The notes under the pieces were generated by a model that had not been told where the DNA came from, made no database searches, and worked only from the letters and a program-made list of their open reading frames with translations. Positions 1 to 64,000 of a DNA stretch of 64,000 nt are shown here, piece after piece; positions within the stretch are counted from its first letter, which is position 1; every line of letters starts with the position of its first letter. The stretch spans positions 8,718,902-8,782,901 of the forward strand of contig NC_087076.1 of assembly GCF_026151205.1 (NCBI RefSeq). The letters are read 5' to 3'. Origin of the DNA: Bolinopsis microptera (Eukaryota; Ctenophora; Tentaculata; Lobata; Bolinopsidae). The position numbers and the translations under genes were made by a program.

Positions 1-334
1 ACCTTTGTCACACTCTTACTAAATCTATTGGATGAAACCAGATTAAGACCTGATCTGCTTGGTCTGAACAAGTCTGAACCATAATCAGTCAAGCCATTAA
101 TAACCTTAAAAGCTTCAATAAGGTCCCCACGTATTCGCTGCTCTGCCAGCGTTGTCAAATTAAGGATTTCCAGTCTACGGCTGTAAGGAAGAGTACCCAC
201 CTCATCAATCAGACGGGTAAACCGCCTCTGGACGCTCTCCAGCTCCAAAACAGTCCCCCAACTTCCATGAGCCGCAACTGGATTCCACAATTGGACACAA
301 TACTCTAGATGAGGTCTTATCAAAGATGAGGCGC
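1..334 (-). mobile_element. LINE reverse transcriptase, C-terminal fragment (runs off left edge)
   Basis: The minus strand is open from about 334 to the window edge. It encodes a typical C-terminal region of a CR1/L2/Jockey-like non-LTR reverse transcriptase: IRPHLEYCVQLWNP, then LESVQRRFTRLI, then RRLEILNLTTLAEQRIRGDL, then EAFKVINGL. This block lies downstream of the polymerase core in such elements. The catalytic YADD box is not present here. The fragment joins abruptly, in a different frame, to a PHD-finger reading frame at about 335, so it is a rearranged, non-functional copy. The family assignment rests on motif recall, not on a search. Confidence 0.82.
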
Positions 335-590
335 CACAAAACAGTATGGGCACTTCCAGTTTGTTAGATTCAGTAACATCTCGTTTTTAAGGCCAGATAA
401 ACCAACACTACTCAGGTGCCAAAATAATTGGCAAGCTTCACATTCAACTGATAGTTCTTCTGACATGTAAACATCACATTGGCAGTATTTTTCCTCTGGC
501 ACTGGGACATTATCAGAAGATGAATCCTTAGGGGGACTCGTCTTGACTCCACGTTTTTTCGTATCGACACCCTCTCGGGTACATTGTTAC
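320..590 (-). pseudogene. PHD-type zinc-finger fragment, probable LINE ORF1 remnant
   Basis: The minus-strand frame carries a Cys/His pattern like a PHD finger: CQC, then CEACQLFWHLSC-like spacing (here CEACQLFWHLSS), then WKCPYC. The upstream residues are basic and Ser/Pro-rich (KKRGVKTSPPKDSSSD). PHD fingers occur in ORF1 proteins of several CR1-like LINE families. The adjacent fragment is the end of a LINE ORF2, so I infer that this is ORF1 joined to ORF2 by an internal deletion near 335. A stop just upstream (about 590) means no intact start is visible. A host PHD exon is possible but less likely here. Confidence 0.55.
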
Positions 591-617
591 TTGCCATCCT
601 TGAACTCAAATTATTTG

Positions 618-1020
618 TTATATAGTAGTGTTGAAAGTATTAAAACTTGATATTTTAAGTGTGTGAGGAACGGAGAGAAGCTGAGGTTCTGTTTCAACGT
701 CTTTGCAAACAGTGGTTAGGAGTTCAGCTAGATCGTATCTCTGAGTGAATTGTGTCTTAGTGAAATGTAGCCTCCGATTTTGCAGGTTAGAGTATGGTTG
801 ATATGGTTTTGTTGTCCACATACACATAGGGGACTTCTTTTAGCTGTAGACAGTGTAAGATTATATCTGAGTGAGAGGGCATCAAAGAATTCTTGTTTGT
901 TGAGGACCATACCCACATGCTTTTAGAGGGAGTGTGGATAACCAAATGGATACTCCTTTTTCGCTGAGGAGTTCTATTTGTCTTTGTGTGGATGGGGATA
1001 CCTCACTCATGATAGTTTCA
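618..1020 (-). mobile_element. Retroelement C-terminal fragment with Cys/His knuckle, frameshifted
   Basis: On the minus strand, reading from about 1020 down, I see IELLSEKGVSIWLSTLPLK, then LNKQEFFDALSLRYNL, then the Cys/His cluster CVCGQQNHINHTLTC, then GGYISLRHNSLRD, then AELLTTVCKDVETEPQLL. This order matches a C-terminal module of a widespread invertebrate retroelement ORF. Frame changes near 920 and 735 break it. A second copy on the plus strand (24312-24830) has the same order of blocks and keeps more of the downstream part. Both are remnants. Confidence 0.7.
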
Positions 1021-1039
1021 TGTTGCTGTTTGTAAAGCT

Positions 1040-2330
1040 CTTCCTTAATTTTTCGAAGTAGCGCGCGCCGCTTTCTTCTCGAAATGTTAAGTGCTACGAA
1101 GTAGCGCGCGCCGGGCCAGATCATTAACAATGGTCAAACTACTGGGCCGCGCCGCGCATCAAATAATCCTTCTCGCAACTTCTTCGGTAGATCGGCAAGA
1201 TGCACCACTAGGCCTCGCCGAGGATTGACATCGTGAATCAAACTTTGCAGATTCTTGTTCTCTGATTGGCTGAATCGTATCACCAATCACGTGGTACGTG
1301 GTGCAATTGCATTCTTGGAATAATTGAAGCGTGCAAATGCAATGAACTAACTTAATTGACGATGTCAATTCATGGCAGCTCGGCGCGGCACAGTAGCGCA
1401 TTTTGCCGATCTAGCCGATCTGTCGCTGTGAGAAGCCTTATTAAGTGCGCGGCGCGGCACAGTAACGCATCGCGCTATAATGAACTAACGAGCGCGCGCG
1501 GAGTTCAACAAACTGTGAAGAGCTGCGATCACTTTACTTGTTGACGGATATTACTCGTCTAAATTTCTTCGAAGTAGCGCGCGCCTCTTTCTTCTCGAAA
1601 CGGCAAGTGCTACGAAGTAGCGCGCGCCGGGCCAGATCATTAACAATGGTCAAGATCTCTTGTAGTAATATCGCTTAACGGAATAACGGGTGATACTTGT
1701 AAAATATTTGTTCCATATATTAGGACCGTCGACACGACGAGTCCAACTCGGCGCGCGTCCTGGTAGGTTGTAAACCTACTATAATATTGCCAGCCAGTAT
1801 AGTAAGGTCTGCTGGGTATGAGAGAGCCGAGAAGCTGCAAAAGAAGAGAGCACAGTACACGAAAGGGGGGTGGGGGAGGAGGTAGGGAGTTGAGAAAGAG
1901 GGGAGGATATTTCGATATAAGGCTTATTTTGACGGGGGAAAATATGACATTTTAAAAGTCGATTTTGAGGGTGAAGATCGCGTTTTTAATACCCCATCCA
2001 GCGTCTCCCTATTGTGTTGATAAAATTCTCTAGTTTCTTTTTGTATTTTAAAATTGAAATTTGACTTAGTTGATGGCGAGTTCAGAATTATGCTTTGTCA
2101 AAGTGGATGCTTTTAAAAATGAAAGCGAAAGTCTTTAAACTGCGCGTTGTATTGGTTTCATAGCCACGATACTCGTTCAAATTTTTTCAAAGTAGCGGCC
2201 GTTTTTTATTCTCGAGTTGACGGATGTTACTCGTCTAAATTTCTTCGAAGTAGCGCGCACCGGGCCAAACCATTAACAATGGTTAATTCTTGAGTTAGGC
2301 AAGTGCTACGATGTCAAATGTACTGTGTAA
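1040..2330. repeat. GC-rich interspersed repeat cluster (left)
   Basis: This is a mosaic of short repeats with GCGCGC runs, unlike the AT-rich surroundings. Recurrent modules include GACGGATRTTACTCGTCTAA at 1543 and 2219 (also 13723), TTCGAAGTAGCGCGCGCC at 1568 and 13747, and GGGCCAGAYCATTAACAATG at 1113, 1629 and 23971. Another module is GGGTGATACTTGTAAAATAT followed by the hairpin GTAGGTTGTAAACCTAC, at 1683-1785. The same modules recur, some inverted, at 2850-2960, 13.7-13.95 kb, 22.7-24.3 kb and 56-61.3 kb. No protein-coding capacity is evident. Confidence 0.75.
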
Positions 2331-2560
2331 AAATGACGAAGTTGCGCGCATTTTTAACCGGGTTGAGTTAGTTTAATCATCTCAGGACTACTTTCAATGA
2401 ATTCTACGGTCAAAAATAAAAAGTATCTGCACTAGGGTCCCTGAGAGTCTGAGACGTTGAGATACCGTGTGCAAATCTTGAATGCGTAACAGTAACACAT
2501 TCCAAGCTTCACGTGACACAATTCAGTCAATCAGAGGACTTGAATCTGCATTACCAATTA

Positions 2561-2640
2561 CCTGGAGACCCCAGGCTTTATAAAAATATAATGGTGGAAA
2601 GAAATGTGACAGGCTGAGCGCCGCCTAATAGTAATAAGAA
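2561..2640 (+). mobile_element. Decayed copy of short MITE family A
   Basis: It starts TTACCTGGAGACCCCAGGCT and has GACAGGCTGAGCGCCGC near its end, like the intact copies at 13542-13626 and 47135-47235. The right terminus is degraded and no flanking duplication can be recognised. Confidence 0.55.
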
Positions 2641-2849
2641 TATACAAAGTTACAGTTCGTTAATTGTAATTATTATTATTTGCAATTTGGCTCAAAATAA
2701 AACTTTTGGTATAACTCAAAATCGATATTGTCCCAAATTTTGCCACAAAAGACAATGACATGCATTTAGATTTTTCATTGTGTACATTTAAATAAAATAA
2801 AAAAGAGAGAAATTATTTTGTATACCATTCATAATATCAAATATAATAT

Positions 2850-2960
2850 TAAAGGGTGATACTCGTAAAATATTTGTTCCAAATCACAAATAAAATATTC
2901 ATTCCAAGACCATCGACGAGTCCACCTCGGCGTACGTTTTGTTACGCGTTATTAACCTAC
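2850..2960 (+). repeat. Copy of the GGGTGATACTCG repeat
   Basis: GGGTGATACTCGTAAAATAT followed by TTCC and CGACGAGTCCACCTCGG matches the copies at 1683-1785 and 57335-57412 and the inverted copy at 56858-56945. This copy is interrupted by extra bases in the middle. Confidence 0.6.
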
Positions 2961-4180
2961 AACATTCTAGAATTGATTTATTGCCCGTTAATATCTACCT
3001 AAAATCGCTCTTATCAGCTTCCCTGCCAATATTAGAAGACCATTAAGCAAAAGGGGAACCGTTCCAAGTATATTCTTTAGCTCCTTGAGCAGCTTCTTTA
3101 GGATTTTCCGCATGCTACAGCTTCATTCTAAACAATTCCCATAAAATTAGTAGCTGGTGTGCTATATAGGGAGGGAAATGAATAATTTAGGTGGAATAAG
3201 AAAGAACAAAGTGCCAAAGCGACAGAAAATTGGGGAACTCTGAGTTTGAAGTGTTAATCGCATAAATCGTACAAGTGTTCGAGAAAGGCCGGGTTAAAAA
3301 CTAGAAGTAGAAGGGATTGTAGGTTAGGGGTATAAAATGTCGACCTTATTTCACTTGATCATGCGACGTTCGGCCAAGCTACACCAAGCATAGTTTCAGA
3401 TGAGATATATAATGCGATTAGATTGCACGATCAAACAAAAGACCACCGCCTGTGAGTCACAAGATGAAGAACGAAGCATCTTGACAAATGCAGATAACGT
3501 GCCAACGTTATATACTTATAGTCGCTACTCTGAGACCCTATGAGGCCTAGTACGTGTGACTTGTGACCAAGGTCAAAAGGAAATCGTGGCACGTGAGGAA
3601 TCATAATTTTCCCATTCTCCACGACAAATCGCAATTTTTGACGTTCTCCGCGACAAATTGTGCATTTTTCTTCAAATCTGAGGACCAAATTTGCGCATTC
3701 TCCTTTAAATCCGAAGGCCATATATCACGTTCTTTATAAGTATATGGAACCCATCACAGCCACAGCCTTCCGAATGTAGGTACGGAATTCAGAAAACCGA
3801 AAAAAATATGTTAGGCTCATAAAGATCTGGGTAGCATGACACATGAACCGTGTAAAAATTGGTTTACAGGAATCCACTTTCACAAGCATTTCTTAACCCA
3901 CTCGTCTGCTGACGTAACATTGTTAGCCAAAAACTTCCCAACTTCCCTAAAACTTAGACAAAAAGCTTAGAAAACCGGACATAAGTTGACCACTAGACAT
4001 AAAATTAACCACTAGACACCCCAATCAATGTCTGGAAAACTGCAAACATTCACATAACGATGACTTACCCCACTTAAGGAATTGTGCAAGAAGACGATGG
4101 ATAGAAGCCCTCTTATGAACAAAGGCAGAGATGAAGAAACAACATAATAAACAACATAATCACAGTGCTGGCAAGCACGA
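2961..4180. other. Intergenic, no gene seen
   Basis: Only short open frames without a recognisable domain. Short near-repeats around the words CGACAAAT and GCATTCTC occur at 3595-3720. I see no gene here. Confidence 0.5.
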
Positions 4181-4194
4181 GCGGTGTCTTTATT

Positions 4195-4275
4195 GGGGGT
4201 ATACTATGTACCCCCTTTACTATTGTACCCTTTTAATATTATACCCCCTTTACTATTATACCCCCTTTGGTACAC
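4195..4275 (+). repeat. Imperfect short tandem repeat (TACCCCCTTTACTATTG)
   Basis: About four imperfect ~18-20 bp units of the form TACCCCCTTTACTATT lie in a row. Confidence 0.7.
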
Positions 4276-4292
4276 GTTACAAGCCTCTTTTG

Positions 4293-4349
4293 TGCACGCG
4301 AAGCGTGCATTGCGGCCGGAGGCGGCGGCCGAAGGCCGCCGCCTCCGGC
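4293..4349. repeat. Two perfect GC hairpins with GAA loops
   Basis: 4293-4309 reads TGCACGC-GAA-GCGTGCA, a 7-bp stem around the GCGAAGC core, which is known as an unusually stable DNA mini-hairpin. 4315-4349 is a 16-bp perfect stem (arms 4315-4330 and 4334-4349) around GAA. The first hairpin's sequence recurs at 60766-60784, inside another GC-rich repeat. Confidence 0.85.
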
Positions 4350-5198
4350 AGGAGTTTTCCAGGCATTAACACTCATCGGAAGTCGTTCAGCAGATTTATT
4401 TTTAGTTCAAAACATTCTAATTTGATGTCAAAGATGACAGGAATAAAAAATAGTTATGTTGAGATTTTTAAGAAATTTGCATAAAATACTCGCCAGCACT
4501 GTTATACGAAATTCGGTAAAAAACCCAAAATCGCCATATTCAGGTGCCTTAAAAACCATGTTAAAATTGAGTTAGAGATCTGAAATTTTTCAGGGCGTCT
4601 AGACGTTGACCAAATCGACTGCAAAAAAAGTTTCAGGTTTCAGGAGCATCGGGAAATGGGTTTTCTAGAACCCCTGTTTTACGATAGATTGTCGTGATAT
4701 ATACATATATTCAGGGATAGACGATAAAATCACTGAAAATTGCTGTTTTCGTCATTTTCTGTTAACTTTAGAGTGCCGTTGTGATTACAGTTCTTCTTGA
4801 AATACTTTGAAACTTTGCATGCTTATCAAACTATATATAAAACAATTACATGCAAAAATTTACGGCGATTCAATATTGGATGCGCATGCAACGTCCGCTC
4901 AAAGTTTGCACGTGCGAAAGGTGAGAATTTTGCTCATTCGTGATTTGAGATTTCCAACAAATTCTGCTTTGCCACGACTGTTTAATGTCATTATATATGA
5001 ATTTAATGCCAACTTGAATGAGTATTAAGTGGCATATTCAGTCAGTGATCGACCGATATGCATACCTAAACACAAGGAAATGTTTTTAAAGGAAAAATTT
5101 CGAAATTGTTGAAACTTCCTCCTTATTAATGAAGATATCATATCAGTTTATATTTCGACTTTATAAAGTACCCTGACATTATAATCAAAAAGAGATGA

Positions 5199-5717
5199 TA
5201 TTTGACCAAAACCCATAATCATGGGTAGAGTGGACCGCTGCCAGTGTCTCTCTTTCCCAAACAAAAGGAAATGATATTAATTTGATTGACCGTTCTCAAA
5301 TGCAAAATGATACCGAGAATGAAATCGGTCGCTCGCTTTTCTCATTCATTTACAATTGTAATAGATTAAGAAGAACTACCCAAAGGCAGCTGTACTCGGC
5401 AATAAAGATTCAATAAACTTCAGCTAATTCAATAAGTAATTACTACCACCCTTACCCCGAAATACTAGGTATCGAGTATCGACACGAACGCAACCCAAAG
5501 AGATTTTTACAGCATCTGATTGATGTACCTAATCAATCGAAACTTATTACAATTCGTAAGCCGTGAATGAATGGGAAAAGCGAGCGACCGATTTCATTCT
5601 CGGTATCATTTTGCATTTGAGAACGGTCAATCAAATTAATATCATTTCCTTTTGTTTGGGAAAGAGAGACACTGGCAGCGGTCCACTCTACCCATGATTA
5701 TGGGTTTTGGTCAAATA
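5199..5717. mobile_element. Foldback MITE with ~150-bp inverted arms
   Basis: The left arm (5199-5350) and right arm (5567-5717) are near-identical inverted copies. For example, TATTTGACCAAAACCCATAA at the left edge faces its complement at the right edge. The loop of about 216 bp (5351-5566) has no coding capacity. The arms are so similar that the insertion must be young or the arms gene-converted. I see no convincing target-site duplication, so the superfamily is unknown. Confidence 0.88.
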
Positions 5718-7552
5718 ATACGTACGTAATATGTTAGGCATAAGATAATAAGGTTAGTTAGCAGTTTATATGTATAGACCCTTTGGCCTTTATTAATATA
5801 GACAATTAATCTATATTATAAGACCTTTGCAACCACAATATGGACAAAAACTCATGAGGGTAAAGGAAATATTTCTACGGACATAGTGATAGTGTAAACC
5901 TTACACAAAGGATGCCATGCAATGCTGGCAACATGCCGCCACCTCTAAGTCGCCACAAAAAGCCGCTGAGCTGCAAAATTTTAGCGATTTAAACTTCATT
6001 CTGTCCGATAACCATAATATATAATGATAATATGCCATAGGACTACTTGTTCCAGAACCACGTGCCTAAGAAAAAATTGATCACTTGAAGAACCGTTTCA
6101 TTCATTATATTACTATGGTCTATCTATATTCTTTACTTGCTCTACATTGCTGTATCAATTTGTGTCAAACTAATAAAATTTAAATTGGAAGTCTTGAATA
6201 AAATCACAATACCATGACGAATGAAATAAAAAGTAACATGAAGATCTAAATCCCAGCAAAAATATAAAACCAAAGTTTTAAGACGCTCAATAGTGGGTGC
6301 AGATTGCAGAACCTTCCGAGACGGACTCGCAACTAACATTTGTCCATCAATTGGTACCGTGGTTAATAACAAATCTGTCAAATAACAAGCTAGGTAAGGA
6401 ATGTTCCCGAAAATACGTCAACACAAAACAGATACCAAATGAATTCTTTTGTAGAACATGAACGTGTGTAACGGCTGAAGAGTCACCATATCCCACATGG
6501 AATGTCACCTTCTGTGTTTGTGTTCCTATAAGCACCCAAGCAGCGCTCTAACATTATTTGCAGTATTAAAGTTAAACATCAAACACTGTTTCTATGTGTT
6601 TTAATCATTCATTAATTATACTGTAGGTAACATGGAGATGTTTGGTCAGTAAGACGTCTGGCGACTGTTAAATTTAGTTGGGTTTGAATTCATGCAGATT
6701 TGATTCTAAATTATAATCAATACTGTTAAATTCGCATCAACGTTTTACTTTTATAAATCTACTGGAAGCAATATTTATGTACCTTTATCATAGATTAACT
6801 TAGTTTTAAAGAATGAGGATACAAATTTTACTAAAATACTTGACCACATGTCCTGTTGCCTAATATGTAATTACGTGATGCACTGTTGCCACCGTACAAC
6901 TACACACATTTTATCCAGTTTACCTTTTCAGATTTGGTATTTGGGGGACGTTGTCGCTTCGTTTCTTTGTTCTCGCACTCATTTTACTCCAGCGAGTTCT
7001 AAGGAATAAGTTCTGAGGAAGAGTCCTGCAATTACTCTGAGTACTTATTGAATATGAGCACTTGAAGTAAGGCAGCTATAGTAGGAGTAGAGTGGGATAA
7101 CTAGTAGTTAGTAATTCTAAAGAAAGAGCAGATCGTGCTGTGAGTATAACATACAGAATAATATTTGTCAATATTACTGATAGTAATAGTGATGGTTGTT
7201 CTTAAATATTGAAGCGATGCAGTAAATGCTTATCTTTCCAATCGTAAAGACTTTTTTTTCAAAACTATTGTCCAAGAAATTTTGTGACGTTGATATAAAA
7301 TTTAGTACAGAAAATTAAATTTCAACGTGGTCCATTTAAACGCGTCCTGTTGATTTGAAGTAAATTATACTCCGTATTATTATATTATATTCGCGACAGT
7401 AACTTATCCATTTTGTTTGCGAAATATTTTCTGGCCATTCAACAGGAAAACGGCAAATATTTTGTTTGAATTGCATTTCGTTATCAGTATTAATCAGTTT
7501 TTTTCTATAGATGTAATCCAGCGAAAGTTGAATTAAACCAGTAGAATTAGAC
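5718..7552. other. Intergenic, no gene seen
   Basis: AT-rich sequence with short frames only. It precedes the TSP1-protein gene and presumably holds its promoter, but no core element is convincing. Confidence 0.5.
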
Positions 7553-9349
7553 ATGTTAGGTATGTTGATACTGATCATCCCTTTAGTGTCAGCAGCTTCA
7601 AATGCAGGTCAGTACCCAGAGCTCATTATACAATACAATAATATCTGACGTTGTTTCATCTTAAGTTCAGATGGCTAAAAAATACGTTACTTACAATTAC
7701 AATTACAATTACAACGTCCGTTTTGCGTTGAAGATTCAGAAATTTTCAACGTCGCGGTGGACGATTCAAAAAACGTATTACTTGAAAATGGCTTTAACTG
7801 AATATATTCCTTTCAAAAGATGCGCTTTAACAATTCTTATAAACCAAAAAGGTGTTAGAATAGATCTTAAGCTCAGTATCGATATAATTATAAACATTTC
7901 GTATTTCAGATCCCAACAAAAGTCTCGGAACCTTGAACCTAACGTATGAAATGTGTGGCATGATCCGACCAATAGGTAGCAACCAGTGTGTCACTGTGCC
8001 CGGAAATAGGGACGATACTCTCATTCTGACCTCTGATTGTGCTGTGAGGAACGTATTCTGCTACAACTCAACGAGTAGGTTTATCAAACCTAAGGACGAT
8101 GACAAGGACTGTGTAGCAAGCGAGGATAACAGGCTTCTCCTCAAGACTTGCGAGGACCTCGAACTTATGAAATGGTTATACTCGATAGAACCCATGATTA
8201 AGCAATCTGAAAAATGCTGGAAACAGTCTGCTTCTACAAATGCCAATGCTAAAGATATTGGAGTTGTCGCTGAGTGTGACGAAGAGTGTCACTTCCAACT
8301 CATCAAAAGTTCAGGTTTGTTTCCAAATTTCAGATCAGGAGGTTTGTTATTGGCGTCACTAGAGCTATGCATATGATTACCTTGAAGCTATAGGTAGAAT
8401 TGCACTGCCATACTTTACCTCCGTTGTGCAAAAATTCTGACCCTATTAAATTAGGTGATAAGACGCACGAGATCAACTTGACGAAAGAGAAGATAGACCT
8501 CAGATTCGGACTCAAACCTGGGGTTACCAAGAATAATGTCCTAAACTACCGCTGTCAAGTGGTTCTCAACTTCTTCTCAGACGATAAAGAATCCAGTATT
8601 GGACTGGTCAGAGTGCACATGCGATCATTCGAGACACAATCTACTATTAACCAGAGTGTGACGGTCGTCAACTGGGAGGACTCATCAACTAGCTGCACCA
8701 AGGATTCAACAGATCACCCTGCACTGAAGAAACTTCACACTGGCGAGGCAAACTTGATTCTATCTGTGGATACGCTTGGTAACTTGAGGATGGAGCTAGA
8801 CATAGTTAATGAGACTTTTGAATGTGAAAGTGGGTTCCTGAAAAGAGCAACGAAGATGGTCGTTCAATGGGTAAATCTGGCAAAGCCTCCGTTTAGGAAC
8901 AAAGCGGATGAATTTTTCACAGTTGAACTGAGAACAATAACAATTCCTGGTAAGTTTGAACTATAGCTGTAAGATATAAACGTATGTTACTGTCTGTTTC
9001 TCCTGGTCCCATAAGTTTTTCAGCGTCAGGATATTTAATAGTTACAAAATTTTAATGGAGGTGCGAAATTATAATTATCCGGCAAAGCTGCATCATTTAT
9101 AGTTAAGATAAGTTTCGTAAAAATGTATTACATGTTCCAATATTTAAACAATTTACTTGAATTTCAGTTCACGGTAGGTACACTGAGTACGGTAGTTGGT
9201 CGGAATGTTCTAAAGAATGCGGAGTAGGAACCAAAACCCGAACTAGGACTTGTACTAACCCGGCACTTCAACACGGAGGAGATGAGTGTGTTGGTGACGC
9301 GCAAGATCAGACCTGCAATACACATCCTTGTCCAAGTAAAACATTTTAA
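7553..9349 (+). CDS. Secreted protein with ricin-like region and TSP1 repeat (4 exons)
   Basis: Predicted exons are 7553-7607, 7910-8314, 8398-8949 and 9168-9349, giving 379 residues. All introns are GT-AG and all are phase 1, as in shuffled extracellular modules. Exon 1 is a signal peptide (MLGMLILIIPLVSAASNA). Exon 2 (about residues 19-154) is Cys-rich, and SNQCVTVPGN followed by repeated Cys blocks resembles a ricin-B/beta-trefoil lectin; this is a weak assignment. Exon 3 (about 154-338) is a domain I do not recognise, with N-glycosylation sites such as NQS and NET. Exon 4 is a clear TSP1 repeat, with YGSWSECSKECGVGTKTRT, six Cys and a final THPCP. The stop is at 9347-9349. A donor-like GT at 9336 could instead continue the gene, but no further TSP1 exon is visible up to 11.2 kb. 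Confidence 0.8.
7683..7714 (+). repeat. Short (TTACAA)n microsatellite in intron 1
   Basis: About five TTACAA units lie inside the first intron of the TSP1-protein gene. Confidence 0.7.
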
Positions 9350-11264
9350 TGTTACAGCTTACAAATTATTGAATAAGGATATGGTATTGATTAAGAAAAT
9401 TCGGTACTTTTAATTAATTATAAGCTGACGACCAAAAGAATGTCCATGCATGTACGATAATTAGGTTAGTACGAGACTCTTAAACATTAACGCTGAGGAA
9501 TAATCGTGAAATATTGGGAACTATTTCACGATTACAACCTGGCTAAAATTATGAACATTTTTGCTAATTCTTTGCTTAATAAATGTTTAACTTAACAGTA
9601 TAATCTCAGTTAAATTTACAATTTTCATTGGGATCCCGCTCCGATTAATAAAAAGGTGAGTATATGACATAATATATGGAAGTTTAATAATCATGATAGT
9701 CTTGCCAAGACAGAAAAACTGGGGAAACTTGGGAACCCTCGAATCTCGATCTACAGGATTACTGTAAAACGAGATATATCGACGCTACACTAAATATGCC
9801 TTAACACTCATCAGAAAGGTAACTTTACCAGGTCTGCAGTACAGGAGTGTATGTGTTTTGAGTTGTCAGCCGACCCGTTTTCTGTTTTGTCGCGTCCAGT
9901 TCGTGCTATTTGTTTCTCTCACATGATCATCGAACCGCTTCATATGTGACTTCCCCTTTTAGGTCACAAGTTAGTGAAATTAAACCCCTTTCTCTCTTAT
10001 ATTTATTATTAACCTCTAACTCCCATCCCATCCCGAGTCCCGACCCATTGAACCACTTTCAGTCAGAACGCAGCTGATATTTATAGTTATCACTTGGTCC
10101 TTAATCCTTAATTGGTGACAAACTATGTTAGTACCACTTCTACTCTATACCAAGCTGGTCGTTGCAGAAAGTTATCTTCAGCTCCTGTCTCCTCTGCAGA
10201 AAATCAAAATTCCGGTTTGCCCTAGAAGTAGAAAAGGTAATTATATGACAGGTTTTGGGAAGAGTGGTACTGGTAGAATAGAAAAACGACACAAACAGCT
10301 CTGTGAACTGGGATCCTTCTACTGAAAGTCGTGATTTACCCAATCCATTTAATTTGGAACTGATGATGCCGATTGGCAATTACGATAGACTCATAGAGAT
10401 GAAATTTCAATTCACGTCATAATTTTACGGCGGAATACGTTTCTATGGAATTCCACAGTAATATATCTCAGTGGAATTTCTTTGTAATATGTTTCAGTGG
10501 AATTCCACAGTGATAAGCTTCATTGGAATTCTACGGTGCTGTGCTCGGATTTTGGGCTCTGTACACTTACAGATTCGACTCTTATCATCAAGTTTTTCTT
10601 CCATCCACTTTTATTTTTAACCTGTTAATTATAATAGTACGTCAAATAAGTTATACGTAGTTATCAACTACAACTCATACAGCATACCAAATATAGAGTT
10701 ACACAAAGCATTAATTTAAATATTTTCAGATTAAGAATTTAAGATTGAAGATGGAAGCCCCCTCTCTAGACCGACAAATCTACTTTTGACTACTAACTAC
10801 TTTAACTACTAGAAGTATGCGAGTTATTTGTAATTTTAAAGAAAATGTTCATTAAATCAAAATCTATTTTTAGGCCTGAAGCAAAATTAAGGATCTGTAT
10901 GTTGTTTTGACTCGATTCATACTTTCTCGTAGGGTCCTGAGATTTGCGTTCATACTATAAACTATTAATACCGTTGAAAATGTAATTTATACAGTTTTAA
11001 TACTTGCTTAAAAAGTTTTAAGAGAATGCATTAAAAGTGCATTAAGCTTGCTTCTATATAAAATTGGTTGAAACGTAATATTGATTACAATTTTATTCAA
11101 ACCTGACGAGTTAATTTTTGCGTAACTATAAAAAAGAATGGAGGATCAAAAGTCAAAATCGAAATTCTAAATAGAAAAAATAATTGTAGAACACTTCATG
11201 ATTACACGTAAGACCAGTAACAATGTAAACAAAATATGTGTGTAGGATTGGATTTTGATTTATC
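9350..11264. other. Intergenic, no gene seen
   Basis: AT-rich. A TAATAAATG motif at about 9578 could serve as the polyadenylation signal for the TSP1 gene. Near-repeats of GTGGAATTCCACAG-like words lie at 10440-10540. No supportable coding exon. Confidence 0.45.
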
Positions 11265-12407
11265 ATGCAGTGTCAAGGTGTATTTCCTTTTACTCAATAT
11301 AGTAATTTTCTTCCGAAATGCGAAAACGATGGTAGAGTAGAAATGAGCAAATTGTATACCCTTCCTACTGTATTGAAAGAGTTAGTTTCCAAAATCTCTA
11401 CGTATTTGCCTATTTTTCTTATTATTTGTAAAATGGTGATCTCAAACAACGTGACGCTGTATGGTATCAATGATACCAATGTCAGATATGTTTGGGCGGG
11501 ATACCATTTCATCGTACTCGTATCTTCTCTCGTCGGTGATGCGACTATTTTAGTAGCTTCCATAAAATACGATGCTCTGAAACTTTCAGATTTTATACTT
11601 ACGGTCATCCAGCATATTGCTGTGGCTGACTTGATCTTGTCAGTTTTTTACGTTTTCCCAGCGTTTGTGTCTTTGGTGCACAATAAGTGGGTTTTAGGAG
11701 ACGCATTTTGCTACATCAGAGATCCCTTGACCTACCTCTGCCTTCCAGCAAGTTTACTCCTGGTGTGCGCCATGACTGCAGGGAAGTGGCTTCAGCTGAA
11801 ATGGCCCCTTCGTACTTGGAACTGGACCCACAAAAGAGCTCATGTGGTCTGTGCGGCCATTTGGACCTTTTCCCTGTACTCGCCAGTAGTTGCTATGGTT
11901 GCTGCGAGAATGGAAGTCAGCTTTGACTACAGTGTTTACAAATGTGTATACGTGCGTCTGCTTGAGTACGAGCAAAACTTGAAGATGTTCACCACTATTA
12001 ACTATGCTATTTGGCTAATAGTACCGTGTGTTATTGTCATAGCGACTTCCACTATGATGTTGATCGAGGCTAGAAAGGCGCGACGAGAAGGGGAAAATCT
12101 CAATTGGAAAGGCGTATCAACTGTGCTGCTGACAGCGGTATGTGTATGCGTTTCCACTCTTCCCATGATTCTGTTCATTTTGACGAAGCTCTTCGTTAAA
12201 ACGTTACCCCTCTCTACTGAAGTTGAATTTAGAAGAGTAGCATCTTTCCTGAAACAGCTGAACATAGTAGCCAATATTTACATATACACTTTGACAGTCC
12301 CTAGCTTTAGGCAGTACCTAACATCTAAAGTAAGAATCTTCCCACCACCTCAACAAAGACTTCAAAGAAGACCCGCTCTAGTAAAGACTCTGCATGGGAT
12401 AAGGTGA
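11265..12407 (+). CDS. Intronless rhodopsin-like 7TM receptor
   Basis: The frame is 380 codons. The start may instead be the ATG at 11433 (residue 57), which gives a conventional short N-terminus with glycosylation sites NNVT and NDT before TM1. Seven hydrophobic segments are visible. TM1 has VSSLVGDATILVAS, with D where class A receptors usually have the GN asparagine. TM2 has AVADLILSV, the conserved Asp. A Cys precedes TM3 (DAFCYI). The DRY position is replaced by AGKWLQLKW. TM7 ends NIYIYTLTVPSFRQYL, a variant of NPxxY. A basic cytoplasmic tail follows. It is a plasma-membrane receptor of unknown ligand. No intron is needed for a full receptor, as in many lineage-expanded invertebrate GPCRs. 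Confidence 0.85.
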   Translation: MQCQGVFPFTQYSNFLPKCENDGRVEMSKLYTLPTVLKELVSKISTYLPIFLIICKMVISNNVTLYGINDTNVRYVWAGYHFIVLVSSLVGDATILVASIKYDALKLSDFILTVIQHIAVADLILSVFYVFPAFVSLVHNKWVLGDAFCYIRDPLTYLCLPASLLLVCAMTAGKWLQLKWPLRTWNWTHKRAHVVCAAIWTFSLYSPVVAMVAARMEVSFDYSVYKCVYVRLLEYEQNLKMFTTINYAIWLIVPCVIVIATSTMMLIEARKARREGENLNWKGVSTVLLTAVCVCVSTLPMILFILTKLFVKTLPLSTEVEFRRVASFLKQLNIVANIYIYTLTVPSFRQYLTSKVRIFPPPQQRLQRRPALVKTLHGIR

Positions 12408-12940
12408 CCTATCAAAGGATTCTATAAGTTGCAATTTACGGCTTCGCATTGCGCATGCACACCTCCGCCAGCCCGAAACTATGTAACTTGTTGTAGTGTT
12501 GTAGTACTAATAGTAATACTATAGTACGGAAAAAAAGTATTGAGACTTATTACAGAGACAAAATCTAATAATCACAAAATTGCAATAATCAAAGAACTGT
12601 ATAATCGTGTGCGAAAGATCATTTTTATTCATTCACTTGCATTGTCACTTGTGTTTTGGCCTTACAGTTACACATTACAGCTACACCTTAGTAATATATT
12701 ATAGTCGTACGGTTTTGTTTTTCTGAATATTTGAGAAGCTTAAATGTTAAAGTTAATATAATTAAACATGTTTACCGGTTTACGTGCGTGTTGCTGAAAA
12801 AGTTACAAGTTAGCAGGTTCAGCGATTATATAAATCTAAATGCTTTTATTTCTAAATTTAACTAATTTTGAATATTAAGTGTTGATAACATACATAATTG
12901 ATTTGAATCTCACTTTTGCAGGATGATGATAATTTAAATC
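12408..12940. other. Intergenic, no gene seen
   Basis: AT-rich sequence 3' of the receptor; no recognisable feature. Confidence 0.45.
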
Positions 12941-12963
12941 ACATGTACGTACTACGTACATGT
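12941..12963. repeat. Perfect 23-bp palindrome
   Basis: Two 11-base arms (ACATGTACGTA) face each other around one C, directly at the left edge of the interspersed repeat that follows. Confidence 0.8.
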
Positions 12964-13665
12964 AGGGGGTGCACCGTAAAAATAAACTTGCTCGGATTTA
13001 AAAAATTTTTGTACCATTGTTTTCTAGAGACTGTGAGAATTTTCACAATACCAAATTTGTTATACCTTTTTGGAAAGATCAGTGAGTTTCGCTTAGGTGC
13101 CATATTTGATGGTGCGCGGCTTTTGGAGCAAAATTAGCTATAAAAGTCGCGTAATTTGACCAAATTTGACCAAATTCGTTGATTTTTGTCGTATTATTTG
13201 GATATATCTCCAGTTCCTTGAATGAGATCATTCTGAAAATTGGCGACGACCTTCCAATAGGGCTTTCACAACTGTCCGAAAAATTTGGTGGATATCGGAG
13301 TTGATATAGTGATCAAAATGGGGCAAAATACGCTGCTTTTAGCTGTAACATAATGTCTGATGGTTGGATATGCTTTAAACTTTTCGGACACTTTCCTTGT
13401 AAGTCTATGAGTAAGCTTACCAATTTTTGTTGCAATCAGAGGTCGGGAAGGATACTTAATATCTATTTGTTTGAAGAAAATTGTGCTGGCCGAAATTAGC
13501 GCTAAAAAACCATCCTATAGTCGGCACGCGCGGCTCACTGTTTACCTGAGGACCCCAGGCTATTATGTTCATTAACATATATATATATAGATTTGGCGGA
13601 ATGACAGGCTGAGCGCGGCCCAGTAACTCACTGTCGATGGCGCACTACCTAGTACATGCAATGAT
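12962..13665 (+). repeat. Interspersed repeat D, copy 1 (interrupted by a MITE)
   Basis: This copy aligns in the same orientation with 59652-60250. Shared blocks include CTGTGAGAATTTTCACA, GTGCCATATTTGATGGTGCG, CGGCTTTTGGAGCAAAATTA and GTGCTGGCCGAAAT. The copy continues at 13635 (CGATGGCGCACTRCCTA) after an 85-bp element at 13542-13626. There is no coding capacity and I cannot name the superfamily. Confidence 0.85.
13542..13626 (+). mobile_element. Short MITE family A, intact copy with 8-bp TSD
   Basis: 85 bp running from TTACCTGAGGACC to GGCCCAGTAA, flanked by exact CTCACTGT at 13534-13541 and 13627-13634. The empty site is preserved in repeat D copy 2 near 60220 (TATTGTCGATGGCGC). The 8-bp duplication fits hAT-type integration, with a family-like short terminal match TTAC.TG/CA.GTAA. 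Non-coding. Confidence 0.85.
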
Positions 13666-13699
13666 GAACAGATGGCGATAACGAATAAATTAATTTACA

Positions 13700-13960
13700 T
13701 TATTATAATACCAATTACTTGACGGATGTTACTCGTCTAAATTTCTTCGAAGTAGCGCGCGCCGTTTTCTTCTCGAAATATTGCCCGATCACCGATGGCG
13801 CGCGCCGGGTTGTAGCGCGATGCACTACTGGGTCGCGCCGCGCATCAAATAATTCTTCTCGCAACCACCACGTATGCAGATCGGCGAGATGCGAAGGATT
13901 GACATCGTGAATCAACGCGCCGGGCTTAACTATTAACAACTAAAAGCATGCACTCCCCAA
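13700..13960. repeat. GC-rich repeat modules
   Basis: GACGGATGTTACTCGTCTAA, TTCGAAGTAGCGCGCGCC and GAAGGATTGACATCGTGAAT recur here as in the clusters at 1-2.3 kb and 56-58 kb. The open frames in this stretch are artefacts of the GC-rich repeat. Confidence 0.75.
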
Positions 13961-15145
13961 ATTGTGCGCATTGCTTTATATATATTAACTTCTATTTTGT
14001 ATTTCAAACTTTATGAATCGAGGTATCCCACTGCGAGCTGATCATTCGCGAGGTGAAAATGAGCGCTGGGGACGATCTCTCTGAAATTTTACCTGTTGGT
14101 TCAGTGGACGATTTTAGCCACAGCGCCTTAAATTTAGCACGATCGTCCATAATCACACAAAGTTACAGCTAATTTAGTGATGTAAACACTCGTCGCAATA
14201 TTATACTGGAATTGAATCGAGCGCGTTACTATGGTTACTGCGCGTTGATATGGTTACTAGATTTAGATTAGATTCATCGTTTTAGCGCGCGTAGCATGTA
14301 GCATTATTACAATTCTATCATATTGTCATATTATTATTAGATGCACGAGTTTAGCTGCATTTTACATTTAATTTCAGGAATCTGCAAGATTTGTAATCGA
14401 TTAGATAACATTTAATTTCGTTCTTCATTCCTTGCTTGGCGGTCCTCATTTATGTATGTATTTTTACCTGGGAGCGGGAACTCCAGGCTACGCTTTTCAT
14501 TAACCGGGATGTAATTTTCATAAACCGATTAGAGTTTAGTCAGTATGACATGCTGATCGCCGCCAGACAGTTGAAAATTTGTTTCATACACATAAAATTG
14601 ATTGTGGAGAGAGAGTGGATGAACACCGTTATATTCAGAAACTAAGAACTATACGTCCATTGGGGCTCAATGCCGTGGACCCGTTTGGGATTCCATTACT
14701 GGATTTATCTTAAAGGTTTTCCATTGCATTGGGGCACAAAAGTTATGTTTTTAAAAATATTCATAGGTATCGTTTTTAGTTGTGTCATTTCATTTCCAAT
14801 GTTACACTTTGTAGGAACTGATATTAACCGAGTTTCTGATTCAGGATGTTACTGAAGATAGTAATGAAAATGTTTTAACACCTCAGTACTGTGTTTTACT
14901 ACAGCTCAACCTGCTCAGTCTGACTATTTGGGAATTTAAACTCTTGATAAAATTGATTGTGTCATATCTGAGTTCTTGGCTGTATTTCGAAACCTCAGTC
15001 AGTTATGGGTTTTTACCGGCCTAAATAAAAAGTCAAGTTTACAGAACATTTCTGTGTGTTTTACTTAACAAGATCAAAGATGCGAAGGTGAGGAAAAGGA
15101 AGCGTGCATTCGAGAGCGTATCATTTTGTACATTATATTACCCCG
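13961..15145. other. Intergenic; contains a decayed MITE family A copy
   Basis: 14465-14575 starts TTACCTGGGAGCGGGAACT and keeps CCAGGCTACGC and GACATGCTGATCGCCGCC, a diverged relative of MITE family A. Otherwise only short frames are present, with no recognisable domain. Confidence 0.45.
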
Positions 15146-15153
15146 ATCTGAAG

Positions 15154-15967
15154 CAGGAGGTGACCGGGATTGGCAATTTTGAGTTATCCCGGTCCCGGTC
15201 AAGTCACATTTTTCATCCCGGTCGCGGTCAAATGCTTATTTATGATCCCGGTCCCGGTTAATTCAGGATTCTTGGTCCCGGTCAATCACTCAAATTTGCC
15301 GGGATTTTGACCGGGATCTTTTACATAATTTCATTCACTGTGATTTTAAGTTTTTACTTTCATTCATTGTGAATTTCATCTTTAAACAACCTCTGAGCCA
15401 AATAAAACAATGTTTAAAATTGCTAAACAAGTTTAGGTAACTAATATCGTTACATAACTCATAAGTGCAAACTAACATCAAGTTTTCAACTCGGGCTACG
15501 CCCAATTGTCAATTGGAGAATGAAACTGTTGAATAATTTGAGGGATCATTGACTGAGGAATGAGGAATGAGGGTGAACTTGAGTAATCAGTACATGAACA
15601 TTATTGGTGTAGTACATTAGGCCCATGCCCCATGTTGACGGGTTTTTTCTAGTTTTTTCTAATTTAATATTCTAGTTATTACTTATCAAATTGTTCAATT
15701 ATAATGTAAATGAAAGTTGCAGCTTTCAATATGAGAATACCAGTTTTGGTCCCGGTCATCCCGGTCAAATCCCGGTCATCCCGAAAAAATTGTATTGTTG
15801 GTCCCGGTCCTGGTCCCGGTAAGATAGAAATCCCAGAAATTATTGGTCCCGGTCCCGGTCACGGTAAATTGATAATCTCAGTCCCGGTCCCGGTCCCGGT
15901 CAAGTCACATTTTGTATCCCGGTCCCGGTCCCGGTCAGGCCTAAAATCATGTCCCGGTCACCTCCTG
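15154..15967. mobile_element. Non-autonomous hAT-type element with CCCGGT arrays
   Basis: The termini are a perfect 16-bp inverted repeat: CAGGAGGTGACCGGGA at the left and TCCCGGTCACCTCCTG at the right. They are flanked by the exact 8-bp duplication ATCTGAAG (15146-15153 and 15968-15975). CAG...CTG ends and an 8-bp TSD are hAT hallmarks. Both subterminal zones (about 15190-15320 and 15745-15960) are packed with CCCGGTCCCGGTC units in one orientation, plausibly transposase-binding arrays. The AT-rich middle encodes no transposase, so mobility would need a trans source. The 87-codon Pro/Gly/Ser/Arg-rich frame at 15710-15973 is an artefact of the array. Confidence 0.93.
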
Positions 15968-16583
15968 ATCTGAAGTTTGATGACTAGAAAACAGTGAATA
16001 CAATTAATGTTTATTAATATTATTATCGAACTTCATATTATATTGTTTATCCTAAGTAAAGATCTGATAACTCTACAACAGGGATCGGTTAAACTATAAA
16101 TGGAAACAATTTAAATACTGAAACATAAACTAGTGTTAACATATCTATAATACGTTAACTTAAAACTTAATTACATCAACTTGCAAGATTTAAAAAATTT
16201 TCCCTATAAAATACAGAGGCAATATCAAATATGGCACAGTTCAGTCAAATGAAAAAATCTGTTTGTTGATGGCACTGAAGAATATTTTGAAAAAAGCTAC
16301 GATGAAAGTTGAAGGAACAGTTAAAGGAACACTATACCAATTTCAGAATGTAAATTTTCGTGTTTAAATATCATACTTTATAAGGTATAAAGTTTCGTAT
16401 TATTAATCAAAAGTTGGTGTAATATCACACGTAACACGTTTTAGATATTAAACAGAAGAAAGTTTTTTGTCCTAGATCAAGAGCTGCTCATTTCTCACAA
16501 GCAGTGTGGTCGGGGTTCTGTTCTTCGATTCTTGCTGCCTTTGTCTTTCGCACGCAAGTAGGAGTACCCTGAGGATTAGAGGC

Positions 16584-16660
16584 AATAATAATAATAACGC
16601 TTTATTTGTATACCGCTTAGGCCGTATAATCAACCATGAATTATTAAAATTTTATAGTTC
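16584..16660 (-). mobile_element. LINE/SINE 3' tail, minus orientation
   Basis: On the minus strand the sequence reads TACAAATAAAGCG followed by (TTA)n, a 3'-end style common for invertebrate CR1-like LINEs. The same motif on the plus strand appears at about 26920-27000. The minus-strand frames at 16859-17478 may be part of the same degraded element, but I recognise no domain in them. Confidence 0.5.
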
Positions 16661-17845
16661 TACAATTGGAACCTGCGACTTGTTTTGCAGTGAATCACAA
16701 TCCAGACGAAATGTGTAATTTTAAAAAGTATAGGTACACACCTGTCCGTAGTTTCTCGTACATCACGCGTGACGTCCGGCTAGAAGGAGTTTCTCCCAGG
16801 TCTGCTGTCTAGGAAGAGAGAATGGGAGATGAGAGCTGTTTGAGCTTTATGACTTCACTTAACAGCCAGAGGTGCCATAAGCTAACTCGTCGTAAATTGC
16901 GAGCTCTGGCAGGTATCCTCGGGTGATTGTCAGATGAGATGGTGGTCCAAAAGAAACTGCTGGGAGCCTGACAGAAACCCGTATTGCAAGCCCCGAAACG
17001 GTGTCAGGTTTGTGACTGAAGATTCTGATCAAGCTCAGGGTTGAGTCTACACAGTGTCGCCACTTGCCGATGCCAGTTGATGCGACAGGACACTGATTTA
17101 AGTGGGAAGTTGTGTCTAAGAAACAGCGTGTGGTTCGGGTGCCGGTTGAACGCATGTAATAGGGAGGGTATATCCGTATTTCGCTGCTAGGAGGTGGTCC
17201 GCAGATTGCGTGAAGATGCCTACTTTTAAACCTATCAATAGGTTCAATAGGTAGGTGCTAGTGATGCAGTCCTTGACCCGGAAGCTAAGGCTTCCCCGTT
17301 TCTCGCTCATTTGTGCTCCGATGTTCTTGTGACCTCTGCAGGGGTCAAGTGCAGGATGAGGGACATGGCCGACCAGGAGAAGGTTGTTTTTGAGAGGTAT
17401 TTTTATACAGTTTAACTGTATCATTACCCTTGGAAATCTCTCGACCCAAACGATGCCAAATTCTGCCTCCGAGCACAAGTACTTTGTAGGGGGTCAGCGA
17501 GTCATTTCATGTCTATTGTTCAATGTCGTTGAGTACAGGGGAAGTTAGCTGCTGTCTACTGCCGTTATTCTCCAATTCTTAGAGTTCGTCTTTCGCACGT
17601 GAGTAAGTTTCCTGGGGAAAATAAATAGTCAACCAAAAATTATTAATAATAAACATAGATGGACTTCCCACAATTATAACCAGTAAATCTGACACCTGCT
17701 AGCTGGCGTAAATTTAAAATTTAACACGCAGTGCGCGCGCCGCGCGCTAAAAATATCTCAAATTTGAAAACTGATGTGGTTTTTACCGAAAATCGAATTC
17801 GCGCCAGCCGCCATCAGAAGATGCAGTAGATGAATTCATAAATTT
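16661..17845. other. No gene recognised
   Basis: Two overlapping minus-strand frames of about 98 and 120 codons (16859-17155 and 17116-17478) are present. Neither shows a recognisable motif, and their position upstream of a LINE-like tail suggests decayed repeat DNA. The word GTCTTTCGCACG occurs at 16542 and again, slightly changed, at 17587. Confidence 0.4.
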
Positions 17846-20800
17846 GGAACATGGGCACATCACAGTATTGGCCGTATTTGAGTGCTGGGAAGGCTCAGTT
17901 CGGATTTCTAAGATGGATATAGCCGTAAGCTAGGCCTAGGAACCATAAAAAGTCGTATAAAACTACCCATGGAATGACCAGAAATGAACGAAAATGAACA
18001 TTCTTCTCAAAATGCTCAGAATGGTTTAAAATGGGTCGGAAAGTGTTTATATTAGTCCTAGGACCACTCAAACCAAGTTTGAGAATCATTGCATGTCTAG
18101 AACCGATGTTACCAATGTTCCAAAATGTCCCAATTTTGGCACAATAATCCTCCTGAGAATCCAGATTTTTGGAACACGGGCACATCGAAGTATTGACTGT
18201 ATTTAAGTGCTGGGAAGCCTCAATTCGGTTTTCTAAGATGGATGTAGGTAAAAACTAGGCCTAAGAGCCATCAAAACTCAAATAACATTACCCAGGTTCA
18301 TGGAATGTATGGAAAATGAACAAAAATGAAAATAGTAGTTGAGATGGTGGAAACATTTGATACAATTTTGGAAACATGCTTTTACAGCCGTATTTATGCT
18401 TGTACTGACTTGGACACGTTCATAAAAAGGTGGCACTAGAGATTGATTTTTCACTGCCAAAATTGTGTGAAGCATTTTAAAATACTTGTATCTCAAGGAG
18501 TATGCTATGAAAGTTAACCAAATTTTAATGTGGTCCAAAAAGATTCAAATGTCACATAATAAAGTCATTCATCTCTTTATATCTGTTAATTGTGCAGATA
18601 TGAGCCAGAAATCACAAAATATTCATTTCTTGCACCTCTAATGATGAATTTACATTCTGTGAGTGTGTCCTGCTTCTCAATGTGATTATTGAACCTTTTT
18701 GAGATAGCTGAGTGTTAAAAGTGCAAAGAATCACCGGTTAAATGTGGAGTTACGATGCAATTATCACATACAGGGTTAATTCTGACTAAGTATTTTAGAA
18801 TGATGAATGTGATATGAATATCAACGGAATGATTGTAACAATGAACTCTATCAATCACAATTATATCATGCTAACTAATATTTAGAGAATTTAGATGGTT
18901 AAAAGTGCCATAATGAGTCAAAAATCACATAAATGAGCATGTATTGAAATGATGCTGTATCAGGGGAATGTACACTGTCCATTTGAACACTGTCCATTAG
19001 TACTCCGATGAAAAAGCGATGAATGTCGATTTGCCGTGATTCTAGCTTTGTGTGTTATTGTGTGATTTCAATGCAAGGCAATGAAGGGACTCAGGTACCA
19101 CGATCTGGCAGACAAACATGTCTGAACAGACATAGCGAGTCAGATCTGGTTCAGGAAATTTTATCGTTAAAGAGATATTCATATTTCATATGAATCAATA
19201 CTCAGGTTTCTAATTTTGGACTCGCCCGGGGTTTGATTATGATACTTTGAGGAATGACATTTGATTTATAAGTTGATTTCAAATCCCCTATGGGTACCAG
19301 AAATACTGGTTTCACAACAACAACATCACTTTTTGGCTCTATATCAGGTTGGTATTCATAGTAAATCTGCAGTAATTTGTTGGGACACTGCACTTGTTTA
19401 TGGTCATGGAGAAGTTCGTTATTAGAGTAATAGTGGAATCAATAATCACAAAACACTGATTTTAAACTGATTAAACTAGGCAAGTACTTTTACTACTCAA
19501 GCCATGATAATTTTGTCTCCATACTGTGACAAATGAATCAATCAGTTACGTATAATACTTAATTGAATTTTTGAAATGTGATTATCGATTCATTACCTTT
19601 CTTTTCAAAATGTCATTACAACTTGAACATTACATATGATTCAATTGTCATACTTTAAAGAAAATTACATAGTTGGTAGCCAGATTTGTGTGATTTTTGA
19701 ATCATTTAACCACCCAGATCAAAAATTATCGCTCAAAGGCCTTCAATATGGTATAAGCTTAGACATGGATTCAAAAATCACATAATAAGAACCATAGAAT
19801 GGATATATGTTGTCATATTGTGCACTTAATTTAAGGCTTACTATAGTGAGACTTAATAGCGCACCAATAACGAAAATGTGATTTTTGAATCATATTAACT
19901 GGTTTTAATACTATTTAATACTATTTTGTACCCTAAAAAATGATAGAAAGCCAATAAAAACGTAAGATGATTCAATAATTACTGCTCAAAATAGGCTCAT
20001 TTCCAATGTTTAAGTTGTGATTTTTGAATCATTTTGGCACCAATAACAATTTCAGATAAGACATTTTATTCCTTACATGCATTATAGTCACCATATCAAT
20101 TTTGGCGTCTTTGTGAATAGTACTTTTCAGATTATCTAGTGTTGATTCATCTTGCATTTCTAATTGTGTGATTTTTGAATCATTGGCACACAAATAACGA
20201 TAACTCCTGTGATATAAGCACTACAGACTCCGTGATTTCAGGATCATGAAATTTAATCGAATTTCTAAAGGTATAGATAGATATATCAACCAACAAAGAG
20301 CAATGACCATTTTTAAAACTCATTTAAAAAAAATCAATCTCTAGTGCCACCTTTTTTTGAACGTGTCCACTTGGAATCTATCTGGTATGGTAGAAGGACA
20401 CATGTACTAACATTTCCAGCCACTTAGAAGTGCAAAATACTCCCCTGGTTCATGGAATGAATGAAATGAACACAAAATGAACATTTTCCTAGAATCCCCT
20501 GAATTGGGCTAAAACCAATTGGAATCGGTCGGTATTGATACCAGGAGTGTCCCTGAGAAGTTTGGTGTGCCTAGCATGTTCAGAAAGGGCTCTGGGGCAA
20601 TGTTTCTATTTTGGTTTCAGAGTAGTTGAGATGGTGGAAACAATTGACACAAATTTAGAAACATGCTTTTTAGCGGTAATTATGCCTGGACTGGCATGGA
20701 ATCGATATGGTATGGTAGAGGGGCATATTGTTTACTAACATGTTCAGCAACTCAGAAGTTTTTTTCTTTGACATGTAATACTCCACCGAAGGGATAGGGT

Positions 20801-21190
20801 GCGTCAAGAATCATCCAGTTTCACATCGAAAGCACTATTTTCACACATCAAATTGTGACATTTTTTGTTCAACTTTAAAAAAACCTTTTTAGTGCAAAAT
20901 GATCCCCTGGTTCATGAAATGAACAAAAATGAACTTTACCCTAAAATCGCCTAAACTGAGTTGAAGGCGATCAGAATCGATTGGTATCGATACCAGGAGT
21001 GTCCTTGAAAAGTTTGGTGGCCCTAGCATCCTCAGAAAAGGCTTTGTGGGCAATGTTCCATTTTGGTTTCAGAGAAGTTGGGATTCTGGAACAGAATTGA
21101 GACAAATTTGGAACAGGCTTTTTGGGCAGTAATTATGCCTTGGCTGACTTAAAATCGATCTGGTATGGTGGAGGGGTATATTAACTACAT
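17846..21190 (+). repeat. Degenerate ~330-480 bp tandem units, split by an insertion
   Basis: Units begin around 17846, 18175, 20397 and 20880. The first two share ATGGGCACATC/ACGGGCACATC, GTATTTRAGTGCTGGGAAG and TTCTAAGATGGATRTAG. The later two share CCCCTGGTTCATG, GATACCAGGAGTGTCC, CATTTTGGTTTCAGAG and TAATTATGCC. The second unit runs into the 18412-20368 element and resumes after it. The sequence is non-coding satellite-like DNA; short frames inside it are not genes. Confidence 0.8.
18412..20368. mobile_element. 1.96-kb non-autonomous TIR element with internal GATTTTTGAATCA motifs
   Basis: The ends are about 40-bp inverted repeats with one mismatch, starting GGACACGTTCA and running through AAAGGTGGCACTAGAGATTG (18412-18451 and its complement ending at 20368). 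The direct 4-bp repeat ACTT flanks it (18408-18411 and 20369-20372). Uninterrupted relatives of the target lie at about 20690 and 21150. The motif GTGATTTTTGAATCATT, or its complement, recurs inside at about 19690, 19767, 19877, 20026 and 20168. No transposase-like frame is present. Confidence 0.87.
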
Positions 21191-22735
21191 TTTTGGGTGT
21201 TTTCAAATTAAAGATTTCAAAGCCAGATTTTCGGCTTAAGTTGGCTGGGACATGCCCAAATTGTATATGCTTTGATCGTGATCGGGTTTTCAAAAATAAA
21301 CGATTTACCTTTCGCATATGATGGACTTTTTCCCGAAGAAGGTGGGTATTTTATCCTTGTAGTTTTCCAGAGAAGGACGTAGTCTTTTCCACATCTCTGT
21401 CATCAGAGAAGTCCTCTCGATTAAAACGGTCCCTGTTTGGCACTCCTGAGATAATTGACTGTCTTATACACAATGGTTTTACCGTTTACAACATTTGCAG
21501 TAATATTTATTACCGAATTTAATTAGAATTTAACCCATACATTTTAAACACATGAACTGCTGTATCAGTAACCATCAAAATAGAGACAAACCTATGAATT
21601 TGATGTTTATCTTGTTAAGTGGGAGGTTAACCTCTTCTTGACACAAAATACCCAGTCGTCTCCTGAGATCTCCGACATGACAGAGGAAGCTACTGTCGAG
21701 TTCGATATTACAGCTAACCTAAGATAGTCAAACTGAGTGGGATCAATTTTAAGCATTACAAATCAGCAGTTATCAAGCAACTGTGATGAAAGAGCCATTA
21801 TTGAAATGTAAGGCAGATCTAGAGCTAGGAATGTGTTTCGGGGCATCAAAGAATAAGTATCTGTGTACTGTTCTTTACCATACCATTTAAACGATTTAAT
21901 ACATGGAAGTATCACAATAATATACTTTTTCAAAAACATAAACACGTTTAAAAAAAGGCTCGAATGGGTTATCGATATTTCCATATAATGCAGAATTGAA
22001 ATAATCTGTTTAGGAGTAATACGTTCAAATTCGATCCTGATCTACAAAAGAGTAACATGATAGCAAAATCCGCTGTGCTTTTCTATACTAGAACAAGTTT
22101 TAGTAGTCTCCAGCACATCACAGCTTAAAGGCAGTAACACTAAATCGATTACATTAAATAACCTCTTAAGATCATTTAGTAACATCTGTATTTCAATGTG
22201 CAACGAAACAGCTTCTATACTACTTTACTACTTCTATACTACTTTACTATCAACTAGATATACGGTTTGAGCATTGAAGCTCTATGCTGTGAGCAGCAAC
22301 GAAAAGAGATGGGATTGCAATATATCGACTCACTTGTGAAAATAATGATTAAATCTCAAATCTCCTAATATAATACGATAATTACGATTTCTAACTGCGC
22401 GGCGTAGTGCGTACTTTGAAATCCAAATAAAAATTATTTTTGATCAAAATATTGGAAAACAAAATTACAACATGATTCTAATCTTGTGTAAAAAAATGTG
22501 ATAAACAATATGCTGTTAAAAACTTTCGTGAAAAATTTTAAAGAGCATGATTTCCACCCGATTATGTGAAGTTATCATTTTTATGACTTTTACAGGTTAT
22601 ATTTTTTGTCAAGAGCTTAGCCATTTGTCAAAATTTAGGTCATGGTATCATGTTATGTGACTATACAATGAGATTATAATCCGTTGATGTATAATATCTT
22701 GGAGTTTATCAGGGGATAAAATTATTTGTAGGTTT
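21191..22735. other. Intergenic, no gene seen
   Basis: Short frames only. A 20-bp direct duplication (CTTCTATACTACTTTACTAC) lies at 22213-22252. Confidence 0.45.
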
Positions 22736-24311
22736 ATAAACTACCAAAACGCGCGCTGAGTTGGACTCGTTGTATAATAATAATGTATAACTATCAGTAC
22801 ATGATACACGATAACGTAAAACTATATAAATCGATAACATATAAGATCAAATAAACCATATGGTACCAAGTTACATTAATTGATGAAATCTTTCCATGTT
22901 TTAGAATGAAAATCCATACACAAATATTCCTAGCTTTAAGTATGACACACATTATTACATGATAACGAATTGATTTAACGCGCATATGCAAAATATATTG
23001 TAATTGTATAAGAATCGACCTTGTTTTTTAAAGATTAGTCATTTAAAGTATCGATGAGAAAATCCCTGTACAAATAGCTTCTACTTATAATCCGATAATT
23101 TATGTTGTATGATGCAATGAAAATACTCATACCGCGCGCGCAGCTTGAACTACGACATACGCAAGCGTTCAGTTGCAAATTATAAGGTCTACCGAAGTTT
23201 GTAGGGCGCGAAAAATTTTATGTTGACGTGCTCGCGCATTCTGAGTAGTCAGCTCGCGTTGGGTAAAATCTTTCGCAATGTATTTAGAATTTATATATGC
23301 ACTATAACTAATGCAAATCACTTGGAATACTTTTGAAATACAATATTGAATATGATAACAAGCTCAAAAATGCTACTGCACTGACGTATTTCTCGTGGAA
23401 AGCACAATACCGCGCGTAAATACAGTAGCTTTTGTCGAGGTGCCTCGAAAGTTATTTGAAAGTTATACGATTTTGGATTATTTCTTAAATTTTGGTCGCA
23501 AAACGCCAACTTAATGCAAAATCGAGCAAGTTATAACATATAACCATATTTTATACGTATCAAAGTGGATGTGCTTTCGATGGAAATATAATTTGCACCT
23601 TTTCTTTATATGTCATGCGCGAATATGCAATATAAGTACTGTTGCTCTAACTGCAGAGCCCTCTCGCTTGCAGTAGCGCGCGACCGCTGCGTAGACACAT
23701 GGCTATGTGAATAAGTACTGGGCATATCAAATAATTTTGATCATGATGATCGCAATTGACGGATGTTCTAAATTTCTTCGAAGTAGCGCGCGCTTGTCAT
23801 ACGTTGTATGACCCGCCGCGCATAAGTGCGCGGCTCCCCTGTATCGTAGAAAATCTACTACACTATAGTGAAGCGACAGTGGGGGTCACCACGTGATACA
23901 AGCGCGTGCCGCTTTCTTCTCGAAATATTATTGGCCCGATGGCAAGTGTTACGAAGTAGCGCGCGCCGGGCCAGACCATTAACAATGGTCAATCATCGCA
24001 ACCACAAAACGCCAAACAAAAACAATTAATATTAAAGCAATCGTAGCGATAGTTAAACGGTTGCTCTTACCAGAGCCCTCTCGTTTGCAGTAGCACGCGA
24101 CCGCCGAAGTGAAACAATCGCGTCACGCAGTACGCGTATACACATGGCTATGTGAAGGTGAACGGAATCAAAATCAAGAATCAGCGTTTATAAAAACATA
24201 AAATTTAGTAACCACAAACATATGCCAATCCGGCCTTCACACTTATTGTTTCACTTGTGAAACAAGCGCGTCATGCAGCTTACACGTAGACTCATGGCTA
24301 TGTGAGTGTAT
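22736..24311. repeat. GC-rich interspersed repeat cluster (middle)
   Basis: This includes an inverted fragment of the GTAGGTTTATAAAC..GAGTTGGACTCG repeat at 22730-22770. Three copies of repeat B (GAGCCCTCTCGCTTGCAG to ACACATGGCTATGTGA) lie near 23655-23712, 24073-24148 and 24240-24306. At 23797-23862 is a repeat with GTTGTATGACCCGCCGCGC, also found at 56433-56486. GGGCCAGACCATTAACAATG is at 23969. These modules are shared with the 1-2.3 kb and 56-61 kb clusters. No coding evidence. Confidence 0.72.
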
Positions 24312-24840
24312 CGCTATAAAAGATGCTGCAAGAAAATGTGTTTGTGGAAGTGACAACTCAATAAATCACTCCTTAATATGCAAAAGGGGTGGATATGTAG
24401 CTCTTTGCCACAATTCATTGAGAGATATTAATGCTTTTCATACAAAGTTACAACGAATGACGAATTCTTCATGTAGTGCATCCTGGGTTTGGACAGGATA
24501 TGCCCGTTTAAAATATTTCCATCACGTTACATTACATAATTCTCAATAAATGTATTAGATTTGTAGTGTTGAAATTAGTTTAAAATATAATAGCAGAGCT
24601 CTTAGAAACTGCTGGATGTAAAGATGTTACCACTGAACCTCAACTTCTTCCTGTCAATGGGAGAGAACTTCCTGCAGGGGCCAACAAAGCAGATGGAGCT
24701 AAGCTAGATGTCAGTTCTAGGAGTATAAGGAACCCATTGGAAAGGGCATTTTTAGATGCAAGAGTATTTTATTCTCAAGCTCCTTCCAATAAAGCTCTTG
24801 GATCCCCAATAAGTATGTACACTAGCAATGAGAGACAGAA
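24312..24840 (+). mobile_element. Retroelement C-terminal fragment, second copy, interrupted
   Basis: The frame reads KCVCGSDNSINHSLICKRGG and HNSLRD, then after a 160-bp interruption (24429-24588) IAELLETAGCKDVTTEPQLL, ADGAKLDVSS, ERAFLDARVFYSQAPSNK and TSNERQKN. This is the same module as the minus-strand copy at 618-1020, but extended. The paired acidic motifs KLDVSS and AFLDARVF look like a nuclease-type core (inference, not shown). Frame is lost after about 24830, where another LINE tail begins. Confidence 0.7.
24429..24588. mobile_element. 160-bp insertion with ATAT duplication inside a retroelement
   Basis: The coding frame is continuous on either side (HNSLRD | IAELLE) and matches the uninterrupted minus-strand copy at 618-1020. 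ATAT lies at both junctions (24425-24428 and 24585-24588). The inserted DNA is AT-rich and non-coding. It has no GT-AG borders, so it is not a spliceosomal intron. Terminal inverted repeats are not evident. Confidence 0.65.
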
Positions 24841-25202
24841 GAATCCACAGCCTGTACATCCAACATATATCCACTGAACTGTTTAAAATCTTGAAACTGC
24901 ATCAACCCATCTCTCTGACAAGTTTATTCCAAACAAGTTCCAGAACATGTAGCCAAACTATGCGGGTCCCCCGACACAAACTTGACATTTCTAAACACAA
25001 TTTTGTCGTCAAAGGTACGACTATATGGAACAGTTTGGTTGAAAAAATATTCGACAAATGCACTCCTAATGAAAACAATGTCATGGTCCCTGGCTCTAAT
25101 AAATTTTCCGACCTTTCCTCCCCCATCTCAATTATCGAGAGCCGTATCAAAAAGCTGTTACTGAAAACCCAGCAACTGACAACACCTGGGCGTGAAAATT
25201 GA
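24841..25202 (+). mobile_element. LINE reverse transcriptase C-terminal tail
   Basis: The frame ends with the pattern typical after the RT domain: SRTCSQTMRVPRHKLDISKH, FVVKGTTIWNSL, then an Ile/Lys-rich helix (ISIIESRIKKLLLK) before the stop at about 25200. Such tails read as 'short ORF ending in WNSLP...FKxxLKxxL' in CR1/L2-like elements. The fragment is truncated at the 5' side and overlaps the end of another retroelement remnant. Confidence 0.65.
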
Positions 25203-25245
25203 GTGGCTCCCCCCCCCCGTGAAATTGAGTGGCTCCCCCTAAATA
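25186..25245 (+). repeat. 25-bp direct duplication with C-runs
   Basis: GTGAAAATTGAGTGGCTCCC followed by a C-run is immediately repeated as GTGAAATTGAGTGGCTCCCC. Confidence 0.75.
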
Positions 25246-25628
25246 GCTGGGGCATTGAACCAGCTTAGTTGATCAGGCATCAGCATCCCATCCCTTGCAT
25301 ACAATTAATTACAAAAGAGCTAATTATACCTGTTTCAAAAGCATCCTGTCTGGAAGTTCCCTGACTGCCGTGTGAATTTTAGGATCTATTTTTGGATCTA
25401 TTTTTATATTAATATGATTTTTATATACCTATATATTCATCGCATAATTTCCATGTCCGCCTGAACAAACCTGTCACCATCAAATATTACCTCTAGAAAC
25501 CCAAGAACTCATCAAGTCTAGTCTGAATTCAAAACTAGTTGACCAGCTATGTACAGTTTCCTGGACAACTGGAACCTTTTGGGCCATGCACAAGCCAATA
25601 GCATGTATGGTCCTGCAGTGGGGTCTCC
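25246..25628. other. No gene seen
   Basis: Between two LINE remnants; a few short frames with stops and no motif I recognise. Confidence 0.4.
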
Positions 25629-26497
25629 TTGTCCTTGGATCTGTGTTTTGATCCGTCTTTTCTTAAAATTTTCCATTTGTGTCACTTAGACTCACCTATT
25701 AAATGTAAAATATCTGGATCAGTCCTGAATCCACAAAGGGAATTAACCGAACTTGCTCTCCACCTCCCACCACTGGATGTGCAACTCGAAGCTCTTTCGG
25801 TTAAATTCATGTGCAAAGTACTCACACAAGGTGACAATCTCTCAGCTACACTCTACCAAGTTGACGAAAGCAGAATACCAAGCTTTCATGTCTTGACAAT
25901 GTCACTGAAAAAGTACTTCCTGTGGAAAGAAAATAGGTCACACGGAACCAGAATGTGGACCTAACGCAGCAACATTTCAAGGATCTGGCCTATTACACTC
26001 AGGCAGACATAATGAGCTACAAAAATAAGATCTGGATTGACAGCATCGAAACAAATCTGCAATGCAGAACTGTCAGTAACAACAAGGAGACCAAGATACT
26101 TGGTGTGATCACAAAGATCAAAAACAGTGGGCTGCTCCTAGACAAAAACAACTTCTTATTCGGGCACAACACGAGTAAAAATCTGGACAGCCGAATAATG
26201 GACTACATTCACGGCAGCTCACCACTCTTTGCGAATATCCAAAAGATCATGTGTGGTGACAGTGGTGAGGCCTGTCGTTTCTGCAACAGCTTCGATGATT
26301 CTCCTGTACACCAGCTCCTATTGTGTCTGGAGGTGCAAGACACCAGTTACCTGCAGCTAAAAGAAGAGCTGGGTGGGGCTGACTCACATTCCTATCTAGA
26401 TGAAGTGTTAACAAAAAGCAGCACACAAAAAGCATTCATTAGAAGAGTCGAATTTCTTTGGGGACAAAATGATGCTCTCCAGGATTTATCCAACTAA
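25629..26497 (+). mobile_element. LINE ORF2 C-terminal remnant with CCHC knuckle, frameshifted
   Basis: Two overlapping frames (25629-25964 and 25955-26497) are joined by a frameshift near 25955. The second contains FLFGHNTSKNLDSRI, then CRFCNSFDDSPVHQLLLC, a C-x2-C-x7-H-x4-C arrangement found at the C-termini of many non-LTR retrotransposon ORF2 proteins. The frame stops at 26497 and an AATAAA-like signal follows at 26513. No RT catalytic region is present. Confidence 0.6.
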
Positions 26498-26819
26498 ACT
26501 AGAAAGATCATAAAATAAAGACTCTGCAAACATCTCAGAGAAATAATACCACCGTAAAGATTAAAGAGGGAGGATCCTGGACCCCGAAATCCACCACTTT
26601 TCTGTACTTTCAGAGGTACCAATGTGGCAGGAAACCAGGGCTCATGCTGCCGCTGAGCTAAAGCAGTAGAGGGGATGGCAGCTTCTCTAGGATCTAACAC
26701 GTCCTGAAGCAGACCAACACTATGTCCCAACGCACTGGTGTTGGGATGTCTGCCCCCGGTGCCTGTCCGGGTCAATAAAGCAGTCAAGCATCATGTATGT
26801 TATGTTGAGCATTCTCAAC

Positions 26820-27005
26820 CAACAAATGTGGGAACTCCCACAAAACACCAAAACAGATCTAAAGAGACACTTAACAACATTGGAAAAATAGACTGCAATT
26901 TGTTTATATAATTTATAAAGCGTATATTATTGCCCACGTTAAGGGGCCTGTTAATAATTTATTAAATTATTAGCTATTTTAGATTTAATAATAATAATAA
27001 AAATG
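26820..27005 (+). mobile_element. LINE 3' end with (AAT)n tail
   Basis: A short frame resembling the end of a LINE ORF (PQNTKTDLKRHLTTLEK, stop about 26890) is followed by TTTATAAAGCG and a TTTAATAATAATAATAA tail. The AAT-repeat tail is typical of CR1-like 3' ends. Confidence 0.5.
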
Positions 27006-28080
27006 TAAATCGACACCACTGGTCCTAGTTAAATTTAGCCATGGCACGACTACTCAAACGTAACAGTTAAATAGGTGTGACATACTATTATATCCTTATA
27101 ATTATATCATATGAATTGATTGCACTGCTAATAAATAAAATACTTTGTTTTACTAAAATACTTTGTTTTACTAGAAAAACATGTTCAAAATAAATATGTG
27201 ATGTATTGATTAATGAACACTATTGTATGTATTTGATGTGCCAACAAAGAGAAGGCCGCATTTTTCTGGAAATTACCTTGGCTATGCAAGACATGCACTG
27301 TGATGCTGTTGAACCAAGCTAAGTTTTATTGCAAGTCTTCATTGACCTATGGCCATGACAATTGAAAGTAAGTTATATATAAACTTTGACCAAATTCATG
27401 AAAGTTTACTAACCTTCAATTTCTGATTTTGGAATTGATTGATTTTGATTTTTAAACAAAGATTTACTTTTAGTACAGTAAAACCTCGATTTAAACCGAT
27501 TTTGTGGGAAAGGACATTGCTGTGGAAATCAGGGGCACGATAAATCAATTTTTTACTGTATATGGACTAGCTTGCTTTAAATTAGATAATTGATTAATTG
27601 GTTTATTATATTATCATAATTCAGTTTTTTGTCAAACAAAAGTCTAGGGAGTAGCTAAGGATCCATTGGATCTATGTGATTTCCTTGGTCGACTCAGCCG
27701 AATGATAGGAAACTTAATTGAGGGTTAAATGAGGAGGGGTACCTGTTAAAAGTTCAAGAAACTTCCTAGGATACCCCTTCAGTGCATACTGTAAACATAG
27801 TACTATTACTATAATTACTATTAAAGACTGAAATTGTCTTTGAAGTTCTACACTTTTTTGTTATCACCCTCCATTTTATGCACTGATATCCACCTTCTTC
27901 TCTTTTGAGTCCCGCACCAATTTTGTAAGCTCCTTACTTAATACAAAAGTTATCTGTGACATGAGTATATTTTCTTGAATTCTTTTTTATAATTTGATCA
28001 CAAGAATTAAATTCATCATTATCATCTTGCAAATATCATAGGTCAATGGAATGAGTTAAGTTAACGATAGAAAATAGGTC
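27006..28080. other. Upstream region of the MEK gene
   Basis: AT-rich, with no exon recognised. It should contain the MEK promoter and 5' UTR, but no core promoter motif is convincing. Confidence 0.4.
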
Positions 28081-40852
<12,772 letters not shown>

Positions 40853-40948
40853 GTATGCGATCGTTTTATTGTACCAAAAGCAGATCTCTCAATTATAAAT
40901 CCCTCTGCGAGTTTTTCTGGTGTATTTGCGTGTATATAATGTATTTTC

Positions 40949-40974
40949 GTGCGTGCGTGCGTGTGTGCGTGTGC
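40949..40974 (+). repeat. Short (GTGC)n/(GT)n microsatellite
   Basis: CGTGCGTGCGTGCGTGTGTG-type repeat shortly after the last recognised MEK exon. Confidence 0.85.
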
Positions 40975-42250
40975 CGTAGAGGCTCAATGCGATGTAAATC
41001 CAACAAATTTATTTAAGAGGTAAGTTCCTTGCCTACAGTGGAATCAAGATAAAAGATGTGAGCTCAATTGTTATTCATTCCTTACATATAATTCCTTTCA
41101 TTTATATTTTTCCAGTCCACTGTATCGACGATAGACTAATTCCATTTTATATGGTGTATTGTAATTCATGTAGTTGAAAAGGATATTTGATGAAACAGTA
41201 GGAAAATGGCATGAGCTGGGTAGCTATTGCTTTTGTATAATGTGGGACTGAGTAACTGTTATCTATCTGACCAACTAAATACTAATACCATCTTTAAGGT
41301 AGTTTTTGTTTGATCCGTGACTTTTGTTTTTCGAAAAGCTTTGTTAAAAACAATTTTAGAGGTATAAAATTACCTCCAAATGCTCTATTCTTCTACACAT
41401 GGCGTCTCCGCGAGAGAATTAAATTATGCAGTCGGACCTCTATTATTCGATACAGTTGCTTATTGCCGGGGTACAAATAACAGTGGTCTATAATTAAACC
41501 ATCAAAGAACGTCCAAAACTCGATAGTTTATATTTCAATTGTGTTATCAATCTTAAGGAAAGCTTTTGACCGGCACAGACTAATTTGTTCATTCTAGAAG
41601 AATTTAAACAAAGAATAAAAATCTAAATATTTACACGAATATGATTATTTATTCATTTATGATTGATAACCCCAGAGTAGAATGTCTGATTCAACCCACA
41701 AATACGCGCGTAAATGTAACGCGCGAGAAATTTAACGTTATAGAAAGGGTGTAAATTCTAGCATTTTCCTTAACGTTACACGCGTGTACGCTTGGTAATT
41801 ATCTTGAAATACGGTTCCTAATTACACGATTTTTACACGATTTTTTTTACACGATTAGAAAATTTATTTGTTATACTGGAATAATAACAATTTTAAAATA
41901 TAAAATAAATCACTTCCCTCTGAAGTAGAACAGATGATGGGAGAGCTTCAAACATGGCGATGGAGGGAAGCGGTGTCTCACCGCTGGGAGGTAAATTAAT
42001 ACCCGTATCGCGATGGTAAAATTTTATGATATGAGATCTCAAGTAAAAAATAACACAAAAAATAAAAAGTGAATGTTTTCAGTGTAGTGAAATCGGAGGC
42101 AACATTAATAAAGACGTATACACTTAAACCGTTACAATTATAGTCCCTATCTTGTTTTAAATACTCACAATAAAATACACACAAAAAACACACAAACGTC
42201 CCCAAAACATTAACTTCAATTTATATTTCCCTAGTTGAAATTAACTTATT
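40975..42250. other. Between MEK exon 8 and the LINE; no MEK exon found
   Basis: I searched by eye for a continuation of MEK (PPPKLP, FVNKCL, kinase subdomains X-XI) and found none on the plus strand. At 41969-41985 a 7-bp stem (AGCGGTG-TCT-CACCGCT) may belong to the 3' UTR of the neighbouring LINE. Confidence 0.5.
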
Positions 42251-44420
42251 TTATGAAATTGATACATTCGAGAAGATATCGTGATTACATGGTAGCCATC
42301 CATGATCCCCATTTAGCCCTAGGTTTTGTATATGAAGCAAATGGTTCTTAAATCTCTTTTTAAATAGTGAAATTGACAAAATATGATACGGTACATCATG
42401 ATCAAGGAGATAATTTAAAATTTTGGATGCATTAAAAACAAAATTACTATTCTTGGTCTTAGACATTGAGAATTTAGGATATAGCAGTCTGCATGATCTA
42501 CTTGACTTGCTAAACCGGCGATAAACATCAATAGGAATTTGTTCTTTAAGTAGCCTCATTGCAATACATCCAGTAAAGTATGTAAATAAGTTAAACAAGG
42601 TTAATAATTTCAAACGAAAGAACATTGGTTTAGTATTTTGAAACTTGTGATCAATCTTTATTGTTTTCCTACTCACAATACGAATACATTTTTTCTGCAA
42701 CACAAACAGTTTTTGCAGCAAAGGATGGTGAAAAACAGCACCCCACAGTGGTATACAATACATTAAATATGGTTGAACAAGTGAAATATATACTTGTCTT
42801 AACACTTTGGCTGGTACTATAGAACTTATTGAGTAGAGTGATCCGCAAGATTTTGAAACTTGCGTTATTACATTGGTAATATGATCATTCCACGTTAAAT
42901 TAGAATTAATAATGACTCCCAAAAATTTACACTTATTCACTTGATTAAACTGGTTGTTAAGTATTCCAACAAACTTTTGATTCTTAGGAACTTTACTATT
43001 TCCGAATTCCATAAAACAGCATTTTTCAAAATTAATGATTAACCTATTTAAGCAGCAATATTCGTGAATCTTTGATAATACCTCATTAGCATTTTTGTAA
43101 AGTAAATTTCGGTCTTTATTTTGAAGAAAAAGGTTTAAATCATCCGCAAAGAGGATAAATTTAGCTAACTCACAAATATTTGCCAAATCATTGATAAAAA
43201 TAATGAAGAGCAGGGGGCCTAACACTGACCCCTGTGGAATACCACAGGTTATTTTTAAGAGACAACTTTCGAATCCACCATAGCTAACATACTGAACCCG
43301 ATCTGATAAATAACTGTTTAATAATTTAATGACATTTCCTCGAATACCATAGTTCTCCAGCTTTTCTAACAAAATATTATGCCGCACTGTATCGAAAGCT
43401 TTGGAAAAATCTATAAATATACCTAATGTAAAATTCTTATTATCGATAGCATCATGAAGATTTTCTACTGCTGAAACAAGTGCATGAAAGGTTGAGTGCT
43501 TACTGCGGAAACCAAACTGATTATCACAGAAAAGATTGTGCTTATTAAAGAAATCAGATACGTTTTTATGTATTAACTTCTCGAAAATCTTAGCAAAAAC
43601 AGGTAACATTGAAATAGGACGATAATTGCTTATATCAGAAATAGATCCTTTATTCTTATACAAAGGAATTATTTTTGCTGCTTTTAATTCTTTCGGAAAA
43701 TAACCTTCATTTGCACATTTATTAAAAATATCAGCCAGTAAAGGACTTATAGTGGTAGCTAAAAGTTTGAGGACCCTAGGAGAATAATACGTACCCTTGC
43801 TATTATTAAGCTTACTTATAATATTATTTATTTCTTCACTTGAAAAATTAATATCCGATAGCTCGCTTATGTTCCTCTCAGGCATATATTTATTAAAATC
43901 TGTTAAATCCGCGTTAGCATTTTCACCATACGTTTTTAGTAAAAGATCATTAGCAATATTAACAAAATAATAATTAAAATTATGCGCTGCATCTTGATTA
44001 GGAAAAACTAGTAATCTGTTTGATTTCTTCCTACCTAGCAAACCGTTTATCAGTTTCCAAGTCTTTTTCAAATCATGTTGATTTGCTTTAAAACATTTAT
44101 CAAAATACTCAAATTTTTCTTTACTTCTAATAGCATCAAACACTCGTTTGTAATCAACATATTTGTTCCAATTAACTCTAGTTTTATTCATAACCCAAAT
44201 ATCATAGAGTTTGTTTTTAGTGTCACTACTCTTGGCCACTCCTATTGAAATCCAATCAGAGCGAAGAAGAGAATTATTACCACTAGACTTCTGACTTTTA
44301 ATAAACCATTTATCATACAGAGTTCTAAAATTTCTGTCAAAAAAGGAATACATATTTTCGGCAGAATCGCTTTCAAGATCAAATTTTAAATTTCTAAAGT
44401 CTTCTAAAATTAGCAGTTAT
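42251..44420 (-). mobile_element. Long open LINE reverse transcriptase, 5'-truncated
   Basis: The minus-strand frame is 700 codons from the ATG at 44353 (open to about 44415) and stops at 42251. RT motifs are in order: IIPLYKNKGS (230), NYRPISMLPVFAKIFEKLI (243-261), QFGFRSKHST (279-288), IDFSKAFDTV (314-323), GIPQGSVLGPLLFIIFINDL (371-390), and the catalytic box FADDLNLF (402-409). FADD replaces the more usual YADD, a common variant. The C-terminal LFKKRFKNHLL is typical of the Jockey/CR1 group. The endonuclease domain expected upstream is missing, so this is a 5'-truncated but otherwise intact, probably recent, copy. TTATTTGTT occurs at 41864-41872 and 44439-44447 and may be its target-site duplication. 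Confidence 0.95.
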
Positions 44421-45780
44421 TTGATATTGTGTTACAGATTATTTGTTCCTTAAACAGTACTTTTCAGAACCCGCCAACACTTCCAGTGGAGGATACTTTC
44501 TCGGAGCCTTTTAGGGACTTCGTCAGTAAATGGTTGGTTAACAAGAAATTTCAATTTCTTTTGTAAAAAACTTAGCTGCTTATTCCCATCAATCCTAACA
44601 CCAACATTTAATAGGGCTACAGCTAGTAGACTTAAGACAAATAGCGGTTCTTTCAGTCTATAATGATGACGTAAAACTCTTCTTTCAGTTTGGTCAAAGA
44701 TCCTCAAGGGAGGTCAGACATAGCTGATTTAGAGGTAAAATATTCTTTGTGCCTAAATTGCGAGCACATATACATTGGGTTAGATGTACCGCCTTTATTG
44801 AAATAGCGCCGATGTGTTTGCTTCAAATATTTCATGATTTTATATTCTAATCCCTGGTAGAACTAAATATCAGCGAAAGTAACGTCCTATAACAATTTCT
44901 CCTCCCCAAACTTCTGATGAAAAACAAATCCTATAATTGTGATTAATCCCCTCAGGCACACGAGTTTTACATAATATCTCGAAACTCTGACGTAGATATG
45001 GCAGAATTCGTAAGGAGTACGATCAACAATAGTCAGTGATAGGATAACATGATTCGGTTCCCGAGAACCAGGTCTTCTGCTCTGCACTAGGATGAACCAA
45101 GCCGACAATTTGATGTGACTTCTCAACTTAAGGACGCCCTGGACATTCGAGAAGTATTATAACAAACGTGTAAATTCGAAAGGAAAAGAAATGCTGAAAA
45201 AACAAACTATCAAAAAAGAGGGACCATTCAGTTGGCTGAATATTTAAACTGTTCTAATTCGTTGTTTGAGGGGTTATGATATTGGAGACTTTCTTTTAAG
45301 TCTCGTTATTTCCCCACTTACCAGACAGATGACATGTTGGATTTATTTTTGAATAAAGAATCATTTTTATTCCCAGTTGTTTTAACCTCATGCAAATTTT
45401 GCTATTTTGGCTGCCCAATTTTACAGGGTTTACCCAACGCAATCACGGATCAAAAAACGATCTTACCAAAACTTAAGAATGCAAAATATTTAAAGGGACC
45501 AAACTTCTCACGGCGTCTAACGTTAAATTTCCCGGGAGAATTTGATTGTAATCCAGAAATTCAGGAGAATGGTATTTAATTTTAGGTTTAAGTTTTGAAA
45601 TTTTCAATTTGTTTCACGGTTTTGAGTCGATTTTAACTTGCCCATGTTATTTGTGCTATAGCCCCGTGTGCATGAGTAAGGTGTGTATTTATAATGCCGT
45701 TTAATGTTGAAACTAAACACAACTGCGTCAAAGCTGGGACAGCAGACCTGACTAGATCAGGCTGATTTGGTGCGTTTCAC
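44421..45780. other. No gene recognised
   Basis: The minus-strand frame 44450-44707 (85 codons) directly abuts the LINE 5' end and has no motif I can name. The plus-strand frame 45334-45579 (81 codons) also lacks a recognisable domain. Confidence 0.4.
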
Positions 45781-45966
45781 ACTATTGTCACGCGTACAAG
45801 CACTATTGTCACGCGTACGAGCACTATTGTCACGCGTACAAGCACTATTGTCACGCGTACAAGCACTATTGTCACGCGTACAAGCACTATTGTCACGCGT
45901 ACAGGCATTATTGTCACGTGCACAGTACTACATGTCACGCGTACAGTACTACATGTCACGTGCACA
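45781..45966 (+). repeat. 21-bp minisatellite CACTATTGTCACGCGTACAAG
   Basis: About nine units, each with the MluI-type core ACGCGT. The last two units change to ACTACATGTCACGCGTACAGT. Units are in frame (LLSRVQA on +), so an open frame spans the array, but no gene context supports translation. Confidence 0.95.
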
Positions 45967-47134
45967 CTCGTGATAGGGAACAGTGTGAGACTTTAGTTCT
46001 CACAAACTACCAGACAAGTGGTACCAGTCTGCTTCCCAAGTTTGTCACGGTAAAGCTTTTAGGGCCTAGCGTATGGTCAGCATATGCTATCATATGGTTA
46101 GCGTATCCACAGTAAATTATTTGTTCTTCACCCAAGTTTTCTGTTATTAAAAACCCTTGTTTACTTGACTAGAACCCAACTAACCAATAATATTATAACA
46201 TCAAAGGAAACTCGAACTCTCAGAAGGCTTCTTTGCGAAAAATAACTGACTATTATTGAAGATTTTATTAAATACTTTTAAAATTTTACACATTTAAAAA
46301 GTATTTAATAAAATCTAAAATTGAAGATGAAATAGAGTAAATTAACGATAAATAGTACCGTGAGCATGAGGGTACCCTGCAAAATGCCTTCAAGTGAAAT
46401 TAGTGGTAAAGTTCAAAAAATAGTTCTGACAGCATAGTGTTGTATTCCAAAGCAATTGTGCTTAGCTGTGAAACCCATAAATCTTTCTCAATTGAATGTA
46501 CATACATACTAGGTTTTGTTAAATAGGAGACGTGTTCTCCACTCACTGTAAACATTATATGCATTAGGACCAACATCAAAATGATGTTAGCTCTGGCCCT
46601 TTACTAATCACTAACTGCACTTTCGAGAGACTATCGGAGGCCTAATAGTAGGCCTCGTAGAAAGATATTTGTAAAACATTCCGCAAGCATTTAGCTTGTG
46701 TGAGGTGAAGTGAGAGATCTAAATACTTAGTAAGACGTTTTATAATATTTAATTGTGTTCTAAATCAGAGATACATTAGTCACCAGGTAAAATAGTAGGA
46801 ATATGGTTAGTTTAGGCGCTGCTTTACATGCGTCACTGCAAGTTTAAAAACTGGACCACCGACCAACCCACTGAATGAGATCGATGTCGGTTCTAATCTG
46901 TAATCAGTTCTGCCAAAAACACTTTAAGTTTATACTTGTATCTGAATCTCGGCAAAAACCTGTTCATCTTTGGAATCCTGCAGGCCTGGTAAAACTTCCG
47001 CTATTTGTCCATACCAAACCGAAATCAAAAAACAATTTAGTTATATAGTTAAGAAATTGGATTTGTTTAATTACACATAACATACAAAACGTGGGTAATA
47101 GTGGCCGGGAGGCCGTTCAGGTAACGATACAATT
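45967..47134. other. Intergenic; contains an AT hairpin
   Basis: 46260-46279 and 46297-46316 form a perfect 20-bp AT stem (AGATTTTATTAAATACTTTT) with a 17-base loop. It is a possible small MITE or terminator-like structure. No gene seen otherwise. Confidence 0.6.
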
Positions 47135-47235
47135 TTACCTGGAGACCCCAGGCTATAAGTATAATGTTCATAATCATATTATTATTAACATTCGGCGGAA
47201 TGACAGGCTAGGCTAAGCGCGGCGCGGCCCAGTAA
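47135..47235 (+). mobile_element. Short MITE family A, copy with 8-bp TSD
   Basis: 101 bp from TTACCTGGAGACCCCAGGCT to GCGGCCCAGTAA. Flanks are ATACAATT (47127-47134) and ATAAAATT (47236-47243), matching at 7 of 8 bases. Internal GGCGGAATGACAGGCT is shared with 13542-13626. Confidence 0.8.
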
Positions 47236-49004
47236 ATAAAATTAAGTTAACTTTAAGAAGCTCATTAATAGTGCACGATCTACAAATACGATATTCAATC
47301 CTCAATTCTGCGACATAACAGTTAACTGAAACATCCCAATAAACTACGGAAAAATACGTATTATACGATAATGATGTCAGATGTGCATTAGCTTGCTTTA
47401 TACCATTATGATTAAGACTAGCTCGAATAGGATTGCATAGTAGTGCTGTGGAAGCAGACAAATTCAAAAGACTGCAAGGAATCGTTCACATACTTTACGT
47501 AAACCAGATTTTGAACCATTTTAATTCGATACTTGCTTTTCATTATATATCTACATTTTACACTAAAATTGACCAGAATTTAGGAATGTCCAATGCTGAA
47601 TGCAGGCATGAGGCATCAAACGATATATGTCTGATGTCTTATAGTTATAGTTATATTGGGGGTTGAATTGTGGATCAATTTCCCTTACCTGAGTTCTTCA
47701 GGCTTTGTAATATTACACGAGATTTAACGGAGAGGCTGATGCCGCCCAGTATAATTTATCGGCACGACGGCACCGCTTTGTTTTGACACGTGCATTGAAT
47801 TTAAGCTTTATAAATATAGGGCATTCTGCATTAAGTTTAACCAATCAACTGCACAAGCAATTCAGGGTTTAATTTAAATCGGCAACACTTTGCTTGGCAA
47901 TGTGCGGCCTACCACGAGTCTCTAAAGAAATTAGTAGTCTGACGTGAGACACTCAGACAGGTAGCAGTCACGATAATATACACCCCTTCAATTACAATAT
48001 TACAATAACACTCCATTTATTTGATCCCGTTATACCACTATACACCATCTCCCTGGTTACACCCCATCCCATATGTATGACTCAGACTAGATATAAAAAT
48101 GTCACTGTCAGGTATAAAGCTGGTCGACTAGTCGTATCTTGGGTTAAATCACTCCATTTCAAACTGGGCGGCGTTGAAAAGATAATTGCAAGCTTGTGCG
48201 TTCGTGATGTAATATTTTGTGTTTACCCGGTTTATAAATATACTTTGTGTTTATATCTGAGTATGCTGTTGTTTATGTTCGTGTTGTGAGTTTTGGGAGA
48301 AAACTGATTTTACCCCTTTTTACTGCCTCGTGCTGTTGATTCCCACTCCTGTAACATGTATTACCAATTAATGATAAATGTAATAGCATCAAAATATTGA
48401 TATAGAGTTATAAACATATCTCTCAACAATTATACTCGTGTCATCGCTACTTCCAATCTTCGCTACACATAAAACTAAATACTGCGCAGTACCTGCAAAC
48501 CTCGAACTATGGTACGTGCAGTCTGCCATCATTACTTAAACTAACATGCTAACAAGCTAGTGCACCTATGATCTTAATTCAGGCAGTGTTCCGCTGCGTC
48601 ATTCCCCGTGCAAATCGGCTACTTAAAATCGGATTATACCACAGTTGCAACAGGAAATTACTCCAATCATACACGACGTGTCTCTCGATTATGTGCATTG
48701 TCCTATCTTTTCCAGCAATAACTCCAAATAGCTATCCTTTGTTTTGTTAAATTTGACACAAGCTGACGACACGATTCCTGTTCTGATTTTAGATCTCGGC
48801 CGATATTTGTTGAGTTGGTGATTCCAGCTTTTACACTGACACTTGTTGGACACAGAGCTGCCGTCTTTCAGCGCTAATTTTCTGAAACCGCTCTGATCTT
48901 ATTTACAACTGATCGACTTTTGGCAATAAATCATCACATTAATAAAACGAAGACATATTATCGTCTGTACATTTGGCTTTGACGTTGTTTCCTGTGTCAG
49001 CACG
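47236..49004. other. Upstream region of the PB1-ZZ gene
   Basis: Short frames only (for example 47433-47666 and 48077-48289), without motif support. It probably includes the promoter and 5' UTR of the gene that starts at 49005. Confidence 0.4.
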
Positions 49005-52000
49005 ATGAGTAAAAAGGCTATGAAAGCTCCAGATAGGCCATCTTCTAAAATGTCCAAAGCTACCCTCGCACCAAAGTAAGTAGATAGCGAGAAGGGGAAT
49101 GAGTGAAGTTTAATCGAAAGTGATACATATTTTCGTTTCTTTTCCCGCTTCGTTTGGTTGTTTGCCATTTTTTATATGTGATATGTATTGATAATCTTGT
49201 ATGTATTGGTAATTGTGTATGTATTGGTAGTAATAGTGGTCACAGTTGATTAGATTCGATCACTACAAATGAAGTAACGTTTCAAATCGTCCCCCCCCTC
49301 TGCAGGTCGGGCATGAGCGTGAAGTTGTACTTTCAACAGAACTGGAGACGAGATGTTAGAGTGTTTCAAACTGATCACCAGACAGAGTTTAGGAAGTTTT
49401 TAAAGCAACTTAAACAAGTTCTCAAACTTCGTGACAACCAAAACATTGTAATTAAATGGCAAGGTACGTTTTTAATTTATGTTTTTATGATTCTATGTTT
49501 TTATGTTTAAATAATGTTTTTACTTCTCATTTTCCCCTTTTTCAGTTCAAGTTTCATTTGCCTAGTGCTCTTCGTGTTCCCCCTTTTTTTAAATTTCTGC
49601 CCCTTTTCTTTCCCTTTCTCTGTCCCAAACAGTTTGTTTTGCTCTTGTTTTGACAATTTTGTTCTCCTAAAATCTTACTACATAAAAATTGAACAGTTCG
49701 AGTTGTCACAATATTCAAAAGGTACGCTTACTCAGATTTCTTTATAGCGCGGTTTTTTTGTTGTAAATTGTTACAGAAAATAACGTAATACACATTCTAG
49801 ATTGCTAGATAATTCCTTTATATCACAATAAAATCATGATAAAGATAATCTGAGGCATGACATTTATTTGAAAATTCAATTAATTATACATTAGACATTA
49901 ATTATACAATTAGACATTCTCCCTTTGTCTCAAAAGTTTGACTTGAATGATCTTATTTTTTTCCACAAAGTTCTGAACAATTTAATTCCTGTATGGCTGC
50001 CTCACTATCTCACTTTATATCAGGGCACTTCTCGACTAAGACGTTGCCACCTCGACAGTCTGTCTATTGTGTCATCAATTTTACCTAAGTTAAGTCAGAA
50101 TTCACACACCTTATGTACCTCAAATAGCCCACTGGCAAAATCATTTTTCTACAGAACTCATATACTGTGGAATGGACTCCCTTTACAGGTAAGACAGATT
50201 GTGTCTACAAGTGTTTTCAAAGCTGAGGTCACTAAGCATCTATGGAAATGTTTATTGGATAGTGAAACAACAGCCTAGCCTAGTCTCTTTGCTCCCCATA
50301 TTATTATTATTTTTGTTTTATTAATTTTTTTTATCTACCTTCCTATACTTTCAACATCATATCACACTTCACCCGCACACCTCACACATTAATGACCATA
50401 TCAGACCTGTATCTAATGTATCTGGAATTTGACGTATTGAAATACCAATTTTGACTATATATCCACAGTTATTCACCATGGATTTGTTTGTTATTAAATA
50501 GTTTTTCATAAATTTTTGGATTTAGATTAATTCGATGTAATGGGTCCAAGTTACTGCGGACATAGTTCACTATGTGTTTACCGTGTTTGGGTGCCCATCA
50601 TATTTTACAGATGGGGGCGATATTTTGAACGATTCTATTTTATATTCATCTATTGCTGTACTCTGTAAAATTTGAAAAGTATTTAATAAAAAAAAAAATA
50701 AAATAATATACATAAATCAAGCGTTACAATTCAGCCATGCAAAATTACAATGTGAGTTACATATAATTTTGATATACTAATTCAAATTGATAAATGGTAC
50801 TGCAGTATAAGTTGCTTAATGTGTGGCCGAATGACAGCTAACTAAACAAGAAAAATAAACTTGATTATATGATAATTAATTCAGCTGAACCAACACATAG
50901 CAAGAGCCACATTATGATTAACGTTGCGGTTGAGGCCATCATAATCTAACGCCGTCATAATCTAACATAAAAAAGTGAGGAATTCTCGACAAATTAGTTA
51001 TTTAAGAAGAAAAGATATCATAATGTCTCACTCTACAAGAACACAATTTCCGTCTCACGTCCGGAACAGCTAGACAAATCAAAACTGGGGCAATAGTTGC
51101 ATACAATCCATCCAGCAGAACTTTCATGAGTCTACCACTTTCGTGCACTTTGTTTTCAACAGTCTGTGAGCTGACGAGGGGCAAAAGTGCAGCCCTGAGG
51201 GACGCCACGAAACTGACCGAGTGGAAGATGAGGTAGGAGACTGAAAGGAGTAGAGCTGCTTGGGAGGCATACAGGAGGGTATGATTGTAGGTAGAGATAC
51301 CCTTGAAGTTACATATCAGGGAAAACAAAGATAATGTTATCAGGAACACGGGTATGATAACAGCTATCAGAGACCCGATGTTGATGTAGTTGATAACAAC
51401 GTTATCTCCCGCACTACTCCACGAACATACCCCCCTATCCACTGTGTACCGTACCTCCACCCCAAACCTCAGCTGCATTAGTTCCACCGCCACCAGCAGG
51501 CACAAATAAACCACATGCATCACCACAAGCTTACATTTTCTCAGCAACTGCTCCGTTTTATACAGCAGACTCAACCCAATATCAACAGCTAGAACAGCCA
51601 GAAAGAAGGTTGAGAGGTTTGAAGTGATGTTGTAAAGGGGCAGTAAAAGTAGGCAGTGTTTTGGAGTTATGAGAGGGTGAGAGGTGAAGATGGAGGCAAC
51701 AAGGGGTGTTATTTGGAGACAAATGAGAGCGTTGAAGAGAGAGTACAGGGTCAGAAGCTTATTGGTGATGACACCTCGGTGAGGAGATAAGAGCAGGAAG
51801 TAGGCGATGACCAAGATGTTTAGGAGAGTTCCTGGGATCAAGGTTGCCAGGGAAATGAGATTCTGCATTATTAAAATTGTAGCGTTCTGCTGGGACAACT
51901 GACCTTGTATTGCTTCACTGTTGTTCATCTTCACTTGACTTTATTGAGACTTATCTCTGCAACTGAATGTATCGGTCAGAAATTAAATGCACATATTCTT

Positions 52001-55000
52001 TAAAATCAACTATTTATTAAAAAGTTGCAACACTACGTACTTGGACTGGCTAAGTTTTGAGCACAATTTTTGTAAAACCTTAAAAGCAGAGCAAACAAAA
52101 AACAGCACAATAAAATTTTAAAAGCAGAACCAACAATTTAATTACGAAGGAGGTCGAAATCAAATTTCTCCCACAATTCTATGTTGACCCAGATCAAAAT
52201 CTGGCAAGTCACTTGTAATTCCAAAATTTTGGTATCGTATGTCATAGTGCCTTGAAGTTTTAACACATGTAACCCTATCAGCTGTTAAATATCAGCTTCA
52301 TAAGTAACGATAAAATACTCTACGTATTTATCTTATCGGTTATAAATCCCAAGGCAAATTGCAGACAGGAAAGCAAGTTTCAAATATCAGCCACACCCTA
52401 GCCACTTCACACTGCTGTTTGTCACGTGTCAATTGGCACGTGGCTCGGCTGCTTGTCACGTGGTATGTGTGTAAAATATTGGATTTTTTGCACGCATTAA
52501 AATTAAACTTACAATTCACACGAAAGTCGAAACCCAAAATCCAGACTTTCTCACTTTTCTCATATTTTTCGAAAAACTAGGTCACACATTTCACCAAATT
52601 TCACTGACTGTCACTAACAGTAAGAGTTTATCACTAACGCACGTGTTTTTCAGACGATACAGGCGACCTGATAACGATATCGAGTGACTCCGAAATGCAG
52701 CTCGCCACAAAACACATCAGACACACTGACACTCTCAATATCATTGTGCAGTGTGAGTACTAAACAGTCATTATTATGGAGAGAAAATACTTGGAACTGA
52801 GCATGTTCAGTTTCAGTAATGGTACAAATTATAATCTTTAGTCCTTTATGAGCATGCTTTTTGTTGACGTACGGTATGGAAATCTGAGGTGTTGCTATTT
52901 ATAGAAGCTCAGCAAGTAAAACAAGAAACGAATATTCGTTGACTGTCAAGTGTCAATGAAAGCACGTTCCATAACATTTGCGGAGTATATTTCCAGTTAA
53001 TATGTCAGTGACTTTAATTAGTGGTTAAGTACTCTGCAGTTTAAGAACTGATAATGTAAGTGTAATGGTCCGATCCAGGGTTAAACTTAATAAACAAATT
53101 AATTATTTCCGGCTAAGAAATGATAAGAAGGCTGTCAAATTCTCAGAAGGTTTGTATAGTGTGATAATGAGATTCAAGTCACTGGTGCTAGTCATCGTTA
53201 ATTGTCAATATCTCATTAAAATCTAAATTAAATAGCAAATAATTAAACAACGCTCACTGCAGAAGTCAAAATACAGTTGATAACTGCCGATTAGTTCGAA
53301 TCGAGCAAAGCACAAATTGAAAGGTTTCCCAGTCTCTACAGAATAGCTGATTTTACTTTTTCTTTCGATCAGCAATTAATTTCAAAAGCCAAACCTGACA
53401 TTCTATTTCAAATTCGGCTCCTTTCGTTTGTCGAAGTGTTGGCCACATCGTCACTTTGCTGATGGTTCATGTATGATGTGATATTAACCCACTTTAGTTG
53501 GGACAGTACAGGGCACTGAGAAATTATCCCTACGACCTAATTTTTAAGATTGTTCCAGGTTCCCACAGAGGAACTGTTCACCGTATCAATTGTTAGAATG
53601 AAATGCAAATAACGCTACAGCAGGTGGTAGTCAGTAGTGTGTAAAAATGATGAATGATAATCTAACCCCCTTGCCTCAGCTCAAAATTTAAACCATCCTT
53701 AACATTCTTAATAAACTAGCTCGATTTATCTCCCTTCAGTGCTGGAGGAAGTTTCGAGTCCGACCCTTTGTGATAAGTGTGACCAGACGATTATCTGCAA
53801 CATCCGGTACAAGTGCGACAAGTGTGCCAACTTCGTGTGCTGTGTCAGGTGCTACCAATCTGCTCACAACAGTAAGTGCTAATGAGATACTGGTGGGGAG
53901 GGGCGGGGGGGGGGGGGGGTATTACGAACTAATGTGCTGTGACCCAGCCCTGACTACTCCTGACTACTCCTGATACTCCTGACTACTCCTGACTACTCAT
54001 GACTACTCCTGACTACTCCTGACTACTCCTGACTACTCCTGACTACTCCTGACTACTCCTGACTACTCCTGACTTCTCCTGACTACTCCTGACTACTCCT
54101 GGCTACTCTTGCCTACTCCTGACTACTCATCCTAAAGTAAAATTCCACAATACTACCCCTTAACCATTCAGAACCGAGTATCCACGAGCACGAGCTGTAC
54201 AAAGAAAAGTATCCGTGTTATTGTCCAATGCACAGAACATCAGAAACTGATGTCCACACTTTTCCTCCAGACCGACCCCTCTCCGCTGTACCTCCTCACC
54301 TCATGCACCTTCCTGGTCAGTGCCCATTTAGACAAGAAACACCTTTCAAGTTAATTGTAATGATTGTTATTTTGAGTCATCGCACCTTATACAATTAATT
54401 ATCATTGAACATCTAATCCACTAAAAATGTTTAACTTTTGCAGGAGACAGTCATAGAGGACGGAGCTCCAGTCTACCAAACGGTATCCAAGGAAATTACC
54501 ACGGTCACCAAGGTTACCAAGGTCACCATGGTAACCAACAACACTATCCAAGTAACGGCTACCACAGATCCTCCAGTATGGGGCAGGGCGGACAGTATTC
54601 AAATAGTAACAGTATGGAGGATCTCATGATGCGAGGATTGAACCCAACTTGTCCGGACCTGCTACCCGATGACTATGATAACAACTATAGGACAGCAGAG
54701 AGGCGAGAGGTAAGGCACTAAACTTGATTCAGTTTATTTGTATGATAAGGCTTTCGCGCCAAATATCTGCATTCAGCTTCACAAGTTTCAAGTTTACGTG
54801 TATCTAACTTTTCCCTCGTCTTGTGTAGCTAACGTTGGACCGTTACCGTATGGAAGTAGAGCATGAACTGACAGCGGTAAGGCATAGTTTTTGAAAAGTA
54901 TGCCGAGAAAGTTAGGAATTATGATAACATGTTTGATTGCTTCGTGAATCATCAATAATAAGATTACTCACCAGTCATAACTTCCTGCAAATTGCATTAT

Positions 55001-55433
55001 ACATAGTGTCACCATTTTAGTATCTCACGCGACTGATTCAAGCACTACTGTAAGTGTAATGATAAATACTTCTGCATCGAAATTAATAGAAGTTCGCATC
55101 TAATCGAAGCTTTGATGTTGTTACAATATTATCTATGAGTTGTAACATCAGCTAGATTTTGCAAAAATGAATTTCCTCACCATGAGAAGTATGACTATGA
55201 GTGCTTGTAGTAATGAGAAAGATACTTTACCAATCTTTGTCATCAATATCATATGAAGTATAACTTTTGTTTTCATGTCCTGACTTTCTTGTTTACAGGT
55301 TCTTAGTGGCCCAGAAGGACAGGTCTACAAGCAGCAGCAAATGTCCGTGTTCCAGAATCCAGAGTCCGGTGTGGTTGCAATAAGGTCTAGAAGAAGTCGT
55401 GAAACCAGGTCCAAAACCCAACAACTCGGCTGA
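49005..55433 (+). CDS. PB1-ZZ scaffold protein, p62/NBR1-like N-terminus (8 exons)
   Basis: Exons are 49005-49075, 49306-49463, 52654-52752, 53740-53871, 54172-54315, 54444-54709, 54829-54876 and 55299-55433; they join in frame to give 350 residues. The PB1 domain (about 27-109) has the basic cluster SVKLYFQQNWRRDVR and an OPCA acidic loop, WQDDTGDLITISSDSEM, very like p62 (DEDGDL..SSDEEL). The ZZ zinc finger (about 115-168) has CDKCDQTI, YKCDKCANFVCCVRC and HEHEL. A conserved-looking KYPCYCPMH and a Gln/His/Gly/Ser-rich middle (residues 203-240) follow. The C-terminus is basic and polar and has no UBA or NBR1 domain. PB1 domains heterodimerise through basic and OPCA faces; p62/NBR1, aPKC, MEKK2/3 and MEK5 use them. 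This protein probably scaffolds signalling or cargo without ubiquitin binding. Confidence 0.88.
49464..50705 (+). mobile_element. LINE C-terminal tail and 3' end inside PB1-ZZ intron 2
   Basis: 49925-50278 encodes FDLNDLIFFHKVLNNLIPVW, then TSRLRRCHLDSL, then SFFYRTHILWNGLPLQVR and FKAEVTKHLW before the stop, a standard LINE ORF2 terminus. A 3' UTR follows, ending in GTATTTAATAAAAAAAAAAA at about 50685. The element is 5'-truncated and in the same orientation as the host gene. The start of this span (49464-49890) is plain intron. Confidence 0.75.
51002..51934 (-). CDS. Intronless 7TM receptor nested antisense in PB1-ZZ intron 2
   Basis: A 310-codon frame runs from the ATG at 51934 to a stop at 51002, opposite to the PB1-ZZ gene and entirely within its 3.2-kb intron 2. 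The N-terminus carries NNS and QNAT glycosylation sites. Seven hydrophobic segments are visible: TM1 with PGTLLNILVIAYFLL (the conserved Asn), TM2 LYSLFNALICLQITP, a Cys before TM3 (KHCLLLLPLY), TM3 ending FFLAVLAVDIGLSLLY where DRY is degenerate, an extracellular Cys in loop 2 (DRGVCSW), and TM7 with TIAPVLICLAVPDVRRKL followed by a short tail. A divergent rhodopsin-class receptor; ligand unknown. It is only distantly like the receptor at 11.3-12.4 kb. Confidence 0.82.
   Translation of the reverse strand: MKMNNSEAIQGQLSQQNATILIMQNLISLATLIPGTLLNILVIAYFLLLSPHRGVITNKLLTLYSLFNALICLQITPLVASIFTSHPLITPKHCLLLLPLYNITSNLSTFFLAVLAVDIGLSLLYKTEQLLRKCKLVVMHVVYLCLLVAVELMQLRFGVEVRYTVDRGVCSWSSAGDNVVINYINIGSLIAVIIPVFLITLSLFSLICNFKGISTYNHTLLYASQAALLLSVSYLIFHSVSFVASLRAALLPLVSSQTVENKVHESGRLMKVLLDGLYATIAPVLICLAVPDVRRKLCSCRVRHYDIFSS
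53902..53921 (+). repeat. Poly-G run after the ZZ exon donor
   Basis: GGGGCGGGGGGGGGGGGGGG-like run about 30 bp into PB1-ZZ intron 4; possible G-quadruplex. Confidence 0.85.
53943..54127 (+). repeat. 10-bp minisatellite (TACTCCTGAC)n
   Basis: About 17 units of CTGACTACTC, a few with single substitutions (CATG, TTCTCC, GGCT), fill most of PB1-ZZ intron 4. Confidence 0.96.
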
Positions 55434-56060
55434 TGTGTGATATTGTGAACCGGCCATGTCAAATGTTAATTTCTAACATGATCAATGACTCTACTTCTTA
55501 ATTCTATATTAATATAGATATGTACACTTGTATGGATTTTATCGACAACTACAGTGCGTCGACTTAGAATTGGTGGTTTTAACATTTGTTTACTATGAGT
55601 ATGATCAGCCGCTCAAAATACACATTAAAATCGATCCAATCATTAAGATTTTCAGAGTTTCTAACGTTTCGAGTAGAAATACCGTAAAGCCCTTTTTATT
55701 CAATATTCATTGTTATTATTTTTATTAGACATCAGAGATCTCATGTCTCAACCACCAATTCTAAATCATTGCACTATAACTATTGTGATAACTAACACTG
55801 CTAATTGATTATGACCAATTGCAATTCATATTTTGAGAAAGCATTTTAATTTAAAATGTGGCTCCTTCATCCTTTAAAATTGCATTGTTCATGGACCATG
55901 GACACTTGAATCATGAATCTGAATATTGAATTTGACTCGACTATGAGTATGAGTCAGTTGGTAATTAGCTAATTAAAATTTTAACAAATAATTTATAAAT
56001 AGCAAATATAATAAATATCTTTATTTTAAATTTAACTTTAAAAGGCTAATGTATAACACA
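55434..56060. other. 3' flank of the PB1-ZZ gene
   Basis: A short direct/inverted relation is seen: ACTTAGAATTGGTGGTTTTA at 55561 versus its near-complement CAACCACCAATTCTAAAT at 55749. No gene recognised. Confidence 0.5.
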
Positions 56061-56063
56061 TTC

Positions 56064-56195
56064 ACCATGCATAGCCATGTGTATACGCGTATTGCGTGAC
56101 GCACTTGTTTCACAAGTAGAATATATATCCTTTGCCGCCTTCGGCGGTCGCGCGCTAGTGCAATTAACAAGCGACGCGAGAGGGCTCTGGTTAGA
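56064..56195 (-). repeat. Repeat B, inverted copy
   Basis: It reads CATAGCCATGTGTATACGCG to GCGAGAGGGCTCTGGTTAGA on plus, the complement of the plus-strand repeat B at 60865-60970. It includes the CCGCC-TTC-GGCGG hairpin. The hairpin TCACATAGCCATGTG-type end recurs in all copies. Confidence 0.75.
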
Positions 56196-56424
56196 GCAAT
56201 ATAACACAGAAAGCCAAATATTTGAAAATGCAGTTATTTTTGATTTTCTACAAAATTCAAAAATTTTAGATAATATGTGGAAACAGGAAATGAATCAAAA
56301 AAACGTCAAATTAAAATATTTGAAAATAAAGTATATAAATATTTTTGATTTGGAGGACTTCGCTGCTTCAACGCGCCGCACAAACTAGCATTCTTGCTTT
56401 GCATCGTCGATCTCCATGGGTTGA

Positions 56425-56490
56425 CTTGTCATAAGTTGTATGACCCGCCGCGCACGAGTGCGCGGCTCCCCCTGTATCGTAGAATTATAT
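56425..56490 (+). repeat. Repeat with GTTGTATGACCCGCCGCGC, second copy
   Basis: It matches 23797-23862: GTTGTATGACCCGCCGCGCA, GTGCGCGGCTCCCC and TGTATCGTAGAA occur in the same order. Confidence 0.8.
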
Positions 56491-56607
56491 ATCTTTATAT
56501 ATTATAATTATCTTCACGATTACTTTAAAACCGAAACTAATTGATCGAATATCCTAATAAAGCATAAATTATTAGTCAAAATTATAATGCTAGCCCTAGC
56601 TCTATCC

Positions 56608-56680
56608 AATTCAAAGCCCTCTCGCTTGCAGTCACGCAGTCAGCAGTACGCTTGCAGTCACGCAGTACGCATAGACTCAT
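56608..56680 (+). repeat. Repeat B fragment
   Basis: AGCCCTCTCGCTTGCAGT and CACGCAGTACGC, ATAGACTCATGGCTA; an internal ~24-bp segment (CGCTTGCAGTCACGCAGT) is duplicated. A MITE family B copy sits in its right end. Confidence 0.65.
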
Positions 56681-56688
56681 GGCTAGGC

Positions 56689-56776
56689 TTGACATACGTT
56701 GCATGCCACTTTTCGCGCGCGAAGCGCGCGCCGCCGAATAATATCTCTGATATTTGTGATACGTAACATGTATCAA
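56689..56776 (-). mobile_element. MITE family B, copy 1 (8-bp TSD GGCTAGGC)
   Basis: 88 bp from TTGACATACGTTGCATGCCA to ACGTAACATGTATCAA, flanked by exact GGCTAGGC at 56681-56688 and 56777-56784. It contains the perfect hairpin CGCGCGC-GAA-GCGCGCG at 56714-56730. Inverted relative to copies 2 and 3. Confidence 0.9.
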
Positions 56777-56857
56777 GGCTAGGCTAGGTGAAGGCTAACC
56801 CTGGCCCTGACTTCAAACAAAAATGAATTTGTAGTACATTGTAGCGTTATGCATTGT

Positions 56858-56945
56858 AGGTTTACAACCTACCAGGATGCGCGCCGAGTTGGACTCGTCG
56901 ACGGTCCATGATATATGGAACAGATATTTTACGAGTATCACCCGT
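56858..56945 (-). repeat. GGGTGATACTCG repeat, inverted copy
   Basis: It begins with the perfect hairpin GTAGGTTTACAACCTAC, continues GCGCCGAGTTGGACTCGTCG and ends GAGTATCACCCGTTA, the complement of 1683-1785. Confidence 0.8.
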
Positions 56946-57334
56946 TATTGTAGCGCGATGCACTACTGGGTCGCGCGCGCATCAAATAATGCTTCTCGCA
57001 ACCACGTATGCAAATCGGCGAGATGCGAAGGATTGACATCGTGAATCAACACCCGTTAACGTTATGCATTATATTACTAAGCCACCCCGCTCATCAAATA
57101 ATTCTTTTCGCGACCTTTGTTAGATCGGCAAAATGCGCTATTGGGCGGGCCTCGCCGAGCTGCGAAGAATTGACATCGTCAATTAAAAACGAATGTTTTC
57201 AATAATTTATTCTGTTACAATTATGACGGTCGATCCACGATCATAGTGGATTTATAATTTAATTTTAATCCTGTGATAAATATGGATAACACAAAATTTA
57301 CACTGCACTGTAAATCCTGGCCTGTGTAATCCAG

Positions 57335-57412
57335 TTAACGGGTGATACTCGTAAAATATCTGTTCAGTCCAACTCGGCGCGTGTCCTGGTAGGTTGTAAA
57401 CCTACAATAATC
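57335..57412 (+). repeat. GGGTGATACTCG repeat, shortened copy
   Basis: TTAACGGGTGATACTCGTAA to GTAGGTTGTAAACCTAC, with the middle segment deleted relative to 1683-1785. Confidence 0.75.
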
Positions 57413-57441
57413 GATAAATATCGTGTAATTGCTTTATAAAT

Positions 57442-58441
57442 ACCCAGGAAACCTTACTGTTAGGGGCCTAACTTCGGAAGTAAAAGAGATAGAAACGTCT
57501 GGTTTTCAACAAAATGTTCGCCTTGTAAAAATAACGTTTCCCCCCAGGAGGAAAATTCAAAACAATGTAGATTTTGAATTATCGCGAAAAGTCATATTTT
57601 AGGCCTTATAAAACTGCGCAGCTTTAACTTTGCAGATTCTTGTTCTCTAATTGGCTGAATCGTATCACGTGGTACGTGGTACAATTGCATTCTTGAAATA
57701 ATTGAAGCGTGCAAATGCAATGAACTAACGAGCGCGCGCGGAGTTCAACAAGCTGTGAAAAGGCGATGTGTTTGGCTTATACTTGATACATGTTACGTAT
57801 CACAAATATCAGAGATATTATGTTATTTTCCGCCTTCGGCGGCGCGCGCTTCGCGCGCGAAAAGTGGCATGCAACGTATGTCAAGCTTATACTAACTCTA
57901 ATTGGGTATTTCGTCAAAAGTCATGCGAATCGATACTTATACATAAAACCGATACAAAGTTTAAAGACTTTCGGTTTCATTTTTAAAAGCATCCACTTTG
58001 ACAAAGCATAACTCGCCATCAACCCCCCCGCCCCCAACCCCCCCTTTGCAGCTTCTCGGCTATCGCATACCCAGCAGACCTTACTGGCTAGCGATATTAC
58101 TACAGGGTGATCGCCTTTTCACAGCTTGTTGAGCTCCGCGCGCGCTCGTGAGTTCATTGCATTTGCACGCTTCAAACATTCCAAATGCCAAAGATGCAAT
58201 TGTACCGCGTACCACGTGATACGATTCAGCCAATCAGAGAACAACAATCTGCAAAGTTAAAGCTGTGCAGTTTTATATGACCTAAAATATGACTTTTCGC
58301 GATAATTCAAAATCTACGTTGTTTTTAATTTCCCCCTGGGGGGAAACGTTATTTTTACAAGGCGAACATTTTATTGAAAACCAGACGTTTCTATCTCTTT
58401 TACTTTCAAAGTTAGGCTCCAGCCAGTAAGGTTTCCTGGGT
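57442..58441. mobile_element. 1-kb foldback element with ~330-bp arms
   Basis: The left arm 57442-57767 and right arm about 58108-58441 are inverted copies. Outer ends are ACCCAGGAAACC and GGTTTCCTGGGT. Shared inner words include AGAAACGTCTGGTTTTCAA, ATTATCGCGAAAAGTCATAT and TTGCAAATGCAATGAAC-type sequence. Arms differ at several sites, so it is older than the 5.2-kb foldback element. The loop holds a MITE family B copy. Parts of the arms also occur singly at 1240-1350. Confidence 0.85.
57783..57884 (+). mobile_element. MITE family B, copy 2 (8-bp TSD GCTTATAC)
   Basis: 102 bp from TTGATACATGTTACGTATCA to GGCATGCAACGTATGTCAA, flanked by exact GCTTATAC at 57775-57782 and 57885-57892. Two hairpins: CCGCC-TTC-GGCGG (57830-57842) and CGCGCGC-TTC-GCGCGCG (57843-57859). 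Nested in the loop of the 1-kb foldback element. Confidence 0.93.
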
Positions 58442-59649
58442 CACCCTGTAGTAATATCGCTAGCCGGTTGTTATATACATGCAAATTGATAGTTTTTTCT
58501 GTTATGGTATATAGTGTTATAAGTAGCCGGCTCCGTAACTAATAATCTAACTTGATCATTAAGCCGTACATCTTCCTTTGTATACCGCTTGTATTACCAT
58601 CATCGGCCCACAATTACACTTATTAGGAATCTAACAACTAAGATAGGGTGCCAGTTCCCATGCACTGCCGGGTAGCTGCCCCATATCTTATCATATCAAA
58701 CCTTACTAAAACTTAATCTCTCATCCGTATCCCCGTCGGCCAAGCTTATAGTTACTAATATTCCTCAAACAAGAGCCGGTAGCTTAGGACAACTTTAAAA
58801 TTTAGTATATGTAAGATTTAGTAAATATAGTGCGATAAGGAGTTAAGTAAATTATAGTTAACAATTGAGTCCCAGATCGTGAGACTGCATGAAGCCAGCA
58901 AGAAGACCTAAAGACCCGTGGAAGAGGCAGTTGACGGCGGTTGTGGAAGAGGCGGAGACACAAGAAACTTAGAAACACAGGAGGCAACCTAGCAGACCCA
59001 CCATCCTATAATCTCGGCCGGACCTCTTTAGTTTGTCCTTCCCGGCCGTGGTATTCCTGGCTACTCTATAAGTCCAGTCCTTACTAGCTCCTCTACTCTG
59101 CCCAAGAATTCCAGGCTGATACCTAATCCCTTACTATACCTTATAATCTTCTTCAAGCCTTGAGCGAGTATCAGCCCGTGGGCCTACGAGCACAATTAGG
59201 TGGGTCTGCGAATGTCTATCCTTAATTTAAATTATCCTTTCTAACAGTAATAGTTTTTTTAATAAAATCACCATTATAGTCGTTGTCCTTTGCAATTAGT
59301 GGTCTAAAACAGTAATTTTAATACTAATAGGCATTTTCATATTTGACCTACAGTAAAGTTTATAACACTTCTAATTTCGCCCACTTCTGTGTCTCTGATA
59401 TTAATTGTATTTACCGAACGACGTTTCTAACCTAATTATGCCTCAGGTCCTGTCCCCTCCTTACCTTCGCCTTTCTGCAATCGTCGTTCGACACTCTGCC
59501 CTACTTTAACTTCCACGTAGTTCCAGTTCCAGAGACACTAAAAATAGACTTTAGGAAGACGACATGTTGTCGCGTTAAATTATAGTTTGGTTCTTTTAGT
59601 ATTACGTGTAGATCCTTTTCTTTATATAATTTAATTCCCTTGATTATAT
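58442..59649. other. Unassigned, possibly old transposon interior
   Basis: No convincing frame. CCGGTTGTTATATA at 58464 faces ATATAACACCGG at about 60674, a possible ~12-bp inverted end pair of a larger degraded element that includes repeat D copy 2. The TCCAAGTC and CCTTAGGT words give no family clue. Confidence 0.3.
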
Positions 59650-59651
59650 CA

Positions 59652-60250
59652 GTAGGCGGTGCACGATAAAAATAAACTAAAAAGCTCGGATTTTCAAAAT
59701 TTTTGTACCATCGTTTTGTAGAGACTGTGAGAATTTTCACAGTACCAAATTTATTATACCTTTTTGAAATGATCAGTGAGTTTCTCCTAGGTGCCATATT
59801 TGATGGTGCGCGGCTTTTGGAGCAAAATTAGGTGTAAAAGTCGCGTAATTTGACGAAATTCGTTGATTTTTGTCGTATTATTCTGTCATATCTTCGGTTC
59901 CTGAACATGAATCATGCTAAAAATTTGTCAGAACCTTCCAAGCATACTTAACTACCGAACCTAATTTAGTTGGGGGAGATTGGCCTTGAATAAGAGGTCT
60001 AAAAATGACAAAATAGGTATAAATTCGTTGATAACTCAAATTCTGACCATCGAAATTGCTCAAACTAAATTAGGTTCAGTAAAACATAAATGTTTACGTA
60101 AGCTGACCAAATTTCAATACAATTGTTAAATGGGAAGTATTATAACTTTTCGATTGTTTCCAAAATAATGTGCTGGCCGAAATAAGAGCTAAAAAACCAT
60201 TCAGTGGTCAGCGCGCGCGTCTTATTGTCGATGGCGCACTGCCTAATATC
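59652..60250 (+). repeat. Interspersed repeat D, copy 2 (uninterrupted)
   Basis: It aligns with 12962-13665 in the same orientation, sharing GTAGGCGGTGCAC, GAGACTGTGAGAATTTTCAC, GATGGTGCGCGGCTTTTGG and GTGCTGGCCGAAAT. It lacks the MITE that splits copy 1, so it preserves the empty site. Confidence 0.85.
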
Positions 60251-60700
60251 AGTGTGTTCATTCTCTACTCTCCCTGTAATTTCAAAGTTAACCAACTCAA
60301 AACTAAACCTTCTACTTTCCGGAGACGTCGGCTCGGACGTGCGGCCCCTTAGTATCTGCTTCCTTAGGTCTATTACTAATACTGCCTTAAATTAAATAAG
60401 AAAGAAACACAAAATTGGCTGGGTCTTCCAACAAGGAGCCCAAGCAAAATAAATAATAGTTGAAAGACCAGCCATCTTAGTATTCTACTTTTACTTCCTA
60501 TCTAACTTGGTTCTGTTCCAGACGGCTAAACCGTGGCATAACACCTGAGTCTCTACCTTCCATCTGGACAGAATTATCCTACACTGAATATGTTCCATAA
60601 ATTCCAAGTCATCCATAAACTCCGCGTAAAGTAAAGTCAATTAAATACGGCCTTAAAATTATAATACCCGGATATAACACCGGTATATAAGGTTTCCTGG
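60251..60700. other. No gene seen
   Basis: CTGGGTCTTCCAACAAG at 60419 is partly complementary to TTGAAAGACCAGCC at 60461, forming a weak stem. No coding support. Confidence 0.35.
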
Positions 60701-60719
60701 GTAGTAATATTGAATATTG

Positions 60720-60840
60720 GATGCGCCGCGATGCATTGCTACATGTTGTATACCTATTACCTCTCGTGCACGCGAAGCGTGCACGCCGGCCGGCCGCGCG
60801 CGCTTCACGCGCGATCAAAAGGGGATGCTGAGCTGCGTGT
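60720..60840. repeat. GC-rich repeat with hyperstable hairpin
   Basis: 60766-60784 is GTGCACGC-GAA-GCGTGCAC (8-bp stem). It is followed by GCCGGCCGGCCGCGCGCGC and TTC/ACGCGCG half-stems. The hairpin is the same as the one at 4293-4309. Confidence 0.8.
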
Positions 60841-60859
60841 GTCAAGCGATGCACTGATT

Positions 60860-60972
60860 TGCTCTAACCAGAGCCCTCTCGCTTGCAGTAGCGCGCGACC
60901 GCCGAAGGTGGCAAATTCTATTTGTGAAACAAGCGCGTCACGCAGTACGCGTATACACATGTTTATGTGAAG
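60860..60972 (+). repeat. Repeat B, plus-strand copy
   Basis: TTGCTCTAACCAGAGCCCTC through GTGAAACAAGCGCGTCACGC to TATACACATGTTTATGTGAA. It is the most complete copy in the window. Confidence 0.8.
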
Positions 60973-61042
60973 AGATTAGGCGGAATGACAGGCTGCAAGC
61001 GCTGTGCAGTAACGAGCTAAAAGATAAAAACTTCATGATTTC

Positions 61043-61142
61043 TTGATACATGTTTCGTATCCAAATATCAGAGATATTATTATTTTTCCGCCTTCGGCGG
61101 CGCGCGCTTCGCGCGCGAAAAGTGGCATGCAACGTATGTCAA
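61043..61142 (+). mobile_element. MITE family B, copy 3 (8-bp TSD ATGATTTC)
   Basis: 100 bp from TTGATACATGTTTCGTATCC to GGCATGCAACGTATGTCAA, flanked by exact ATGATTTC at 61035-61042 and 61143-61150. Hairpins CCGCC-TTC-GGCGG (61088-61100) and CGCGCGC-TTC-GCGCGCG (61101-61117) are identical to those in copy 2. Confidence 0.93.
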
Positions 61143-61150
61143 ATGATTTC

Positions 61151-61845
61151 AATGCCTTCGCATCTCCAATCTCGCCGATCTGTATATATGATTGCGAAAA
61201 GATGCGCGGCGCGGCCCGGCCCAGTAGTGCATCGCGCTACAATGTACAAGATAACAACAAACAAATGGATATATGCATATATTTTATTACTAAATTAACC
61301 ATTATTATATAAGTTCGCGCTAATATTGTAGCGTTTTCCTTTTTTACATTATTACAATTGGCGACCCTAAACACTAAACCTTTTTTACGTTCCCTGTTTA
61401 GTTACCTCCGCGCGCGCAATTATTGTACTTTTACAGGTTGAATTTCTACACTACAATTCACAATTAAAAATTTGCACATGCACAATTCACAATCACAATG
61501 AATCAATTTAAAATGAAACAATTTAAATATCAGTAAAAGCTTTCGTAAATATTTTTTAATACATTCAATATTAGTTATGATTAATATATAAATTTTGACA
61601 GGTTTAGTTTTTGTCAGGTTACGTAAAGGTCACAAATTAATCGCAAGGTTTGGATTTTTAAATAACGTTTTATCATGATCACAGATCAATGATGCTATTT
61701 TATGCTGCCGTGCCAGCAACCTTTTCATCCTCATTGAAGAATTAAATTGCTTGCAACATATTTTCGAAATATCGACTCCTCTATATTTGTCGCCAAGCAT
61801 GTTATGTTCTTATGATTATATCATCACCTAATATTTAAAAACCGA
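61151..61845. other. No gene seen; 3' flank of the sushi-protein gene
   Basis: It starts with GC-rich repeat remnants (GCGGCGCGGCCCGGCCCAGT at about 61208, ATCGCGCTACAATGTA), then AT-rich DNA that should include the 3' UTR of the minus-strand gene. Confidence 0.45.
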
Positions 61846-64000
61846 TCAAACCATATTTTTGACTTTATCAAATGCCTTTGTTGGTGCCCCAAATGCTTTA
61901 TCAAGAAAGTTAGGCTCTGGCTGGTTTTCATCCTCAGGAAGTGGAGGTGGCATCCCCCTATTGCGTGTTGGTACCGGAGGTGGAGTTTCTTGTGACCTGA
62001 AATTGTTATATTGTATTCAAGTTATGTGATGGGGAGGGGTGACGGTTTATAAATTTAGGACATGTACTGTGCTCTGTTTAAATTATGTAGCCTTAAAACG
62101 TAACACATCACACTCTGTATTACTGCAACATTTCATTATCGATTTCAGCCTTTTAAGTATACTGTGAAGTGAGCAGCAATTCCAAATTAATTGTGAATGA
62201 TTATTGCAGACTTCATTAGTCAACAAAGTTTACAATCTCAGATAATAACCTAAAAAGATTTGAGCTGTTTGGTATGTCTCTACTAGGTTAATCTTGTCTC
62301 ATGTCGCAACACCTGATTTTTGCTAAATTTCGTGACAATTTGCTGCAAAATGGCCGCGTACCTGTTCAACGCAGGTGTCACAGCATGGAACAAGGTTAAT
62401 CAGAAAACCATTATAATTGTGATCATCTTTTTAAGTTCACTAACCATATTTAAGAAGTTAGACTTTTATTTGTTCTGAAAAATTCGCCATTTTCCCGGTG
62501 ACAAATCCTAGTATACTTTCGGGACTACTTTGAACACGTTCCATTTCTTGCTCGATGGTAATTGGTTTCCTAAAATTATATGTATAAAGCAGTCTTACAT
62601 GGTCCGAAAGTCACCTCACCAACTGCACCCCCCTTACATTCATAGATAGCCATACTGAGATATATTAAACAGCTCAAATCAATTCGGGTTCACTTGTCCT
62701 ATGATATTATTTCATACATAATTCATATTCTTCAAAATGTCAGGTTATATACTTGATTCATTTTTATATTTAAGTAGTTAGTTTATGAAATATTTAACTT
62801 CCTTTATTTGAGCCAAGCCATTTATGTTTGGAATTATATACTCACACTGGTCTGTTACGAAGATATATCACCCTCACAACAACAATTGCAGCAATGATAA
62901 CGAGAACTGCAATGACTGCTCCAGCAATTGTAGCTGCATGGCTAGCTGAAGATAATTTGAAGATAACACATTCCATGTAGTAAATTTTTCTTTAGTCTCA
63001 AAAATAATATATTGAAATTGGAACTCTAGGTACTGAACAGTCCACAAATGTGAATGGTATAACAGTCGAACCCATATTCATAGTAAGTCCCTAATTTTTG
63101 GTGAGCTTAGATTTACTGTTGGGCATTATTATATGCAAGTGATCATAGTTTAAGCATATATTGAATCTCTTTAGAAACCTATCAAATTATCAAATTTTGC
63201 CATCAAATTTTGTCATCAAATTTTGCCATCAAATTGGGGCTGGATTTTGACTGTACAAAATGATTAAATCCTCTTACTTGGACATGATATGTCATACAAA
63301 TTTCCTGCTCCTGCACATTGTACATTAAACATATCTTTGTCTTTATTTGAGCAGGTAAACTTTAGCTCCTCTTTGTAGGATAACATTGATCCAGCTTTCA
63401 AAGTTGTTGTTTGCAATGTGGCTCTTTCATCAACACTTTGAATGACACATTTTTCTGAAACACAAACGTTGACAAAACATGAAATAGTGCTTGAATTTAT
63501 ATATATGTTCTAATTGTGTACAACATTATTGTCACTTTAAGCTATTACTGATTTAATATAAAAAAGTGTTATAGATAAACTGATAAACTGTATTTACTGT
63601 GCATTAGGAATACTAGGCAAGCTATGTAAAAAATTGAATAAACTTACTATAACATGTTGGTTGAGTATCAGTCTTACATAGAGCCTTGTTAGTTGTTTCA
63701 TATTCTAGACTGTAATTTGAATTACAAAATGTTGTTAGCGTTGTTCCCTCAGATACAGTATATCCAATGGTAGGAGAGCGGAAACCATTAGCCACATCTT
63801 TGACAGTGCATGTGACTGGAATATATAAATTATTAACTGCTCTACCAGGGTATAAGTTCGGGCATAAAGTCAGTCTTACAATTTAGTGTTCAGAGAATTA
63901 TAACCGAGTCAAATACATTGTATTATGTTTTTACCCAAACAATCAGAGACACTGTCCGAGCCTGTTGTGATAGTTTTCAGAGAATCTGCACAGTCAATGC
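61846..64000 (-). CDS. Sushi/CCP-domain type I membrane protein, 3' part (runs off right edge)
   Basis: Minus-strand exons, 5' to 3', are 63935-64000 (partial), 63648-63815, 63278-63454, 62846-62945, about 62517-62569 and 61846-61996. The first two complete exons are symmetrical phase 1-1 and each encodes one Cys-rich module. The one at 63648-63815 is a clear sushi/CCP repeat (VTCTVKDVANGFRSP...CNSNYSL...CKTDTQPTCY). The module at 63278-63454 ends GAGNLYDISCP. The next exon is a transmembrane helix (TIAGAVIAVLVIIAAIVVV) followed by basic RVIYLRNRP. The cytoplasmic tail is short and proline-rich (PPPVPTRN, PPPLPEDE) and stops at 61846-61848. The junction between the last two exons is uncertain: a donor at 62516 with an internal acceptor fits, while reading on gives a stop at 62458. 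It is probably a surface adhesion or complement-like receptor. Confidence 0.82.

Follow-up and report, generated by a model that had tools for sequence, protein, structure and literature searches.

Short elements of Bolinopsis microptera as probable deletion derivatives of a long hAT transposon

Three copies of a short hairpin-bearing element, here called family B, lie within a 64,000-nucleotide stretch of the Bolinopsis microptera genome (the window; NC_087076.1, positions 8,718,902 to 8,782,901). We consider the family B copies to be probable non-autonomous derivatives of a hAT element of about 8 kb, formed by excision and interrupted gap repair. A MITE with a conserved hairpin is thereby recast as a hAT family with a long partner.

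The earlier note had described three copies with three different exact 8-bp duplications, and our search of the window found them all. Copy 1 (56689..56776, minus strand, 88 bp), a deletion derivative with one arm of hairpin H2 missing, lies between duplications of GGCTAGGC (56681..56688 and 56777-56784). Copy 2 (57783..57884, plus strand, 102 bp) is flanked by GCTTATAC (57775..57782 and 57885-57892) and copy 3 (61043..61142, plus strand, 100 bp) by ATGATTTC (61035..61042 and 61143-61150). With up to three mismatches, the 20-nt right end matches three times in the window (0.00 expected in shuffles) and the 19-nt left end also three times (0.05 expected). The termini are TTGA...TCAA, and the terminal inverted repeats are short, with 14 of 21 end positions identical and all seven differences being transitions. 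Paralogous sites without copy 2 exist; its joined flanks match across the insertion point at 24 other genomic places (89-97% identity), though on the left side these matches reach no more than 8 bases past the duplicated 8-mer, the left flank being an arm of a foldback repeat. The corresponding search for copy 3 returned 28 rows, one of which (74%, 1-121 of 131) covers the insertion point well. A Helitron origin was set aside given the 8-bp duplications; Helitrons are not known to make target site duplications.

The GC hairpins with TTC or GAA loops reported from the letters alone are likewise present. H3 (CGCGCGC-TTC-GCGCGCG) is the same in all three copies: at 56714..56730 on the minus strand in copy 1 (7-bp stem, GAA loop on the plus strand), and on the plus strand at 57843..57859 in copy 2 and 61101..61117 in copy 3. 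H2 (CCGCC-TTC-GGCGG) is whole in copies 2 (57830..57842, plus strand) and 3 (61088..61100, plus strand), and copy 2 also contains the palindrome H1 (ATATC-AGA-GATAT; 57806..57818, plus strand). Two related families occur nearby. A family C copy of 110 bp (60736..60845, plus strand), between exact 8-bp duplications of GCGATGCA (60728..60735 and 60846-60853), carries a GAA hairpin with a 9-bp stem (60765-60785) and H3 with one mismatch. A family D fragment (56426..56485, minus strand, inner limit approximate) has the right end TTGTCATA... and the palindrome GCCGCGCAC/GTGCGCGGC with a shortened loop; no duplication was found at its flanks.

The earlier proposal was that family B is non-autonomous, makes 8-bp duplications and has TTGAYAYA-like ends, and that a long partner should be sought. 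This proposal holds: three elements of 3,512, 5,331 and 8,071 bp share their ends with family B and lie between exact duplications. The partners examined appear decayed, with no active source among them, and in the 8,071-bp element (L093) the transposase gene is split. Its joined exon pieces are 47% identical to an open reading frame at another locus, L094, which in turn matches the Hermes transposase (E=1.3e-4). A two-sequence profile gives 3.4e-4 against Hermes, with a match that covers what we take to be the first two catalytic aspartates. Searched directly against Pfam, NCBIfam and PDB, the partner transposase pieces gave no fitting match; the weak matches, lowest for Mkg_C (0.00046, from a read-through frame) and GMP reductase (0.0037), we regard as chance. 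A C-terminal dimerisation domain is usual in hAT transposases, and no Pfam match to it was found in the read-through frames or C-terminal pieces of this split and decayed gene. CAG/TAG-type terminal bases, usual for hAT elements though not strictly defining, are absent from family B. The link to a hAT-type DDE transposase runs indirectly, from L093 through L094 to Hermes, at modest E-values, and makes family B a probable hAT family with a parent of about 8 kb.

Across the 264.65-Mb genome, the right end has 867 matches, compared with 0 for a backwards-pattern control, and the left end has 571, long copies included in both counts. Short, non-coding and present in high copy number, with inverted ends and duplications, family B is MITE-like. 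Nor are the 8-bp duplications peculiar to the window, as the earlier note had allowed they might be: among 30 similarity-selected genomic copies (including the window copies L001 and L021, and L006 and L007 from one duplicated segment), 27 have an exact duplication, one has a duplication with one mismatch and two have none.

Similarity searches make the family seem uniform. Sampling by one end instead shows the copies to be a continuum of deletion derivatives. Among the matches listed, 52 of 100 right ends are paired with a left end, 44 of them at 47-116 bp and eight at 1,280-8,071 bp; pairing and sampling relied on ends that match exactly, a basis biased towards young copies and blind to left remnants of less than 19 bp. 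The first 30 right ends listed (exact matches, ordered by coordinate) include 18 with an exact duplication no more than 180 bp away; in L070, L071/L092 and L077/L091 it lies farther off. For L062, L076, L079, L082 and L087, none was found in the stretch examined; the check leaves out L088 and L090. Three loci (L067, L096 and L102) have two ends each, yet no exact duplication. Another set of 20 loci, nine of them selected as short and eleven as having a right end with no partner, does not enter these fractions. At the lower extreme, what remains between perfect duplications is 26 bp of the right end in L089 and 33 bp in L075. With its left end missing, L089 could hardly have moved in its present form.

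A more conventional history, to which we give somewhat less than even chances, is that one internally deleted hAT derivative of about 100 bp was amplified as a mobile unit, with transposase supplied in trans and an AT spacer prone to slipping, and that later deletions produced the shorter forms. Such amplification following internal deletion is documented for the hAT MITE Mar (PMC3517528). Over 100 bp there is no difference between L014, L021, L022 and L028, four copies that occupy separate sites and have different duplications; L025 and L026 have another shared sequence, identical over 97 bp, and most T-type spacers follow one slipping pattern. Identical 100-bp copies at different sites, as if moved as a unit, count against the gap-repair account. 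However, there are 24 distinct spacers among the 30 similarity-selected copies, and the left stretches match the parent end to 36-42 bp, with L011 including parent sequence beyond that found in other copies. The full form of about 100 bp accounts for just three of the first 30 right ends listed, and the 44 short pairs have no dominant size.

Under the gap-repair account, which we prefer, a hAT transposase would excise the element and insert it with an 8-bp duplication, and a sister copy would template the refilling of the broken donor site. Synthesis from both sides would halt early, and joining of the ends would involve little microhomology or add filler, so that tens of bp of each end stay between intact duplications. 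Most copies would then have been reduced in place. Recurrence at hundreds of sites would yield the remnant continuum, from which similarity searches would select the class of about 100 bp. Abortive gap repair has been described as one origin of both internal deletions and MITEs (PMC8700633). Templated-looking filler occurs in a bystander copy in L023, where parts of the left end recur in forward and inverted orientation, and duplicated pieces are found in L018/L083 (one locus) and L113. Junction microhomology, as a raw figure, is 1-2 bp. Of two chosen junctions, one was found 5 times and the other 11 times, and either left-end variant carries both. Among L001-L090, the same insertion with a different interior was sought in duplicated flanks; three pairs were obtained (L006/L007, L018/L083, two retrievals of a single locus, and L050/L051), but they were uninformative.

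The earlier note also took the conserved hairpins to suggest a function in transposition, and proposed looking for compensatory changes in the stems, with uncompensated substitutions counting as a refutation. Families B and C give that refuting outcome: none of their 987 pair cells is compensatory, and departures were one-sided or pair-breaking. This count is pattern-based, allowing up to four substitutions, so that more damaged copies are uncounted, and some H2 rows are deletion joins. Complete H3 gave 399 matches against the 867 right ends, about half of which are without it (an approximate fraction, comparing a 32-nt pattern with up to three mismatches to a 20-nt pattern with up to two), and it is kept in 15 of the first 30 right ends listed. 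The step from conservation to function is therefore unsupported, and an argument from compensation is rejected within B and C.

The hairpins sit within the terminal 60 bp of one parent hAT end, which in L093 is the one upstream of the transposase gene, and under the gap-repair account they would be passenger palindromes from that end. As duplex they may be transposase-binding sites, and in hairpin form they may affect the point at which repair synthesis halts. That they were retained for transposition as duplex binding sites, as in the Hermes left end, where bp 11-27 hold such a site (PMC10368747), is possible but doubtful. Some copies of families C and D also contain GAA-loop palindromes close to the right end, and hairpins are frequent among the fetched right ends of all three families (65/94 in B, 18/32 in C and 21/25 in D, a non-random sample), making these palindromes a possible candidate binding site. 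Covariation was seen for one pair between B/C and D and for one within D, although template switching can also produce compensated changes (PMC8794818). Against a duplex site stand the frequent loss of H3, the uncompensated stems of B and C and a varying loop sequence, GAA in 53/65 hairpins of B, 3/18 of C and 7/21 of D; the BED-like stretch in L093 was judged by eye only. Another seven of the 18 family C hairpins have it in other registers or inverted forms, of which AAG (4) and TTC (1) are the same H3 and the rest other palindromes.

We regard it as very improbable that the hairpins work in transposition as single-stranded or cruciform DNA, as first proposed. The stems are perfect with GAA/TTC loops, and the inverted loop of the family C copy L082 points to occasional processing of such palindromes, either as hairpins or through template switching. 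However, the same losses of H3 and uncompensated stem changes apply here, and hAT transposition acts on duplex DNA, with hairpins forming on the flanking donor ends.

It is also unlikely, though worth stating, that the GAA-loop palindromes programme the fate of the element, with refill synthesis stalling or folding back there to give in-place reduction of most insertions and a predictable remnant size, and fold-back priming creating and repairing perfect palindromes in several families. Of the first 30 right ends listed, 13 retain sequence only as far as the near arm or loop of H3 and 10 as far as the loop or far arm of H2, while one breaks off between the two hairpins. A breakpoint test gave P 0.0008, or 0.0014 on distinct junctions, on the uncertain assumptions that breakpoints are uniformly distributed and independent. 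Stops in the H2 far arm are at odds with plain stalling. Across 350 kb of loci chosen around B and C copies, perfect hairpins with a stem of at least 8 and a 3-nt loop comprise 12 distinct inner stems with GAA/TTC, compared with 5 in the next class.

With its hundreds of natural break-repair junctions, this genome offers material to measure the effect of hairpins on repair synthesis. The kind of derivative is already known; the degree of reduction is extreme. The related transposase sequence and a subterminal quasi-palindrome beside a short terminal inverted repeat are common to family B and Hermes, whose left-end quasi-palindrome is bound by BED domains (PMC10368747). In Hermes the site occupies bp 11-27 and has AAGT motifs (PMC10368747), whereas H3, a candidate site known from its sequence, is CG-only around a TTC loop at 26-42 bp. 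Ds forms retain more of their ends than family B, in which often 10-40 and 26-60 bp are left and some remnants have one end only. The Ds derivatives of maize Ac, forms ascribed to abortive gap repair (PMC8700633), share with family B that they are heterogeneous, internally deleted hAT copies. Mar, a Buster-group hAT MITE of Drosophila, resembles family B as a MITE from internal deletion of a relic hAT, with 8-bp duplications and imperfect short inverted ends (PMC3517528). Mar, however, is 610 bp long with CAG-type ends and duplications that fit nnnTAnnn (PMC3517528), while family B has TTGA ends, short copies of 26 to 116 bp and GC hairpins.

All three copies of family B, a MITE of ~100 bp, that the earlier note had placed at 56689-56776 (-), 57783-57884 (+) and 61043-61142 (+) are present in the window together with their 8-bp duplications and GC hairpins, and a fourth, related copy (family C) lies at 60736-60845. 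Both ends of family B occur in the window far above chance. Copy 1 is itself a deletion derivative, missing one arm of H2, a palindrome of the right end. Copy 2 sits between the arms of a foldback element (57442-58441; arms of ~330 bp, 91-93% complementary), and its 21-bp ends (57783-57803 vs 57864-57884) differ at seven positions, all transitions. Perhaps a further hAT-type MITE is another 100-bp stretch, at 62294-62393: its inverted ends are TTGTYYCATG-like, and its 8-bp duplication (GGTTAATC) is exact. Pfam matches were obtained for three of the four window ORFs tried: a rhodopsin-type receptor, a reverse transcriptase and an FAD-dependent oxidoreductase.

In the window's assembly (264.65 Mb, 232 contigs), the right end (TGGCATGCAACGTATGTCAA) has 428 + 439 matches with at most two mismatches (0 for a backwards-pattern control), and the left end 289 + 282 with at most one (control 0 + 1). 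Among the best-ranked titles in the open-access literature, we recognised no account of this family. Exact 8-bp duplications flank 27 of 30 loci chosen by likeness to a 118-bp query; one more has a single mismatch, and two have none. When joined, the flanks of copy 2 have matches in at least 24 further places that run across the insertion point, at 89-97% and without a family B copy; leftward of the duplicated 8-mer, these matches extend by 8 bases (51 rows; 40 of 194 candidates scored). Matches to the joined flanks of copy 3 are weaker, although one (74% over 1-121 of 131) covers the insertion point well.

Sampling by right end (the first 30 listed, L061-L090; exact matches on contig C1) gives a picture unlike that of the similarity-selected set. 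Here, an exact duplication occurs within 180 bp in 18/30 loci, with three more at longer distance and one, L064, containing a mismatch. Three of the 30 have the full 100-bp form (L072, L074, L083), and in five the paired left end is 1,280-7,868 bp off (duplications looked at in three of the five); the remainder are shorter, interrupted, or have no recognised left end. Between their exact duplications, L075 and L089 measure 33 and 26 bp. Among the matches listed, 52/100 right ends could be joined to a left end: 44 such pairs span 47-116 bp with no dominant size and eight span 1,280-8,071 bp, while 48/100 right ends and 17/69 left ends are unpaired. Twenty further loci comprise eight with an exact duplication and 12 without, three of the latter (L103, L106, L112) having a duplication with one mismatch. 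At the centre of L086, a family B remnant holds another nested short element (TTAACGGG...CTACAAC), flanked by the 8-bp repeat GAAAAGTG; a similar sequence occurs at 57336-57408 in the window.

Right and left ends pairing at long distance led to three long partners between exact duplications: L091 (3,512 bp), L092 (5,331 bp) and L093 (8,071 bp). L093 contains a split gene that runs opposite to the MITE orientation and includes pieces judged hAT-like by eye; one 99-residue piece has 21 genome matches, 13 of them at 94-100%. No fitting Pfam model was found for the partner's transposase pieces. A 180-residue ORF in a relative, L094, shares 47% identity with the joined L093 pieces and matches the Hermes transposase (1.3e-4), as does a profile combining the two (3.4e-4). 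Given this Hermes-linked transposase sequence and the 8-bp duplications, the family is placed in hAT, with atypical TTGA ends. L093 also holds a 91-bp minisatellite (4059-7413, 36.8 copies).

How did the small copies arise? A bystander copy within L023, itself with an exact duplication, contains filler made of left-end pieces, repeated and inverted. Polymerase theta leaves such insertions in Drosophila after transposon excision. Two chosen junctions were found 5 and 11 times, each in both left variants (4 T/1 A and 8 T/3 A), which would fit repeated formation of the same joins; a little amplification would serve equally. Conventional MITE amplification is the rival reading, and four identical 100-bp copies at different sites (L014, L021, L022, L028) favour that form moving as a unit. 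Because of these copies we lowered our confidence, and now consider it fairly probable that the small copies are hAT remnants left by excision and interrupted gap repair, most having been reduced in place.

H2 and a second palindrome, H3, sit within 60 bp of the right terminus; L091 and L093 carry both, and L092 has H3 and part of H2. The earlier note had taken hairpin conservation as a sign of function in transposition. Stem pair cells are unchanged in 371/392 (B H3), 218/250 (B H2), 231/240 (C H2) and 91/105 (C H3), with 0 compensatory changes in all four, which speaks against that claim. The 32-nt H3 end has 197 + 202 genome matches (at most three mismatches) vs 867 right ends, and H3 is kept over its whole length in 15/30 of the right-end sample. 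The hairpin is therefore not conserved as a unit. In L082 (1667), a family C right end has its H3 loop inverted (GAA for TTC on the same strand), one of 15 C H3 hairpins.

Results across families are more favourable to the earlier note. Palindromes, many with a GAA loop, lie near the right end in B, C and D (the last a related repeat with a fragment at 56426-56485), with few covarying pairs: what sets the D stem (GCCGCGCAC/GTGCGCGGC) apart from that of B/C is the second pair counted from the loop, A-T in place of G-C, and another hairpin of D has one compensated pair (L005 vs L086). Within B and C, compensation is lacking. Loci found with family C have an exact 8-bp match in 21/30 at best-scoring limits, a figure in which the limits look wrong for L048 and L060 and L050/L051 are counted twice; for D right ends it is 11/23, one (window 23793) being low-complexity and doubtful. 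With a three-base loop, the perfect palindrome of D has 997 matches; the loop is GAA/TTC in 46/50 among the matches listed, and in fetched D right ends it varies (GAA in 7 and GA in 7 of 21 with a hairpin). Perfect hairpins (stem of at least 8, 3-nt loop), counted over 350 kb comprising the window and fetched loci, show 12 distinct inner stems for GAA/TTC loops vs 5 for the next loop class. In a window fragment at 4293-4349, a perfect GAA-loop hairpin with a 16-bp stem comes after the hairpin of family C.

According to an extract of PMC8794818, such stems can be created and maintained by template switching, with no need for selection. Hermes, as described in part of PMC10368747, has a subterminal palindrome with a duplex role, and by analogy a similar role is possible for the palindromes of B, C and D.
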